The notes below the pieces were generated by a model. That model was not told the DNA's origin. It did no database searches and saw nothing but the letters and a program-made list of their open reading frames with translations. 64,000 nucleotides of DNA from Rheinheimera lutimaris (lineage in GTDB: Bacteria; Pseudomonadota; Gammaproteobacteria; Enterobacterales; Alteromonadaceae), in the NCBI RefSeq assembly GCF_013283795.1, contig NZ_JABSOD010000006.1, forward strand, positions 124,001 through 188,000. The letters are read 5' to 3'. Positions 1 through 64,000 of this stretch are shown here, in pieces (the stretch's first letter is position 1; each line of letters starts with the position of its first letter). The position numbers and the translations under genes are program-made.

Positions 1-557
1 TCATTGGTGTACGCATGAATAGTTGTCATCAGGCCTGACTCAATACCCAACACATCATTTAACGGCTTGGCAATCGGCGCCAGGCAGTTAGTGGTGCAGG
101 AGGCATTTGAGATAATGTTCATTTGCGGCGTTAAGATATGCTGGTTTACGCCATACACTATAGTGGCATCAACATCTTTGGCCGGCGCCGAGATAATCAC
201 TTTTTTCGCTCCGGCTTCCAAATGCGCGCCGGCGCTTTTACGGTCGGTAAACAAACCGGTACATTCCAGTACCACATCTATGTTCAGCTGTTTCCACGGT
301 AAGTTCGCCGGGTTACGCTCACTTAAGGTGATGATTTCGTCCTGATTAACATAAATTGCTTTGTCGTTGTGCTCAACGTTAGCGGCGAAAATGCCGTGGG
401 CTGTGTCATACTTCAGCAGGTGTGAATTAATGGCAGCGTCACCCAAATCGTTGATTGCTACTACTTTAATATCGTAATTTTTGCTGCTTTCATACAAAGC
501 ACGCAATACATTACGGCCAATGCGGCCAAAGCCGTTAATCGCGACACGAATAGTCAT
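1..557 (-). CDS. gap: Type I glyceraldehyde-3-phosphate dehydrogenase, N-terminal part (runs off the window)
   Basis: The first 185 codons are present; the gene continues past base 1. The enzyme converts glyceraldehyde-3-phosphate, phosphate and NAD(P)+ to 1,3-bisphosphoglycerate in glycolysis or gluconeogenesis. The start (ATG at 557-555) gives the Rossmann nucleotide-binding motif [10 protein letters not shown] at once, and the catalytic cysteine lies in [12 protein letters not shown]. Early residues ([19 protein letters not shown]) also recall erythrose-4-phosphate dehydrogenase, but the HAYTN segment after the cysteine fits GAPDH better. It diverges from malQ, with a HexR-type operator between them. 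A second, longer GAPDH lies at 17955, so the genome carries two. Confidence 0.9.
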
Positions 558-666
558 ATTAACCCCGTTAAATAGATGTTCTGAAAGTTTACCAACTAAG
601 TTGTGTAGTAAAATTACATTATTGGCCGACTTTTTCAAGTTTAAAACGCTATAAAACCGTTATTTA

Positions 667-681
667 TGTAATTAAATGACA
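667..681. promoter_or_regulatory. HexR-type operator between gap and malQ
   Basis: TGTAATTAAATGACA differs at one position from the palindromic HexR consensus TGTAATTAAATTACA known from Shewanella and related gammaproteobacteria. It lies inside a perfect 8-bp inverted repeat with a 9-bp spacer (662-669 and 679-686). HexR is an RpiR-family regulator that senses 2-keto-3-deoxy-6-phosphogluconate and controls central sugar metabolism, including gap genes. The site is 110 bp upstream of the gap start and 86 bp upstream of malQ, so it could serve either gene. The consensus match is seen; binding is inferred. Confidence 0.6.
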
Positions 682-766
682 TAAATGAACAATGACTTTA
701 GCGCCGGTACGGCCTAAAATGAGCCTTAGCGCATTGACAATCCACTGACTATAAAAAGGAATTCCC

Positions 767-2962
767 ATGGACGCCACCTTACTGGCTGAATTGATCGCAT
801 TTTGTGGTATTGAAACTGAATTTAACGATGCCTGGGGGAATCCGACGACTGTTAGCCAGCAACATCAGCTGGCACTGCTGCAGGCCCAGGGCTTTGATAC
901 CGAAGATGATGAAACCGCAGCACTGCAGCTACTGCAGCGACAACTGGATTTTTGGCAGCAACCGCTGCAGGCGGTATCGGTGCAGCGTCAGGACGAGCCG
1001 GTTCAGCTGTTATTGCAGGTAAACCTGGAGCAGGCTAACAGCGAACTTGCATTAATCCTGACTACCGAGCATGGCGATGAGCAGCATTTTAAGCTGATAC
1101 CGGTAGAAGGCGAACTGGTGCAGGTGGTGGTGCTGGATGAGGTGGAATACCATCAATATCAGCATCGGCTGCCGCTGACTTTAACAGCCGGCTATCACCA
1201 ACTGCATATAGCCGACACCGACATAAAGCAAAAGCTGATTATCACCCCGGGCCGCTGTTATCAGCCCGACGCGTTTACACAACGTAAGCAATGGGGTATT
1301 GCTTTGCAATTGTATGCGCTGCGCTCAGAACGCAACTGGGGCATCGGTGATTTTACCGATCTGGCCACTACAATAAAATATCTGGCCGGCGTCGGTGCTG
1401 ATTTCGTCGGGCTAAACCCGATACATGCGCTGTACCCTGCGATGCCGGAAAGTGCCAGTCCTTACAGCCCCTCATCCAGACGTTGGCTGAATATCAGTTA
1501 TATTGATGTTAGCGCTATGCCGGGCTTTGCCGCTTGTGCCCGTACGCAAAGCCTGGTTAATGCCCCGGTGTTTCGCACAGCGCTGCAAACGCAGCGCAGT
1601 AAAGATTATGTTGATTACAGCGGTGTTATGCAGTTAAAGCTGCCGGTAATGAAGAGCCTGTATCAATGGTTTACCGAGCAGGATAAAACCGGCAATAAGG
1701 CGCAGCTAAAGGCTTTTAAACAGTTTAAAGCTGACGGCGGCGCCAGCCTGCAGCAGTTAGCCTTGTATGATGCGCTGCATGCGTATTTATATCAGCAGGA
1801 CAGTATGCACTGGGGCTGGCCGAATTGGCCGGAGCAATACCGCCAGCCGCAATCGGCCGCAGTGCAACAGTTTGCCAAACAACATAAGGCAGAGCTGGAT
1901 TTTTATTGTTACCTGCAATTTATTGCTCAGCAGCAACTGGCTCAGGCGCAACAGGTCGCAAAAGATGCCGGCATGTTGCTGGGCTTGTACCGTGACTTAG
2001 CGGTGGGCGTCAGCGAAGCGTCTACCGAAATTTGGGCTAACCCCGACCTGTACTGTCGTGATGCCAGCGTTGGGGCGCCGCCGGATCCGTTAGGCCCGGC
2101 CGGACAAAACTGGGGCTTGCCCCCCATGTACCCGTATCAACTGTATAAGCAGGGCTATCAGCCGATAATCGACTTGTTGCGCGCCAATATGCAGGCTGCC
2201 GGTGCCTTACGTATTGACCATGTCATGGCGCTGCTACGGCTGTGGTGGGTACCGAAAACGGCTGAAAATGCCGGCGGTGGTGCCTATGTGTATTATCCGA
2301 TCATGGATTTGCTCGGTATTCTGGCACTGGAAAGCCAGCGGCATCAGGCGGTGATTATCGGTGAAGACTTAGGCACAGTGCCGGACGGCATCCGCGAGTT
2401 GCTGGGTGAGTACGGCGTCTATTCATACCGGGTATTCTTTTTTGAAACCGCTGCTGATGGTGGTTACATCTCGCCGGCGCACTATCCGCAGCAAGCCATG
2501 GCGACATTGACTACGCACGATTTACCTACCTTAATCGGCTTTTGGCACTGCGATGATCTGCGCCTGGGTAAAGAATTAGGCTTGTACAAGGATGACGCCC
2601 AGTTGCAGAATCTGTATGCACAGCGCCATGCTAATAAACAGCGTATTCTGGATTCTCTGCATGGCCATGCTTTTAAGGGCCAAAGCATATTACCGCCGGA
2701 TTATGAGCGCAGTGTCGATCATCTTGGCATGGACAGCACGTTAAATTACGCCATGCAGCGCCACTTAGCGGCAACCTCAAGCCAGTTATTGTGCTTGCAA
2801 TTAGAAGATGCGTTGCAAATGACACAACCGGTAAATATTCCCGGTACCAGTACTGAATACCCGAACTGGCGGCGTAAACTCAGTCAGCCGATAGAGCAGT
2901 GGAGCCAAAACAGCGATATTTTACAGCTGTTTACCGACATCAGTGCCCGTCGCAACGGTTAA
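767..2962 (+). CDS. malQ: 4-alpha-glucanotransferase (amylomaltase)
   Basis: Cytosolic GH77 enzyme that transfers maltodextrin segments between alpha-1,4-glucans, used in maltodextrin and glycogen turnover. At 731 residues it is close to other proteobacterial MalQ proteins, with an N-terminal beta-rich extension of about 150 residues before the GH77 barrel. The catalytic motifs are visible in order: the nucleophile Asp in LRIDHVMAL, the acid/base Glu in IIGEDLGTVP, and the third carboxylate in TTHDLPT. RRWLNISYID and APPDPLGPAGQNWGLPP are typical GH77 segments. AAAAAGGAA precedes the ATG. It is first in a malQ-glgB-glgX series with short gaps (91 and 48 bp), so co-transcription is likely. Confidence 0.95.
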   Translation: MDATLLAELIAFCGIETEFNDAWGNPTTVSQQHQLALLQAQGFDTEDDETAALQLLQRQLDFWQQPLQAVSVQRQDEPVQLLLQVNLEQANSELALILTTEHGDEQHFKLIPVEGELVQVVVLDEVEYHQYQHRLPLTLTAGYHQLHIADTDIKQKLIITPGRCYQPDAFTQRKQWGIALQLYALRSERNWGIGDFTDLATTIKYLAGVGADFVGLNPIHALYPAMPESASPYSPSSRRWLNISYIDVSAMPGFAACARTQSLVNAPVFRTALQTQRSKDYVDYSGVMQLKLPVMKSLYQWFTEQDKTGNKAQLKAFKQFKADGGASLQQLALYDALHAYLYQQDSMHWGWPNWPEQYRQPQSAAVQQFAKQHKAELDFYCYLQFIAQQQLAQAQQVAKDAGMLLGLYRDLAVGVSEASTEIWANPDLYCRDASVGAPPDPLGPAGQNWGLPPMYPYQLYKQGYQPIIDLLRANMQAAGALRIDHVMALLRLWWVPKTAENAGGGAYVYYPIMDLLGILALESQRHQAVIIGEDLGTVPDGIRELLGEYGVYSYRVFFFETAADGGYISPAHYPQQAMATLTTHDLPTLIGFWHCDDLRLGKELGLYKDDAQLQNLYAQRHANKQRILDSLHGHAFKGQSILPPDYERSVDHLGMDSTLNYAMQRHLAATSSQLLCLQLEDALQMTQPVNIPGTSTEYPNWRRKLSQPIEQWSQNSDILQLFTDISARRNG

Positions 2963-3053
2963 AGCCGCACATTGGCGTAAAATGCCATCGCTATTGCGGC
3001 GCCGGCTGTTAAGGTATCAGCATAAGCAACAGAAATAATAAAAGGGATCCGTT

Positions 3054-5240
3054 ATGAGTTTAGCGCTATTGCAACAGGTACAGTGTGCAGAACCGTTTTC
3101 ACTGCTGGGTTGGCAGCCGCTTAAGGCCGATAGTGCGGTTGGCTTGCTGCTAAGGGTGTATCTGCCACATGCTACTGCGGTTAGCGCTGTCTCGGCTAAA
3201 AGCGGCAAAGTGTTGGGGGAACTCAGTGCGCATGCTGATCACGCCGGGGTGTTTGAGCTGGTGCTGGCCAAAAAACGCAAAGCGGAAGCCTATATTCTGC
3301 AGGTGCACAGTAACGGTTATCAGTATCAGCTGTACGACCCGTACCAATTTACTGACGAAGCCTTTTATGCCGTGCATTATGTCGCTAACCAGCCGGAAAA
3401 CCTGTACCGGCAGTTGGGTGCGCAGCTAATCACGCTGGATATCGGCGGCAAACGGGTTACTGCCACCAGGTTTGCGGTGTATGCGCCAAACGCGGCGAAT
3501 GTCAGCTTAATTGGTGATATGAACAGCTGGGATGGCCGTATTCACCCGATGCAGCGCACGCACTGCGGCCACTGGGTGCTGGTAGTACCGGAGGTTGCCG
3601 CCGGCGTGCGCTATAAGTTTGAGATTAAAGACGCCCGCGGCTTGTTGTTACCGCATAAAGCTGACCCTATGGCATTTTATGCCGAACAATATCCCTCGCA
3701 TGCGTCGCTGGTGTACGATCATAATCACTATCAGTGGCAAGACAGTGACTGGCGTAACCGCAAAGCCGTTAATCCGCTTAACAGCCCCATCAGTATCTAT
3801 GAATTGCAGGCCGGCAGTTGGCGGCGCAGCAGTGACAACCAGCCGTTGAGCTATCGGCAACTTGCCGCTGAACTTATTCCTTACGTGTTGGATATGGGCT
3901 ACAGCCATATTGAGCTGATGCCGGTAATGGAGCACCCGTTTGATGGTTCCTGGGGTTATCAACCGTTGGGGTTATTTGCGCCAACATCACGTTTTGGCAC
4001 ACCGGACGATTTTAAATACTTTGTTGATGCCTGCCACCAGGCCGGCATCGGCGTTATTCTGGATTGGGTGCCGGCGCATTTTCCGGAGGACGGCCATGGT
4101 CTGGCGCGGTTTGACGGCAGCCATTTATATGAATACGAAGATCCGCGCCGTGGTTGGCACCCCGATTGGAACTCCTGCATTTATGATTACGGCAAAGACT
4201 ATGTGCGGCAGTTTTTGGTAGCCAGTGCCTTGTACTGGTTAGAGCATTTTCATATCGACGGCCTGCGTGTCGACGCGGTGGCCTCAATGTTGTATTGGGA
4301 TTATTCGCGTAACGAAGGCGAGTGGATCCCCAATATCGATGGTGGTAATCATAATTACGAAGCCATCAGTTTATTCCGTTGGTTCAACACTGAAGTGTAC
4401 AGCAAGTTTCCGCAGGCAATGACTATCGCTGAAGAGTCAACCTCATTCCCGATGGTATCGCGGCCGGTAGATATGGGCGGGCTGGGCTTTGGCTTTAAAT
4501 GGAATATGGGTTGGATGAATGACAGCTTGCGTTATATCAGCAAAGACCCGGCGTACCGGCGTTACCATCATAACGACCTGACGTTTTCTATGGTGTACGC
4601 CTATAACGAAAACTTTATTTTGCCGCTGTCGCATGACGAAGTGGTGCACGGCAAAGGCAGTTTATTAAATAAAATGCCGGGCGATGAATGGCAGCAGGCG
4701 GCCAATTTACGCGCCTATTATGCCTTTATGTTTGCACACCCGGGCAAAAAGCTGAATTTTATGGGTAACGAGTTCGCGCAAAGCCGCGAGTGGAGCCATA
4801 CACAAAGTCTGGACTGGCATTTACTTGATTACGACAAACACCGCGGCATGCAGCAACTGCTGCGCGATTTAAACCACACTTATCGTCGCTGTGCACCCTT
4901 GTACGAGCTGGATTACAGCCACGATGGTTTTCGTTGGCTGGATCACCAGGATGCCGATAACAGCACCTTAAGTTTTCTGCGCCGTGACAGCCATGGCAAT
5001 GCAGTGTATGTGGTATGCAATTTTACGCCACTGCCGCGTAATAACTTTTTACTCGGGGTAGAGCAGGCCGGTGACTATGAGATTATCCTCAACACCGACA
5101 GTGCATATTATTGGGGCAGTAATTACGCCGCCGGCGATGCGCTTAACAGTGTGGCTTCGCCATACCATGGCCTGGCACAACATATTTGTTTGCAGCTACC
5201 GCCGCTGGCAACACTGTACTTACGCAAAAAAATTGCGTAA
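3054..5240 (+). CDS. glgB: 1,4-alpha-glucan branching enzyme
   Basis: GH13 enzyme that cuts alpha-1,4-glucan and re-attaches the piece by an alpha-1,6 bond to form glycogen branches. The 728 residues show an N-terminal beta domain, a CBM48 module around residues 125-225 (TRFAVYAPNAANVSLIGDMN), and the catalytic barrel with HIDGLRVDAVASMLY (nucleophile Asp), the acid/base Glu in IAEEST, and LSHDEVVHGK. Length equals the E. coli enzyme. An AAAGGGATCC ribosome-binding region lies just before the ATG. It sits between malQ and glgX. Confidence 0.97.
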   Translation: MSLALLQQVQCAEPFSLLGWQPLKADSAVGLLLRVYLPHATAVSAVSAKSGKVLGELSAHADHAGVFELVLAKKRKAEAYILQVHSNGYQYQLYDPYQFTDEAFYAVHYVANQPENLYRQLGAQLITLDIGGKRVTATRFAVYAPNAANVSLIGDMNSWDGRIHPMQRTHCGHWVLVVPEVAAGVRYKFEIKDARGLLLPHKADPMAFYAEQYPSHASLVYDHNHYQWQDSDWRNRKAVNPLNSPISIYELQAGSWRRSSDNQPLSYRQLAAELIPYVLDMGYSHIELMPVMEHPFDGSWGYQPLGLFAPTSRFGTPDDFKYFVDACHQAGIGVILDWVPAHFPEDGHGLARFDGSHLYEYEDPRRGWHPDWNSCIYDYGKDYVRQFLVASALYWLEHFHIDGLRVDAVASMLYWDYSRNEGEWIPNIDGGNHNYEAISLFRWFNTEVYSKFPQAMTIAEESTSFPMVSRPVDMGGLGFGFKWNMGWMNDSLRYISKDPAYRRYHHNDLTFSMVYAYNENFILPLSHDEVVHGKGSLLNKMPGDEWQQAANLRAYYAFMFAHPGKKLNFMGNEFAQSREWSHTQSLDWHLLDYDKHRGMQQLLRDLNHTYRRCAPLYELDYSHDGFRWLDHQDADNSTLSFLRRDSHGNAVYVVCNFTPLPRNNFLLGVEQAGDYEIILNTDSAYYWGSNYAAGDALNSVASPYHGLAQHICLQLPPLATLYLRKKIA

Positions 5241-5288
5241 AAACGTAGCTAACACCATAGGGCACGATTAATTAAAAAGCGGTAGGCT

Positions 5289-7349
5289 ATGAGTAACCAT
5301 ATTCCGGTATTAAAGTTAGCTGTGGGTAAAGCATCGCCGTTGGGGGCGTACAGCAGCCAGACACCGGATGGCGATACGGTATGGAATTTTGCCGTGTTCG
5401 CCCCGGATGCAACAGCGTTAATGCTGTGCTTGTATCAGCCCGATACGGAAGAGCTGCTGGGCGAGCTTAGCTTTAGTGCCCGCACCGGCGATATCTGGCA
5501 TTTACAGGTTAGCGGTATTGAAACCGGCACTTTATACGCATTTAAAGCCGATGGGCCGCATAATCCGGATGCCGGCCTGGTGTTCGATGCCGGGCGCATT
5601 GTGCTGGACCCTTATGTTAAACAGCTTAACCGCAGTGTAAGTTTCAACGAGCGCTTATACGCAGCTAAAAGTCACTATATGTTAGCCAAAGGTGTGTTGT
5701 CAGAGCATGAATTTGACTGGCAAGGCAGTGTTAAGCCGGTAATAGCCCGCGAAAAAACCGTTATTTACGAAGCCCATGTTAAGGGCATGACCATGTTGCA
5801 TCCGGACGTGCCGGACGAGCTGCGCGGTACTTATTTGGGGTTGTGCCATCCGGCGGTAATTAAACACCTGCAACAGTTAGGTATTACCAGTTTGCAGTTG
5901 TTACCGGTGGCCGCCTTTATGAGCGAGCCCCGGCTGAACAAACTGCAGCTGAGCAATTACTGGGGTTACAACCCGGTAAGTTTTTTTGCGCCGGAGCCGC
6001 GCTACCAGTACCGTGATGCGCTAACCGAGTTTAAAACCCTGGTGCGCAGCTATCATCAGGCCGGTATTGAAATCATTTTAGATGTGGTGTTTAACCACAC
6101 TGCAGAGGCCGGTGAAGACGGGCCTTTGCTAAACTTACGCGGCCTGGCCAATAAACATTACTACTTGTTTGAAAGCCATGCCGATATTACCGATTTCAGC
6201 CAACACTGTAATTACACCGGCTGCGGCAATACCTTAAACGTGGCACACCCGGCAGGGCAAAAACTGGTGATGGATGCGCTGCGTTATTGGGTTACCGAGA
6301 TGCAGGTAGACGGCTTTCGCTTTGATTTAGCCACTACTCTGGCGCGTGAGCATAAACGTTTTAATCCTTATGCTGCGTTTTTTCAAATTATTGCTCAGGA
6401 CCCGGTGCTGTCGCAGGTTAAGCTGATTGCCGAACCCTGGGATGTCGGCCCGATGGGTTATCAACTGGGCCAGTTCCCGGCGCAGTGGTCAGAATTAAAT
6501 GACAAATGCCGCGATACTTTTCGCGCCTTCTGGCGCGGTGATAAAGGCGTATTGCCGGAATTTACCACCCGGCTACTCGGCTCGCGCGATATTTTCCAGA
6601 AGCATCACAAGCCGGCCTGTTGCAGCGTCAATTATTTAACCTATCACGACGGTTTTACCCTGCATGATCTGGTGAGCTACAAAGATAAGCACAATTGGCT
6701 GAACGGCGAGGAAAACCGTGACGGCCACAGCCACAATTTAAGCTGTAACCATGGCATTGAAGGCGCGACTAAAGATGCAGCAATCCTGGCCAATCGTTAT
6801 TTACATAAGCGCAATTTGGTGGCCAGCCTGCTGTTAAGTCAGGGCATGATCCATTGGTTAGGTGGCGACGAGCTAAGCCACAGCCAGCGCGGCAATAACA
6901 ACGCCTATTGTCAGGATAATGACATCAGTTGGCTGGACTGGCACCTGGACAGCGATGAAGAAGATTTTCTTAACTTTGTGCGCCAGATGCTGCTGTTCCG
7001 GCGAAAATTCAGCTGTCTGCAGCAGTTGTCGCTGCTCGATGACAGTTATCAGCTGCATGGCGACAAACATCAGATCCAGTGGTATTTGCCTGACGGCACG
7101 GAAAAACAGCAACACGACTGGCATGATCCGGAGCGCTCCGGCTGTATGTTCCAAATCAGTAATAAGGCCGCCAAAGCCAGCTTGCTGTTTGTGTTTAACG
7201 CCTCAGACAAAACCGTAGCGCTAACGTTGCCGCAGCGGCCATGGCAGTTGTTGTTCGATACCAGTGTGGATAAAGGCCTGGCGCAAAGCCGTACAGTTAA
7301 ATTGCAACAGTATCAGCAGAATGCGCACAGTATCTCGGTGTGGCAGTAG
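5289..7349 (+). CDS. glgX: Glycogen debranching enzyme (isoamylase type)
   Basis: GH13 subfamily 11 enzyme that hydrolyses alpha-1,6 branches of limit dextrin. The 686-residue protein has an N-terminal CBM48-like domain (NFAVFAPDATALMLCLY), then the barrel with VFNHTAE, the nucleophile Asp in VDGFRFDLATTL, the acid/base Glu in LIAEPWDVG, and the third carboxylate in TYHDGFTLHDL. GGDE and NAYCQDNDISWLDW are characteristic of GlgX/TreX. It ends the malQ-glgB-glgX series; the genes for precursor synthesis (glgC, glgA) are 24 kb further on. Confidence 0.95.
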   Translation: MSNHIPVLKLAVGKASPLGAYSSQTPDGDTVWNFAVFAPDATALMLCLYQPDTEELLGELSFSARTGDIWHLQVSGIETGTLYAFKADGPHNPDAGLVFDAGRIVLDPYVKQLNRSVSFNERLYAAKSHYMLAKGVLSEHEFDWQGSVKPVIAREKTVIYEAHVKGMTMLHPDVPDELRGTYLGLCHPAVIKHLQQLGITSLQLLPVAAFMSEPRLNKLQLSNYWGYNPVSFFAPEPRYQYRDALTEFKTLVRSYHQAGIEIILDVVFNHTAEAGEDGPLLNLRGLANKHYYLFESHADITDFSQHCNYTGCGNTLNVAHPAGQKLVMDALRYWVTEMQVDGFRFDLATTLAREHKRFNPYAAFFQIIAQDPVLSQVKLIAEPWDVGPMGYQLGQFPAQWSELNDKCRDTFRAFWRGDKGVLPEFTTRLLGSRDIFQKHHKPACCSVNYLTYHDGFTLHDLVSYKDKHNWLNGEENRDGHSHNLSCNHGIEGATKDAAILANRYLHKRNLVASLLLSQGMIHWLGGDELSHSQRGNNNAYCQDNDISWLDWHLDSDEEDFLNFVRQMLLFRRKFSCLQQLSLLDDSYQLHGDKHQIQWYLPDGTEKQQHDWHDPERSGCMFQISNKAAKASLLFVFNASDKTVALTLPQRPWQLLFDTSVDKGLAQSRTVKLQQYQQNAHSISVWQ

Positions 7350-7369
7350 GTTTATCCGGCTCTTTTCAG

Positions 7370-7375
7370 TATAAT
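7370..7375 (+). promoter_or_regulatory. Probable -10 element of the gnd promoter
   Basis: A perfect TATAAT lies 72 bp upstream of the gnd start in the glgX-gnd gap, with only a weak -35 match near 7347. A GC-rich dyad follows in the leader at about 7395-7415 (CCGCC / GGCGG). The position suggests gnd has its own promoter and is not simply read through from glgX. Confidence 0.45.
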
Positions 7376-7446
7376 GCGCGCCGTTCAGACGTTACCGCCC
7401 GGTAGTTTGGCGGCGCGTAAAATGAAAAATAATGAAGGAATGTCAG

Positions 7447-8976
7447 ATGACAGACACAGCTGCACTTTGTGATATCGGTTTTGTCGGCGCCGGTGTAATG
7501 GGTAAAAACCTGATCCTGAACCTGGCAGACAATGGCTACCGCGTTGCCGCCTTTGACCTGGACCACCAGAAGCTGGAAGCCGTATTGGCGCAGGATAAAG
7601 CCGAGCGTGGTGACAAACCGGCCCGCGTTATCGCCTGCAGCTCTTACACCGAATTATTGTCACGTTTATCAGCACCGCATTTAATCGTGCTATCGGTGCC
7701 GGCCGGCAAGCCGGTCGATGATGTCTGCCATAAACTGATTGATGCCGGCATTCAGGCCGACGACATTATTGTCGATACCGGCAACAGCCTGTGGACAGAC
7801 ACTGTCGCCCGGGAAAAAGATTTTGAAGGTAAATTTATTTTCTTCTCTACCGCCGTATCCGGTGGTGAAGTAGGCGCCCGGTTTGGGCCATCGTTAATGC
7901 CAAGTGGCGACCCGTACGCCTGGACCCGCATTAAACCGCTGTGGCAGGCCATAGCCGCTAAAGTTGACCCGGCTACCGGTAAGCCGATAGAGCGCTTTGA
8001 GCCCGGCAACCCGGTTACCGAAGGCGAACCCTGCGCTACCTATATTGGCCCCAGCGGCTCCGGCCACTATGTAAAAATGGTGCACAACGGCATTGAATAC
8101 GCTGATATGCAGCTGATTTGTGAAGCTTATCAGGTGATGCGTGACATTCTGGGCATGCCGGCAGCTGAAATTGCTGAGGTTTTTAAAGGCTGGAACGAAG
8201 GCAAACTGCACAGCTATTTAATTGGCATCAGTGCCGATGTATTGGCCACCAAAGACTCCGAAACCGGTTTGCCGCTGGTAGATGTGATCATGGATAAAGC
8301 CGGCCAAAAGGGCACAGGGCTTTGGACCGCAGTAAGCAGTTTGCAACTGGGCAGCCCGTCACCGACTATCGCAGAAGCGGTATATGCCCGTTCGTTATCA
8401 GCACTGAAACATGAGCGGGTAAAAGCCGCTACAGTGCTGGCGGGGCCGGCGCAAAATCTGATTTCGCCCGAGCAAAAAACTGAGATTATTCAGGCACTGC
8501 ACGACGCGCTGTATTGCGCCAAAATTTGTGTTTACGCCCAGGGTTTCCATTTAATGAAAACCGCTGCCGACGAGCACGGCTGGCAGCTTAACTTTGCTGA
8601 AATTGCCAAAATTTGGCGCGCCGGCTGTATTATCCGTGCGGTGTTTTTGCAATCTATTACCGAAGCGTACGAGCGTAACGACGAGCTGGAAAACCTGTTG
8701 CTGGATCCATTCTTCGCCAAACAAATTTCGGTGTATCAGCAAAACTGGCGTAAAGCCGTGGCCAACGCCACCCTGGCCGGCATTCCGGTGGCAGCACTGA
8801 GTTCAGCCCTGAGTTACTACGACTCGTACCGCACCGCAGTACTGCCGGCAAACCTGTTACAGGGCCAGCGCGATTATTTCGGTGCGCATACCTTTGAGCG
8901 CACTGATAAAGCTAAAGGCAAGATGTTCCATGTTGACTGGAGCCATCCGCAGCGGCCAATGGTGAAAATAAAATGA
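7447..8976 (+). CDS. gnd: 6-phosphogluconate dehydrogenase, decarboxylating
   Basis: Oxidative pentose-phosphate enzyme: 6-phosphogluconate plus NADP+ gives ribulose-5-phosphate, CO2 and NADPH. An upstream ATG at 7432 is in frame, but GAAGGAA is correctly spaced (6 bp) before the ATG at 7447, giving 509 residues starting [12 protein letters not shown]. Visible features are the dinucleotide motif [12 protein letters not shown], the signature [14 protein letters not shown], and the catalytic lysine in [13 protein letters not shown]. About 510 residues is the long form also seen in Shewanella. The stop overlaps the purT start by ATGA, so the two are translationally coupled. Confidence 0.96.
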
Positions 8977-10172
8977 GCCAACAGAACATCCAACATATAG
9001 GTACCCCGGGCACAGCAAGCAGCACTAAGGTGTTGTTATTAGGCGCCGGTGAACTGGGTAAAGAGCTGTGTATCGAACTTAAACGCTACGGCTGCGAAGT
9101 AATAGCCGTAGATCGTTACCCCAATGCACCGGCAATGCAGGTGGCCGACAAAGCCGTAGTGATGTCGATGCTGGATAATGCAGCGCTGCGCCAGTTAGTA
9201 ATCAGCGAAAAACCGGCGTTAATCGTGCCGGAGCTGGAAGCCATTGCCACCTCAGTATTAATTGAGCTGGAAGATTGCGGTTTTAACGTGGTACCCAGCG
9301 CCAAAGCGGTAAACCTGACCATGAACCGCGAAGGTATCCGCCGCTTAGCGGCAGAAGAGCTGAAACTTGCTACCTCGCCGTTTCAGTTCGCCGGTGACAA
9401 AGACAGCTTTATCGCTGCCGTAAATGCTATCGGTTATCCTTGTGTGGTTAAGCCGATAATGTCATCCAGCGGCAAAGGCCAAAGCGTACTGCGCTCCGAA
9501 GCAGATCTGGACGCTGCCTGGCTGTATGCCCAGGAGGGCGGCCGTGCCGGCAAGGGCAGGGTTATTGTCGAAGGCTTTATCGACTTTGATTACGAAATTA
9601 CGCTGTTAACGGTAAATTCGCTGTCCGGTATTCAGTATTGCGCGCCCATCGGCCATCGCCAGGAAAAAGGTGATTATCGCGAAAGCTGGCAGCCGCAGGC
9701 GATGAGTGACCAAGCCTTAGCCACAGCGAAAGATTATGCCAAAGCGGTAGTGCAGGCGTTAGGCGGGCGTGGCTTATTTGGTGTTGAGCTGTTTATTAAA
9801 GGTGATGCGGTGTATTTCTCTGAAGTATCACCACGGCCACACGATACCGGCATGGTCACGCTGATATCGCAGCAGCTGAGTGAGTTTGCGCTGCATGCCC
9901 GCGCTATTTTGGGTTTGCCCATTCCACAGATAAAACAATACGGCCCGGCAGCTTCGGCTGTGTTACTAGTGCCTGGTAACAGTGCCGATATTCAGTATCA
10001 TGGTGTAGCAGAGGCTTTAGCTGAGCCGGATACCGAACTGCGTATTTTCGCTAAACCGGAAGTACAGGGCGAGCGCCGTATGGGCGTAGCATTAGCGTTA
10101 AGTGACAGCGTTGAGCTGGCTACGCAAAAGGCGCTGAACGTAATCAGCAAGCTTAAAGTGATACTGAAATAA
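8973..10172 (+). CDS. purT: Phosphoribosylglycinamide formyltransferase 2 (formate-dependent)
   Basis: ATP-grasp enzyme of purine synthesis that formylates GAR using formate and ATP instead of 10-formyl-THF. The 399 residues match the family length. The N-terminal pre-ATP-grasp fold begins [30 protein letters not shown] is the glycine-rich nucleotide loop, and [28 protein letters not shown] carries the Mg2+-binding acidic residues. It overlaps gnd by 4 bp and is followed by a clear terminator, so gnd-purT forms a two-gene unit. The pairing of PurT with Gnd may balance ribose-phosphate supply with purine synthesis (inference). Confidence 0.96.
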
Positions 10173-10190
10173 AGTTGTTGGCTCATTTAG

Positions 10191-10217
10191 AAAAACCACC
10201 TGCGGGTGGTTTTTTTA
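10191..10217 (+). terminator. Rho-independent terminator after purT
   Basis: AAAAACCACC, a TGCG loop, and GGTGGTTTTTTT form a perfect stem with a U-run, 19 bp after the purT stop. The A-run on the 5' side could make it work in both directions. Confidence 0.9.
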
Positions 10218-10377
10218 TGTTTGGTGTTTATCTAAGCGCCGGCAGTAACCGGGCATGTTGTTAAAGCGGTACTTTTCTTTGCCGGCCATTCACATTTTGA
10301 TACCAAAAACCGCAGTAGCATTACTTATTCTATGCTAACGTTTCAGCAATAAATGCAATTAGCGCAGGGAGCTTGTT

Positions 10378-11046
10378 ATGGCCATTGATGCCAGCGGAGT
10401 AAAAATTGAAGATCGGCCGTTTGCTCAGGTTCGTGAAGAAGCTATCGATCAGCTGATTATGAATTACAGCCATGGCATTATTTCGGCAGAAGCCTTTGAG
10501 CGGCGGCTGGATATAGCAACTGATGCAAAAAGCCATCAAGAGCTGATAGACGTTGTCGCCGATTTAACCTTGCTGCCGGACAACCAATACCAACAGCAGC
10601 GCCAGCGCAACTTTTCACCACGTTATCAGGCCGGCAATGATAACCGTAATGAAAAAATGTTGTGTGTGCTGTCTTCAAATCAACAGCGCGGCCAATGGCT
10701 GGTACCCGGCGAAATACACATCACCAATATTGTTGGTTCAGTAGAACTGGATTTCTCTGAAGCTGTTTTTCAGCACCAACACATTGTTATTAAAGTGCAT
10801 AATTGGCTTGGCAGCCTGAATATTCTGGTGCCGCCGCAGGTTAACGTGGTGTCGAATATGACGAATGTCGTCAGTAGCTGCGATAACCAGGCGACAGCTT
10901 TGGGCGATCGTCAGGCGCCGCAGATTGTTATCGAGGGCTACTCCATCCTCGGTTCGCTTGAGATAAACCTGAAACGTACTATGAAAGAAAAATTCAATGA
11001 TTTTGCCAACCAGTGCCGGTCAATGTTTGGTTTAAATAAACCGTGA
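10378..11046 (+). CDS. DUF1707 / LiaF-like domain protein
   Basis: The 222-residue protein has an N-terminal DUF1707/SHOCT-like segment (about residues 20-65, with AIDQLIMNYSHGIISAEAFERRL) and a C-terminal beta-rich domain. That domain resembles the cell-wall-active antibiotic response domain of LiaF (IVGSVELDFSEA, NWLGSLNILVPPQVNVVSNM, SILGSLEINL). No signal peptide or membrane segment is evident. LiaF proteins modulate envelope-stress signalling in Firmicutes; what the soluble proteobacterial versions do is unclear. GGGAGC precedes the ATG. It stands alone, with gaps of about 160 bp upstream and 120 bp downstream. Confidence 0.75.
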   Translation: MAIDASGVKIEDRPFAQVREEAIDQLIMNYSHGIISAEAFERRLDIATDAKSHQELIDVVADLTLLPDNQYQQQRQRNFSPRYQAGNDNRNEKMLCVLSSNQQRGQWLVPGEIHITNIVGSVELDFSEAVFQHQHIVIKVHNWLGSLNILVPPQVNVVSNMTNVVSSCDNQATALGDRQAPQIVIEGYSILGSLEINLKRTMKEKFNDFANQCRSMFGLNKP

Positions 11047-11166
11047 AGCTTGCTGAAATCTGAGTTTATTCCGGCCTGATATTAATGCGTCGGCCATTGT
11101 TCACTTTGCAAATAAAATCTATTAGCATCAAAGCTTTATCGCAATAACTAAAACAGGCAAAGCGGT

Positions 11167-11436
11167 ATGCAACAACAAAAACAACAGCGCATAAAAGACA
11201 TAGATAAGCAGATCATAAAAATCAGCCTTATCGAAACCCCCGGCAGTATTTTGTTTGGTGTAGGGCTGTACAGTAAGTTTGTTGTCACTGATACACCAAT
11301 ACTACCGTTTTTGCAGGATCAGGCAGTCGTTAACTCTATCATTGTTATCGGCGCCGCCATTATGCTGTGGGGCACTTATAAAATATTGATGCTCAAGCTG
11401 GAGAAATCCCGTTTGCAAAAAGCGGCAGGGGTTTAA
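11167..11436 (+). CDS. Small membrane protein, unknown function
   Basis: 89 residues with a charged, glutamine-rich N-terminus followed by two hydrophobic stretches (about 28-46 and 56-73) and a basic C-terminus, as in a two-pass inner-membrane protein. No family was recognised. It lies 4 bp upstream of the next small gene, so the two are probably co-expressed. Confidence 0.6.
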   Translation: MQQQKQQRIKDIDKQIIKISLIETPGSILFGVGLYSKFVVTDTPILPFLQDQAVVNSIIVIGAAIMLWGTYKILMLKLEKSRLQKAAGV

Positions 11437-11440
11437 CCAT

Positions 11441-11776
11441 ATGGCGCATATTGTAAAGCTTATCGCATTGGTCTTTGTTGTCAGCGCTCAAGCCGCTGAT
11501 ATTTCCGGTATTTGGAAGCATGCCGATAAACCGGCCTGGCTAAACATAAATATGCAAACCGGCCTTGTTACAGTGCAACGACATGATAATGCACCAGGCG
11601 CAGTAGGCCTGACGGTCATCAAAGATCTCAGCGCAGCAGCACCAATCTGGCATGGCAAAATGTACGCAGCAGAGGAGGGAGACTATATAGCGGTGTCGCT
11701 GGAGCTAAAAGATAATCAGACATTAATAGTCGTTGATTCCGATGTTGTTGAAATACTCAGATTAATAAGGCCGTAA
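11441..11776 (+). CDS. Secreted DUF2147-like small protein
   Basis: 111 residues with a short signal peptide (MAHIVKLIALVFVVSAQA, cleavage predicted after AQA). The mature part starts DISGIWKHADKPAWLNI, which recalls the opening of DUF2147-type periplasmic proteins (GxW...W), and ends in a beta-rich segment. AGGGG lies 9 bp before the ATG. The family assignment is tentative. Confidence 0.55.
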   Translation: MAHIVKLIALVFVVSAQAADISGIWKHADKPAWLNINMQTGLVTVQRHDNAPGAVGLTVIKDLSAAAPIWHGKMYAAEEGDYIAVSLELKDNQTLIVVDSDVVEILRLIRP

Positions 11777-11806
11777 GCAGAGCGGTTGTAGTGACAGGGA
11801 TAGCAG

Positions 11807-12232
11807 ATGCAGCAAATAACTATCAGCGATGATAAATCACGGCTGGATATTGACAAAATTCATCATTTTCTCAATACAGAAAGCACTTGGGCAAAAGGTA
11901 TTCCGCTCGATATTGTGCGGCGCAGCATTGATCATTCAGTATGTCTGGGGGCTTATATAGAAAACCGGCAAGTCGGTTTTTGCCGCATTATTACCGATCA
12001 GGCTACCTTTGCGAACTTGGTGGATGTTATTGTCTGGCCGGAGTATCGCGCTCAGGGTATCGCCAAAAAGTTAATGGCGGCAGTCCTGCAGCACCCAAGC
12101 GTAGCGACTGTGCGCCGTTTTACCCTGGCGACATCGAATGCCCACGGTTTATATGCCAAATACGGTTTTACCGCGCTAAATAAACCCGAGACGTTTATGG
12201 AGATTTACCGGCCTGATGTTTATACCAGTTAA
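11807..12232 (+). CDS. GNAT-family N-acetyltransferase
   Basis: 141 residues with a complete GNAT fold: IENRQVGFCRIITD (beta2-beta3), VDVIVWPEYRAQGIAKKLM (acetyl-CoA pyrophosphate loop, Q/R-x-x-G-x-G/A type) and the C-terminal NAHGLYAKYGF motif. Domains of this form acetylate small amines or antibiotics, but the substrate cannot be read from the sequence. It lies 9 bp upstream of the FosA-like gene, so both are probably in one small operon. Confidence 0.8.
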   Translation: MQQITISDDKSRLDIDKIHHFLNTESTWAKGIPLDIVRRSIDHSVCLGAYIENRQVGFCRIITDQATFANLVDVIVWPEYRAQGIAKKLMAAVLQHPSVATVRRFTLATSNAHGLYAKYGFTALNKPETFMEIYRPDVYTS

Positions 12233-12241
12233 AAAATTATT

Positions 12242-12640
12242 ATGCTGCAGGGCTTAAACCATATCACCATTGCTGTTAGTGACTTAGAACGCTCGCTGGC
12301 GTTTTACACTGAGCTGCTTGGTATGAAAGCGCATGTGCGTTGGGATGCCGGTGCCTATCTCAGCCTTGGTGATGTCTGGTTTTGTTTATCCTGCGATAAG
12401 CCTGCACCAAGCCTTGATTATTCCCATATTGCTTTAGATATCGCAGAGCAGGATTTCTCTGTCTTTGCAGAAAAACTGCGGCAGGCAGCGGTACCGGAGT
12501 GGCAGCAAAACAGCAGTGAAGGGCAGTCGGTTTATTTTCTCGACCCGGACGGGCATAAGCTGGAAGCCCATTGTGGTAATTTGCAAACACGGTTAGATGC
12601 ACTGAAAAATAAGCCATATTCAGGCTTAATATGGTTATGA
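12242..12640 (+). CDS. fosA: FosA-like glutathione transferase (fosfomycin resistance family)
   Basis: 132-residue vicinal-oxygen-chelate protein very like FosA, the Mn2+/K+-dependent enzyme that opens the fosfomycin epoxide with glutathione. The metal ligands are in place: His7 (GLNHITIAV), His62 (DYSHIA) and Glu108 (GHKLEAH). Thr9, the SSEGQSVYFLD K+-loop and Arg117 are conserved. The lysine found at this loop in FosA (Lys90 of the Pseudomonas enzyme) is Gln88 here, which may weaken fosfomycin binding. No good ribosome-binding site precedes the ATG; coupling to the upstream GNAT gene is likely. It could act on another electrophile. Confidence 0.8.
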   Translation: MLQGLNHITIAVSDLERSLAFYTELLGMKAHVRWDAGAYLSLGDVWFCLSCDKPAPSLDYSHIALDIAEQDFSVFAEKLRQAAVPEWQQNSSEGQSVYFLDPDGHKLEAHCGNLQTRLDALKNKPYSGLIWL

Positions 12641-12709
12641 GTACTAAAAGAAGTATCGACAACAAGCGCTGATTGTCGCTGAATTAATAAACCCAAAGGA
12701 ATGAATAAC

Positions 12710-13132
12710 GTGCAAGATTCAATATCTAAAGCTTCGCTGCTGGCGTCAGCTTTGTTGTTATCGGCCTGTGCCACTAAGCCTGCAGCGCCGCAGCCGGTGG
12801 TGCAAGCAGTTGCACAAAGCCCTGCGCCGGCGAAGGTTATTAAGAAAACGGTATACACCGGCCAACCTTATACGCCGCAGTTATGGTCCGGCCATAAAGT
12901 GCTTAAATTGCCTGTAGAGCAGTGTGCTGCTAAAGGTAAGGCTGTACTTGAAACTATGCAGTTTGGTTCTGTGGTGCAAAATGGCAATTATGTATACGGT
13001 AACTATCTGCAAAACCGTGTCGCGGTTAAATGTGTGGCGCTCGATAGCGGCAGCTTTTTGTATGTTGCAGTAGCGGGCAAGCAGAAAGAAATAGTAGAAC
13101 AGCTGCGTAACGAAGTTGTCCGGCAGTTTTAA
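12710..13132 (+). CDS. Small lipoprotein, unknown function
   Basis: 140 residues from a GTG start at 12710. An in-frame ATG at 12701 is only 1 bp from the AAAGGA, while the GTG is 9 bp away, so the GTG is preferred. The signal ends in LLSACATK, a lipobox with Cys at about position 20, followed by a proline/alanine-rich linker. A C-terminal domain of about 80 residues contains two cysteines (EQCAAK, VKCVAL) that could form a disulfide. No family was recognised. Confidence 0.65.
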   Translation: MQDSISKASLLASALLLSACATKPAAPQPVVQAVAQSPAPAKVIKKTVYTGQPYTPQLWSGHKVLKLPVEQCAAKGKAVLETMQFGSVVQNGNYVYGNYLQNRVAVKCVALDSGSFLYVAVAGKQKEIVEQLRNEVVRQF

Positions 13133-13180
13133 ATATTGGCCCGGTGCTTTTACATTACCACCTGAAACGCGGAGACTAAC

Positions 13181-13636
13181 GTGAGCTTACTTAAACAAAA
13201 CACGCTATACGCCGCCACGCTATGCACGATGCTGGCGCTGTTTTTATTGTTATCCGGTTGCACGGTAAAACTGATTAGCAGCTATGATGAAAAAACCGAC
13301 AATGCGGTAAGCGCGCTGCAAAAAGATATAACGCTGTTTTTTATCACGGTGCAAAGCCAGGCCGGGTTGCCGGAGTGTGTTTACAGCAACCATCTTGGTT
13401 TTTATCAGCAGGCCAATGTCGATTTGAGCGCTATAGCGGTGCGAACTAAAGCTATTGCGGCTAATGATATAACCGTTGAGCAGGTCGCGCTGTTGCAAGA
13501 TAGCTTAAGTATGTTAGAGCAATTACATCAACTGGGTTGTTTTTCGCCCGCTCAGGTGGCCAGCCTGCGTAGCAGTTTCGACAGCAGTATTACAGCCATT
13601 TTAAAACTTGAACTGGCGAAAAAGCGCGGCCAATAA
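13181..13636 (+). CDS. Small lipoprotein, unknown function
   Basis: 151 residues from a GTG start preceded by CGGAG. The hydrophobic signal ends LLLSGCTVKL, a lipobox. The mature part is helical, with cysteines in LPECVY and LGCFSP. It lies 22 bp before the next gene, so the two probably form a pair. No family was recognised. Confidence 0.65.
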   Translation: MSLLKQNTLYAATLCTMLALFLLLSGCTVKLISSYDEKTDNAVSALQKDITLFFITVQSQAGLPECVYSNHLGFYQQANVDLSAIAVRTKAIAANDITVEQVALLQDSLSMLEQLHQLGCFSPAQVASLRSSFDSSITAILKLELAKKRGQ

Positions 13637-13658
13637 CCGGTTAGATAAAGGAAATAGC

Positions 13659-13988
13659 ATGAGCTTAAATGTGGCAGAGTTAACTGCCGGAATGCTGCAG
13701 GCGTTCAACAGTGAGCTGGCAGATAAATGGCCGGATATTAAAGACTATGCTGCCGTTGAGGCAAAAAAGCTGGCCGAAAACCTGGTACTGATAGAGCGCA
13801 TGCAACTGGCCGGAGATATTACGCCACAGCAAGCCAGGCTTCATCATCAGATCCAGCGCAATGCCACGCGCACTGTATTGCTTACTGTTACGGGGCTTAG
13901 CCGTGTGGCGGTAGAGCAAGCGATAAATGCGGCGATGGATGCGCTCAGAGACAGCGTCAACGGTGCGTTGAATTTCAGCTTACTTTAA
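13659..13988 (+). CDS. Small helical protein, unknown function
   Basis: 109 residues from the ATG at 13659, chosen because AAAGGA sits 6 bp upstream; a longer in-frame ORF begins inside the preceding gene. The sequence is almost entirely amphipathic helix with no signal peptide. The C-terminal half (RTVLLTVTGLSRVAVEQAINAAMDAL) is more hydrophobic, as in some phage-associated or membrane-interacting small proteins. It probably acts with the lipoprotein gene just upstream. Confidence 0.6.
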   Translation: MSLNVAELTAGMLQAFNSELADKWPDIKDYAAVEAKKLAENLVLIERMQLAGDITPQQARLHHQIQRNATRTVLLTVTGLSRVAVEQAINAAMDALRDSVNGALNFSLL

Positions 13989-14021
13989 CAAATTCATTCA
14001 GTACTTTATCCGGGAGTAAAT

Positions 14022-14108
14022 ATGTATCAGGGTGCCTGTTTGATACCTAAGATCGTAACCGTTTGTTTTGTTATTTATTTCAGCATCAATTGCATACAAC
14101 TAAATTAG
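14022..14108 (+). CDS. Possible 28-residue small protein
   Basis: A short ORF with GGGAG 7 bp before its ATG encodes 28 residues whose C-terminal two-thirds (KIVTVCFVIYFSINCIQ) are strongly hydrophobic, as in one-pass membrane peptides. It fills part of the 190-bp gap before the next gene. The only evidence is the ribosome-binding site and composition, so it may be noise. Confidence 0.25.
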   Translation: MYQGACLIPKIVTVCFVIYFSINCIQLN

Positions 14109-14180
14109 CAGCTATAAAAGAACTACTCACTGAGTATTTAAGTTGTTAAGGTAGTAATACTGCTGTCATGGAGATGCAAA

Positions 14181-14699
14181 ATGATAATAATGCGATGGAT
14201 CCTGCTGCTGTGCTTTAGTTTAATATCATTGCCACTGTTGGCAAAAACCGGCATCAGTTTTAATACTGAACAGAACAAACTCTGTTGGCGCATGATAGAA
14301 CAAAAAGCAGCGGGCCATTGTCGGCTACATTTTAGCGGTGGAGCGGCGCCAGCCGGCAATAATTTTGCTGATCGCGATGTGATATCCCGTGCATTCAGTG
14401 ATTACCTTTCAGTGCGTAAAGATTTTCCAACCTCTTTTCAGCAGATAGAATTTGCACTGCAGTTTTTTTACTACAGCTTAGAACGCTTTGCGGTACGTGA
14501 CAGTCTGAACTTTATCCGCAGCAATGATGGTACCATTCAGCTGAGTATGAGTATCCGTACCTCTGCTACTGGCGGTTACAGCTTTGTATTGGCCGATACC
14601 GACGCTCAGATCCGGCAAATAATGGCTACGCTGCAAAATGATAACGCGGCAAAAGCCAGCAATTATTATCGCACTATCGGCAAATTGTTTGCTGACTAA
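14181..14699 (+). CDS. Secreted protein, unknown function
   Basis: 172 residues with a clear signal peptide (MIIMRWILLLCFSLISLPLLA, cleavage after LLA). GGAG lies 7 bp before the ATG. The mature protein has a cysteine pair near its start (KLCWR, GHCRLHF) and an alpha/beta C-terminal half (DSLNFIRSNDGTIQLSMSI). No family was recognised. It is followed by a hairpin terminator shared with the convergent phoD gene. Confidence 0.65.
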   Translation: MIIMRWILLLCFSLISLPLLAKTGISFNTEQNKLCWRMIEQKAAGHCRLHFSGGAAPAGNNFADRDVISRAFSDYLSVRKDFPTSFQQIEFALQFFYYSLERFAVRDSLNFIRSNDGTIQLSMSIRTSATGGYSFVLADTDAQIRQIMATLQNDNAAKASNYYRTIGKLFAD

Positions 14700-14718
14700 G
14701 CCTTGGCTCAACAGCATT

Positions 14719-14749
14719 AAACAAGCCGGTGTTAAATACCGGCTTGTTT
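14719..14749. terminator. Bidirectional hairpin terminator
   Basis: AAACAAGCCGGT and ACCGGCTTGTTT form a 12-bp perfect stem with a 7-nt loop between two convergent genes. A/T-rich arm ends allow termination in both directions. Confidence 0.85.
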
Positions 14750-14760
14750 GTTTTACGTCA

Positions 14761-16539
14761 TCAATTACTTAAGGTTAACCTTGGCGCTGTGTCGTTGAAG
14801 ACTACTGTAGCCCGCTGTTGCCGCTGCGGTAACAGCGCTGCCGTGCTGTGTTTTATGCCATCAACGTAGAACCAGTCGCAGTGCAGCTCTGTTTGGCTGA
14901 AGGTTAGCAACATAAAACCTCTGTCGTACAAATTGGCATATTGCAGCGCCGGCACTAATTGCACTAAGCCGGCTTCAGTTGCCGCGGCGGCCTCTCTGTC
15001 AGGCAGATTAATATATTGCTCAAGCCCTGGCGAGGTTACCGACGAAGTGGCCAGCTCAACGCCAACTGCAGTATCGTCGCTAAGGTTCAGGTTGCTGGCC
15101 CAGCTGTTATGGGTATCGCCGGCCAGTACCACCAGCTTTTTACCTTGAGCCAGCGCGTGGGCAAGGATTTGTTCGCGCTCGGCCGTGTAACCATCCCAGG
15201 CATCCAGGTTGTAAGGAATAGCCGGCAGTTGCAGCAAAGCGACAACCTCCGGTGTCAGCCGTTGCTGGTTCGCTTGTAAGTAGGCCAGTTCATTGGCTGT
15301 CAGTGTCGGGTCGCCGGCTTGGGCCCGTGCCGCCAGTTGCGCCAGCGCTGCCAACTCTGCAAAGTCATTAATGCTCAGTTGTTGCAGTGCTATGGCTGCC
15401 GGCAGCTGCATACGGCCCATTAATACCTGTTGCCCTAACACCTGCCATTTGCTGTCTGACTGTTGCAGTTTATCCAGCAGCCATTGTAATTGCTCAGTAC
15501 CAAGCAGGGTGCGGTTGGGTTGATTAAGATCACTGCTAAAGCGGGCGGCATCTAACTGGCCGCTTACCGGGTCAATATAATCAGCATATGCCAGTTGCTC
15601 GTCACGGCCGATAACGCGGGTATCCAGCATTAACAAGTCAACCAGAGAGCCAAAGCGGAACTGGCGATAGATAATTTCCTCGTCGCTGGCACTGACAGGG
15701 CGAATCGGCATCCATTCAAAATAAGCCCGCAGTGCCGCTAATTTACGCGCGGTAAAGTCGCCTTCATCGCTTTGATGGTTTTCAGCACCATCGCGCCAGG
15801 TGTCGTTGGTAATTTCATGGTCGTCCCACACGGCAATAAAAGGCGCGGCGGCGTGTATTTGCTGCAGCTGGGTATCGGTGCGGTATTGGGCATAACGCCG
15901 GCGATAGTCGCTAAGGCTGAGTATTTCGTTGTCCGGCTGCACCACGCGATTAAGCGCAGCCGCATCTTCAGAGGCATAGCCGTCGGCAGCATATTCATAG
16001 ATGTAATCGCCAAGGTGAAGGGCGGCATCTAAATCAGTGATTTCTGCCGCTTTAGCATAAACATGAAAATAACCGGCCGGATAATTTGAGCAGGAAAATA
16101 CCGCCAATTTCACGGAGCTGACATCGCCTTGCGGCAGGGTTTTGCCGCGGCCAACCGGTGAGATAACCGTACCGGCGATAAAGCGGTAAAAATACTCTGT
16201 GCCGGCGCTTAGATCACGCACGTCTATTTTTATGGTGTAATCGCTGTCTGCCGAGGTTTGCGTGTCGCCACTGCGCACCAGGTTGGCAAAACCGGCGTCT
16301 GTCGCTACCTGCCACGTTACCGGCACTTGCTCAGCATCGGCGCTGATTCTGGTCCAGAGAATTAACGCATCAGTGCCGGGATCGCCACTGGCGACGCCAT
16401 GTAAAAACTGGACGCGGTACGGCAGCGGCTGTGGCGCGCGGGTGTCACTGCTGCAGCCTAACAGGCTGGTTGATATCACCACGCTGCCAAAGCCGGCAGC
16501 GGAAGCTTTAATAAAATCACGTCGGGTAAGGGTTGGCAT
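14761..16539 (-). CDS. phoD: PhoD-family alkaline phosphatase, Tat-exported
   Basis: The 592-residue protein starts with a twin-arginine signal (TRRDFIKASAAGFG...LLGCSS). The Cys at the end of the signal could make it a Tat lipoprotein. The metallophosphoesterase core shows the metal-binding segments in order: FSCSNYPAGYF, LHLGDYIYEYA, WDDHEITNDTW and VLAGDTHNSWA. PhoD enzymes hydrolyse phosphomono- and diesters outside the cytoplasm and usually bind Ca2+ and Fe3+. GGAG is 7 bp before the ATG. No Pho box was recognised upstream. It is convergent with the preceding small secreted-protein gene. Confidence 0.92.
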   Translation of the reverse strand: MPTLTRRDFIKASAAGFGSVVISTSLLGCSSDTRAPQPLPYRVQFLHGVASGDPGTDALILWTRISADAEQVPVTWQVATDAGFANLVRSGDTQTSADSDYTIKIDVRDLSAGTEYFYRFIAGTVISPVGRGKTLPQGDVSSVKLAVFSCSNYPAGYFHVYAKAAEITDLDAALHLGDYIYEYAADGYASEDAAALNRVVQPDNEILSLSDYRRRYAQYRTDTQLQQIHAAAPFIAVWDDHEITNDTWRDGAENHQSDEGDFTARKLAALRAYFEWMPIRPVSASDEEIIYRQFRFGSLVDLLMLDTRVIGRDEQLAYADYIDPVSGQLDAARFSSDLNQPNRTLLGTEQLQWLLDKLQQSDSKWQVLGQQVLMGRMQLPAAIALQQLSINDFAELAALAQLAARAQAGDPTLTANELAYLQANQQRLTPEVVALLQLPAIPYNLDAWDGYTAEREQILAHALAQGKKLVVLAGDTHNSWASNLNLSDDTAVGVELATSSVTSPGLEQYINLPDREAAAATEAGLVQLVPALQYANLYDRGFMLLTFSQTELHCDWFYVDGIKHSTAALLPQRQQRATVVFNDTAPRLTLSN

Positions 16540-16720
16540 TATTATTCTCCGTAAATATCCGGCGCCAGCTAACCAAACTTAGATGACGTTTGTGTGAAGA
16601 AATAATAATCGTCGTGTTACATCAGGCTGTTGCAGCATGGCTGGAGAAAAAACTACTGACACACTTTGTCAGTAGCATGGGGTAAACTGCAGTACCTGCC
16701 ACCGCTTAACAGTAAATACA

Positions 16721-17416
16721 ATGGATAAAACCGCACGGTTATTTCGTTTAATGGACAAGTTACGCCATTACCGACACCCGGTAACGGCAGCGGTGCTGGC
16801 AGAGCAATTACAGGTGTCGGTACGTACGGTATATCGCGATATTCAAACGTTGATCACCCTCGGGGCTGGCATCGACGGAGAAGCCGGTATTGGTTATATC
16901 CTCAGAAGCGGCTTTTTTCTGCCGCCCTTGATGTTTGACGAAGCCGAGCTGGAGGCGTTGGCATTAGGTTTACGTTGGGTTGAAGGTCAGGGCGACGATG
17001 AATTGGTTGCCGCGGCCCGCAATGTGTTGGCAAAAGTAGCCGCATCGGCACCAACCGATTTACGTGACCGGATCCATGATATCGGGCTGCTGGCTTTTCC
17101 GGCCCGCGATGATAAAGGGGCGGCGTTTTTGCGCCAGGTGCGGGAGGCCATCCGCCGTGAGCGCAGGTTGCAAATCAGCTATATCCGCGAAGACGGCACC
17201 GCCAGTGAGCGTATGGTATGGCCGATTATGCTGGCGTTTTTCGATCGCAGCCGTATGCTGGTTGCCTGGTGTGAACTGCGCAATCAGTTTCGCCATTTCC
17301 GGCTGGACCGGATTGGCCAACTTGTCGTAGCTAAAGAGTGCTATCCGCGCCGGCGTATGCAGCTTACCCGTGAATGGCGGCTGGAAATGAAACATCAACA
17401 TCAGGGGGCATCCTAA
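16721..17416 (+). CDS. YafY-type HTH/WYL transcriptional regulator
   Basis: 231 residues. An N-terminal HTH_11 DNA-binding domain (residues about 5-60, [19 protein letters not shown]) is followed by a WYL-type ligand-sensing domain (about 140-215, [24 protein letters not shown]). The third WYL position is Phe-rich ([16 protein letters not shown]), as in the YafY subgroup. Its stop overlaps the msrB start by one base (TAATG), so it may regulate and be co-translated with msrB. The ligand is unknown. Confidence 0.85.
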
Positions 17417-17826
17417 TGAAATCAACCGGACAACTTACGGAACAACTTACCGAACAACAATGGCGTGAACGCTTAACCGACGAGCAATACCGTGTCACCC
17501 GGCTTAAGGGCACCGAGCATCCGTTTAGCGGCGAGTTGCTGCATAACGAACAAACCGGCACTTATCACTGTGTCTGTTGCGGTGCAGAGCTGTTTAGCTC
17601 GACAACCAAATTTGATGCCGGTTGCGGCTGGCCCAGTTTTTATCAGGCAGTAGAGGGCAGGGTAAAATACCAGAAAGACAGCAGCCACGGCATGATCCGC
17701 ACCGAAATCCTCTGTGCCAACTGTGACGCCCATTTGGGTCATGTGTTTGATGATGGCCCGGCACCCACCGGCCAGCGTTATTGCGTTAACTCAGTGTCGT
17801 TAAGCTTTAACGGCAAGGCAGAATAA
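17416..17826 (+). CDS. msrB: Peptide-methionine (R)-S-oxide reductase
   Basis: Repairs the R-epimer of methionine sulfoxide in proteins using thioredoxin. The start at 17416 (MKSTGQ, 136 residues) is favoured by GGGGG just upstream and by family length. Zn-binding CxxC pairs are at Cys52/55 and Cys100/103, and the catalytic cysteine is Cys123 in [20 protein letters not shown] is the substrate-binding signature. In E. coli msrB neighbours yeaC and gapA; here a GAPDH gene follows at 17955 and yeaC at 22725, a loosened version of that neighbourhood. Confidence 0.95.
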
Positions 17827-17840
17827 AATTGTTGTAACTG

Positions 17841-17870
17841 TTGTCGTAGGCTTTCAACTTCTATTACAAT
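17841..17870 (+). promoter_or_regulatory. Probable sigma-70 promoter of the long GAPDH gene
   Basis: TTGTCG (17841-17846) and TACAAT (17865-17870) are separated by 18 bp in the msrB-GAPDH gap, leaving a leader of about 80 nt before the start codon at 17955. Confidence 0.45.
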
Positions 17871-17954
17871 ACGCGCCGTTGGAGCAACAGCGGCGCAGAC
17901 CGTGCTTTAGCATCACCGATTAATTCATTTTACTGAAGTAAAAGGCCTCTACAC

Positions 17955-19406
17955 ATGACCCTATCGCACGCAGAGCAGTACCAGAAAAGCTGGCAGGAAC
18001 GCCAGGAATACGCCGAAAACATGCAGCCCATTATCGGCCGCTTATATCGTAACAAAGGGATTGAAGTGGTGGTGTATGGTCGTCCGCTGGTAAATGCTAC
18101 CACTATCGACATTATCAAAGCCCACAAGAGTGTTGAACGCTTTGAAGGCCAAAAGCTGCGCCTGCGCGAGAGTTTTCCGGTACTGGAAGCCATCAGCAAA
18201 ATGAATTTAGCGCCGGGCCGCGTCGATATCGGCAAGCTGGCATACGGCTATATTTATAAAAATGCGGCTAACGGCACTGAGCTGGAGCAGTATTTAGCGC
18301 GTGAACTGGCGGAACTACTGGATCATGAAGATCAGGTAAAACCGGTAGACGTGGTGTTATACGGTTTTGGCCGCATTGGTCGTTTGTTAGCCCGCTTAAT
18401 GCTGGAACGCTCCGGCCCTAGCAGCAAACTGCGGTTACGTGCCATCGTGGTGCGTGGCGGCAAAAAAGGTGACCTGGAAAAACGCGCCAGCTTACTGCGT
18501 CGTGATTCTATTCACGGCCCTTTTAACGGCAGCATCACCGTAGATGAAGAAAACCAGGGCATTAAAGCCAACGGTACCTTTATCAAAGTCATCTATGCCA
18601 ACTCACCGGAACTGGTCGATTACACCCAATACGGCATCAGCGATGCGCTGGTGGTAGATAACACCGGTATCTGGAAAGACGACAAAGAGCTGAGCATCCA
18701 CTTTAAGAGCAAAGGTTCAGCTAAGGTGCTGTTAACTGCGCCGGCCAAAGGCGATGTGCCGAATATCGTGTATGGTGTAAACCAGCATATGATTTTAGCG
18801 GAGCATAAAATTGTTTCGGCCGCCAGCTGCACCACCAATGCGATTACCCCGGTATTAAAGGCGTTGGAAGATGAGTTTGGCATCCGCAACGGCCACGTTG
18901 AAACCGTGCACTCGTACACCAACGATCAAAACCTGATTGATAACTTCCACAGTGCCGAGCGTCGTGGCCGTGCAGCACCGCTGAATATGGTATTAACCTC
19001 TACCGGTGCTGCCAGTGCCGTGGCCAAAGCCTTACCACAATTAAAAGGTAAGTTAACCGGTAATGCTATTCGTGTACCGACGCCCAACGTGTCGATGGCG
19101 ATTTTGTCACTGAATTTAAACCGCGAAACCAGCCGTGACGAGATGAACGATTTCCTGCAGCGCACCTCGCTGTTTTCAGAATTGCAGGATCAAATCGACT
19201 TTACCGCGTCCACCGAAATCGTGTCGTCAGATCTGGTCGGTTCACGCTACGCCGGTGTAGTCGACTCGCAAGCCACTATTGTTGATGGCGATCGCTGTGT
19301 GTTGTACGTATGGTATGACAACGAGTTTGGTTACAGCACCCAGGTTATCCGCGTTATGAACGACATGGCCGGCATTAAGTACCCGACACTGCCGGTAGCG
19401 CGTTAA
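17955..19406 (+). CDS. gap: Long-form glyceraldehyde-3-phosphate dehydrogenase
   Basis: 483 residues, about 150 longer than classical GAPDH. The first 130 residues form a helical extension of unknown role. The GAPDH fold then starts at VDVVLYGFGRIGRLLARL, with the catalytic Cys292 in SAASCTTNAITP, the HSYTNDQNLIDN substrate segment and the C-terminal WYDNEFGYS motif. This long type occurs beside the classical type in Shewanella, Vibrio and relatives. Whether it prefers NADP or works mainly in gluconeogenesis cannot be told from sequence. It is followed by a strong terminator and so is monocistronic. Confidence 0.9.
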   Translation: MTLSHAEQYQKSWQERQEYAENMQPIIGRLYRNKGIEVVVYGRPLVNATTIDIIKAHKSVERFEGQKLRLRESFPVLEAISKMNLAPGRVDIGKLAYGYIYKNAANGTELEQYLARELAELLDHEDQVKPVDVVLYGFGRIGRLLARLMLERSGPSSKLRLRAIVVRGGKKGDLEKRASLLRRDSIHGPFNGSITVDEENQGIKANGTFIKVIYANSPELVDYTQYGISDALVVDNTGIWKDDKELSIHFKSKGSAKVLLTAPAKGDVPNIVYGVNQHMILAEHKIVSAASCTTNAITPVLKALEDEFGIRNGHVETVHSYTNDQNLIDNFHSAERRGRAAPLNMVLTSTGAASAVAKALPQLKGKLTGNAIRVPTPNVSMAILSLNLNRETSRDEMNDFLQRTSLFSELQDQIDFTASTEIVSSDLVGSRYAGVVDSQATIVDGDRCVLYVWYDNEFGYSTQVIRVMNDMAGIKYPTLPVAR

Positions 19407-19420
19407 AACGTTACTTTACC

Positions 19421-19446
19421 GAAAAGCCGCTTTTAAGCGGCTTTTT
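19421..19446 (+). terminator. Rho-independent terminator after the long GAPDH
   Basis: GAAAAGCCGC, a TTTTAA loop, and GCGGCTTTTTC form a perfect GC-rich stem with a U-run, 15 bp after the stop. Confidence 0.9.
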
Positions 19447-19556
19447 CTTTGGCGCTAACCTGTTAGAATCCGTTTTAACAATTTCAGCGCCGGCGGCGGT
19501 TGCGTAGCTGCCGGCTTATGTTAGTCTTTTCACAGTTTCAATTAATGGATCCGATT

Positions 19557-20684
19557 ATGAAAATCAGCAGCAATTTTGACAGCGGCAATATTGAAGTATT
19601 ACAGGCCGACTCTCCGGACAACATTCAACTGGCCATCCGCAAAGACAATCAATCTGACTTTTACCAGTGGTTCCACTTTCGCTTAAGCACTGAACATGCC
19701 CAGTTGCATACGCTAACCATCACCAATGCCGGTGGTTCTGCTTACCCTGACGGCTGGAAAAATTATCAGGCTGTTGCCTCTTATGACCGGCAAACCTGGT
19801 TCCGTGTTGATACGGAATTTGATGGCAAAAACCTGACCATCAAGCATTTCCCTGAAGCCAACTCAGTGTATTTCGCTTACTTTGCGCCTTACAGCTACGA
19901 GCGCCATATGGATTTACTGCACCAGGCACAGTCTGACTACAACTGTCAGCTGGTTGAACTGGGCGAAACTTTAGATGGCCGTGATATGAGCCTGTTAATT
20001 GTTGGCGAGCCGGAAGAAGGTAAAAAGAAAATCTGGATCACCGCACGCCAGCACCCGGGTGAAAGCATGGCGGAGTGGTTAGTAGAAGGCTTACTGGACC
20101 GTCTGTTGGATGAAGATGACGGTGTGGCGCGGGCACTTTTGGACAAAGCGGTATTTTACATAGTGCCGAATATGAACCCGGACGGCTCGGTACGCGGTCA
20201 TTTACGCACCAACGCTGCCGGCATGAACTTAAACCGCGAATGGCTTAATCCGTCGCTGGAGAAAAGCCCGGAAGTGTATTTAGTGCGGCAAAAAATGCTG
20301 GAAACCGGCGTTGACTTGTTCCTTGATATGCATGGCGATGAAAACCTGCCGTATAACTTTGTCGCCGGCAGCGAAGGCGTGCCGTCATACAATGAGCGCA
20401 TTAAAACGCTGGAAAACCTGTTTAAGCAAACCCTGTTGGCGGTAACTCCGGAGTTCCAAACCGAATTTGGTTACGATTTAGACGAACCGGGCAAAGCCAA
20501 TATGACAGTTGCTACCGCCTGGGTAGGCGAGCAATTTAACTGCCTGGCGTACACGGTAGAAATGCCATTTAAAGACAACGCCAACCTGGCGGATGACGCC
20601 TATGGCTGGTCAGATATCCGTTCAATGAAGCTGGGCCAGGATATGCTGCCGGCCGTATTGGCCGTGGTTGATAAACTGCGCTGA
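19557..20684 (+). CDS. M14-family zinc carboxypeptidase
   Basis: 375 residues from the ATG at 19557 (MKISSNFDSGNIEV), the usual start for this family; the longer ORF from 19500 lacks support. An N-terminal beta domain of about 120 residues precedes the peptidase domain. Zn ligands are His166 and Glu169 (ARQHPGESMAEW) and His259 (LDMHGDE), and the catalytic Glu is Glu335 (TVEMPFKD). These features place it with cytosolic-carboxypeptidase-like M14 enzymes that trim C-terminal residues. There is no signal peptide. A YfeW-like gene follows after 9 bp. Confidence 0.9.
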   Translation: MKISSNFDSGNIEVLQADSPDNIQLAIRKDNQSDFYQWFHFRLSTEHAQLHTLTITNAGGSAYPDGWKNYQAVASYDRQTWFRVDTEFDGKNLTIKHFPEANSVYFAYFAPYSYERHMDLLHQAQSDYNCQLVELGETLDGRDMSLLIVGEPEEGKKKIWITARQHPGESMAEWLVEGLLDRLLDEDDGVARALLDKAVFYIVPNMNPDGSVRGHLRTNAAGMNLNREWLNPSLEKSPEVYLVRQKMLETGVDLFLDMHGDENLPYNFVAGSEGVPSYNERIKTLENLFKQTLLAVTPEFQTEFGYDLDEPGKANMTVATAWVGEQFNCLAYTVEMPFKDNANLADDAYGWSDIRSMKLGQDMLPAVLAVVDKLR

Positions 20685-20693
20685 GAGCTGTAG

Positions 20694-22358
20694 ATGCCAA
20701 CACCTGTTAAAGCCTTGCTGGTAGCGTCGGTATTACTGACGCTAAGCAGCTGCGCCGCGCTACAACATTGGTTGGCAGTTTCCCCCGTGCCTGTGGCACG
20801 CCAGGGGGAGGCTCAGCAGCTGGCGCTGCAAAGCGGCACAGCGGTGGGGCAACTGGATGTGCGCTGGCCGGAGACTAACAGTAAGCGGGCTTTGGTGAAT
20901 AACCGGCGCAGTTTTACCGCCTATCGTCAGCAGGGACAGTTGTTGGTTGATTTGGGCAGCACGCAATCTTTTACCTTAAGTATTAATGGTACTGTGCTGC
21001 CGATATCTGCGCCGGCAGCGCTTGGTCGCTACCTGACGCTGGATATCAGCAAGGTAACGCGTGACGGCATTAATCAACTGGAATTGCTTGATATTCAGCC
21101 GCTTGGCGCACAGCTGCGTATTGTGGTGCCTTATCCGCAGCTGATACAAGGTACGGTAGAAGATGCCGGGATGTCTGCCGGCATTTTGTCACAGTTGGAC
21201 GAGTTAATCAGCCGGGAAGTGGCGCAGGGTTTCCCGGGCGCCGTGTTGCTGATTGCCAAAGACGGCAAGATTGTTAAACACAGCGCCTACGGCTATGCCA
21301 GCCGTTATGACACTACCGGTAAAGCGTTGGCACAACCCGAGCCGATGCAACTTGATACCTTGTTTGATCTGGCGTCTAACAGCAAAATGTATGCGACTAA
21401 CTACGCCATTATGCAGTTGGTACAGCGCGGGCAATTGGATATTAATCTGCCGCTGCAACATTATTTGCCGGAGTATCAGGGCGATGGCCGCGAGCAGCGG
21501 CTGGTAAGGGATTTATTGCAGCACAATGCCGGTTACGAGCCCGAGGTGCATTTTCATAAACCGGATAACCACCTTGGCGCGGCGTTTTACTCTACCGACC
21601 GTGCCCGCAGTATGCAATTGATTGCCACACAGGTGCCGTTTGTGCGCGAGCGCGGCGGTAAGGCGGTATACAGTGATATCGACTATATGTTGCTGGGGTT
21701 GCTAATTGAGCGCATCAGCGGTATGGCGCAAGATGACTATCTGGAGCAGCAACTGTACCGGCCAATGGGGCTTAACCACACCCTGTTTAATCCGCTGCGC
21801 AAAGGCATCGCGGTAACACAAATTGCCGCTACCGAGTTAAACGGCAACAGCCGCGGTGGTCGGGTGCAGTTTCCGGCCGATCAGGGCGGGGTAGTACGCG
21901 GTACCGTGCACGACGAAAAAGCCCGCTATGCCTTTGATGGTGTAGCAGGCCATGCCGGTTTATTTTCTACCGCCTTTGAAACCGCCAGCCTTGCTATGCT
22001 GGCACTGCACGGCGGTTATGACTTAACCCCCGTATTCAGCCAGGGCATTATTCAGCAGTTTGTCCGGCCGTCGGTAAGCGACCATACCGTGGGCCTGGGC
22101 TGGCGCACGGCGGTGCAGGGCGAGCTAAACTGGCACTTTGGCCCTTATGCCAGTGCTTATGCTTTTGGCCATACCGGTTGGACCGGAACCGCTACGCTGA
22201 TTGATCCGTATTACGGTTTAATCGTGGTATTGCTGACCAATAAAAAGCACAGTCCGATTTTGGCAGAAGGTGAAGACAGTTATTATTTTGCCGGCGACCG
22301 GTTTGAAACTGGTATGTATGGCAGCATCATGAGTAAAATATACCAGGCAATGCAGTAG
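20694..22358 (+). CDS. YfeW-like serine hydrolase (penicillin-binding protein 4* / class C beta-lactamase fold), lipoprotein
   Basis: 554 residues with a lipoprotein signal (LLTLSSCAALQ). After an N-terminal beta domain of about 150 residues comes a beta-lactamase-fold domain with the SxxK nucleophile motif SNSK near residue 228, YSD as the YxN equivalent, and HTGWTG as the KTG equivalent. The long insert between motifs and VAGHAGLFSTA match E. coli YfeW, a D-alanyl-D-alanine carboxypeptidase-like protein. A role in peptidoglycan trimming is inferred. It lies 9 bp downstream of the M14 peptidase. Confidence 0.82.
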   Translation: MPTPVKALLVASVLLTLSSCAALQHWLAVSPVPVARQGEAQQLALQSGTAVGQLDVRWPETNSKRALVNNRRSFTAYRQQGQLLVDLGSTQSFTLSINGTVLPISAPAALGRYLTLDISKVTRDGINQLELLDIQPLGAQLRIVVPYPQLIQGTVEDAGMSAGILSQLDELISREVAQGFPGAVLLIAKDGKIVKHSAYGYASRYDTTGKALAQPEPMQLDTLFDLASNSKMYATNYAIMQLVQRGQLDINLPLQHYLPEYQGDGREQRLVRDLLQHNAGYEPEVHFHKPDNHLGAAFYSTDRARSMQLIATQVPFVRERGGKAVYSDIDYMLLGLLIERISGMAQDDYLEQQLYRPMGLNHTLFNPLRKGIAVTQIAATELNGNSRGGRVQFPADQGGVVRGTVHDEKARYAFDGVAGHAGLFSTAFETASLAMLALHGGYDLTPVFSQGIIQQFVRPSVSDHTVGLGWRTAVQGELNWHFGPYASAYAFGHTGWTGTATLIDPYYGLIVVLLTNKKHSPILAEGEDSYYFAGDRFETGMYGSIMSKIYQAMQ

Positions 22359-22394
22359 GCGGGCGCAAGCCGCCGCAATTTAGATTGGAGTACC

Positions 22395-22724
22395 ATGGCT
22401 ATTATTTCCTGTCCGTTTTGCGGACAAAGAATTTCTGACAAAAGCCCGCAATGCAGCGGCTGTAACCAAGACTTAAGCAATCTGTCGGCAGAAAAACTGG
22501 AGTCGCTGGCCCGCGATAAGCGTCTGAGCAAATCACAAAGCCTGATGAACCATGGCATGTTGTCTATGCTGTTGTTTTTAGGCGGCTTTGGCTCCATATA
22601 CTGGTTTTCACCAGCTCAGGGCAGCTTGCAGCAAATAGCCTTTATGGGGCTGAGCGCAGTGGGTTTTTGCTGGTATATTATTACCCGCATCCGCATTATG
22701 TTGTTGAAAAAAGGGCGCAAATAA
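22395..22724 (+). CDS. Zinc-ribbon membrane protein, unknown function
   Basis: 109 residues. An N-terminal four-cysteine zinc ribbon (CPFCGQRI...CSGC, residues 7-26) is followed by a charged helix and two membrane segments (about 55-72 and 80-98). TTGGAGT precedes the ATG. Its stop abuts the yeaC start (TAAATG), so the two are translationally coupled. Confidence 0.7.
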   Translation: MAIISCPFCGQRISDKSPQCSGCNQDLSNLSAEKLESLARDKRLSKSQSLMNHGMLSMLLFLGGFGSIYWFSPAQGSLQQIAFMGLSAVGFCWYIITRIRIMLLKKGRK

Positions 22725-23006
22725 ATGGCGTTTAATGCCTTGGTGCAGGCAATGACACCTGACACTTATGAAAAACTGGCAGAAGCTGTGGCCACCGGCC
22801 GTTGGGCGGACGGTAATGCCATGACAGAAGCACAACGGGCGCACAGTTTGCAGTTGGTGATGGCCTATCAGGCGCAGGTATTAAAGTCAGATGAACTCTT
22901 TACCATTGGTGCCGATGGCCAAATGATACAAAAATCCAAAGCCGAACTAAAAAAACAATTCGAAACTCAGCCGTCCATTGCAAGGTTCTCGCACGATGAT
23001 CTTTAA
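22725..23006 (+). CDS. yeaC: YeaC-family (DUF1315) protein
   Basis: 93 residues with the DUF1315 pattern (MTPDTYEKLAEAVATGRWADG, TEAQRAHSLQLVMAYQAQVL). The function is unknown. In E. coli it lies beside msrB and gapA, both of which are nearby here. The last 11 bases overlap the start of the DUF349 gene. Confidence 0.88.
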   Translation: MAFNALVQAMTPDTYEKLAEAVATGRWADGNAMTEAQRAHSLQLVMAYQAQVLKSDELFTIGADGQMIQKSKAELKKQFETQPSIARFSHDDL

Positions 23007-25707
23007 ACGTTTTTTCAAACCGAAATGGCAACATCCTGATGCCGCTGTGCGTCAACTGGCTATAGCCGAACTGAACAGCAATGATCAGGCACAAAAATCT
23101 GTACTGCATGAGCTGGCATTTAATGATGGCGCCGAAGCTGTGCGCAAAGCGGCACTGCTGAAATTGAACGACTTTTCACTATGGTGGCAGGCGAGTAAAC
23201 AAGACAGCGCCGTACGTCTGCAGCAGCTGGCTGAGCAAACACTGATTACCCAACTGGTGCAAAATCAGGTAGAGCTTAAGCTGAAACAGCAATTTATTGC
23301 TCAGTGTAACCGCAGCAGTATTCTGGAGCAGTTAGCACAAACCGAAACCGATGCCGGCATTAAATTCAGCTTATTGCAGCGCTTAAACAAAACCGAATTG
23401 CATATTAAAGCGCTGCAGGACCCGGTATTACAGTTAGCGCAGAAACAGCAATTGCTGGCGCAGATTGATGATGAAAAACTGCTGGAAAAATTAGCCAAAC
23501 AGCTCGACGGTGAACTACTGGCCGGCGTTCAGCACAAACTGGCACAGCTACAGGAACAAAAACAAAAACCACAGCTGCTGCGAAAACAGCTTACGCTGTT
23601 GCTGGCCAAACTAAACGCTGCCCGCGAGCGGGTTGATGTGGCGCAGTTACCGGCGCAATTGGCAGAATATCAAACGCAGTGGCAGGCCTTAGCGGCAGAT
23701 CTGCACTGTTTGGGCTCTGAAGCGGCAGAGTTCAGCGCCAGGTACGACAAAATCGTCGGCCAAATTAATCAGTGGTTAGCACCGCGTTTAGACGAGTTAA
23801 GCAGACAACAAGCCGAACAGGCCGCAGCCACTGCCAAAGCAGAAATACAGTCGGCGTTACAGCAACGTATCGACAGCTTAGAGCAGGCATTGCAGCAAGC
23901 CTTATTATCTACCGATATCAGTGCGGCGCAGCAATTGGAGCAGCAGCTTAACAGTCTGGCCGATGAGCTTGGCGCAGCTGATGTACCGGCTAAAGCAGTG
24001 CTGCACAAGCGTATTGCGCAATTGCAGCAGCAACTAACCCGCTTACCTGAGCTGGCAGAGCAACTAACCGGTTTAACCCGCATAGTGGCAGACTGGGCGG
24101 CGCAGCCGTTGCCGGACACTGCTGAAGCCTATGCCATCACCTCAGAGCAGGTACAGCAATGGCAACAGCAGTGGCGTCAGCTGAGCAAAGCGATGATGAT
24201 AGCCGTGCCGGCCAGTTTACTGCAGGCGAAAAATGCCCTGGCACAGCAGTGGCAGCAGGCAGAAAAAGGCTTTAATCAACAGGCAGAAAAAACACAACGC
24301 CAGTGCCGTAGCAAGTTAGCGCAATACCGGCGGTTATATGCTGCCGGTAAGTACAAAGTATTATTCGGTTTATTTAAAGGCATTGAGCAGGATTATCAGC
24401 AGCTGACTGCGGCACAGCAGGCACAGTTGAGTAAAGACTACGACTTTGCCCGCGATAAAATGGCTGAGCTGGCCGATTGGCAGGAATATATTGCCACACC
24501 GCGTAAGCAGCAGTTACTGCAGCAAATGCAGCAATTAAGCACTGAGTTGGCAGAAAGCCAGATGCGCCAACGCGCTGACGAAGTTAAACAGGCCCGAGCG
24601 CAGTGGAACAGTTTGGGTAAAGCCGACCCTGCGTTAGAGGCAGAACTTAATACCGCCTTTGACGTTGCTTGTGAACAGGCATTTGCGCCGTGCCGTGCCT
24701 ACTTTGCCGCTCAGGATGCGCTGCGCGCTGAACATGTGCTGCAACGTCAGCAGATCATCGCGCAAGTACAGCAGTTTGCCCTGAGCCAGCCGGATGCCAA
24801 AGCACTGGATACCGGCCTGCAACAGCTAAAGCAAGCCTGGCAGCAAGCCGGTGCCGTTGATAAACAGCAGTTTGCGGCGCTGAACGAGCAATTTAATCAG
24901 GCGCTTATGCCACTGCGGGCACAGTTAACTGCGCTGCAGCAGCAAGCGGCCGCCGCCAAGCAACAATTAATTGAGCAGGCCAGCGCGGCGCTTAATCTGG
25001 CAGAGCCGAACCAAACCGCCAAGGTGCTGAAGGAATGTCAGCAGCAATGGAAAACCGCCGGCAATGCGGCCCGCAAACAGGATCAAGCGCTGTGGCAGCA
25101 ATTTCGTGCGCTGTGTGACGGCTTTTTTAATGCCCGCTCTGAGCAGTTTGAACAGCAAAAACAAGCTGAACAAACCCAGCTGAAACAGCTTGAGGCAGAA
25201 CTGGCCGCATTAACAGCAGCGTTGGATGCAGCAGACGAACCTGATGCGCTGGCTCAGGTACAGCAGCAATTGCAGACGCTGCAGGCTGATGGTGGCGCTG
25301 CGCAACAGGCAGTGCGCCGCTTGCAGGATAAACTGCAACAGAAACAGCAAACATGGCAGCAACACCAGCAGCAACGCGAATTTGCCCGCATGTTTGACGT
25401 GCTTGCATCTGCGGATGTCAGCGCCGGGCAATTACCGGCCGGCTACAGAGAATGTTTTAACAATCAGCAGGAACAGCAATTTAACCGCGCGCAACTTACC
25501 CTGGCGTTAGAGCTGATAGCCGATATGCGATCACCGGCAGCTGAGCAAAGCGCACGCCAACAAGTACAGTTGCTGTTGTTATCGGATAAACATAATCAGG
25601 GCAGTGCGCTGGATAAACACAGCCTGTTAAAACGCTGGTTGCAGTTTGGCGCGGTAACGCAAGCGGAATTGCCGTTGCTGGCGCGGGTTAAAGCAATATT
25701 TGTTTGA
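22996..25707 (+). CDS. Large glutamine-rich DUF349 protein
   Basis: 903 residues from the ATG at 22996 (MIFKRFFKPKWQHPD); a TTG 18 bp upstream is an alternative. It contains repeated DUF349 helical modules, each with conserved Trp-containing helices (QWQALAADL, QAWQQAG, QQWKTAG), in a protein almost wholly predicted as coiled coil and very rich in Gln and Ala. An N-terminal HEAT-like segment (DAAVRQLAIAEL) resembles that of related proteins. No signal peptide or membrane segment. DUF349 proteins have no firm function in bacteria. It overlaps yeaC by 11 bp. Confidence 0.85.
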   Translation: MIFKRFFKPKWQHPDAAVRQLAIAELNSNDQAQKSVLHELAFNDGAEAVRKAALLKLNDFSLWWQASKQDSAVRLQQLAEQTLITQLVQNQVELKLKQQFIAQCNRSSILEQLAQTETDAGIKFSLLQRLNKTELHIKALQDPVLQLAQKQQLLAQIDDEKLLEKLAKQLDGELLAGVQHKLAQLQEQKQKPQLLRKQLTLLLAKLNAARERVDVAQLPAQLAEYQTQWQALAADLHCLGSEAAEFSARYDKIVGQINQWLAPRLDELSRQQAEQAAATAKAEIQSALQQRIDSLEQALQQALLSTDISAAQQLEQQLNSLADELGAADVPAKAVLHKRIAQLQQQLTRLPELAEQLTGLTRIVADWAAQPLPDTAEAYAITSEQVQQWQQQWRQLSKAMMIAVPASLLQAKNALAQQWQQAEKGFNQQAEKTQRQCRSKLAQYRRLYAAGKYKVLFGLFKGIEQDYQQLTAAQQAQLSKDYDFARDKMAELADWQEYIATPRKQQLLQQMQQLSTELAESQMRQRADEVKQARAQWNSLGKADPALEAELNTAFDVACEQAFAPCRAYFAAQDALRAEHVLQRQQIIAQVQQFALSQPDAKALDTGLQQLKQAWQQAGAVDKQQFAALNEQFNQALMPLRAQLTALQQQAAAAKQQLIEQASAALNLAEPNQTAKVLKECQQQWKTAGNAARKQDQALWQQFRALCDGFFNARSEQFEQQKQAEQTQLKQLEAELAALTAALDAADEPDALAQVQQQLQTLQADGGAAQQAVRRLQDKLQQKQQTWQQHQQQREFARMFDVLASADVSAGQLPAGYRECFNNQQEQQFNRAQLTLALELIADMRSPAAEQSARQQVQLLLLSDKHNQGSALDKHSLLKRWLQFGAVTQAELPLLARVKAIFV

Positions 25708-25722
25708 TATTCAGCTACTGTC

Positions 25723-25765
25723 TTACCCACGCTGACAGCTAAAGTTAGCCGTACAGCGTGGGTAA
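25723..25765. terminator. Long hairpin between convergent genes
   Basis: TTACCCACGCTG and CAGCGTGGGTAA form a perfect 12-bp stem that encloses a second small stem (GCTAA / TTAGC). It lies between the DUF349 gene and ansA, which converge. There is no long U-run, so it may protect 3' ends or act as a factor-dependent terminator rather than a classical one. Confidence 0.6.
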
Positions 25766-25783
25766 AGTGAGCCTCTTTAATTT

Positions 25784-26800
25784 TTAGTCAGCAGTAAGCT
25801 CTCCGCGTAAGTTTTGCTGCATCTGCTGTCGTACCTGCTCCGGGCTAAGTGGCTTACTCAGCAGGTAATGCAGCTTGGTTAGCGCCGCTTCTAATGTCAT
25901 ATCGTAACCGCTTATTACGCCGCTTTGTTGCAATGCATTGCCGGTGGCATAGCCCTGCATATTTACTGTGCCTTTAAAACACTGGGTGCAATTTACAATA
26001 ATTAAGCCACGCTCTGTGGCGTCGCGCAGTATTTGTAACAACTCCGGCCGCTGCGGTGCATTGCCGACACCAAAAGACTTAATAATTAACGCCCGTGCCG
26101 GTGCCGCTGTCATATTGCGGAACATATCGGTGTTAATACCCGGATACAGTGTTACCACACTGATAGGCTGCGGCACTACAGAAGCCAGGTTCAACGGCGC
26201 GGCCACGCTACTTTGGCTTAATTTACCGGCCAGCAAATTGATATGAATGCCGGCTTCGAGCAGTGGCGGAAAGTTCGGCGAGGCAAAGGCATTAAAACCG
26301 TTGGCGTCGGCTTTGGTAGCGCGGTTGCCACGAAACAGTTGGTTATTAAAAAACAGCGCTACTTCGGCGATAGGGTAATTCGCTGCCAGATACAAGGCGT
26401 TAAGTAAGTTCACCTGACCGTCTGAGCGCATTTGTGCCAATGGAATTTGTGAGCCGGTAATAATCACCGGCTTTTCCAGGTTTTCCAGCATAAAAGACAG
26501 CGCTGAGGCGGTATACGCCATGGTGTCAGTGCCGTGCAGCACAACAAAGCCGTCGTAGTGCTGGTATTGCTGCTGAATATCTTCAGCAATATGGCGCCAG
26601 TGCTCCGGTGTCATATCAGATGAGTCAATTACCGGGTGGTATTCATGAATATCAAATTCCGGCATTTCAGCGCGGTAGAATTCCGGCATGCGTTTTACCG
26701 TATCGGTTAAAAAGCCCGGTACCGGCACATAGCCCTGGTCGGAGTGTTGCATACCTATAGTGCCGCCGGTGTAGGCGACATAAATGCGTTTTCTGCTCAT
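25784..26800 (-). CDS. ansA: L-asparaginase I, cytoplasmic
   Basis: 338 residues from the ATG at 26800; a TTG 12 bp upstream is in frame but less likely. Hydrolyses asparagine to aspartate and ammonia. Both catalytic threonine regions are visible (YTGGTIGM near the N-terminus and LHGTDTMAYTA), with closely E. coli-like segments (SFMLENLEKPVIITGSQIPLA, GNRATKA). No signal peptide, as expected for type I. It follows sppA as in E. coli, but a terminator-like hairpin stands 18 nt before its start codon and no Shine-Dalgarno sequence is visible. Confidence 0.95.
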   Translation of the reverse strand: MSRKRIYVAYTGGTIGMQHSDQGYVPVPGFLTDTVKRMPEFYRAEMPEFDIHEYHPVIDSSDMTPEHWRHIAEDIQQQYQHYDGFVVLHGTDTMAYTASALSFMLENLEKPVIITGSQIPLAQMRSDGQVNLLNALYLAANYPIAEVALFFNNQLFRGNRATKADANGFNAFASPNFPPLLEAGIHINLLAGKLSQSSVAAPLNLASVVPQPISVVTLYPGINTDMFRNMTAAPARALIIKSFGVGNAPQRPELLQILRDATERGLIIVNCTQCFKGTVNMQGYATGNALQQSGVISGYDMTLEAALTKLHYLLSKPLSPEQVRQQMQQNLRGELTAD

Positions 26801-26817
26801 ATTGGAGTTCAAATAAA

Positions 26818-26841
26818 AATGCCCGGTAGATGCCGGGCATT
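26818..26841 (-). terminator. Terminator-like hairpin between sppA and ansA
   Basis: On the minus strand AATGCCCGG and CCGGGCATT form a 9-bp stem followed by TTTTTATTTG, a U-rich tail. The tail runs straight into the 18-nt region before the ansA start codon, so transcripts of ansA that begin upstream must pass this hairpin. Confidence 0.75.
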
Positions 26842-26888
26842 GTAATAGACTTTATTGCTGCTGTCAGTCAGCGCGCGGTGTTAACAGC

Positions 26889-28769
26889 TCAGTTAACGCT
26901 GCAGCTGACACAGTAGGAGTAAACGCCATTGGGATCGTTAAACTGGTTCAGCAGTACAAAGTCCTGTTTCAGCTGTTGGGTTAATTTGCCAAGCAGTTTT
27001 TGCTCTGCGCTGATACCGCTGTGCGGTAACCAACCCTGTGCTTTGGCTTCGCCGAGAAAGTCTTTGATCATCTGCTCGGCAGGGGTCAGCTGATGCTGCA
27101 CCACTTTTACATCGTAGTTGCTCAGGCCGGCTTTATCTGCCGCAGCTTTTATCGCATCATCAATAGTGCCGAGTTTATCGACCAGGCCCAATTCCTGCGC
27201 TTTACGTCCGGTCCAGACACGGCCCTGGGCTACACTGTCTACTTCAGCATTGGTCATATTACGGTTTTCACCTACCATGCTTAAAAACTCGGTATAACCG
27301 CGTTCGATCAGCAATTGAAACAAGTCTTTCGCTTTTGGCTCCAGGCCTTTAAACAGTGGCAATCCGGCAGATAAACCGGCCAGCTCGGTAGTGCCGACAC
27401 CGTCCACGTTCAGGCCCAGCGTAGGCATAGCTTGCTCGGCAGTGTGCAGCAAACCAAAGATGCCGATAGAGCCGGTAATGGTGGTAGGTGCTGCCCAAAT
27501 TTCATTGGCCGGCGCCGCTATCCAGTAGCCGCCGGATGCAGCAACAGCGCCCATCGAAGCAATAACCGGTTTGCCGGCTTCGCGCAGTAAGCTGATTTCC
27601 TGGCCAATCACTTCAGAGGCATAAGCACTGCCGCCAGGGCTGTCAATGCGCAGTACCACGGCTTTTACTTTGTCATCATGCCGTGCCTGGCGCAGCAGAG
27701 CAGCGGTAGTGTCGCCGCCGATAGTGCCGGCCTTGGCACTGCCATCAACAATTACACCCCGCGCCACTACTATGGCCACTTTATCGGTTAGCGGGTTATC
27801 AAACTGCTGTGCCGGGATCACTAAATCGGCGTAATCCGCAAACGTAACGTGGTTGTAGGTGTGGTCGTCATTTTCACCGACAATCGCTATCAGGTCGCGG
27901 CGAAAGGCTTCACGGGTTTTTATCTGATCAACCAGGCCGGCGTTTACCGCATACTGGCTTAAATCGCCTTCAGCAGCGGTCAGTTTTTCCAGCAGGGCAG
28001 CATAGGTTTCGTCAAAGTTATCTACCGCAAAGCCACGACGCTCAGCTACCTGCTGCTTATAATCAGCCCACAACTCATTTAACCAGGCAATGTTGGCTTC
28101 TTTGGCTGCATCTGACATGTCATTGCGCAGGAACGGCTCAACAGCAGATTTGTAGGTGCCGACACGAAACACATGGGTGTTAATCTTCAGCTTTTCCAGT
28201 GCATTTTTGTAATACATCGGGTAGCTGCCATAGCCTTCGAGGATCACGGCACCCATCGGGCTTAAACTAATCTCATCAGCGTAGCTGGCCAGGTAATACT
28301 GGTTTTGGCCATAGTAACCGCCGTAGGCCAGTACTTTTTTGCCACTGGCTTTAAAGCCTTCAATAGCGGCACCAATCAGCTGCATTTTGTCCAGCGAGCC
28401 ACGGCCCAGCATGGATAAGTCCAGCACCAGCGCCTGAATGCGGTTATCTTTGGTCGCTTTATTAATTACCGTGACAACGTCACTTACCAGTACTTCAGGA
28501 GACTCTTCCTGGCCGCCTAAGCTTTCATTAACGGCCGTGGCGATAGGGTCGGTCCAGCGTTTTTCTTCTACCAAATCACCGGTAAGATCTAATACCAGCG
28601 CGGCAGTTTGCGGTACCTGCACTTTATCTTCACCGCTGAATATCGATACAGCGATTAACGCCACTATACTGATAAACAGCAAATTGAGGATAACGGAACG
28701 AAAACCGCGGTAAACCCGCGCAATGGCACTAAATAACCGGCGAATAAGGCCGGGGCGTCTGTCTGTCAT
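26889..28769 (-). CDS. sppA: Signal peptide peptidase A, 67-kDa type
   Basis: 626 residues from the ATG at 28769, chosen because AGGA lies 7 bp upstream. Membrane-bound S49 serine protease that degrades cleaved signal peptides. One N-terminal membrane anchor (about residues 25-44) precedes two tandem S49 domains. The catalytic dyad is split as in E. coli: Lys207 in GTYKSAVEPF and Ser412 in VAASGGYW. The C-terminus is odd: it ends in YSYCVSCSVN with a CxxC pair. The order sppA-ansA is conserved with E. coli. Confidence 0.95.
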   Translation of the reverse strand: MTDRRPGLIRRLFSAIARVYRGFRSVILNLLFISIVALIAVSIFSGEDKVQVPQTAALVLDLTGDLVEEKRWTDPIATAVNESLGGQEESPEVLVSDVVTVINKATKDNRIQALVLDLSMLGRGSLDKMQLIGAAIEGFKASGKKVLAYGGYYGQNQYYLASYADEISLSPMGAVILEGYGSYPMYYKNALEKLKINTHVFRVGTYKSAVEPFLRNDMSDAAKEANIAWLNELWADYKQQVAERRGFAVDNFDETYAALLEKLTAAEGDLSQYAVNAGLVDQIKTREAFRRDLIAIVGENDDHTYNHVTFADYADLVIPAQQFDNPLTDKVAIVVARGVIVDGSAKAGTIGGDTTAALLRQARHDDKVKAVVLRIDSPGGSAYASEVIGQEISLLREAGKPVIASMGAVAASGGYWIAAPANEIWAAPTTITGSIGIFGLLHTAEQAMPTLGLNVDGVGTTELAGLSAGLPLFKGLEPKAKDLFQLLIERGYTEFLSMVGENRNMTNAEVDSVAQGRVWTGRKAQELGLVDKLGTIDDAIKAAADKAGLSNYDVKVVQHQLTPAEQMIKDFLGEAKAQGWLPHSGISAEQKLLGKLTQQLKQDFVLLNQFNDPNGVYSYCVSCSVN

Positions 28770-28915
28770 GGCTAATTCCTGTTTAAATATCACAACTTGT
28801 GCATAATGCTATGCTAACCAATTTAGCGTTAAAGGCTAAGCGGAATTTGTAAGTAAATGTGTTGCAACGGCTAAGGCTGTTTGTGCAACTTGCTATACGT
28901 TGGCAAAGCAGCTAA

Positions 28916-30973
<2,058 letters not shown>

Positions 30974-30975
30974 TC

Positions 30976-30998
30976 CAAGGCACCGCCCTGGTGCCTTG
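30976..30998 (+). terminator. First of two similar hairpins after fadH
   Basis: CAAGGCACC, a GCCCT loop, and GGTGCCTTG form a perfect stem 2 bp after the fadH stop. No long U-run follows; it probably acts together with the second hairpin at 31029. Confidence 0.6.
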
Positions 30999-31028
30999 CT
31001 CTGCACTATATTAGTGAAGCTTACCAAT

Positions 31029-31051
31029 AAAGGCACCATTTTGGTGCCTTT
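31029..31051 (+). terminator. Second hairpin after fadH
   Basis: AAAGGCACCA, a short T-rich loop, and TGGTGCCTTT repeat the arm of the hairpin at 30976, giving a tandem terminator between fadH and glgC. Confidence 0.65.
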
Positions 31052-31205
31052 GTCATGCTAAAGACATTTATGGCTTTTATCTTGTGCCGGCGCAAACTGT
31101 TATGCATATTGACTGCTGGCCTTTTCGCCATTCAGGCTGCTATTCTGGTATCAGCTTTGCAAACTGCTTATAAAACACACACAGCAAGCACAACAGGGAG
31201 TTTCT

Positions 31206-32438
31206 ATGTCCGGGGTATTAACCATGATACTGGCAGGCGGTGAGGGCACGCGCTTAGCCCCGTTAACCGGTGTCAGAGCAAAACCTGCAGTACCGTTTGG
31301 CGGTAACTACCGCATTATCGATTTCGTGTTAAATAATTTTGTAAACTCGGATTTGCTGCAAATCTTTGTTATTACACAATTTAAATCGCACTCCTTAATG
31401 AAGCATTTAAGCCGCGCCTGGCGGGTTACCGGCTTAACCAACCGCTTTATTGACCCGATCCCGGCGCAAATGCAAACCGGTAAACACTGGTACCTGGGCA
31501 CGGCAGATGCCATCTATCAAAACCTGCATTTAATCCACGGCCTGGACCCGGAGCATGTTTGTGTGTTCGGTGGCGATCATATTTACAAGATGGATGTACG
31601 CCAGATGCTGGATTATCACCGCCACAAGCAAGCCGTGCTTACCGTAGCCGCTATTCCGGTGCCGGTAGAGCAGGCGCACGAATTCGGTGTAATTGAAGTT
31701 GATGCTGATGGCAAAATGATTGGCTTTGAAGAAAAGCCGAAAACCAATCCGAAAACCATCCCCGGCCGGCCGGGCTTTGTGCTGGCCTCAATGGGTAATT
31801 ACATTTTTGAAGCCAAAACTCTGGTGAGTGTGCTGGAAGAGGATGCTAAACAGGCCGATTCAAAACATGACTTCGGCCATAATATTATTCCAAAGCTGTA
31901 TCCGGCGGGCGAGGTGTATGTCTATGATTTCTCTTCTAACAGCATCCGTGGTGAAAGCGAGCGCAGCAGTGGTTACTGGCGTGATGTCGGCACCATAGAC
32001 TCCTATTACGACGCTAACATGGACCTGATTTCAGTAGAGCCACCGTTTGATTTATATAACAAATACTGGCCGCTGCGTGGCTACACGCCGCCGGTGCCGC
32101 CGGCCAAGTTTGTCCACGATGAAGCCAACCGCACCGGCCAGGCGATTAGTTCCATGGTGGCGTCCGGCTGTATTGTCAGCGGCTCTATTGTGTATCAATC
32201 TATTTTGGGTTTTAACGTGCATGTGCACAGCCACAGCTATATTGAAAAATGCGTGCTGATGGGCAATAACGATATTGGCCGTGGTTGTCGTATCCGCCGC
32301 GCCATTATTGATAAAGACGTTAAAATTGCACCGGGTACTATTATCGGTGAAGATCCGGTGCTGGATAAACAACGCTTTCATGTGTCGGCCAGCGGTGTGA
32401 TTGTGATCCCCAAAGGCGCAATGATTGGCTTTGACTAA
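31206..32438 (+). CDS. glgC: Glucose-1-phosphate adenylyltransferase (ADP-glucose pyrophosphorylase)
   Basis: Makes ADP-glucose from ATP and glucose-1-phosphate, the committed step of bacterial glycogen synthesis. The 410 residues have the N-terminal nucleotidyltransferase domain (LAGGEGTRLAPLTGVRAKPAVPFGG, FVFGGDHIYKMD-like segment, FEEKPK) and a C-terminal left-handed beta-helix (VSGSIVYQSILG, IDKDVKIAPGTIIGED). CAGGGAG precedes the ATG. It is 49 bp upstream of glgA. Confidence 0.97.
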   Translation: MSGVLTMILAGGEGTRLAPLTGVRAKPAVPFGGNYRIIDFVLNNFVNSDLLQIFVITQFKSHSLMKHLSRAWRVTGLTNRFIDPIPAQMQTGKHWYLGTADAIYQNLHLIHGLDPEHVCVFGGDHIYKMDVRQMLDYHRHKQAVLTVAAIPVPVEQAHEFGVIEVDADGKMIGFEEKPKTNPKTIPGRPGFVLASMGNYIFEAKTLVSVLEEDAKQADSKHDFGHNIIPKLYPAGEVYVYDFSSNSIRGESERSSGYWRDVGTIDSYYDANMDLISVEPPFDLYNKYWPLRGYTPPVPPAKFVHDEANRTGQAISSMVASGCIVSGSIVYQSILGFNVHVHSHSYIEKCVLMGNNDIGRGCRIRRAIIDKDVKIAPGTIIGEDPVLDKQRFHVSASGVIVIPKGAMIGFD

Positions 32439-32487
32439 GCCGGCAGTGTCAGCGTAAGCATAACGATTAGCAAAGGGCGGGGCCGTA

Positions 32488-33918
32488 GTGCGGATATTGT
32501 TTATATGTAGTGAGTATGAAGGCCTGGTTAAAACCGGCGGCCTGGCCGATGCCTGTCGCGGCCTGGCACAAAGCCTGTTGGCTGCCGGCCACCAGGTCAC
32601 GGTAATGTTGCCGCGCTATGGCGTATTGTATCAACACAGCACGGCTGAGTGGCAATCGGTGTATTTTAATCTGGCCGGGCGTGACTTTGGTTGTGCTGTA
32701 CGCCACTTTAACCTGGATGGTGTGGATATCGCCCTGATTGAGCATGATGATTTTTTCCGGCGTGAGCGGCCGTATGATGACGGCGAACATGGCTACAGTG
32801 ATAACCCGCTGCGCTTCGCGTTTTTTTGTAAAGCGGCACTGGAGTGGGCGCAGCAGTGCGAACAGCCGTTTGATCTGATCCACGGTCACGACTGGCAAAG
32901 CGCCGCTGCAGCGTATTATTTAAAGCAGCATTATGGCAACAGCAGCCTGGCGCAGGTGCCCTTTGTGTTCAGTATCCATAACGGTGCCTATCAGGAAAAG
33001 TGCGCGCCGCATTGGCGTCACGAGCTGGATATCGAACCGCAGCGGCATGATGACTTAAACTTTCTGGCCACGGCGCTAAGCTACGCCGATAAACTGAACA
33101 CCGTAAGTGCCGGTTATCGCGATGAGTTAATGCACGAGCCGCAGGCAGCCGGCCTGGCGGCGTTATATCAGCAGCGCGCAGCCGATTTCAGCGGCATTTT
33201 AAACGGCTGCGACTACGCTATCTGGCACCCGGCAAAAGATCCCTACCTTAGCGCGAATTTTGATGCCGCCGATTTAAGCGGCAAAGCGCTGTGCAAAGCG
33301 GCAGTGCGTGAGCAGTTACAGCTTAGTGATACCAAATTGCCGTTGGATACCAAAGTGCCGTTATTTGTCGGCGTAAGCCGGTTAACCGGGCAAAAAGGCT
33401 ATGACTATTTGCTGCCGGCATTAACGCTGTGGTTGGCTCATACTACAGCGCAAGTAGTTATTATGGGCACCGGCGAGGCCCGTTATTGCAACGCGCTTAA
33501 TACCTTGCAACAGCAATTTCCTGCGCAGTTTCGCTTTGTGCACGGCTTTAGCGAAGCCATGGCGCATCAACTGGAAGCGGCCGGTGATTTTTTCCTGATG
33601 CCATCCTTATTTGAACCCTGCGGTTTAAACCAGTTATACAGCCTGCGTTATGGCACTGTGCCGCTGGTACGTTTAACCGGCGGCTTAAAAGATACGGTAA
33701 AACCCTGGCCCGGCCGCGGCGCTACCGGTATCGGTTTTTACGAACCGGACATCAGCGCTACGCTGCAGGCGTTAAAACAAGCTGAAGAGTTATACAGTAA
33801 GCCGCGCAGTTACCGCACTGTGCAACAAAACGGTATGGCACAAAATTTCAGCTGGCCCAAAGCGGCTGAGCACTATGTAGCGCTGTATAAACAAGCACTC
33901 TGGATAAAAGCGCATTAA
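32488..33918 (+). CDS. glgA: Glycogen synthase (ADP-glucose type)
   Basis: GT5 enzyme that adds glucose from ADP-glucose to the growing alpha-1,4-glucan. 476 residues from a GTG start. The N-terminal substrate loop is EGLVKTGGLADACRGL (K-x-G-G-L), with VFSIHNGAYQ in the first Rossmann half and FLMPSLFEPCGLNQLYSLRYGT and GGLKDTV in the second. Together with glgC it forms a two-gene unit. Confidence 0.96.
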   Translation: MRILFICSEYEGLVKTGGLADACRGLAQSLLAAGHQVTVMLPRYGVLYQHSTAEWQSVYFNLAGRDFGCAVRHFNLDGVDIALIEHDDFFRRERPYDDGEHGYSDNPLRFAFFCKAALEWAQQCEQPFDLIHGHDWQSAAAAYYLKQHYGNSSLAQVPFVFSIHNGAYQEKCAPHWRHELDIEPQRHDDLNFLATALSYADKLNTVSAGYRDELMHEPQAAGLAALYQQRAADFSGILNGCDYAIWHPAKDPYLSANFDAADLSGKALCKAAVREQLQLSDTKLPLDTKVPLFVGVSRLTGQKGYDYLLPALTLWLAHTTAQVVIMGTGEARYCNALNTLQQQFPAQFRFVHGFSEAMAHQLEAAGDFFLMPSLFEPCGLNQLYSLRYGTVPLVRLTGGLKDTVKPWPGRGATGIGFYEPDISATLQALKQAEELYSKPRSYRTVQQNGMAQNFSWPKAAEHYVALYKQALWIKAH

Positions 33919-34032
33919 AAAACAGCAAACAGATTGCAAGCCCGAAGACCGGGCGTTACCTTGCCATAATCTGATGTTAAGCTTACTGTTAATTTGCAAG
34001 GCGGCATGCCGCTCACTTCATCGGGGTTTTTT

Positions 34033-34590
34033 ATGGATGCATTGACGTTACTTACCGGTCGTTTTTCTTCTGCGCGTTTAACCGAACCGGCACCGTCCGG
34101 CGAGGTGCTGGAAAACATCAAACGTGCGGCACTGCAGGTGCCGGATCACGGCAATTTACGGCCATGGCGTTTTGTTATCGCCGAAGGGCGTCAGGCACTG
34201 TGCCGCCTCGGTGATATTTTTGCTGAAGCGGCGGTAGAGGACGATCCGGTTATTGCCACTGAACTGTTAGAGCGGGCGCGGCAATTACCGCTGCGCGCAC
34301 CTATGGTCATTATCTGTATCGCCAAAGCGGTAGAGCACGCTAAAGTGCCGTTAATTGAGCAGCAACACTCAGCCGCCTGTGCTGTTATGGCGATGCAACA
34401 AGCCGCCTTTGCTCAGGGCTTTGGTGGCATCTGGCGCACCGGCGCTTATGCTCAGCTGGATTTTGTCAAACAAGCATTAGAACTGGGCGAAGACGATGAG
34501 ATTGTCGGTTTCCTGTATTTGGGCACGCCCAACAGCGAACCGGCCAAGCGCCACACGCCGGACCCGGCAGAGTATTTCTCCTACCTGTAA
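34033..34590 (+). CDS. YdjA-like nitroreductase
   Basis: 185 residues from the ATG at 34033, with CGGGG upstream; the longer ORF from 33994 is not supported. A minimal FMN-dependent nitroreductase fold: RFSSARLTEPAPSGEVLENIKRAALQVPDHGNLRPWRF gives the FMN phosphate site, and QAAFAQGFGGIWRTGAY and FLYLGTP the second half. It closely resembles E. coli YdjA, which lies next to sppA there; here sppA is 5 kb away. The physiological substrate is unknown. Confidence 0.88.
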   Translation: MDALTLLTGRFSSARLTEPAPSGEVLENIKRAALQVPDHGNLRPWRFVIAEGRQALCRLGDIFAEAAVEDDPVIATELLERARQLPLRAPMVIICIAKAVEHAKVPLIEQQHSAACAVMAMQQAAFAQGFGGIWRTGAYAQLDFVKQALELGEDDEIVGFLYLGTPNSEPAKRHTPDPAEYFSYL

Positions 34591-34604
34591 CGCCTTTGCA
34601 GCAA

Positions 34605-34648
34605 ATCCAAAGAGCCGCAACGCTCTTTGGATGCAGCGCTCTTTGGAT
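34605..34648 (+). repeat. Hairpin with a duplicated 3' arm upstream of the toxin-antitoxin pair
   Basis: ATCCAAAGAGC (34605-34615) pairs perfectly with GCTCTTTGGAT at 34622-34632, and an identical second copy of that arm lies at 34638-34648. The 5' arm can therefore form either of two mutually exclusive hairpins. There is no U-run. Confidence 0.6.
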
Positions 34649-34672
34649 GCCCTGACAATTTCCAGCCCTTAC

Positions 34673-34702
34673 TTGCGGCAATCTGCCGTACAGGTCTATA
34701 CT
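34673..34702 (+). promoter_or_regulatory. Possible promoter of the TacA/TacT-type pair
   Basis: TATACT at 34697-34702 is a good -10 element, with TTGCGG 18 bp upstream as a weak -35. The antitoxin start is 30 bp further on, with AGAGG before it. Autoregulation by the antitoxin would act here. Confidence 0.35.
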
Positions 34703-34732
34703 TAGCACGTTTTTTATACAACAGAGGTTGTT

Positions 34733-35008
34733 ATGGCCGCAGAGCTTCGTGAACGCATTGAAATGCGTGTAGATGCAGAAACCAAACAGCTGGCCGAACG
34801 TGCTGCAGCGGCTTTGGGTTGTGCTTCTTTAACCGAGTTTATGGTGCGTCTTATCCGCGACAATGCGCCTGGCATCCTGCAGGCACAAACCGCAATTAAG
34901 TTAACGTCAGCACAGTTTGATCAGTTCATCCAGGTGTGTGAATCCGCTCCTGCTCCTTATGCACGGCTGAAAGCCGCTGCCGATTTGTTGGATAAAGAGG
35001 GCTTTTAA
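34733..35008 (+). CDS. tacA: DUF1778 (TacA-type) antitoxin
   Basis: 91 residues. An N-terminal ribbon-helix-helix segment (ERIEMRVDAETKQLAERAAAALGCASLTEFMVRLIRDNA, about residues 5-48) binds DNA, and the C-terminal tail (FDQFIQVCESAPAPYARLKAAADLL) would wrap the toxin. DUF1778 proteins neutralise GNAT toxins and repress their own operon. The stop directly abuts the start of the toxin gene. Confidence 0.88.
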   Translation: MAAELRERIEMRVDAETKQLAERAAAALGCASLTEFMVRLIRDNAPGILQAQTAIKLTSAQFDQFIQVCESAPAPYARLKAAADLLDKEGF

Positions 35009-35524
35009 TTGGCTCTGGCGCCGGCATTTGTGCAGGCTGATGCCCGGTTGCATGCTTTAAAAGCGTTTGATTGCGGCAAAGCCAGCCTGAATACCTATCT
35101 GAGTCGTTACGCTATTCGCAACAGTGAGTTGGGGTTAAGCCGCACTTGGGTGCTGGCAGAGCAAAGCCCGCAGCCAAAAGCAGCGATAGCCGCGTATTTT
35201 ACCCTGGCCGGCAGTACAGTGTTACGCGCTGATTTACCAAAGACAGCCAGTTCGTTACCGGCTTATCCGGTACCTGTAGTCATACTGGCACGCCTTGGCG
35301 TGTCGCTAACGCACCAGGGGCAGCAGTTAGGTGCTAAAACCTTAGTGCAGGCTCTGCGCACCGCTCGTGAGTTGTCAGAACGGGGTTTACCGGCATTCGG
35401 TGTGATTCTGGATGTACTGGATGATGACGCACTGCAGTTCTATCAACATATGGGTATGTTTGCACCTTTAACTGACCAGCCCAGGCGCTTGTTTGTAGCT
35501 ATGGAAACTATTCGTCAGCTTTAG
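35009..35524 (+). CDS. tacT: GNAT toxin of the TacT type
   Basis: 171 residues from a TTG start, with AAAGAGGG about 8 bp upstream and no gap to the antitoxin. TacT-family enzymes acetylate the amino group of charged aminoacyl-tRNA and stop translation. Visible are the N-terminal segment FDCGKASLNTYLSRYA, the acetyl-CoA loop LGVSLTHQGQQLGAKTLVQALR, and the C-terminal DDDALQFYQHMGM with the Tyr usual in this family. Both genes look intact. They mark the left edge of the AT-rich accessory block. Confidence 0.88.
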   Translation: MALAPAFVQADARLHALKAFDCGKASLNTYLSRYAIRNSELGLSRTWVLAEQSPQPKAAIAAYFTLAGSTVLRADLPKTASSLPAYPVPVVILARLGVSLTHQGQQLGAKTLVQALRTARELSERGLPAFGVILDVLDDDALQFYQHMGMFAPLTDQPRRLFVAMETIRQL

Positions 35525-35770
35525 ATTTAAACCAAACTAACACTGCATATATGTTGTGTATGCGAAATACTTTCGCTAAGTTAAATGCTTAATGTGGCGA
35601 GTACGGAGATATAACGCACACTTGTTTTTTATGGTGCGTGGTAATTGGTTGGTATTTTATTGCTTTTATTCAATAAGTTAACAGCCATTGTCTGTATTGT
35701 ATGATATGAAAAAACAGTAATGCTAAAAATAAAATTTTAGCCTCATAGGTCAGCGAGGACTATAGGAAAT
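35525..35770. other. AT-rich junction between the toxin gene and the accessory block
   Basis: This 246-bp stretch has no convincing ORF. It holds a small perfect hairpin (GCGAAATACTTTCGC, 35562-35576) and a looser one (ACGCAC at 35614, GTGCGT at 35634). AACTAAC at 35534 and GTTAAAT at 35580 fit integron core-site patterns but are only 53 bp end to end with little pairing. Base composition drops sharply here relative to the toxin gene. Confidence 0.5.
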
Positions 35771-36901
35771 ATGGATAATTATGTTGATGCCTTGAATGCT
35801 ATTTCAAAAGCGTGTGCTAATGCTTCAAAAACATATGAAGATGAAGGTTTTGGTGATTTATTAGCTAAGTTAGAAGAAGCAATTCGAACAATTGGACGGG
35901 CATCTTCAAACTCATGGATTGGTTATCAGTCATGTGTTTACTATAAAAATTTTAAGACTCCTAAACCTGGAGATCATTTTAGTTCTGAGTGGGGGTTCCA
36001 AAGTTCATTTGTTCAACCTGTCTCTGAAAATTGGGTAGAGTACAGTCCGGAGGACGTAAAGCGACTGATATTTGATATGGCAGAAGTCCCAGAAGATTCA
36101 GACTATGTACAAAAATCTATAAAGGTTGGAGAGAAATTTTCTAGCTTAAAAGATGAACTGGTGACATTGTTAACAGTAATAGTTGAGAGCACAAAATCTG
36201 AGTCCATTGAAGAAATTAGAGATGCGGCAAAAAAACTAAAATCACATTACACGCAAGAGCAGCTAATCTCAGTTCGAAGTCCCAAAGGTCAATTTATCAC
36301 AAGAGACTCATTAGCTATGTCTCAGGGAGTAATTGCTCCCCCACATATTGCAGTTCAATGCTGGCTATTGTCTTTTCAGTCGTATTTCACTCAAATTGAG
36401 GAGTTGGGAAAGCTTGCAGATCGTGTCGCGACATATTTGCGTCAAAAATATAGAAACACAACAAATCACAAAAGCATAGTTGATGGAAAGGTGTTTATTG
36501 GGCACGGTAGAAGTTCAGTCTGGAAAGACCTGTCTCATTTTCTTTCAGATCGGCTTAAATTGGAATGGGACGAGTTCAACCGAGAGTCTTCGGCAGGAAT
36601 TTCGATAAAGGACCGTTTGGAAGCAATGTTGGATCAAGCTTCGTTTGCCTTCTTAATAATGACTGCTGAAGATGAGCACATTGATTCCACGATTCATGCT
36701 CGGGAGAATGTGATACATGAAGTCGGTTTATTTCAAGGTAGGCTTACATTCAAACGAGCAATTATCTTGCTGGAGGATGGTTGTGAAGAGTTTTCAAATA
36801 TTCATGGCGTTGGTCAAATACGATTTCCTAAAGGAAACGTTCGTGCTGCTTTTGAAGATATACGGATGGTTTTGGAACGTGAAGGGCTTATTCCTGAATA
36901 A
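35771..36901 (+). CDS. TIR-like (PF10137-type) nucleotide-binding protein, candidate NADase effector
   Basis: 376 residues. The C-terminal domain (about 238-370) has the features of the predicted nucleotide-binding TIR-like family used as an NADase effector in some anti-phage systems: KVFIGHGRS at its start, then FAFLIMTAEDE, and RENVIHEVGLFQGRL containing the likely catalytic Glu317. The N-terminal 235 residues are helical and match nothing I recognise; they could sense a trigger or drive oligomerisation. AGGA stands 3 bp before the ATG. Base composition is much more AT-rich than the flanking core genes, indicating transfer. An attC-like palindrome follows. Function in defence is inferred from the domain. 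Confidence 0.75.
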   Translation: MDNYVDALNAISKACANASKTYEDEGFGDLLAKLEEAIRTIGRASSNSWIGYQSCVYYKNFKTPKPGDHFSSEWGFQSSFVQPVSENWVEYSPEDVKRLIFDMAEVPEDSDYVQKSIKVGEKFSSLKDELVTLLTVIVESTKSESIEEIRDAAKKLKSHYTQEQLISVRSPKGQFITRDSLAMSQGVIAPPHIAVQCWLLSFQSYFTQIEELGKLADRVATYLRQKYRNTTNHKSIVDGKVFIGHGRSSVWKDLSHFLSDRLKLEWDEFNRESSAGISIKDRLEAMLDQASFAFLIMTAEDEHIDSTIHARENVIHEVGLFQGRLTFKRAIILLEDGCEEFSNIHGVGQIRFPKGNVRAAFEDIRMVLEREGLIPE

Positions 36902-36905
36902 ATAA

Positions 36906-36985
36906 TACTAACAAGCAATTATATTGGTCATTGCTGCGGCATCAACCCGTTGTGCGGCTTTCCGTACTGAATTTTTGCTGTAGGT
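36906..36985 (+). repeat. attC-like recombination site 1
   Basis: An 80-bp imperfect palindrome fills the gap between the TIR-like gene and the next gene. It begins TACTAAC (5 of 7 to RYYYAAC), runs CTAACAAGCAA against a pairing TTTTTGCTGTAGG at the far end, and ends TGTAGGT (5 of 7 to GTTRRRY). The position, 5 bp after one stop and 20 bp before the next start, is as in integron cassettes. Cores are degenerate. Confidence 0.45.
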
Positions 36986-37004
36986 TTGAATAGGAGAATG
37001 CAGC

Positions 37005-37547
37005 TTGAGTAGAGAATCTTATGAAATGGAGCGTCGATGTGTTGATAGACACAACGATTTGGCCCGCAATATAAACAGAATGGGACAAGAACAAGCCAGA
37101 ATGATGACGAACGAGAATATAAATGTAGCAAAAGAAGTTGTGGCTCATGCTTATGGAAAAGCTAACTCATATACCAATGTGATTATCGCTGCGGGTTACG
37201 TTGGGTTTTTCACGCTATGGGGAAGTTTAAAGAACGATTTACCTTTGTGGGCGATTCTAGTATCAGGGGCACTTATTTTAATCTCGCTTCTAATATTTAT
37301 AGGATTTGAGATATATAAAATGATTAGCAGTTCAGTGCAAATGCATAGGATATCTAAACGGTTACAGACTCCAGATATGGGAACACTGGCAGCAATTCAA
37401 CAAATTGAACGGGAAAGCTCATTACGTAACGCCAAAGTATGGGTATTCGCAGTTATACCAACAGTAGTAACTGGCTTTGGGGCTGGTTTGGTGTTGCTTT
37501 TTTGTTTTCTAATTGAGTTTTTATCACCTTATTTACAGCAAAACTAG
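37005..37547 (+). CDS. Small membrane protein in the accessory block
   Basis: 180 residues from a TTG start preceded by TAGGAG at 8 bp spacing; the ATG at 36998 runs into a stop in its own frame. A charged N-terminal helix of about 50 residues is followed by membrane segments at about 57-76, 82-104 and 145-172, with a cytosolic helix between the second and third. No family was recognised. It follows the TIR-like gene across an attC-like site, so a functional link is possible but not shown. Confidence 0.65.
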   Translation: MSRESYEMERRCVDRHNDLARNINRMGQEQARMMTNENINVAKEVVAHAYGKANSYTNVIIAAGYVGFFTLWGSLKNDLPLWAILVSGALILISLLIFIGFEIYKMISSSVQMHRISKRLQTPDMGTLAAIQQIERESSLRNAKVWVFAVIPTVVTGFGAGLVLLFCFLIEFLSPYLQQN

Positions 37548-37563
37548 CATATAAAAAGCAGTC

Positions 37564-37587
37564 AGACGCACATTGCGTCTCTGTTTT
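37564..37587 (+). terminator. Hairpin after the small membrane protein gene
   Basis: AGACGCA, CAT loop, and TGCGTCT form a perfect 7-bp stem followed by CTGTTTTC. It looks like a weak terminator; an extended imperfect stem (AAAAGCAG on the left, CTGTTTT on the right) could also be the core of a cassette-boundary palindrome. Confidence 0.45.
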
Positions 37588-37619
37588 CAGAGGGGGCTTT
37601 GAAATCATGGAAGGATGCA

Positions 37620-38387
37620 ATGGATTCTAGTGTGGACGTTATAGCATCATTTTGGGCAATGGTTGGCATAGCCTTTGCTGCCATTTTAAGCGCTATTGGT
37701 TACTGGTATAGGGGCTGGGTTGAATCAAAGCGCAGCGCCAGGCAGGTGCTGTATCTCTTGCTTGAAATCAGACATGCACTTTCTGCATCTATTTTCGATT
37801 CAAGTAAAGCAGCAAAAGAGTACCTTATTCATTACGCTGATCGATTAAGCACCCATGGGTTTGATATACAGTTAGAGGAAGTCGAAACCAAAGTAGGCGA
37901 GATCGTCAAGGATTACTTTAGCCGTGTCGCCGAGATTTCTAAGACCGATATAAATGAAAGACTGCTTCAGCCATTCGAAGATTCACTATCCAGGTTGTCT
38001 CAGGACTCGCCTGTACTAGCATATAGATTGCGAGGAAAGGAGAAGCTGGAGCTTTTGGCGAAGCTCAATGCTACGCACATTTCCAAAAGTGAGCACGGAA
38101 TCATTACTGAGATAGGCGAACAGTGGGCAAAAGAAGCAATGTTGAAATTCACGAAAGAGATGGAAAAGAGCGCATTGCAAAAGATTTCAAATCACCTAGA
38201 TGAAGAAATCCTGACGCTCTCGTTTCACTGCGGCTGTCTAGAGTATGTTAGATGCAAAAAGATTCTATCGGTAAAGTTCGGAGCCTTTGATAAAAAGCTA
38301 TTTTCGGAGCTAGACAAACTTATAGATGAGTTTGTTTCTAAAATTATGGAAGAAGCTAACAAATCGATACAGCCAACAAACGGCTGA
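37620..38387 (+). CDS. Single-pass membrane protein in the accessory block
   Basis: 255 residues from the ATG at 37620 with AAGGA upstream; a TTG at 37599 is an alternative start. One membrane segment (about residues 7-29) is followed by a cytosolic helical domain of over 200 residues rich in Lys and Glu. No family recognised. The C-terminus reads ANKSIQPTNG, a tail often seen in integron-cassette proteins because the gene end runs into the recombination site. A short attC-like element overlaps the stop. Confidence 0.65.
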   Translation: MDSSVDVIASFWAMVGIAFAAILSAIGYWYRGWVESKRSARQVLYLLLEIRHALSASIFDSSKAAKEYLIHYADRLSTHGFDIQLEEVETKVGEIVKDYFSRVAEISKTDINERLLQPFEDSLSRLSQDSPVLAYRLRGKEKLELLAKLNATHISKSEHGIITEIGEQWAKEAMLKFTKEMEKSALQKISNHLDEEILTLSFHCGCLEYVRCKKILSVKFGAFDKKLFSELDKLIDEFVSKIMEEANKSIQPTNG

Positions 38388-38395
38388 TCTTAGAT
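38354..38395 (+). repeat. Short attC-like element 2
   Basis: AGCTAAC (38354, 6 of 7 to RYYYAAC) and CTTAGAT (38389, 6 of 7 to GTTRRRY) frame a perfect inner hairpin CAGCC/GGCTG. At 42 bp it is shorter than usual attC sites, so it may be a deleted copy. It overlaps the 3' end of the preceding gene and ends 27 bp before the next start. Confidence 0.35.
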
Positions 38396-38421
38396 ATCTG
38401 TGGTGAAATCAAGGGCGTGAG

Positions 38422-39210
38422 ATGGAAACTGAATACTATTGGTGGGATTTAGAAGAATCTACATTCAAAGGTGTCCTTTACGATTCTATAAATACGTACT
38501 TCTTGCATGATCACCCCTACAAAGACTGGGAAGAATTTTCTACCGCAGATCCTCATATGGCGTATGCTCATTTAACCTATGTTAGATTTGACGCTCTCGA
38601 ACAACAATTTGTCGACCTGAGAGTTATTCCTCAAATGCTAGGTGCGAAAGCGGTACCTTTGCCGTCATTGGTTCAAGATATAAATAGGTATGATTGGTTA
38701 AAATCTATCGTTGATCTGGCTTTGTTTCGCTTTGCTAGTTTGAGAGACATTGCATATCACTTTGTGAACGAAGTTCTGGAAATTAATCTACCGGACCATA
38801 AGCTTAATATTAAACAACTGGGTAAAGTTCTGAAGGATAAATATCCTGAAATTTTAGAACATTTAAAAACATTAGATAAAACAGGGATGCCCCTGCGGCA
38901 AGACCGTAATGAACGAGCACACAAAGGTTTTTGTAATCTATATACCGAAGACGATCAAATGTTTAAAAATATGGCATGGTCAGAATCCCATAGCATGTGC
39001 ATTACAGGTTATGACTTGGTGGCAACTTATGAAAAATCGCGAGACGAGATATACAACATCGTAGTGAAAGAGGTCAAGGAAGCTCTTCAGGCGTGTGTAG
39101 AGTTATCAGATGATCTTTATGTCTATTACCGTGATAGGCATGACGCTCTATCAAAAAACTCTAGATGTGGTGTCTCGCATCACTTTCATGGTTACCATAG
39201 AGAAAGGTAG
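38422..39210 (+). CDS. HEPN-like protein with an RX4H motif
   Basis: 262 residues, mostly helical. Residues 162-167 read RNERAH, matching the RX4-6H signature of HEPN ribonucleases, and the arrangement resembles the Cthe_2314-type HEPN family (DWLKSIVDLALFRFASLRDIAYHF before the motif, long helices after it). HEPN domains are RNases in many toxin-antitoxin and anti-phage systems; activity here is inferred. The His-rich tail (CGVSHHFHGYHRER) is unusual. No membrane segment. It is AT-rich like its neighbours and starts 27 bp after the attC-like element 2. Confidence 0.55.
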   Translation: METEYYWWDLEESTFKGVLYDSINTYFLHDHPYKDWEEFSTADPHMAYAHLTYVRFDALEQQFVDLRVIPQMLGAKAVPLPSLVQDINRYDWLKSIVDLALFRFASLRDIAYHFVNEVLEINLPDHKLNIKQLGKVLKDKYPEILEHLKTLDKTGMPLRQDRNERAHKGFCNLYTEDDQMFKNMAWSESHSMCITGYDLVATYEKSRDEIYNIVVKEVKEALQACVELSDDLYVYYRDRHDALSKNSRCGVSHHFHGYHRER

Positions 39211-39262
39211 CTAATAAACTACTAGCTACTACAGCAAATTCTTATAAAACAAGGAGATGTAA

Positions 39263-39526
39263 ATGGGTACTTGTAATCAACAGCATCGTCATTGGCCTTT
39301 TTTAGAATCATTACCACATGACCAAGGCGGCTATGGACGTCATAAATGTGCAGGTTGTGCTTACGAACTTGGTTATCAAGCCGGAGCTCGCAGGGATGAG
39401 CGATTACATATTGATTTGGATTCTTTACCTGAAAGCCAAGCTGGGACTGTTCGCCATAGAAGTCCACATGCTGCTTTTGCTAAAGGTTACTATGACGGTG
39501 TGCATTCAGCCTACAATCGTAGCTAA
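39263..39526 (+). CDS. Small protein with a duplicated AYxxGYxxG motif
   Basis: 87 residues behind a strong AAGGAG. The protein contains CAGC and the segment AYELGYQAG, which recurs near the C-terminus as AFAKGYYDG, an internal duplication of the pattern A-(Y/F)-x-x-G-Y-x-x-G. There is no signal peptide or membrane segment. I recognise no family. Its stop lies inside the first core of attC-like site 3, the usual cassette arrangement. Confidence 0.65.
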   Translation: MGTCNQQHRHWPFLESLPHDQGGYGRHKCAGCAYELGYQAGARRDERLHIDLDSLPESQAGTVRHRSPHAAFAKGYYDGVHSAYNRS

Positions 39527-39624
39527 CAAATAGTTTGATTTCATTTCAGCCATACACAACGTGGCCTCCTCGGGACTGTCTACACTGCGCTGCGGCATCC
39601 CATTATTAAAATGTTCTCTTAGGT
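39521..39624 (+). repeat. attC-like recombination site 3
   Basis: A 104-bp element begins AGCTAAC (6 of 7 to RYYYAAC), overlapping the stop of the preceding gene, and ends CTTAGGT (6 of 7 to GTTRRRY) 5 bp before the next start codon. The arms pair imperfectly (CTAA...TTT...AT on the left against the complementary right end). The GC-rich centre (GGCCTCCTCGGGAC, TGCGCTGCGGCATCCC) is like the middle of many attC sites in marine gammaproteobacteria. The GCTGCGGCATC string also occurs in site 1. Confidence 0.5.
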
Positions 39625-39629
39625 TTCTT

Positions 39630-40619
39630 ATGTTGAATAAGCTATATAAATATACTGCCTTGCGGTTAGAATTTTTTGATAATTTAATGATCAGAGCAAG
39701 TCAAAAATATGCTTTAAATGATCCGTTTGAGTTAATGCCAACCCAAAGTCATAAAAATAAAAATTTTTCTGATGATTCATATTTTGACTATGCAGTTGCA
39801 TCGTTATCCGAAACTAATAATAACCTATTAATGTGGTCACATTATGCGGATCAACATCAGGGGATTGTAATTGAATTCTATCCTAACAAGCCACTATTTG
39901 ACTCATATAAAAGCTTTGCTAAAACGAAATATGACTCTAATGTTGAAGGGGAGGTGATAGATGAAGAAGAAACAGAAAAAAGAAAAATTATTAATGCAGG
40001 TGTTGTTCAGCGTGTACGTTATAGCTCGATGCGGCCTAAATTAAATAAATATGAAACTCTATTAGAGCACTTTCTAGTCAAGAGTGAGGAATGGATTTAT
40101 GAAAAAGAGCATAGAGTTATCCTTCCTTTAGTTGCTGCAGATAAAGTGATAGTGCATGAAAAACACTTAGCAGAAATTGAAGAGTTGTCATACAGTGAAG
40201 AAGTGTTGGAAAAAACATATTTAGGGAAAAATATGTTTATGGTTAATTTCAAAGGTCCATTACTTGATGAATATAGAGCTCTATATAGCTATAACTCAGA
40301 CTATTTACCAGATGAAATAATGGAAGGGGCTTTTGTAGAAAGTATTATATACAGCTACTTGCAAAAAATATCTAAGGACTCATCTACAGTTTTCTTGTAT
40401 AAAGTTCCACCTGATGCTATTAAGGCTATTTACATCGGATGTAGAGTTGCTGAAAGTGAAAGGCAAATGGTTTTAGATAAAATAAAGAGTAAAAAAGACT
40501 TGTCACATATTTCTGTTTTTCAAGCCGAAACAAGTTCAAATCGTTTTGAGCTTAAGTTTAAGAAGGTGGCAAAGAATTTAATCGGAACTAAAAAATCATT
40601 TAACAATAAACGGGGTTAG
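39630..40619 (+). CDS. DUF2971 protein
   Basis: 329 residues from the ATG at 39630; the longer reading frame from 39561 is simply translated attC-like site. The family hallmark is the N-terminal LYKYT...LNDPFE and the central LMWSHYADQHQGIVIEF. DUF2971 proteins are common in islands and phage-defence neighbourhoods, but their activity is not established. Coding sequence is very AT-rich. The last bases read GGGGTTAGATAAAG, containing a perfect GTTAGAT core-like string at the stop. Confidence 0.8.
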   Translation: MLNKLYKYTALRLEFFDNLMIRASQKYALNDPFELMPTQSHKNKNFSDDSYFDYAVASLSETNNNLLMWSHYADQHQGIVIEFYPNKPLFDSYKSFAKTKYDSNVEGEVIDEEETEKRKIINAGVVQRVRYSSMRPKLNKYETLLEHFLVKSEEWIYEKEHRVILPLVAADKVIVHEKHLAEIEELSYSEEVLEKTYLGKNMFMVNFKGPLLDEYRALYSYNSDYLPDEIMEGAFVESIIYSYLQKISKDSSTVFLYKVPPDAIKAIYIGCRVAESERQMVLDKIKSKKDLSHISVFQAETSSNRFELKFKKVAKNLIGTKKSFNNKRG

Positions 40620-40659
40620 ATAAAGATAAAGGTAAGCTGCTGGAAGATATCATGTTTAA

Positions 40660-40930
40660 TTTTTATCTGACCTTGATAATTTAAACTGGAAAAATGAGTT
40701 AGAAAGGATAATTCCAATTGGTACTTCTAGGGAGCAGGCTATTAAATTACTGCAAGCTGTAGACCATAATGCTGCTGAAAATATGCTTTCAGGTAAATAT
40801 TGATTCAACATTAGAAACCATAGAAAGTAACGATCTTCCATGCAAGAGTTATGTGATTAAAGGTACAACAGAACTAACTAATTCTCTTGTCTCAGGGCAT
40901 TCAATAGCAATGGCAGGGCGTTGTTTATAG
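40660..40930 (+). pseudogene. Frameshifted remnant of an unknown gene
   Basis: The frame from 40660 encodes DNLNWKNELERIIPIGT, then SREQAIKLLQ and ends SGKY-stop at 40803. One extra base there, and the frame from 40802 continues DSTLETIESNDLPCKSYVI to a stop at 40930. Together this gives about 90 residues of normal-looking AT-rich coding sequence with a single frameshift and no clear start. The IPIGTSREQAI pattern recalls small secreted proteins but no family is certain. Confidence 0.5.
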
Positions 40931-40941
40931 ATGTCACCTGA

Positions 40942-41007
40942 CAAGCAAAATGGATTATCTCGGTAAGACGTTCGCGTAAGAGTGAGGTAGAGTTGTATGA
41001 AAACTAA
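40942..41007 (+). pseudogene. brnT: C-terminal remnant of a BrnT-type toxin
   Basis: Twenty-one codons before a stop read QAKWIISVRRSRKSEVELYE plus N. This matches the conserved C-terminal strand and helix of BrnT ribonuclease toxins (R/W-I-I-S-A-R-R-A-x-x-x-E-x-x-x-Y-E). It overlaps the BrnA start by 11 bp, the usual BrnT-BrnA overlap. Everything upstream of this segment is missing, and a stop precedes it in frame. Confidence 0.65.
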
Positions 41008-41267
41008 AGAGTTTGACACAAAATTCGATGAGGCGGCAGAGGACATCATTGATGACCTTGATATCACGACGGCACGCCGGGTAAATCAGGAAGCAAAGCG
41101 CATTAACGTTGATTTTCCTGCTTGGGTAGTTGAGTCGCTCGACCGTGAAGCTGCCCGAATAGGGGTCACTAGCCAATCCATTATTAATGGTTTGGCTAGT
41201 TGAGCGTTTGCGTGCCGAAGCGGCTAACAAACCGCTGAAAAGTGACACCGCAAGCGGCACACTGTAA
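40997..41267 (+). pseudogene. brnA: BrnA-type antitoxin broken by a one-base insertion
   Basis: The ATG frame encodes 68 residues of a BrnA/CopG antitoxin (MKTKEFDTKFDEA, INVDFPAWVVESLDREAARIGVTSQSII) and then ends early with NGLAS. Removing the T at 41188 restores the family sequence SIIKVWLVERLRAE and the frame runs on to 41267, ending AANKPLKSDTASGTL. The insertion therefore cuts off the last ribbon-helix-helix helix. The restored tail overlaps another CTAACAAA motif at 41224. Since the toxin partner is also truncated, the pair is dead. Confidence 0.75.
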
Positions 41268-41308
41268 GCGTAACACTATAGATACATCATCGAATAAACA
41301 GCAGGATT

Positions 41309-41605
41309 ATGTTTAAACTAAAACTTATTGCTGCAGCAATCAGCATCTTGGGCTTGCTGGTTTTCGCTTTTTTCGCCAACGAAGCCCGAAAGGAAGTGTA
41401 TTATCTTTGCGGCAATTTTAGTAAAGGCACTGCTTACTCAAGTGTGATCCGGCAATTAAATACGGTTAATTTGTCAGAATACAAGGTGGAAAACCTGCAG
41501 CAGGGTAAACGTGTTGTTCACAGCAGCGCACTGCATTTTCACTTGCTTAGCTGCGATATAGAATTTAACCCGCAAGAAAAGGTGGTTTTTGTTTCGTATG
41601 GTTAA
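41309..41605 (+). CDS. Small anchored or secreted protein, unknown function
   Basis: 98 residues with an N-terminal hydrophobic segment (residues 5-23, LIAAAISILGLLVFAFFA) acting as signal or anchor. Two cysteines (YLCGN, LLSCDIE) could form a disulfide outside the cytoplasm. AGGA precedes the ATG. Followed immediately by attC-like site 4. Confidence 0.6.
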   Translation: MFKLKLIAAAISILGLLVFAFFANEARKEVYYLCGNFSKGTAYSSVIRQLNTVNLSEYKVENLQQGKRVVHSSALHFHLLSCDIEFNPQEKVVFVSYG

Positions 41606-41692
41606 GCATAACAAGAGCAGTAAAATACGCCGACAGCGCGGCCTGAAACTCAACCTTTGCGCTGATTTCGGCCTGTGCTGCGGTTGTTAGGA
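41606..41692 (+). repeat. attC-like recombination site 4 (clearest)
   Basis: An 87-bp imperfect palindrome begins GCATAAC (R'' like) right after a stop codon and ends GTTAGGA (6 of 7 to GTTRRRY) 7 bp before the next ATG. TAACAAGAGCAG at the left pairs with CTGCGGTTGTTA at the right in 10 of 12 positions, and CGCCGA / CAGCGC segments continue the pairing inward. Size, position and core sequences all fit an integron attC site. Confidence 0.6.
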
Positions 41693-41698
41693 GTATTT

Positions 41699-41956
41699 AT
41701 GATAAACGGGCGTCCGGGTGATCATCCCCTGACAGACATTTTGCACTACGAAACATCAGAGTTCGGAAGTGATGTACGAATGTTGGTAAAACGAATGGCG
41801 ATACACCAGAAATTTCCTCAGGTGCGTATAGACGTCACGAAAGTACTTATGGAGTGCTCTCCCTATGGAAATAGCAAAGATCCAAAGTCTCTCGACGCGG
41901 AGGCAATGCAACGATTGCTGGCAATAGAAACTCAAATGACTGGTGCATCATCGTGA
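41699..41956 (+). CDS. Small protein, unknown function
   Basis: 85 residues from the ATG at 41699 with AGGAG 5 bp upstream; the longer frame from 41675 starts inside attC-like site 4. It has a predicted mixed fold (DHPLTDILHYE, DVRMLVKRMAIHQKFP), no signal or membrane segment, and no recognisable family. It is the gene directly downstream of the clearest attC-like site and so the likely next cassette. Confidence 0.6.
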   Translation: MINGRPGDHPLTDILHYETSEFGSDVRMLVKRMAIHQKFPQVRIDVTKVLMECSPYGNSKDPKSLDAEAMQRLLAIETQMTGASS

Positions 41957-42100
41957 GCATGCAGCCCATAGACAAAGCTTAGTAATCGCGGTTTTCTGCT
42001 GCAGGGACAGCCAACATCTGCGTCTTTGTATGGCGTTGGCTGGTCATGCAGATGGTCTTGTGCAATAGTTGGTTATATATGTGACAGGGAATTATGAGTT

Positions 42101-42487
42101 ATGGACTTTTCGCTTCATAGTTACGTAGATTTAGCGCTAATTCTGTTGGTAGCTTTTGTGTTAATGCTTCCGCGCTCAAGTAATTCATACGAGGATGTCG
42201 CTATCCCCACTCAGTCTGGTGCTATATGTAAATGTGCACGGCGATATGACCTAATTTTGCACGACGATCAAACAGTTACATTCGGAAGAACAAACCAAAG
42301 TTTTTCTGTTTCGGACATAGCGGCAATAACTGACTATTTATACGGGCCATTTATGAATTTTAGCCCTGTATATGGTGTTGTTACTGTAAGAGCTAACAAA
42401 AACGTTAGTTTTAGCACTTTATTCACGTTGACGGAGCAGCTGAAAAACAACGGTGCAGAGATCGTTGCGTGGAGCAGGTTGCAGTAA
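42101..42487 (+). CDS. ExbD/TolR-like small membrane protein
   Basis: 128 residues. One membrane segment at about 8-24 (DLALILLVAFVLML) includes the Asp that begins the ExbD/TolR transmembrane helix. A periplasmic domain follows whose last part (VVTVRANKNVSFSTLFTLTEQLKNNGAEIVAWS) fits the ExbD fold (V-x-I-x-A-D...L-x-x-L...G). ExbD normally works with ExbB in proton-driven motors, but no ExbB gene is adjacent. No strong ribosome-binding site. The 144-bp gap before it holds inverted GCCAAC/GTTGGC arms. Confidence 0.5.
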   Translation: MDFSLHSYVDLALILLVAFVLMLPRSSNSYEDVAIPTQSGAICKCARRYDLILHDDQTVTFGRTNQSFSVSDIAAITDYLYGPFMNFSPVYGVVTVRANKNVSFSTLFTLTEQLKNNGAEIVAWSRLQ

Positions 42488-42529
42488 TTGATGAGGCTTA
42501 ACTTTATGAGTAAGAACACTCCTTAATTT

Positions 42530-42865
42530 ATGATTACAGTCGGATCTGTCCTCTCTATGCCTACACGTCCTTGTGATCACTCTTTGGGATTGCAGGACGA
42601 CAGCGTTTTTATTGATTTGAATATAGATAACAAAAAATGCTTCTATTTAGTTCGTATATCTTTTGATGGTTATGGTTGCTGCAGGCTAAGTGAGTCAGAG
42701 CAAAGACAAAGTGTTATGAACCTTCAAGACTCTCAGCGGCTTAAATTACTCTTAGACTCAAGAGATTTTAAGAATCCATCTATTGGCGTGATAATTGGTC
42801 GTTTTCTTCATGAAATTAAAGATCTTGTTTGGGAGGATGCTCTTATAGAGCACAACCTCATATAA
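42530..42865 (+). CDS. Small protein, unknown function
   Basis: 111 residues, soluble, AT-rich coding. Segments such as DSVFIDLNIDNKKCFYLVRISFDGYGCCRL look like a beta-rich domain followed by helices. There is no clear ribosome-binding site and no recognised family. It is the last gene of the accessory block before the shared terminator with asnS. Confidence 0.5.
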   Translation: MITVGSVLSMPTRPCDHSLGLQDDSVFIDLNIDNKKCFYLVRISFDGYGCCRLSESEQRQSVMNLQDSQRLKLLLDSRDFKNPSIGVIIGRFLHEIKDLVWEDALIEHNLI

Positions 42866-42944
42866 GCATACAGCAAATAAAGCGTTCAAATTTGCCCACT
42901 TTACCAGCTGTGCAAGCAACTTGAATAATCCTCACTTTGAGCAA

Positions 42945-42976
42945 TAAAAAAGGCGCTGTTTAAAGCGCCTTTTTTT
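42945..42976. terminator. Bidirectional terminator at the right edge of the accessory block
   Basis: AAAAAAGGCGCT, a GTTTA loop, and AAGCGCCTTTTTTT form a strong stem with A-run and U-run on the two sides, 22 bp downstream of asnS on its strand. It separates the island genes from asnS. Confidence 0.9.
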
Positions 42977-42998
42977 GTATTTTGTGCATCGGGAGTTA

Positions 42999-44399
42999 TT
43001 AAAACTCAGCGTTGCCCGGTGTACGCGGGAAGGCGATTACGTCGCGCACGTTACCTACACCGGTAACGTAAGATACTAAACGCTCAAAGCCTAAACCAAA
43101 ACCGGCGTGTGGCACTGTGCCGTAACGGCGCAGGTCGCGGTACCAGCTGTAGTCTTCTTTATCCAGGCCCATTTCCGCTAAACGCTTATCAAACTCTTCC
43201 AGACGCTCTTCACGCTGGCTGCCACCGATAATTTCACCGATACCCGGTGCTAATACGTCCATCGCCGCTACGGTTTTGCCGTCGGCATTTAAGCGCATAT
43301 AAAAGGCTTTAATGTCTTTCGGGTAGTTTTGCATAATGATCGGTGCGCCGATGTGCTCTTCAGCCAGATAGCGCTCGTGCTCAGATTGCAAATCGACACC
43401 CCATTCCACAGGGTATTCGAATTTCTTACCGCAGGTTTTTAAAATCTCGATAGCGTCGGTGTAATCCATCCGCACAAAAGACGAGTCAACCAACTGCTGT
43501 AACCGGGTTACGGCGGTAGGGTCGATACGCTCGGCAAAAAAGGCCATATCATCAGCGCGCTCGGTCAGTACGGCTTTACAGACGTATTTGAGCATATCTT
43601 CTGCCAGCTGGGCGATGTCTTTTAATTCAGCAAAGGCCACTTCCGGTTCAATCATCCAAAACTCGGCTAAGTGACGGCTGGTGTTGGAGTTCTCGGCACG
43701 GAAAGTCGGGCCGAAGGTGTAAATTTTTGACATGGCACAAGCATAGGTTTCGCCGTTTAACTGGCCGGATACGGTTAAGAAGGTTTCTTTACCGAAGAAA
43801 TCTTTGCTGTAATCAATATTGCCTTTATCAGTGCGCGGCAGGTTTTCCAGATCCAGCGTGCTGATGCGGAACATCTCACCGGCGCCCTCGGCGTCTGAGC
43901 CGGTAATAATAGGCGTGCTGATCCAGTAATAGCCTTGCTCATGGAAAAAGCGGTGTACCGCCTGAGCTAAACAATGCCTAACCCGGGTAACTGCACCCAT
44001 AATGTTGGTGCGGGCGCGCAGGTGCGCGTGTTCACGCAGGTATTCCATACTGTGACGTTTGGGCGCCATAGGGTAGGTGTCCGGATTTTCAACCCAGCCT
44101 AATACGTCAACCACAGTGGCCTGCAGTTCAAATGCCTGGCCCTGGCCTTCAGAACGTGCCACAGTGCCGGTTACCGCCACTGAGCATGAAGTGGTCAGGC
44201 GTTTTACTTCCGCTTCGTAATTAGGTAAGTCAGAAGGGGCTACGGCCTGTACCGCATCGAAGCAGCTGCCATCATGAATAGCTAAAAAGGAAATACCGGC
44301 TTTTGAATCGCGGCGGGTGCGGATCCAGCCTTTAACGGTGATTGATTCACCAACGGCATAGCGACCAGCTAAAACATCTTTAATAACGGCGTGCGTCAT
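42999..44399 (-). CDS. asnS: Asparaginyl-tRNA synthetase
   Basis: Class II synthetase that charges tRNA-Asn. 466 residues from the ATG at 44399, with GGAG upstream; the longer reading frame above this start is noncoding. An N-terminal OB-fold anticodon domain ([15 protein letters not shown]) is followed by the catalytic core with motif 2 [21 protein letters not shown] and motif 3 [10 protein letters not shown]. An essential core gene, so the accessory block ends before it. Confidence 0.97.
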
Positions 44400-44499
44400 G
44401 CAACAAACTCCAGAGGGTGTAAACTTAGACAACTGCGTAAAGCGGTAATGATACTGAGCCAGGCGCACAAAACAAGTAAAAGTTATCAGGACTTTAAAA

Positions 44500-44874
44500 T
44501 TGACCACAGAGCAGGAAAAACCGGAAAAATATGAGCGTCGCCAGGGGCCGGATCTGTTATGCCGCGCCTTTAGCTGGCTGGCTATATTGGGCTGGGTATT
44601 ATTTATTGCCGGCATGGTGCTGGCACATTATGCCAGGCCGGAGCTGGATACCGGGCTGGTGCGCTATTGGGGCATTGAAATCCGCAGTGACTGGCACCCT
44701 AAGTTAACCGTGTATCTGCAGTATTTGCTGTGGGCGGTGGCACTGGTCAGTGCTTTGAGCTTATCGCTTAACCGGTTGCGTTTGCGCCGCAGGGGCGATC
44801 ATCTGCATGTTAATATTGTTATGCTGTTACTCAGCAGCATTGGCTTGCTGCTGTACCTGTACCGGCAGGTCTGA
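44500..44874 (+). CDS. Small membrane protein, unknown function
   Basis: 124 residues from a TTG start with AGGA about 10 bp upstream. Three membrane segments (about 25-43, 71-90 and 104-121) with a charged N-terminus ([17 protein letters not shown]) and a basic loop (NRLRLRRRG). No family recognised. Divergent from asnS. Confidence 0.6.
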
Positions 44875-44918
44875 TTTTTAAGGTATGAGTTGTGAGTTTT
44901 AAGGGATGAGTTTTGAGT

Positions 44919-46190
44919 TTATACTCCGCTTACCTTGCGCATGGCTGAGGTAAGTTGGCTTAGCTGCTCCGGGCGGATAATAAACGGCGGCATTACGTAA
45001 ATAAGCTTGTTAAACGGCCGGATCCACACCCCCAGCTCAACAAACTGCTGCTGCAGTGCACCCACATCGACCTTGTTATGCATCTCCAGCACCCCTATAG
45101 CCCCCAGCACCCGCACGTCTTTTACCAGCGGTGATTGGCGGCAAGCGGCCAGTTCCTGTTTTAACTGTTGCTCAATAGCAGTTACCTGCTGTCGCCAGTC
45201 GCCTTGTGCAATCAGCGCTAAACTGGCACAGGCCACCGCACACGCCAGCGGGTTGGCCATAAACGTAGGGCCGTGCATTAAACCGCCGGCCTGGCTTAGG
45301 CTGATACCACGGGCCACTTCATCTGTGCACAGTGTAGCCGCCAGCGTGATATAACCACCGCTGAGTGCTTTACCCACGCACATAATATCCGGCTGAATAA
45401 CGGCATGTTCACAAGCAAACAGCTTGCCGCTGCGGCCAAAGCCGGTGGCAATTTCGTCGGCAATTAACAGCACCTGGTATTGATCGCACAGGGCGCGGGC
45501 GCGGCGTAAATACTCCGGGTGATAAAAGCGCATACCGCCGTAGCCCTGTACTATGGGTTCTAAAATCAGCGCGGCGATTTCAGAGTGGTTTTCTGCCAGC
45601 AATTGCTGCAGCGGCGCGATGTCACTTTCCAAAAACTCACCGTTAAAGCGGCTTTGCGGTGCCGGTAAAAAATAATGCTGTGGCAGCAGGGCGGCGAACA
45701 TATCGTGCATGCCGTCTACCGGGTCACATACCGCCATGGCGGCAAAGGTATCGCCGTGATAGCCCTTGCGCAGGCTAATCAGCTTTTGTTTTTGCGGTGT
45801 GCTGCTTGCCAGCCAGTACTGCAGCGCCATTTTTATCGCCACTTCTACCGCAATAGAGCCGCTGTCGGCCAAAAATACCTTGGTTAAATTTTGCGGCACC
45901 ATACTCAACAGCTGCTTGCATAGCTCAACGGCCGGCTGGTGGGTAATGCCGCCAAACATTACATGCGCCATTTTGGCCAGCTGCGCTGTAACTGCAGCGT
46001 TAAGAGCAGGGTGGTTGTAGCCATGCACCGCCGACCACCAGGATGCGGTGCCGTCGATTAAACGCTGACCATTTTCCAGCACCAGCTCGCAGCCATCAGC
46101 GGCTACCACCGGATACACCGGCAACGGCTCTTGCATCGAGGTGTAGGGGTGCCAGATATGGGCGCGATCAAAAGCCAAATCAATGCTCAT
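44919..46190 (-). CDS. bioA: Adenosylmethionine-8-amino-7-oxononanoate aminotransferase
   Basis: Third step of biotin synthesis: transfers an amino group from S-adenosylmethionine to KAPA to make DAPA. 423 residues of the PLP class III fold: [17 protein letters not shown] at the start is typical of Bio[16 protein letters not shown] precedes the PLP lysine in [11 protein letters not shown], and [14 protein letters not shown] follows. Divergent from bioB, as in E. coli, so one regulatory region controls both arms. Confidence 0.96.
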
Positions 46191-46227
46191 TATTTAACCT
46201 GCAGTAAAGTTTTAATTCTGGTCAGCG

Positions 46228-46255
46228 TTGACAACGCCAAGGTGGCGGTTAGACT
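46228..46255 (+). promoter_or_regulatory. Promoter of the bioBFCD arm in the bidirectional bio control region
   Basis: TTGACA (46228-46233) and TAGACT (46250-46255) are separated by 16 bp, 42 bp before the bioB start. The region lies between the divergent bioA and bioB genes, where BirA usually binds. A clear BirA operator (TTGTAAACC and its inverse) was not found; GGTTAGAC at 46247 is at best a half-site. Confidence 0.5.
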
Positions 46256-46296
46256 AGCCGAAAACACCTTTAACCTCAATTTAAACAGGGATTTTT

Positions 46297-47337
46297 ATGC
46301 AGGCTGTTGTCCGCCACGATTGGACCCTCGCGCAGGTCAATGCACTTTATGCGCTGCCGTTTAACGATTTATTGTTTCAGGCGCAAACCGTGCACCGCCA
46401 GCACTTTAAACCGAATGAAGTTCAGGTGAGTACCTTATTGTCGATTAAAACCGGCGCCTGTGCCGAAGACTGCAAATATTGCCCGCAAAGCGGCCACTAC
46501 AATACCGGGCTGGAGCGTGAGCGCCTGTTAGAGGTAGAAAAAGTATTAACCCAGGCTAAAGCGGCAAAAGAAAAAGGCGCCAGCCGCTTTTGTATGGGCG
46601 CAGCCTGGACTAACCCGAAGCAGCGCGATATGCCGTACATTATTGAAATGGTGCAGGGCGTAAAAGCGTTGGGGCTGGAAACCTGTATGACACTGGGCAT
46701 GTTAACCGGTGAGCAGGCGACAACCCTGGCTGGCGCCGGGCTGGATTACTACAACCACAACCTGGATACCTCACCGGAGTTTTACGGTGAAATTATTACC
46801 ACCCGTACCTATCAGGACCGGTTAGATACTTTAACCCATGTGCGCGATGCCGGTATGAAAGTCTGCTGCGGCGGTATTTTGGGTATGGGCGAGAGCGCGA
46901 ACGATCGCTCAGCACTGTTGATGCAACTGGCTAATTTACCCGAGCACCCGCAAAGTGTGCCGATTAATATGCTGGTAAAGGTAGCCGGTACACCGCTTGA
47001 GAACGTTGATGATTTAGACGCCTTTGAGTTTATCCGTACCATAGCAGTGGCGCGTATTATGTTGCCGCAAAGCCATGTGCGCTTATCGGCCGGCCGTGCA
47101 CGGATGAACGAGCAAATGCAGGCACTGTGTTTCTTTGCCGGTGCTAACTCGATTTTCTACGGCGATAAACTGCTGACCACCGATAACCCCGAAGCCGACG
47201 CCGATATGCTGTTATTTGCCAAGCTGGGTATTCAGCCGGAGCAGCGCCATGATGTGTCTGACGAAGCGCACGAGCTGGCATTGGCCGATGCGATAAAAGA
47301 TCAGGTTAACCCGCCGCTGTTTCACGCGGCGCAGTAA
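46297..47337 (+). CDS. bioB: Biotin synthase
   Basis: Radical-SAM enzyme that inserts sulfur into dethiobiotin. 346 residues with the CxxxCxxC cluster motif in [16 protein letters not shown] and the conserved [30 protein letters not shown] and RLSAGRARM (Arg ligand of the 2Fe-2S cluster). AGGGA precedes the ATG. First gene of bioB-bioF-bioC-bioD; only 2 bp separate it from bioF. Confidence 0.97.
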
Positions 47338-47339
47338 AG

Positions 47340-48491
47340 ATGCCACAGGCAAAGCTGGCGCAGTTAAGCCAGGCGCTTGAGCAACGCGCAGCACAACAGC
47401 TGCTGCGCGTACCGGTAACACTTGAACGCTACGACGGCCGCCTGCTGGTTGTTGCCGGCAAAAGTTACCTTAATTTTTCCGCTAATGACTATCTGGGTTT
47501 GGCTACAGAACCACAGGTATTGCAAGCCTTTGCCGAAGGTGCCGCCCGGTTTGGCGCCGGTAGCAGCGGCTCGCCGCTGGTTACCGGCCAGCATGCGGTG
47601 CATCAACAGCTTAGCGACAGCCTGGCCGATTGGCTGGGCGTAGAGCGGGTACTGTTGTTTTCTTCCGGCTTTGCCGCTAACCAGGCCATGTTACTGAGCT
47701 TAAGCAATAAAACCGACACGCTGCTGCTGGATAAGCTCAGCCATGCCTCATTAATTGATGCAGCCCTGCACAGTGAAGCCGGCTTAAAGCGCTTTGCCCA
47801 CAACGATATTGCTGCGCTGCAAAACCTGCTTGGCCGGGTAAGCCAGCCGATGGTAGTAACTGAGGGCGTATTCAGTATGGACGGCGACAGCCCGGACTTA
47901 CCGGCTATGTTGGCGCTGTGCCAGCGCTATGATGCGCCGCTGCTGCTGGATGATGCCCATGGTTTGGGCGTGTTGGGGCCTCAGGGCAGAGGCACGGCAG
48001 CAGCGCAGGGCCTTTCGCAAAGCGCGCTGTTTTGCACCATGGCTAACTTTGGTAAGGCATTGGGCAGCGGCGGCGCTTTTATCGGCGGCAGTAAAACGGT
48101 GCTGGATTATATCGAGCAGTTTGGCCGGCATTATATTTACAGCACCGCCTTGCCGCCGCCACTGTGTGCCGCCGTGCTGAAAAGCATTGAACTGTGCCGT
48201 GCCGATAACTGGCGGCGCGATAAGCTCTACAGCAATATCGTCTTGTTTCGCACATTGGCGGCTGATTTGGCGCTGCTTAACTCGCAAAGCGCCATTCAGG
48301 GCGTGGTATTGGGCAGCAGCGAGCGCGCGTTGGCCGTTAGCAACCAATTAAAACAACAGGGCATTTGGCTTAGCGCCATTCGCCCGCCCACTGTACCGCA
48401 GGGCAGTGCCCGTTTACGTATTACGCTAAGTGCAGCGCACACGGCAGACGATATTACACTGTTGGTGCAACAATTAAGGCAGGTGCTATGA
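47340..48491 (+). CDS. bioF: 8-amino-7-oxononanoate synthase
   Basis: PLP-dependent condensation of pimeloyl-ACP (or CoA) with alanine to give KAPA. 383 residues: FSANDYLGLA near the N-terminus, GSGSPLVTG-type glycine segment, DDAHGLGVLG, and the PLP lysine in ANFGKALGSGGAFI. Stop overlaps bioC by ATGA-type spacing. Confidence 0.95.
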   Translation: MPQAKLAQLSQALEQRAAQQLLRVPVTLERYDGRLLVVAGKSYLNFSANDYLGLATEPQVLQAFAEGAARFGAGSSGSPLVTGQHAVHQQLSDSLADWLGVERVLLFSSGFAANQAMLLSLSNKTDTLLLDKLSHASLIDAALHSEAGLKRFAHNDIAALQNLLGRVSQPMVVTEGVFSMDGDSPDLPAMLALCQRYDAPLLLDDAHGLGVLGPQGRGTAAAQGLSQSALFCTMANFGKALGSGGAFIGGSKTVLDYIEQFGRHYIYSTALPPPLCAAVLKSIELCRADNWRRDKLYSNIVLFRTLAADLALLNSQSAIQGVVLGSSERALAVSNQLKQQGIWLSAIRPPTVPQGSARLRITLSAAHTADDITLLVQQLRQVL

Positions 48492-49309
48492 CAGCAGTTA
48501 GCGCTGAAACCGCAGAGGGCTTTAGCCGCCAGGTGGCGCAGAGTTTTGGTAAAGCCTGCGACAGTTATTTACCCGCAGCAAGGCTGCAGCAGCAGGTGGC
48601 ACTGGATGCCCTGGCATTATTGCCGGCAGACCAACAAGGCCATTTGCTCGATTTAGGCTGTGGCCCGGGCTGGATCCATCCGCGCTTTGCCGCCTATTGC
48701 CGGCATTTTACTGCTGCCGATTTAAGCGCCGGCATGCTGGCTAAAGCCGCAAGCCAACCGTTAGCCGCACACTTAGTTACTCCGTCAGCGACCAACTACC
48801 TGCAGGCCGATGCTAAACAATTACCCTTGGCTGCACAGACTGTCGATAAGGTGTTTTCCAGCTTAATGCTGCAGTGGTGCCCTGAGCCTGCTGCAGTATT
48901 TGCCGAAATAGACCGTGTATTAGCACCCGGTGGCAAGGTAGTGCTGACGACATTGGTTGACGGCACGCTTGCAGAGTTAAAGCAGGCGTTTGCCACACTG
49001 GATGGCAACCAACACGTTAATGAGTTTTTGCCCGCTGCGGATGTCAGCGCCGCAGCCCGCACTGTTAGCAATATTCACTGGCAGTTTGAGCAGCGCTGCT
49101 ATCCGCTGTTTTATGCGGATGTGATAAGCCTGGCGCGTGAGTTAAAAGCGCTGGGGGCAAATCAGGTGGCCGGGCGACAAAGCCGCGGTTTAACCGGCAA
49201 GCGCTATTGGCAAAACCTGGCCGGCGCTTATGATGTTAACCGCAGCATGCTGGGCTTACCGGCCAGTTATCAGGTGCTTATTATTACCGGGTATAAAAAT
49301 GACAATTAA
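48488..49309 (+). CDS. bioC: Malonyl-ACP O-methyltransferase
   Basis: Methylates malonyl-ACP to start pimeloyl synthesis through fatty-acid elongation. 273 residues. The N-terminal VAQSFGKACDSYLPAARLQQQVA and the SAM motif LLDLGCGPGW are typical of BioC. No bioH, bioG, bioJ or other pimeloyl-ACP methyl esterase gene lies in the cluster, so that enzyme must be elsewhere. The start overlaps bioF by 4 bp and the end overlaps bioD by 11 bp. Confidence 0.92.
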   Translation: MTAVSAETAEGFSRQVAQSFGKACDSYLPAARLQQQVALDALALLPADQQGHLLDLGCGPGWIHPRFAAYCRHFTAADLSAGMLAKAASQPLAAHLVTPSATNYLQADAKQLPLAAQTVDKVFSSLMLQWCPEPAAVFAEIDRVLAPGGKVVLTTLVDGTLAELKQAFATLDGNQHVNEFLPAADVSAAARTVSNIHWQFEQRCYPLFYADVISLARELKALGANQVAGRQSRGLTGKRYWQNLAGAYDVNRSMLGLPASYQVLIITGYKNDN

Positions 49310-49985
49310 GCGCTGCTTTATTACCGCTACCGATACCGACGCCGGTAAAACCTATATCAGTACTATGTTGCTGCAAGGCTTTAAAGCCTTGGATACAGCA
49401 GCGCTTGGCGTAAAGCCAATAGCGGCGGGGGCTGACGAGCAAGGTTATAATAGTGACGCGTTACTGCTGCAGCAGCATTCCGGTATCGCGTTACCTTATT
49501 CCGCAGTTAATCCAATCTGCTATCAGGCACCGGTAGCCCCGCATTTAGCGGCTGCCAATGAGCAACGGCCGATTGACGACGCGCAGTTAGATGCTGCTCT
49601 GGCGCAGTGGCAAAAGTTGCCGGTACAGCAGTTATTAATAGAAGGCGCCGGCGGTTGGTTATTGCCGATAAGTAATCAGCGTTATCTGGCCGACTGGGTG
49701 GCCGATAAGCAATTACCGGTGATCCTGATAGTAGGCATGAAGCTGGGCTGTTTAAACCATGCCATGCTAACGGTGCGTGAAATTGAGCGCAGCGGCTGCA
49801 AGCTGTTGGGTTGGGTTGCGAATTGTATTGACCCGGATATGGCGTTACCAGAGCAGAATATTGCCGATTTACGCCAGCGTATCAACGCACCTTGTTTGGG
49901 TGTTGTACCTTTTGCGCCGAAGCCGGCGCAGTATCAGCAGTTGGCAACAGAGCTGGCAACCCGCTTGCTGAGCCTCAGAGGTTAG
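49299..49985 (+). CDS. bioD: Dethiobiotin synthetase
   Basis: ATP-dependent ureido-ring closure of DAPA with CO2. 228 residues from the ATG at 49299, where MTIKRCFITATDTDAGKTY gives the family's P-loop; a longer ORF from 49230 lies inside bioC. GAGGWLLPIS carries the second nucleotide/Mg region. Last gene of the bio operon, followed directly by a highly structured intergenic element. Confidence 0.93.
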   Translation: MTIKRCFITATDTDAGKTYISTMLLQGFKALDTAALGVKPIAAGADEQGYNSDALLLQQHSGIALPYSAVNPICYQAPVAPHLAAANEQRPIDDAQLDAALAQWQKLPVQQLLIEGAGGWLLPISNQRYLADWVADKQLPVILIVGMKLGCLNHAMLTVREIERSGCKLLGWVANCIDPDMALPEQNIADLRQRINAPCLGVVPFAPKPAQYQQLATELATRLLSLRG

Positions 49986-50129
49986 AATACCCGATCAGTC
50001 GACACAGAGTGTCTGTGCAGATTAAGCGTGCGACAAATTCGCCGGGAGCGAATTTGAACAGCGTTAGCTGGCCGAAGGTACCGGGCAGGATTGCCCGGTA
50101 TAGTTGCTGTGGCGAGCTTATCGGGTGTT
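49986..50129 (+). repeat. Multibranched structured element downstream of bioD
   Basis: An outer stem joins AATACCCGATCAG (49986) with CTTATCGGGTGTT (50117), pairing at 11 of 13 positions. Inside it lie four hairpins: CACAGA/TCTGTG (50003-50017), AAATTCGC/GCGAATTT (50035-50055, perfect 8 bp), CAGC/GCTG (50059-50070) and TACCGGGCA/TGCCCGGTA (50079-50100, perfect 9 bp). It has no ORF. The cloverleaf-like layout suggests either an RNA or a small palindromic mobile repeat. It begins 1 bp after the bioD stop. Confidence 0.65.
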
Positions 50130-50165
50130 GTAACCGGCGCTGGTGACAGTTAACTAAGGACATTA

Positions 50166-50252
50166 GGTTTGCCCTAAACCAACCGTTGAAGGCATGGATG
50201 CCTGAATCGAGCCTACAAGGACGTATTTACGGCGTGTTGGTGTGGGCAAACC
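50166..50252 (+). repeat. Large imperfect palindrome between bioD and pepE
   Basis: GGTTTGCCC (50166) plus ACCAAC (50178) pair with GTTGGT (50236) plus GGGCAAACC (50244), giving 15 paired positions. The interior holds the small hairpin GGCATGGATGCC (50191-50202) and the string GCCTACAAGGACGTATTTAC. It lies 37 bp beyond the multibranched element and the two may belong to one repeat unit. Similar GCATGGATGC plus CTACAAGGACGTA strings occur, as I recall, in intergenic repeats of other gammaproteobacteria. Confidence 0.6.
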
Positions 50253-50278
50253 GGTTGTCCGTGTTCAATACTGCGGCG

Positions 50279-50980
50279 TTACTCCAACATATCAGCTAAA
50301 TCGCTATTTTCTGCCAGTGGCGTTTTATTACCGCCGAGAAACAGATAACCGCCGTCTGCCCCCAGCAAGGTCAGGCTGTCGCCGCTGCGTTTTAGTGCCG
50401 TACCTTCCGGCAGAGCAATAATCGGCGTGGCAGGATGCAGCTGCATAAATTCAGCTAAACGCATATCGCGGGTTTCACCGTGAAAGCCCTCCGGTTTATA
50501 GTCGGTGTAATGCGGGTTTAACTGCAGTGGCAGCAGGTTTAGCGCATTAAATGACGCCGGTTCAATAATCGGCATATCGTTAGTGGTGCGAATGGTCGCC
50601 CCGGCAATGTTTGAGCCGGCACTCCAGCCAATATAAGGCACGCCTTCGGTTACGCGTTTTCTGATAAGCTGAACGATATCCTGTTGATATAACTGATAAA
50701 GTAGATGAAAGGTATTGCCGCCGCCGACAGCAATGGCCTGCGCCTGTGCTACAGCCTGGCGTGCATCGTTAAATTGATGCAGGCTGCGCACTTTTATGCC
50801 CAAAGGGGCCAGTGCCTGCTGCACTGTGGCCAGATAGTCGTCATAGTTAATGCTGATGCCGGCGTAGGGAATAAACAGTAGCTCATTAACGCCTTGCAAA
50901 TGCTGCGTGATCCACGCCATATAAGGGGCCAGATAAGCGCTGTTATTAGCGCGTGAACTGCTCAGTAGTAATAATTGCAT
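50279..50980 (-). CDS. pepE: Peptidase E (alpha-aspartyl dipeptidase)
   Basis: Cytosolic S51 serine peptidase that cleaves dipeptides with N-terminal aspartate. 233 residues from the ATG at 50980, chosen because AAGGAG is 6 bp upstream. The catalytic triad falls at the same numbers as in Salmonella PepE: Ser120 (IGWSAGSN), Asp135 (TTNDMPI) and His157 (LNPHYTD). AVGGGNTFHLL is the glycine-rich segment. No signal peptide. Confidence 0.95.
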   Translation of the reverse strand: MQLLLLSSSRANNSAYLAPYMAWITQHLQGVNELLFIPYAGISINYDDYLATVQQALAPLGIKVRSLHQFNDARQAVAQAQAIAVGGGNTFHLLYQLYQQDIVQLIRKRVTEGVPYIGWSAGSNIAGATIRTTNDMPIIEPASFNALNLLPLQLNPHYTDYKPEGFHGETRDMRLAEFMQLHPATPIIALPEGTALKRSGDSLTLLGADGGYLFLGGNKTPLAENSDLADMLE

Positions 50981-51063
50981 GGCTAACTCCTTCATGTTGC
51001 AGCCATTGTAGCCAAAAGCCCTACGGTAGACACCTTTTCTTACAAATAATCTGCCGCCATTAA

Positions 51064-51089
51064 ATTGAAAATAGCCTCTAAGCCCATAT
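51064..51089 (+). promoter_or_regulatory. Heat-shock (sigma-32-like) promoter of htpX
   Basis: ATTGAAA (51064-51070) matches the -35 consensus CTTGAAA at 6 of 7, and GCCCATAT (51082-51089) matches the -10 consensus CCCCATNT at 7 of 8. The spacer is 11 bp, at the short end. It lies 34 bp before the htpX start, which fits since htpX belongs to the heat-shock regulon in E. coli. Confidence 0.55.
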
Positions 51090-51123
51090 AGTACAAAGCA
51101 GCAAACCAATTGAGGAAAGCAGT

Positions 51124-51987
51124 ATGAAGCGTATCGTTTTATTTTTAGCCACCAACCTGGCGGTTATTCTGGTGCTGAGCATAGTGCTTAACATCGTATT
51201 CAGTTTCCTTGGTGTCGATCGCAGTAGTATCGGTGGTTTATTGGTATTTGCTGCCGTGTTTGGTTTTGGCGGATCTTTTATCTCCCTGGCTATGTCAAAA
51301 TGGATGGCCAAACGCTCTACCGGCGCTGTGGTAATTGAACAGCCACGCAATGCTACCGAGCAGTGGTTAATGACCACCGTAGCGCGTCAGGCCAAAGCCG
51401 CTGGCATCGGCATGCCGGAAGTGGCGGTGTACGACTCGCCGGAAATGAATGCCTTTGCAACCGGTATGAACCGTAATGATGCCTTAGTTGCGGTGAGCAC
51501 GGGGTTGCTGCGCAATATGCGCGAAGATGAAGTTGAAGCGGTGTTGGCGCACGAAGTGTCACACATTGCCAACGGTGATATGGTGACGCTGACGCTGATC
51601 CAGGGCGTGGTTAACACCTTTGTTATTTTCCTGGCGCGGCTGGTGGCCGGTATGTTGAACAACAACGGCAATAATAATCAGGGCGGTGGGCTTGCCTATT
51701 TTGCCACTGTTATCGTGTTGGAAATGGTATTTGGTGTGCTGGCCAGTATTATCGTGATGTGGTTCTCGCGTCAGCGCGAATACCGTGCCGATGCCGGTGC
51801 CGCTAAGCTTGAAGGCGGGCCGAATAAAATGATCGCCGCATTAGAACGCTTAAAGCATAACCATGAAAGCCGCTTGGAAGGCAGTATGATGGCGTTTGGT
51901 ATTGCCGGTGGTGCGGCGAAATCTGAGCTGTTTTTAAGCCACCCGCCGTTGGAAAAACGTATTGCGGCATTGCGCGGACGTTTTTAA
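51124..51987 (+). CDS. htpX: Membrane metalloprotease HtpX
   Basis: M48 zinc protease of the inner membrane that degrades misfolded membrane proteins with FtsH. 287 residues. Two N-terminal membrane segments (about 5-25 and 38-56), HEXXH at residues 143-147 ([12 protein letters not shown]), two further membrane segments (about 158-178 and 193-213), and the third Zn-ligand region [22 protein letters not shown] precedes the ATG. Confidence 0.97.
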
Positions 51988-52002
51988 ATCGGGTTGATAT
52001 AA

Positions 52003-52033
52003 ACAAAACGGGGCTTAAGGCCCCGTTTTGTTG
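52003..52033. terminator. Bidirectional terminator between htpX and yjdM
   Basis: ACAAAACGGGG and CCCCGTTTTGT form a long stem around CTTAAGG, with A- and U-rich ends, between two convergent genes. Confidence 0.88.
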
Positions 52034-52044
52034 TGTACGACAAC

Positions 52045-52386
52045 TTAGTCCTGCACTTTACGCACAAACTCCGACTTTAAGCTCATGGCGCCAAAGCCAT
52101 CGATTTTACAATCGATATCATGATCGCCATCCACCAAACGGATGTTTTTTACCTTAGTGCCGATTTTTACTACTGAAGATGAGCCTTTTACTTTTAAATC
52201 TTTAATTACCGTGACGGTATCGCCATCTTGCAGCACATTGCCGGCGCTGTCGCGCACTTGCTTGCTGTCTGCGGTATCAGCGGCGGTTGCCGACCATTCA
52301 TGGCCGCACTCCGGACAAATTAACAGGGCGCCATCTTCATAGGTGTAAGCAGACTGGCATTTAGGGCAGGCGGGTAAGGTACTCAT
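52045..52386 (-). CDS. yjdM: Zinc-ribbon protein YjdM/PhnA
   Basis: 113 residues from the ATG at 52386 with AGGA upstream. Two CxxC pairs at the N-terminus ([23 protein letters not shown]) form a zinc ribbon, followed by the PhnA domain ([36 protein letters not shown]). Despite the PhnA name the family has no proven role in phosphonate use; its function is unknown. Confidence 0.93.
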
Positions 52387-52582
52387 AGCAAGGTTCCTGA
52401 AACGGCGCTTAAGCGCAAAAACGCGCATTATACCCCAGGCCGGCGCGGTGGTGGCACTATTAATCCTTTCAGCTGCTGATCCGGCGGGCTATTAATCCCT
52501 TGAATGGCGGCAATAGCCGAACATTACTGGTATCCGGCCGGGGTTTTGCTATGGTAAGCAAAAATTATTGTACGGAGTGAGT

Positions 52583-53725
52583 ATGCAACAAGCTTTGATA
52601 GCACCACCGAAAATAGCGGCCTTTATGCCACCACGGCGCACGTTAATGGGCCCGGGGCCTTCTGATGTGCATCCACAGGTGCTGGCAGCGCAGGCCAGGC
52701 CGACAGTCGGCCATTTAGATCCGCTGTTTATCGGCATGATGGATGAATTAAAGCAGCTGCTGCAGTATGCCTTTCAAACCCGCAATGAAATGACGCTGGC
52801 GGTATCAGCACCCGGTAGTGCCGGCATGGAAACCTGCTTTGTTAATTTACTCGAGCCCGGCGATACGGTAATAGTGTGCCGTAACGGCGTATTTGGTGAG
52901 CGCATGCGGCAAAATGTTGAACGCTGCGGTGCCAGGGCCATTACGGTAGACAATGGCTGGGGTGAGCCGGTAGATCCGGCTGCTGTGGAAGCCGCACTAA
53001 AAGCTAACCCGCAGGCGAAATATCTGGCCTTTGTGCATGCTGAAACCTCTACCGGGGCGTTATCCGATGCGAAAACCCTGTGTGCGCTGGCACAGCAATA
53101 TGACTGCTTATCTATTGTTGATGCAGTAACCTCATTAGGCGGTGTTGAGCTGCGGGTAGATGAGTGGGGCATAGATGCGATTTATTTCGGCAGTCAGAAA
53201 TGTTTATCCTGTGTGCCGGGTTTATCGCCGGTGTCGTTTTCAGCCAAGGCGGTTGAGCGCATTAAAGCGCGCACCAGGCCGGTACAAAGCTGGTTTTTAG
53301 ATCAAAGCCTGGTAATGAGTTACTGGAGCGGCGGTGCCAAGCGCAGTTACCACCATACGGCACCGGTTAATGCGTTGTATGCTCTGCATGAATCACTGCG
53401 TTTGCTGGCCAGCGAAGGGCTGGAGCAAAGCTGGCAGCGCCATGCCGATATGCATGTGTTGCTTAAGCAAGGTTTAACCGGGCTGGGGCTTAAGTTTGTG
53501 GTAGCAGAGCCGTACCGCCTGCCGCAACTTAACAGCGTATATATTCCGCAAGGCGTGGATGATGCTGCTGTGCGTAAACAGTTGCTGGAGCAATATAATC
53601 TGGAAATAGGCGCCGGCCTTGGCGATTTAGCCGGTAAAGCCTGGCGCATCGGCCTGATGGGTTATGGCGCCAGACGTGAGAATATTGCGCTGTGTATCAA
53701 AGCATTAGAGGATGTTTTGTCGTAG
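52583..53725 (+). CDS. Alanine-glyoxylate / serine-pyruvate-type aminotransferase
   Basis: PLP class V aminotransferase of 380 residues from the ATG at 52583, with GGAG 5 bp upstream; a TTG at 52568 is in frame. LMGPGPSDVHP is the family start, APGSAGMETCFVNLLEPGD the cofactor glycine loop, VDAVTSLGGVEL holds the PLP-binding Asp, and FGSQKCLSCVPGLSP carries the PLP lysine. Members transfer amino groups between Ala or Ser and glyoxylate or pyruvate; exact substrates cannot be fixed here. Confidence 0.9.
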   Translation: MQQALIAPPKIAAFMPPRRTLMGPGPSDVHPQVLAAQARPTVGHLDPLFIGMMDELKQLLQYAFQTRNEMTLAVSAPGSAGMETCFVNLLEPGDTVIVCRNGVFGERMRQNVERCGARAITVDNGWGEPVDPAAVEAALKANPQAKYLAFVHAETSTGALSDAKTLCALAQQYDCLSIVDAVTSLGGVELRVDEWGIDAIYFGSQKCLSCVPGLSPVSFSAKAVERIKARTRPVQSWFLDQSLVMSYWSGGAKRSYHHTAPVNALYALHESLRLLASEGLEQSWQRHADMHVLLKQGLTGLGLKFVVAEPYRLPQLNSVYIPQGVDDAAVRKQLLEQYNLEIGAGLGDLAGKAWRIGLMGYGARRENIALCIKALEDVLS

Positions 53726-53843
53726 CTTTCCGGCTAATCATGCCTTGACGTTATTTGGTCGTTTTTGTTTGTTGGCCGTTTCTGCTTCTGCTAAGTTGAA
53801 GCACAACAGCAACATAACAACACCAATTAGCTACGGGGCCACA

Positions 53844-56800
53844 ATGAAATTACGTCACACTTTATTAAGCTCAGCCTTGCTGGGCTTATTTTCATTACCG
53901 CTGTTGGCGGTACAGGGCTATTACCGTTCGCCGGTATTGCAGCAGGATCAGCTGATCTTTACTGCAGAAGGCGATTTATGGCAGAGCACACTGAGCAATG
54001 CACAAGCCCGCCGCATTACCACCCATCCGGCAGAAGAAACCCAGCCACTGTTATCGCCCGATGGCAGCCAACTAGCCTTTGTTGCCAATTACGACGGCGC
54101 TGCAGAGATTTATGTTATGCCGTTAGCCGGTGGTGTTGCTAAACGCATCAGCTATGACAACAGCCGGGTGCGTATTCAGCAGTGGCTGGCCGATGGCCGT
54201 ATTTTGTATAGTACCGACAGCGCGGCAGGACCGGCTAATTACTGGTTGTTAAAAACGGTGGACCCGCAAACACTGCAAACGCAAACGTTGCCGCTGGCCG
54301 ATGCCTCTGCCGGAACGATAGATGAGCAGGGCGGTACAGTTTTTTTCAGCCGCTTCGGGCTGCAGCTGACGGGCGACAACACTAAAGTGTATCGCGGTGG
54401 CGCCATGGGCGAGTTATGGCGTTGGACCCTGGGCAGCAAAGATGAAGCCGTGCTGTTAAGTTCAGGCCATAAAGGCAGTATCAGTCAGCCGGTGTTTTAT
54501 CAGGGCCGCGTGTATTTTGTCAGTGATGCCGATGGCAACAGCAATATTTGGTCGGTTGCCGCAACGGGCCGCGACTTTAAACAACATAGTTTTCATCAGG
54601 ATTGGCGTATTGGCCGTATCAGCGTATCAAATGGCCGGGTGCTGTATCAGCTGGGCGCCGATTTACAGCTGCTGCAGTTAGCCGATGGCCAAAGTACGTT
54701 GTTGCCCGTTGAAATACAGTCTGATTTAGTGCAACAGCGCGAACGCCTTATCAGCAAGCCGCTGCAGTACTTTAATTCGACGTATTATCAGGCACAAGCG
54801 GATGACAGCGATAAAGTACTGGTAACAGCGCGCAGCCAGCTGGCAGTAGCCACGCCCGGTAAGCAGCGGTTGGTACAAATCAGTACACCAGCAGGCAGCC
54901 GTTCGCGCCAGGCGGTGTTGTCAAAAGACGGCAAATGGGTGTACGCCATTAATGATCACAGTGGTGAAAATGAAATCTGGCGTTTTGCCGCCGATGGTTC
55001 AGATAACAAGCAACAATTAACCAAAGATGGCAGCGGCCATCGCTGGCAGCTGACGTTATCGCCTGATGGCGAATATCTGGCACATGATGATAAAAACGGC
55101 GATCTGTGGCTGCTGCAGCTAAGCAGCGGCCGTAACAGTAAAATATACAGCGGCGGCATCGGCTTGGCTGGCTATGATGATATTCGCTGGTCGGCCGATA
55201 GCAAACTGTTGGCGTTTACCTTGAATCCGTCCCGCCAAAGCCGGTCTCAGGTGGTGTTATACAGTCTGGCTGAGCAGCAAAGCGCGGTGATTACCTCCGA
55301 AAAGTATGATGCCTTTTCAGCGGCATTCAGCGCAGACGGTTTGTGGTTGTATTTTATCTCTAACCGTCTGTTCAACGCGACGCCCGGCCATCCCTGGGGC
55401 GATAGAAACCTGGGGCCGATGTTTGACCGGCGTAGCCAGCTGTTTGCCGTTAGTTTAAAACAACAAGCTTGTTTTCCGTTCCGGCCACAGCAGGAGATTG
55501 ACAACTGTGATGATAAAGCAGCTAAAGACAGCCGCAGCGCAAAAAAAGGCGCTTTGGTTGACTGGGTGGGGTTGAGTGCGCGTTTGTGGCAGGTGCCGGT
55601 AGCGGCCGGTAACTACAGCCAACTGGCGGTAAATGATAAGCGGCTGTATCTGTTAGATCGTGACACTAAGCCCGATGCTAAGCCGGTATTAAAGCAAATT
55701 GAGTTCAGCCAAACAGAGGCTAAAGCACAGGTATTTGCCGTGGATATCAGCGATTTTCAGTTAGCGGTGAATGGCAAAAAACTGTTTATGCGTAAGCACA
55801 GCGAGCAGGGTGCCGGTGATATGTATGTCGTAGAAGCGGCAGCTAAGGCGCCGGCTGAGCTTAATAAAAGCCGCGTAAACATTGCCGGTTGGCAGTTAAG
55901 CATTAAACCAACAGAAGAATGGCAGCAAATGTTTGCTGATGGCTGGCGCATGCATCGCGATTTCTTGTTTGATAAAGGTATGCGTGGCCTGGACTGGCAA
56001 GCCAGTAAAGCAAAGTATCAGCCGCTATTAGCTCGGGTAACCGACCGCTACGAACTGGATGATATTTTTGCCCAAATGATGGGCGAGCTTAATGCATTGC
56101 ACTCTCAGGTGCGTGGTGGCGAGTATCGCAACGACGCCGCTGCGGCTAAAGCCGCCAGTTTGGGGGCAGAATTCAGCCAAAGTAAAGACGGGCTCAGCAT
56201 CAGCCATATTTACCGTACCGACAGCGAACTGCCGGCGCAGGCTGCGCCATTGGCCAAACCCGGTGTTAATGTCAAAGAGGGCGATATTATTACGGCAATA
56301 AATGGCAGCACAGTAACTGATGTAGCGACACTAACCGGCTTGCTGCGTAATCAAGCCGGTAAGCAGGTATTGCTTAGCTTAAAACGCGGTAAACAACAAT
56401 GGCAAACTGTGGCAGAGCCGGTAAGTGCCGGCCATGACAGCATGCTGCGCTATCAGGATTGGGTGGCCGCTAATCAGCAAAGCGTTGCTGCAGCCGGTAA
56501 TAATCAATTGGGCTATTTACATCTGTATGCGATGGGACCGAATGATATTGCCAACTTTGCCCGCGAGTTTTATGCCCACTACGATAAAGCCGGTTTAATT
56601 ATTGATGTGCGGCGTAACCGTGGCGGTAATATTGACAGCTGGATCATAGAGAAACTGCTGCGTCGGGCCTGGGCGTTCTGGCAACCGACACAGGGGGCAG
56701 CTTATACCAATATGCAGCAAACGTTTCGCGGCCACTTAGTGGTGCTGACAGATCAACTAACCTACTCAGATGGTGAAACGTTCTCGGCGGGAGTTAAAGC

Positions 56801-57122
56801 GTTGGGGCTGGGGCCGCTGATCGGTAAGCGTACGGCCGGTGCCGGAGTTTGGTTATCCGGCCGCAACCGGATGGCTGATAACGGCATGGCACGGGTGGCG
56901 GAAACGGCGCAGTTTGCCATGGATGGGCGCTGGATTATTGAAGGCTATGGCGTAAGCCCGGATCAGGAAGTCGATAATTTGCCGTATGCCCGCTTTAACG
57001 GTAAAGATGCGCAATTAGAGCAGGCCATTGCTTATCTGCAGCAAAAACTGCAAAGTCAGCCGGTAACGCCGTTAAATGCACAGCCATTAACCGCACCGCT
57101 GGCAACAGATATCCTGCCTTAA
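53844..57122 (+). CDS. Tricorn-like S41 protease, exported
   Basis: 1092 residues from the ATG at 53844 (MKLRHTLLSSALLGLFSLPLLA, a signal peptide); the reading frame starts earlier but without support. Beta-propeller repeats (LSPDGSQLAFVANYDG, LSPDGEYLAHDDKNGDLWLL, FSADGLWLYFISNR) fill the first two thirds, then a helical C1 region (GWRMHRDFLFDKGMRG, MMGELNALHSQV), a PDZ domain (VKEGDIITAINGSTV) and the S41 core with DVRRNRGGN and the catalytic Ser in LTYSDGETFSAG. Homologues of Tricorn act on oligopeptides; here it would be periplasmic. Confidence 0.92.
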   Translation: MKLRHTLLSSALLGLFSLPLLAVQGYYRSPVLQQDQLIFTAEGDLWQSTLSNAQARRITTHPAEETQPLLSPDGSQLAFVANYDGAAEIYVMPLAGGVAKRISYDNSRVRIQQWLADGRILYSTDSAAGPANYWLLKTVDPQTLQTQTLPLADASAGTIDEQGGTVFFSRFGLQLTGDNTKVYRGGAMGELWRWTLGSKDEAVLLSSGHKGSISQPVFYQGRVYFVSDADGNSNIWSVAATGRDFKQHSFHQDWRIGRISVSNGRVLYQLGADLQLLQLADGQSTLLPVEIQSDLVQQRERLISKPLQYFNSTYYQAQADDSDKVLVTARSQLAVATPGKQRLVQISTPAGSRSRQAVLSKDGKWVYAINDHSGENEIWRFAADGSDNKQQLTKDGSGHRWQLTLSPDGEYLAHDDKNGDLWLLQLSSGRNSKIYSGGIGLAGYDDIRWSADSKLLAFTLNPSRQSRSQVVLYSLAEQQSAVITSEKYDAFSAAFSADGLWLYFISNRLFNATPGHPWGDRNLGPMFDRRSQLFAVSLKQQACFPFRPQQEIDNCDDKAAKDSRSAKKGALVDWVGLSARLWQVPVAAGNYSQLAVNDKRLYLLDRDTKPDAKPVLKQIEFSQTEAKAQVFAVDISDFQLAVNGKKLFMRKHSEQGAGDMYVVEAAAKAPAELNKSRVNIAGWQLSIKPTEEWQQMFADGWRMHRDFLFDKGMRGLDWQASKAKYQPLLARVTDRYELDDIFAQMMGELNALHSQVRGGEYRNDAAAAKAASLGAEFSQSKDGLSISHIYRTDSELPAQAAPLAKPGVNVKEGDIITAINGSTVTDVATLTGLLRNQAGKQVLLSLKRGKQQWQTVAEPVSAGHDSMLRYQDWVAANQQSVAAAGNNQLGYLHLYAMGPNDIANFAREFYAHYDKAGLIIDVRRNRGGNIDSWIIEKLLRRAWAFWQPTQGAAYTNMQQTFRGHLVVLTDQLTYSDGETFSAGVKALGLGPLIGKRTAGAGVWLSGRNRMADNGMARVAETAQFAMDGRWIIEGYGVSPDQEVDNLPYARFNGKDAQLEQAIAYLQQKLQSQPVTPLNAQPLTAPLATDILP

Positions 57123-57138
57123 GCAGACAGCAGCATCG

Positions 57139-57167
57139 CAGCCCGGTACTTCACCGGGCTTTTTTTA
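57139..57167 (+). terminator. Rho-independent terminator after the Tricorn-like gene
   Basis: AGCCCGGT, ACTTC loop region, and ACCGGGCTTTTTTT form a GC-rich stem with a seven-T run, 17 bp after the stop. Confidence 0.88.
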
Positions 57168-57247
57168 GCGCGCTATTTCACTTCAGCACTTTGCTTTTAG
57201 GCGAAGGCCAGCTATGGTGAGTAAAACAACAGAGCAGGAACTCACCT

Positions 57248-57487
57248 ATGCCAATATCGTCGCAACTTAATGCTGAAATTCGCGTGTTAACCCTGTTTAA
57301 TCTCGACAGCGCCATGGAGGGGATCAAGATCCATCAATCCGCCGATCCGGAAACACAGCAGGCAATAAAACGGCTGCATGATAAAGGTCTGGTATCGCAG
57401 GCCGATGGCGGTTACCTGACCGATTTAGGTATTCACTGCGCTGAACATCTGCAAACCGCCCTACGTATTCTTAACACTGCTCCGTAA
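57248..57487 (+). CDS. TIGR02647-family small protein
   Basis: 79 residues matching the TIGR02647 family of gammaproteobacteria (LNAEIRVLTLFNLDSAMEGIKIHQ, LHDKGLVSQADGGYLTDLG). The second half resembles a winged-helix segment, but no function is established. Its 3' end overlaps the 3' end of the convergent tgpA-like gene by 27 bp. Confidence 0.88.
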   Translation: MPISSQLNAEIRVLTLFNLDSAMEGIKIHQSADPETQQAIKRLHDKGLVSQADGGYLTDLGIHCAEHLQTALRILNTAP

Positions 57488-59413
57488 TTGTTTTATTTGT
57501 AGCCGCCGGCGTTTAAGCAGTGCAGCTAACTGCATAAGCGCCTGTGGTTTGTCAGCATAAACAGCCTGCTCATATACATCACTTAACTGTTGCAACCACT
57601 CGCGGTGTTGCGGTTGGCTGATGGCCAATTGCTGCAGGTAAACTGACAGCGGTTGCGAGGGCGGTTTAAGCTGCAAAACCGGATGCAGAGCACGTTGTAG
57701 CAGCATTGTCGCCGGCGGTACTGCTGCCGGTGCGCGGCGTTTAAGCAAATAGCCGCCGCCAATCAGCAGCAACAATAGCAATATACCGGCTATGCTAGCG
57801 GCAATAGCCGGCAGCTGCTGTATAAGTTGGCGCCACAAGTTACGCTGGCTGTTATCATCAAAACCCAATACCCATACCGACCAATAATAATCCAGATGCA
57901 TTAACTGTTGTCTGGCAGCCTGCAAAAACGCCAGCTGACGCCAACCGGAATTCAGCAGGTTACGCTGCTCCTGCGGCAAGATATCATCCAGGTTATTTAA
58001 AACACGCTCGGGTGCAACAGCGGCAGTGGGGTCGAACGGTTGCCACACGCCGTTATCCAGATACTCTACCCAGGCATGAGCTTCACGCTGCCTTACGGCC
58101 AGATAGTTTTGCTGCGGATGCCATTGTCCGCCCTGATAACCGCCGACAACTCTGGCTGCAATGCCGGCAGCGCGGAGTATAACGGCAGTAGCAGAGGCGT
58201 AATGGCTGCAAAAGCCGCTGCGACTGCTGAATAAAAACTGGTCAATGCTGTTGGCGCCGGCTAATAACGGCGGCGTAAGGCTGTAATAAAACGCTTGATT
58301 GCCAAAGTGCTCTGCGATGGCCGCGACCAGTTGCGCCGGCTGCGGATACTGCTGCAATAACTCTGCGGCAAATTGTTTTGTTGCCGGATTACCGCTACCG
58401 GTTGCCAGATTAAGCTGCTGCTCTTGTGCTGACAGCAGTAAAACAGGGCTGGCTGTACCCTTTACCTGATAACTCAGGCGTTGGCTTAGTGGTTTATTGG
58501 CGCTGACCAGGCCGCTGCTGTTTAATTGCAAGTTGCCGCTGACACTGTTTGGCGTAGCTAAAGCGAACAGACCGGTTTGCCGGCTGGCCTCGGCGATGAC
58601 ACTGTAACTAAGCTGTGCCGCTGCTGCGTCATTGCCGGTTGGCGCGGCATTGTAGCGCGCTGCCGTGCGGCGCAAAGGGCTGATATGCCAGCTGCGGCCG
58701 TCAAAATCTTCATATAGCCGTGCCCGCCAATACAGTTGCTGACGTGGCGGTAAAGCGCCATCAAACTCTACCCGGAATGCCAGGCTGTCATCCTGTACCA
58801 GTTTCTCAATGCTGCCGGGATCAATACTGTCGCCCAGTCCGGTGGCCGCCACATTGGCCTGAGGTATTTGCCAAAACGCCGGTAATCGGGGGAAAAGTAA
58901 AAACATGCCCAGCCACAGCGGCAGGATAATCAACACACTACGGCCGGTTTGCGGCCAGTTGAGCCTTGCACCAGAGGGCGCAAACAGGCGATAGTGGCTG
59001 TACAAATTAAGCAAAAATACCGCCAGCACCAGCATGGCGATGGCCATATCCTGATGCAAAATAAAACAGCAACCAATTAAGAAGTAATGTACCCATACCA
59101 ATTGCCGGGCTTCATACAAATGTTGCAGTGCCAGTAGCCGCGCGACTGCTGCCAACAGCAGTATTTGCAGCATAAAATGCAGCACACCGGCCTGACGCAG
59201 GTTTAGCAACAAAGCAACTGCAATAATACCTGCCAGCAGATTTACCCATTTCAGACTAATTGCAGCGTTGTTACGCAGTAGCGCAAACACGCGGTAAAAC
59301 AGCAGCACGGCAAACAGGCTGATGATCCACCAGGCGAAAGCTTGCTGTAACAGTAACAACAGGCTCAATTGCAGACCGGCCCAAATTAATAGCAGACTTT
59401 TTTGCCTTAACAC
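57461..59413 (-). CDS. tgpA: TgpA-type transglutaminase-like membrane protein (DUF3488)
   Basis: 650 residues from a GTG at 59413, chosen because AGGAG is 8 bp upstream and family length fits; the open frame above it lies within the DUF58 gene. Several N-terminal membrane segments (DUF3488) are followed by a periplasmic transglutaminase core with the triad Cys in SRSGFCSHYASA, His in REAHAWVEYL, and Asp in PFDPTAA. A last membrane segment (IAGILLLLLLIGGGYLL) and a cytosolic tail follow. Pseudomonas TgpA is essential and periplasm-active. Overlaps the upstream DUF58 gene by 7 bp. Confidence 0.92.
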   Translation of the reverse strand: MLRQKSLLLIWAGLQLSLLLLLQQAFAWWIISLFAVLLFYRVFALLRNNAAISLKWVNLLAGIIAVALLLNLRQAGVLHFMLQILLLAAVARLLALQHLYEARQLVWVHYFLIGCCFILHQDMAIAMLVLAVFLLNLYSHYRLFAPSGARLNWPQTGRSVLIILPLWLGMFLLFPRLPAFWQIPQANVAATGLGDSIDPGSIEKLVQDDSLAFRVEFDGALPPRQQLYWRARLYEDFDGRSWHISPLRRTAARYNAAPTGNDAAAAQLSYSVIAEASRQTGLFALATPNSVSGNLQLNSSGLVSANKPLSQRLSYQVKGTASPVLLLSAQEQQLNLATGSGNPATKQFAAELLQQYPQPAQLVAAIAEHFGNQAFYYSLTPPLLAGANSIDQFLFSSRSGFCSHYASATAVILRAAGIAARVVGGYQGGQWHPQQNYLAVRQREAHAWVEYLDNGVWQPFDPTAAVAPERVLNNLDDILPQEQRNLLNSGWRQLAFLQAARQQLMHLDYYWSVWVLGFDDNSQRNLWRQLIQQLPAIAASIAGILLLLLLIGGGYLLKRRAPAAVPPATMLLQRALHPVLQLKPPSQPLSVYLQQLAISQPQHREWLQQLSDVYEQAVYADKPQALMQLAALLKRRRLQIKQLRSSVKNT

Positions 59414-60360
59414 AGTGCCAGCTCCTGTAGGCAGCGCTGCAGATGCGCCGCGCCGCTTGATTGCGCTAATGTCAGCCCGGGCAGCTTTAAACCATAACGT
59501 TGTGCAGATTGCTCCAGGGCTAATAACTGCCATGCTGCATGGCTTAGTCTGCGCTCCAGGGCTTCTCCGGTTGCAGGTGGCACCACCACCCAGCATGGCT
59601 CAGCTTGCGGCGTAAACTGCTGCTGGCGCACCACCGGGTTCATCGGGTCCCGCGCCAGACGCTTCCATACCATATGGCGTAAGCTATCGCCGCTGCGATA
59701 CGGTGCTAACAGATCGCCGCTGTGTGCTTTGGCCTGTGCACCTGAATTTTCTGTGCTGTTATCGTCGGCTTGCTGCAGCATTTTCTCCGCATGCGGGTAT
59801 ACCCAGTAGTCTTGCGCCAGCGCGACGTAACTCCATGCCCGCCAAAGGCCGAACGGATATTGGCTGCTGATTTTAATACGTGGCAAGCTGTATTTGCCGC
59901 GTCGCTCAGCGGGCAGTGGCAGCGTAAGCGATGTAGCGGGTAACGGCATCAACTCAGTGTGTTGCTGTTGCATAAAACTGAAACTCAGCATCAACTGCGG
60001 CTTAGCCGAACTTAACTGCAACGTCACTTGTAATGTTTCGCCGGCAAAACCGGCTGCCGCTGTGCGGCATTGCATTGTTAAACCGCTCATATTTTGATAC
60101 ACCAGCACTATGCTGAGTAAAAACAGGCTTAGCAGCAGATAACACAGCAGCAGAATCAAATTATTCTGATAGTTGGTACCGAGCAAATATAACAGGCCGA
60201 GCAGCAATACAAACCACCAGCCGTAACGGGTTGGCAGGATAAAAATCAGCTTTTGCACCAGGGTAACGTTGTCGGCCGGCGGTTGGCGTTTATCCAGATA
60301 ACGGCGGATAAACGTCAGATAGTGCTGATACAACCGCTGTTTCAGTGTTATAGCGGGCAT
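59407..60360 (-). CDS. DUF58 protein
   Basis: 317 residues. Two N-terminal membrane segments (about 45-65 and 67-87) precede a beta-rich region and the DUF58 hallmark YRSGDSLRHMVWKRLARDP. In gammaproteobacteria this gene sits between a MoxR ATPase and TgpA; the three are thought to form an envelope-associated chaperone/protease system. The ATG overlaps the moxR gene by 13 bp and the stop overlaps tgpA by 7 bp, so the trio is tightly coupled. Confidence 0.9.
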   Translation of the reverse strand: MPAITLKQRLYQHYLTFIRRYLDKRQPPADNVTLVQKLIFILPTRYGWWFVLLLGLLYLLGTNYQNNLILLLCYLLLSLFLLSIVLVYQNMSGLTMQCRTAAAGFAGETLQVTLQLSSAKPQLMLSFSFMQQQHTELMPLPATSLTLPLPAERRGKYSLPRIKISSQYPFGLWRAWSYVALAQDYWVYPHAEKMLQQADDNSTENSGAQAKAHSGDLLAPYRSGDSLRHMVWKRLARDPMNPVVRQQQFTPQAEPCWVVVPPATGEALERRLSHAAWQLLALEQSAQRYGLKLPGLTLAQSSGAAHLQRCLQELALC

Positions 60361-61256
60361 GGTGTTTGTTGCAATAACAACTGGCTAAGCCGGCTTTCCT
60401 GAGCGGCAGAGGATGGATCCAGCCGGTGCTCTGCGACATAGGGAAATACCTGCTGCACATCAGCGGCACTGACATAATCACGGCCATTGATAAAGGCAAA
60501 GGCTTTTGCTGCTCTTAAGGTGGCTTTTGACGCTCTGGGCGACAACGGCAGCATATCACTGCGGTGGCGGCTGCTGTTAATCAGTGCCAGCAGATAATCA
60601 ATTAACGCATCTGATGCGTTAACCTTTGGCACTTGTTGTTGCAAGGCGCGTAGTTGATCTGTGTTCAGTTGTTCGCTAAGCAGATCCAGCCTTGAGCGGC
60701 TGCTGTCGCGTTGCAGTAACTGATGCTCAGCCTGGTGATCAGGAAAACCTAACGACAGCCTGAACATAAAGCGGTCCAGTTGTGACTCCGGCAGGGCAGA
60801 GGTGCCGGCATGAAATAACGGGTTTTGTGTAGCGATAACAAAAAATGGCGTGGGCAGGGCGCGGGTTTCGCCATCAACAGACACCTGCTTTTCCTCCATG
60901 GCTTCAAGCAGGGCGCTTTGCGTTTTCGGACTGGCTCGGTTTATCTCATCAGCCAGCAACACTTGGCTGAATACCGGGCCGGCCTGAAAACGAAATTGCT
61001 GTGACCGGGCATCATAAATATTTAAGCCAACCAAGTCTCCCGGCAGCAAGTCACTGGTGAATTGCACACGGCGGTAGCTTAGCCCGAGGCTGTTGGCCAG
61101 CGCATGCGCCAGCGTGGTTTTGCCCATACCGGGTAAATCTTCTAACAGCAGGTGGCCTTCAGCCAACAAACAGCACAGCGCCAGACGGATCTGTTGCTGC
61201 TTACCGAGGATCACCTGATTTAAGCTTTGTTCCACCTTGTGCAACTGTGTTAACAC
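60348..61256 (-). CDS. MoxR-family AAA+ ATPase
   Basis: 302 residues from a GTG start with AAGGAG 5 bp upstream. Walker A is in LEDLPGMGKTTLAHALA, Walker B in VLLADEINRASPKTQSALLEAMEE, and sensor 1 in FFVIATQNPLFHAGTSALPESQLDRF. MoxR ATPases act as chaperones for partner proteins, here presumably the DUF58 protein and TgpA encoded just downstream. First gene of the moxR-DUF58-tgpA operon. Confidence 0.93.
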   Translation of the reverse strand: MLTQLHKVEQSLNQVILGKQQQIRLALCCLLAEGHLLLEDLPGMGKTTLAHALANSLGLSYRRVQFTSDLLPGDLVGLNIYDARSQQFRFQAGPVFSQVLLADEINRASPKTQSALLEAMEEKQVSVDGETRALPTPFFVIATQNPLFHAGTSALPESQLDRFMFRLSLGFPDHQAEHQLLQRDSSRSRLDLLSEQLNTDQLRALQQQVPKVNASDALIDYLLALINSSRHRSDMLPLSPRASKATLRAAKAFAFINGRDYVSAADVQQVFPYVAEHRLDPSSAAQESRLSQLLLQQTPCPL

Positions 61257-61361
61257 CTGAACTCCTTACTGCAAAATCAGCATAGTGCTGTAATAGTGCT
61301 ACGACAATTGTCTGTCGCTATTACCGGCTATAGTAACGCCCACGTGGACAACTGCAAATAT

Positions 61362-61387
61362 AAAAAAAGGCGGCCTAAGCCGCCTTA
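61362..61387 (-). terminator. Terminator of the subtilase gene
   Basis: On the minus strand AAGGCGGC, TTAG-type loop, and GCCGCCTTTTTTT form a strong stem with a U-run, about 20 bp after the stop of the S8 peptidase gene. Confidence 0.9.
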
Positions 61388-61406
61388 ACATTGAGCCGGG
61401 CAGAGG

Positions 61407-63893
61407 TTAGAAATTTACCACCACATCAGCAGAGCAGGCGTCTGTTGCGGTCAGACACAGCTTGTAAGTTACCGATACGGCTTGTGAGTTAAACCGATCA
61501 CGGTAGCGACCGTTGTTATCCAGCGTATCCACTAACTGACCATCGCGATATAAATCTACCATGGCGTCAGCACCGTTCCAGCGCAGGTCAACAATAGTTG
61601 AGCCGGTGCGGGTGCGCACAGAGCGCAGTACGCTAAGGTCAATATTGCTGTCGGTTACGGTAACGGTTTGCTCTGCAGTATCGCTAAGCCCGGTGGCATC
61701 GGTGGTGGTTAAGCTGACATTGTAACTACCGGCAGCAGCATAACTGTGTGTCGGGTTAGCGTCAGCGGAGACATTACCGTCGCCAAAATCCCAGCTCCAA
61801 CTGCTGATATCGTCGTCAGCATCGGTTGACATATCACTGAAGTTAACGCTTAAGCCGGAGGTAGCAAAGCTGAAAGCTGCTACCGGCGCCACCGGGCCCG
61901 GTGGTGTGCCATCATCCGATAACGCAGTCAACGTCAGGTTCCAGCTGTTCAGTGTGCCGGTATCCAGCGAGGCATTATCAGATACTACTAAGGTCCAGTC
62001 ACCTTGCATGCTCTCGCCGTTAAAGCTGTCCAGCTGCCAGTTTTGCACCAGATCATCCGCGCTGCCGCCGGTGCGGTTGTGCAGAGTATGCTCTGTGCCC
62101 TCTGGCGAGCGCAGCTTAACCAGTAAATCACCACGCCAGGTGTGAGTGATATTTACACCAACATCAGTACCAAATACATTGCCTGATTGCGGCACGGTAA
62201 TAACACTTTCAATACCATCGGCATTGTTATCCGGAAGCTCAACCGGAGTCGCGTTGCTGTAAGGGTAATCCTGCAGCCCTTGCGGCAGAACGCTCAGGCT
62301 GGCATTAACGGACTTAACCAGTTCGCCGCTGGTGCTATCGGTACCGGTGACGGTGAATTGATAACTGCCCCAGGCTGTTTCAGCCGATGTAACTACATCC
62401 AGTGTCAATGTTTGGCCCGGTTGTGCAGTAGTGGCGGATAAGCTGACGCCTTCCAGTGCCGGCTGTACATCAACGCTTAGCGCGACATCACCCATCCAAT
62501 CGGCAATATTGCCGATATCCAACGTATATTGTGCCGCATCGCCGGCAGTGATCTGTTGCGTGCGTGGCGCGAGGGTAAGTTTAAACGACGGCGTTGGATC
62601 AGCTTCTACCATGGCATTCACCAGGTTAACGCGTTTGCCGGACACGGTTTTGCCTTCTAATGCCGGCAAGCTGTCGCCGGAGTCCATTAAGATGGCTTTC
62701 ATTTCAAGTGGCGTAATATCCGGATTGACTGACCACAAAAGCGCTGCAGCACCGGCTACATGAGGTGATGCCATAGACGTGCCGGAATAACTGGCATAGC
62801 CGCCACCGGGTATCGTGGATAAAATCGCTGACCCCGGCGCGCCCAAATCAACAGATGTTAAACCGTAGTTGGATGCACCATTGGTAAAAATTGACAGGTT
62901 ATCATTGCGGTCAGTTGAAGCTACTGACACGATAACATCCAAATCATAGGCGGCCGGATACATAGGAGTGCTGTCAGCATCTACGCCGTCATTGCCTGCT
63001 GCGGCAATAAACAGAATACCGGCATCGCCGCCGGACTGAATAGCAGCACGCAGGGTTTCAGAGAAACCTCCGCCGCCCCAGGAGTTGTTGGTTGCTTTGA
63101 TATCTACACCGTGGTTCAGTTTTAAATCAGTAAAATAGTTAATACATTCTATAGCGCCCGCAGTACTGCCGCCGGTAGGGCCGAGAAATTGACACGGCAG
63201 CAGAGTAACGTTCCAGTTAACACCGACAACACCGGTGGCGTTATTGCCTGAAGCGCCGATAGTACCGGCTACATGGGTACCGTGGCTGTCGCTGTCCATC
63301 GGGTCTTGCTCAGCGTTCAACGTAGAGTAACCGTAGGTACTGCCGGGTAAGCTACCCGGATTAACCCAGCGGTTATCAATCAGGTCAGGGTGGTTGTAGT
63401 CCATACCGCTGTCAATTACCCCGATGATAATATCCTGGCTGCCGGTAGAAATGTCCCAGGCTTCTACTGCTTTGATATCTGCGCCTGCGGTACCGCCGCT
63501 TTGTCCGGTGTTATGCAGGCCCCACAATTCGCCAAAACGCGGATCGTCGGGCGTTGCCAGCGCTTTTACCGGGTAATCCGGTTCTGCCACTTCAACCGCC
63601 GGATTCGCGGCCAGTTTTTTAATTAAATGATCGCGGTTTACGCCTTTAGGAACATTAACTTTAACGATACGGCCATCGGCGACATAACGCATTTTCATAT
63701 CGCGGCCCTGCGCATCTAACTGGCGCAGGCTGGCGCCTTGTTGCGTGATCAGTTGTTGTCGTTCTTGTTTTGATACACCGGGTTTAAACATGACGAGAAT
63801 TGAGTCTTCAGCACCAGCTACAGAGTTGGCTGCTGCAGAGGCAGAAACCAGAGCCGTTGTTACGGCAAGGGCAATAAGTGTTTTATGAGTCAT
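61407..63893 (-). CDS. Secreted S8 subtilisin-like protease with P and PKD domains
   Basis: 828 residues. Signal peptide (about 1-22), an I9-type propeptide (SILVMFKPGV to about 110) and the S8 catalytic domain with Asp161 (GVIDSGMDYNHPD), His204 (DSHGTHVAG), oxyanion Asn301 (AAAGNDG) and Ser373 (SGTSMASPHVAG). A linker domain (about 435-540), a proprotein-convertase P domain (about 545-656, THTWRGDLLVKL, GDWTLVVSDN) and a PKD domain (about 669-747, WSWDFGDG) follow, then a C-terminal fibronectin-like tail. AGGGA precedes the ATG. Probably degrades external protein. Confidence 0.95.
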   Translation of the reverse strand: MTHKTLIALAVTTALVSASAAANSVAGAEDSILVMFKPGVSKQERQQLITQQGASLRQLDAQGRDMKMRYVADGRIVKVNVPKGVNRDHLIKKLAANPAVEVAEPDYPVKALATPDDPRFGELWGLHNTGQSGGTAGADIKAVEAWDISTGSQDIIIGVIDSGMDYNHPDLIDNRWVNPGSLPGSTYGYSTLNAEQDPMDSDSHGTHVAGTIGASGNNATGVVGVNWNVTLLPCQFLGPTGGSTAGAIECINYFTDLKLNHGVDIKATNNSWGGGGFSETLRAAIQSGGDAGILFIAAAGNDGVDADSTPMYPAAYDLDVIVSVASTDRNDNLSIFTNGASNYGLTSVDLGAPGSAILSTIPGGGYASYSGTSMASPHVAGAAALLWSVNPDITPLEMKAILMDSGDSLPALEGKTVSGKRVNLVNAMVEADPTPSFKLTLAPRTQQITAGDAAQYTLDIGNIADWMGDVALSVDVQPALEGVSLSATTAQPGQTLTLDVVTSAETAWGSYQFTVTGTDSTSGELVKSVNASLSVLPQGLQDYPYSNATPVELPDNNADGIESVITVPQSGNVFGTDVGVNITHTWRGDLLVKLRSPEGTEHTLHNRTGGSADDLVQNWQLDSFNGESMQGDWTLVVSDNASLDTGTLNSWNLTLTALSDDGTPPGPVAPVAAFSFATSGLSVNFSDMSTDADDDISSWSWDFGDGNVSADANPTHSYAAAGSYNVSLTTTDATGLSDTAEQTVTVTDSNIDLSVLRSVRTRTGSTIVDLRWNGADAMVDLYRDGQLVDTLDNNGRYRDRFNSQAVSVTYKLCLTATDACSADVVVNF

Positions 63894-64000
63894 AACTGTC
63901 CCTAATTTAACTAGTTGTTAATTATATGCTTACCTTTTAGCACAATTAGGGATAGCACGGATGTTAACTATATATAAAGTTTTTTTGAAAAATAGTCCTA

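Follow-up and report, generated by a model that had tools for sequence, protein, structure and literature searches.

A worn and very probably relict integron cassette array between a nitroreductase gene and asnS in Rheinheimera lutimaris

Between a nitroreductase gene and asnS, which are adjacent in 19 of 31 Rheinheimera genomes, the Rheinheimera lutimaris window (the whole 64-kb stretch of DNA analyzed) carries an AT-rich block. Per kilobase, the GC content from 35001 to 43000 is 0.34 to 0.46, versus 0.48 to 0.57 in the flanking ten kilobases on each side. All block genes lie on one strand and face asnS, so the original prediction of same-strand, AT-rich genes was correct; the genes, sites, and block edge described below are on the plus strand. 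No published report of this gap as a cassette site was found in the literature searched.

The block opens with a conserved left edge (35547 to 35739) that matches the blocks of sister genomes G141, G130, and G131 by blastn at 71 to 85%. An idea that tied this edge to an attI region was dropped, since blastn gave no edge match in any fetched array. Ahead of it, outside the AT-rich part, a TacA1-like antitoxin gene (34733 to 35008; Pfam TacA1, 68.4 bits) is followed by a gene without a Pfam family (35009 to 35524), whose product we take to be GNAT-like. The pair lacks attC, and genome G097 has a similar pair ∼15 kb away from its nitroreductase gene. It is probably a neighbor of the block and not a cassette.

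The first cassette gene, c1 (35771 to 36901), encodes a protein with a CAP12/Pycsar-type TIR domain (PF10137, 79.8 bits; PADLOC PDC-S35, 56.1 bits). At an E value of 1e-30, it has one other match (46%) in 395 genomes of the family, located in a cassette array; this nearest relative, from another genus, stands among 10 attC matches. Next are c2 (37005 to 37547; 180 amino acids [aa]), which has no Pfam family and looks membrane-like by eye, and c3 (37599 to 38387; 262 aa). The c3 protein ends in ANKSIQPTNG, which is the translated left arm of an attC site. The original prediction had called the KSIQPTNG tail typical of cassette genes, and the c3 family agrees: 22 homologs were found, and among the 14 that were fetched, 8 have the pattern of NK, two residues, and QP or KP close to the end. 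No attC lies alongside the c3 homologs in other genomes of the family (3 besides its own, of 395). Gene c4 (38422 to 39210) encodes a Cthe_2314-like HEPN protein (PF18730, 33.3 bits; cutoff, 27.1), c5 (39263 to 39526; 87 aa) has no Pfam family, and c6 (39633 to 40619) encodes a DUF2971 protein (PF11185, 40.2 bits) that matches the PADLOC candidate defense family PDC-S31 at 99.5 bits. The TIR, HEPN, and DUF2971 proteins make the cargo look partly defense-like in its domain matches.

Two genes toward the asnS side tie the block to its relatives. A BrnA antitoxin gene, c8 (40997 to 41203; NF047399, 97.8 bits; cutoff, 60), has no recognized partner toxin gene ahead of it and encodes 68 aa, versus 89 aa in sister genomes G122 and G017. 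The element CTAACAAA at 41224, which had been proposed as a further site, lies just after the earlier stop in the window, aligns with the coding end of BrnA in these two genomes, and was rejected as a site. Gene c9 (41309 to 41605; 98 aa) is the fixed anchor of the block: it recurs at 83 to 91% identity in 6 of 30 sister asnS flanks, and its dN/dS of 0.10 to 0.25 (21 pairs) indicates purifying selection. The c9 of Thalassotalea mangrovi has no attC within the fetched flanks. Between c9 and asnS, the small genes c10 to c12 (41699 to 42865) have no match in any fetched locus and no attC library matches between them.

Four palindromic sites in the block had been proposed as attC-like. The plus strand of the window was searched with a library of 393 attC sites. 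At site A (36906 to 36985), an attC of genome G128 aligned along 52 bp (79% identity; 45.4 bits). Site C (39521 to 39624) scored 79.7 bits against an attC of G097, with 94 of 99 bp aligned at 79% identity, and also matches an attC of genome G120 and one more array in the family. Site D (41606 to 41692) scored 68.3 bits against an attC of G120, with 86 of 87 bp aligned at 77% identity. Matches to C and D are thus nearly full length, and A, C, and D each lie at the 3′ end of a gene. The rest of the window did not exceed 31.1 bits. Markov copies (841 kb) gave at best 32.6 bits, neither nine nonarray Rheinheimera loci (∼148 kb) nor five further ones (∼94 kb) gave a match of 38 bits or more, and at a looser cutoff real nonarray DNA reached 34.0 bits. 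On sequence grounds, we conclude that A, C, and D are decayed attC sites, with matches beyond chance. The fourth proposed site, B (38354 to 38395), scored 28.3 bits, at the noise level; it has a broken right arm and a covariance-model match with an E value of 0.51 (filters off, block only). With its indirect support from the attC-encoded tails of c3 and the c3 family, we regard it as a probable attC remnant of the mini-attC kind. No remnants were found after c6, c10, c11, or c12.

The cores are degenerate, as had been noted. The GTTA of the right arm is gone in A, B, and C, with the right core lost in A and the core GTTA changed in C; D, the best preserved, keeps both TAAC and GTTA and has lost the GCG context ahead of GTTA. 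The generalization that decay always hits the right core fits A, B, and C in the window, but it was rejected because sister blocks mostly keep the right core and often lose the left. A strict core pattern (RYYYAAC...GTTRRRY) recovered too few sites in known arrays and a relaxed form was too noisy, so a trained scanner was used instead. Site D tops the window at 18.9, a score lower than the 5th-percentile value for true sites (25.6) and within the range of nonarray DNA (up to 21.2). The scanner's second match (42872 to 42976; 17.6) overlaps the asnS terminator, has no library match, and was not counted.

Covariance-model searches tell a different story from homology. Our model, R1, was built in this analysis from 62 attC arm pairs and differs from IntegronFinder's own model. 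With default filters, it gave a single match in the window (E value of 1.7), outside the block; with filters off, its best match in the block (42391 to 42410; E value of 0.03) is a 20-nucleotide hairpin inside c11 without attC anatomy and was rejected. Rfam at gathering cutoffs gave no match. R1 does recover intact attC sites in the genome, with at least 22 matches at an E value of ≤1 among 150 scored of 1,956 candidates. By the rule set with the original prediction, the lack of a convincing attC in the window under R1 amounts to refutation; we still accept the three sites because homology to genuine attC sites is more sensitive for worn copies than a covariance model is.

There is no integrase in the 64-kb window, and the block is not a complete integron. 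Contig C34 of the same genome encodes an intact integron integrase (TIGR02249, 466 bits; cutoff, 265) with seven attC sites; of five TIGR02249 matches in the genome, this alone is over the cutoff, and none of the five is on contig C48. The C34 integron, which adjoins prpF and acnD, shares the attC style of the block, and its cassettes point away from the integrase; it differs in that its attC sites (scanner scores of 39 to 51) and its integrase are intact. This main array is probably divided among contigs C34, C13, C1, C10, and C29, which have attC sites at their ends. The proposal of an old array that had lost its integrase therefore stands as regards age, wear, and the absence of an integrase alongside, but not genome-wide, as the organism retains an intact one.

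Clusters of attC sites lacking an integron integrase are known as CALINs, and the block resembles them in its attC sites and cassette genes on one strand with no integrase nearby. It differs in that its attC sites fall below covariance-model detection. IntegronFinder 2 requires at least two detected attC sites for a CALIN, a number that R1 does not find in the block, and no standard CALIN call is expected, since wear has put the cores beyond the reach of a covariance model. A Xanthomonas study (PMC12444791) describes an integrase at a fixed ilvD integron and, across species, CALINs at conserved loci elsewhere, lamG/secF among them. This arrangement parallels ours, with an integrase at one fixed locus and integrase-less clusters at others; it differs in genus and locus and in that, at the asnS gap, a separate lineage (G120) has a complete integron. 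The asnS block has three sites homologous to known attC sites at 45 to 80 bits, in a single orientation and at gene ends. We read it as an element of a known kind, in a location for which the literature searched gave no report.

Comparison with sister genomes, which the original prediction had suggested as a check, revealed that the block is not one fixed unit. In one clade, a block with fixed ends occupies the asnS gap, and its contents mostly differ by species; the window's block encodes twelve proteins, and c8 and c9 are the only ones that reappear in the blocks of sisters. EpRS3 and R. oceanensis GL-53 are 93% identical through c9, after which GL-53 has an extra 1.87 kb with two attC remnants, a cassette-wise gain or loss. 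No strain pair differing in the window's own cassettes was found. When both strands were searched, the asnS-side stretches of the window and seven sisters contained 17 attC remnants of at least 38 bits in seven of the eight; two of these, those in EpRS3, are common to R. oceanensis. The block of G131 has c9 and the left edge and no remnant of 38 bits, and parts of the G141 block look unlike cassettes. In a tree of asnS (one gene; 9 of the 27 internal branches are drawn open), the block clade has support of 100/99 and its sister, G128, lacks the block. A single entry of the block, on this clade's stem, is probable.

A rival explanation is that the gap is an ordinary hot spot for horizontal transfer in which integrons play no role and the palindromes are terminators or chance. 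The failure of the covariance model in the window would fit such a hot spot, as would the asnS flanks, which serve as rearrangement ends. G123 has a 10-kb insert without attC in the same gap (which we take to carry a giant sensor kinase-like open reading frame [ORF] and a TonB receptor-like ORF), indicating that the gap accepts other DNA too. All 17 remnants face asnS and none the opposite way, however, and for A, C, and D this explanation is refuted by their strong homology to attC sites, at the ends of three genes, when set against the controls. We consider it very improbable.

Because at least three same-strand attC remnants lie at gene ends, the block ends are conserved, the contents differ between species, and an intact integrase and attC sites exist elsewhere in the genome, the block is very probably a relict, immobilized integron cassette array. 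Its genes would have arrived as cassettes, each a gene with its attC, through an integron integrase and all facing asnS. Contact with an integrase platform may then have been lost, or the C34 integrase may have delivered the cassettes in trans, before the right cores decayed; with those cores decayed, the cassettes would hardly be excisable and would remain as fixed cargo.

Two origins could underlie such a relict array. The block could be a distal tail left stranded from an integron that formerly extended to asnS, the integrase-proximal part having been moved away by rearrangement. In G120, a complete integron lies directly at asnS, in the order asnS, 13 attC sites, integrase, and prpF, so that asnS is at the distal end and the cassettes face it as in the window. 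Furthermore, asnS and the nitroreductase gene are 102 to 237 kb apart in five genomes, and the far ends of arrays adjoin different DNA, namely, asnS in G120 and region D in G063, G122, and G130. On the asnS tree, however, G120 falls outside the block clade and joins genomes with asnS beside the nitroreductase gene (86/76), so its integron looks like an independent event and a shared origin with the block is unsupported; in addition, the edge of region D has no attC in G000 or G141. We hold a stranded tail to be a serious possibility with somewhat less than an even chance.

Alternatively, the integrase of the main integron may have supplied the asnS locus with cassettes in trans, again and again in different species, with either an attG-like site or the attC of c9 as the point of entry. 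Sister blocks mix worn attC sites with intact-looking ones (scanner scores of 42.7 in G141 and 37.8 in G063), contents vary by species, and the same gap holds cassettes in two lineages. Uneven decay of one array could also give old and young sites. Insertion outside arrays via attG has a precedent in print, reportedly in work by Loot et al. in 2024. In E. coli, however, such insertion is spread across many loci, according to the Xanthomonas study (PMC12444791). Delivery in trans comes close to an even chance in our judgment. A broader scheme, in which the gap is a second, integrase-less platform fed in trans by the main integrase, often-defensive cassettes retire there as their cores decay, and the arrays at both loci are the ends of 100- to 240-kb rearrangements, strikes us as speculative and rather unlikely.

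Worn cassette arrays that a covariance-model scan misses can still be found by homology to a local attC library, and fixed cassette cargo in chromosomes may consequently be undercounted. At one and the same gap, a single genus offers a series of no block, worn block, and complete integron, and this Rheinheimera series lets cassette arrival, species divergence, and immobilization be followed.

The AT-rich block of same-strand genes (c1 to c12) occupies positions ~35540 to 42990, between asnS and a nitroreductase gene (33994 to 34590; PF00881) that is followed by a TacA antitoxin pair. The names asnS, glgA, glgC, prpF, and acnD are those we presume from the sequences, assigned without a family search. 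Searches with Rfam gave zero matches within the window. According to the original prediction, palindromic elements at 36906 to 36985 (site A), 38354 to 38395 (B), 39521 to 39624 (C), and 41606 to 41692 (D) may be attC sites of an old cassette array.

The window lies on contig C48 of the draft R. lutimaris genome (G000). A single integrase of this genome scored above the TIGR02249 cutoff (466 bits versus 265); it lies on contig C34 beside prpF and acnD and is adjoined by seven attC sites. Further arrays came from TIGR02249 searches of 118 family and 248 order genomes, with up to 20 kb fetched beside 43 integrases and several stretches shortened by contig ends. The 343 attC-like sites from 40 array loci were reduced to 271 with both TAACAA and CGTTA and then to 120 that were <78% alike in their arms. 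A sample of 62 sites covaried as expected: standard pairs filled 85.8% of the pair cells, compared to 61.7% in shuffles (0 of 500 equaled it) and 31 to 41% in slid versions. Mid-contig attC matches, away from contig-end arrays, also occur in G000 (C14:58425, C23:39724, C49:137868, and C11:67920), some of them solitary, in a search that scored 150 of 1,956 candidates.

On a scanner combining arm columns and base pairs, left-out true sites (n = 271) had a median score of 47.1, with the 5th percentile at 25.6. Its best two places in the window were site D (41606 to 41692; 18.9) and 42872 to 42976, over the asnS terminator (17.6). Controls reached at most 16.3 in the window flanks and 21.2 on the plus strand of a second set of 18 loci. 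On the minus strand, that second set yielded 15 matches of at least 25, 13 of them the real array of genome G120 and two of them single sites in G138 (25.3) and G125 (32.9). The covariance model with default filters returned one match, outside the block (E 1.7). With filters off, 15 matches up to E 10 fell in the block, including B (E 0.51) and, at E 8.2, the left end of C, with neither A nor D among them. By a standard test, therefore, the block does not contain an attC cluster.

Homology to genuine sites was assessed by searching the plus strand of the whole window with 393 unique attC sites (a library from the array and asnS-flank loci, each site scoring at least 30 on the scanner). Matches above 32 bits occurred at just three places, 36933 to 36985 (45.4), 39523 to 39617 (79.7), and 41606 to 41691 (68.3), which are the predicted sites A, C, and D. 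B, a probable attC site, reached 28.3 bits, within the range of the controls. Markov copies of the block (100 copies, 841 kb in all) gave no library match beyond 32.6 bits. At 38 bits or more, on both strands, the library matched none of nine further loci (~148 kb), a tenth (L190) being an array, and none of five more (~94 kb), which were searched along with two arrays, L194 and L195. Across seven loci compared at an E cutoff of 0.01, the top match was 34.0 bits (G127). Aligned to genuine attC sites, C and D are akin along the entire site and A chiefly in its right part. The cores are degenerate, as predicted: the right core is altered in A, B, and C, though retained in D.

The gene content was also considered. 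The c3 protein ends in ANKSIQPTNG, in keeping with the suggestion that this tail is typical of cassette genes: NK, two residues, and QP or KP lie near the end of 8 of 14 fetched homologs (22 were found). Since the attC left arm GCTAACAAAGC..TGCAGCC translates as A-N-K-A-L-Q-P, c3-family genes with such tails look, from sequence, like genes running into their own attC. Leaving out c3 itself, a search of 395 family genomes at E 1e-10 found three relatives of c3, and no attC adjoins any of them. c1, which bears a CAP12/Pycsar TIR domain, has one relative there at E 1e-30 (46%), amid 10 matches to the attC library in a stretch of 19.5 kb. c4 is HEPN-like, and c6 belongs to DUF2971. A fifth proposed motif, at 41224, was discounted, as c8, a BrnA antitoxin (68 amino acids [aa] here versus 89 aa in G122 and G017), codes through it in those two genomes. 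Only c8 and c9 of the 12 genes were matched in sister blocks. The left edge (35547 to 35739) recurs in G141, G130, and G131. A short element at 40605 to 40682 (TTAGATAAAGATAAA...TTTTTATCTGACC), with two 78 to 82% matches in the G131 block, is by its sequence a putative small repeat or MITE-like piece.

The locus was compared in 31 RHEINHEIMERA genomes. The distance from asnS to the nitroreductase gene is <2 kb in 19, 8.4 kb in G000, 10.1 kb in G123, 11.1 kb in G141, and 102 to 237 kb in five (G120, G063, G122, G130, and G097); the two genes lie on separate contigs in G131, G136, G017, and G121. c9 is present in 6 of 30 sister asnS flanks and in Rheinheimera sp. EpRS3. At a cutoff of 38 bits, 17 attC remnants, all facing asnS, were found in seven of eight asnS-side stretches (the window and seven sisters), the G131 stretch having none. 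High-scoring scanner sites occur in the blocks of G141 (42.7) and G063 (37.8). Over 10.3 kb, through c9, EpRS3 matches R. oceanensis GL-53 at 93% identity, after which GL-53 carries ~1.87 kb extra, including two remnants, before asnS. The G141 block (L068) also holds cargo unlike small cassettes: a 339-aa open reading frame (ORF) that we take for a DUF4157-type effector (4465 to 5484) and a presumably beta-lactamase-like ORF of 359 aa (3268 to 4347). In the distant G123, a 10-kb insert fills the gap (L082, 3915 to 13998), with no library attC match above 29.7 bits and with ORFs that we assume to be response-regulator-like, giant sensor-kinase-like, and TonB-receptor-like. This insert touches how special the gap is rather than what A, C, and D are, and our probabilities are therefore unaltered.

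The asnS genes of 30 genomes (all 31 but G125, for which no locus was obtained) yield a tree that unites the seven block genomes and G136 in a clade of eight (100/99). G136 has a short asnS-side stretch without c9, and the sister of the block clade, G128, is without the block. Three high-scoring attC sites lie ~20 kb past asnS in G128, on the nitroreductase/glg side (L160, 6023 to 7258). G120, with the order asnS, 13 attC sites, integrase, and prpF, clusters with three block-free genomes (86/76), and its integron at asnS is thus probably an independent event. Inside this array lies what we take to be an IS110-like transposase ORF (L069, 4028 to 5071); ~1.6 kb of similar DNA lies in the G063 array (L098, 13823 to 15494).

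In G063, a segment termed region D adjoins the far end of the main, integrase-bearing array. An array adjoins region D in G122 and G130 too, where the contigs stop inside the array. In G000, ~91 kb separates region D from the nitroreductase gene, and attC is absent at the edge corresponding to the array border. From these neighbor differences at array ends, we conclude that rearrangements involve both the asnS gap and the ends of arrays, by a mechanism that we infer. An array-borne inversion in Vibrio cholerae, through recombination between insertion sequence copies in the array, is a precedent (PMC11023631).

Clusters of attC sites lacking an integrase (CALINs) sit at conserved loci distant from the integrase in Xanthomonas (PMC12444791). 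The opening lines of abstracts in the integron, CALIN, attC, and attG literature report no asnS cassette locus in Rheinheimera. The block is like a CALIN in origin but failed the formal test for one. It is best read as a relict cassette array, which the integrase on contig C34 could have served.
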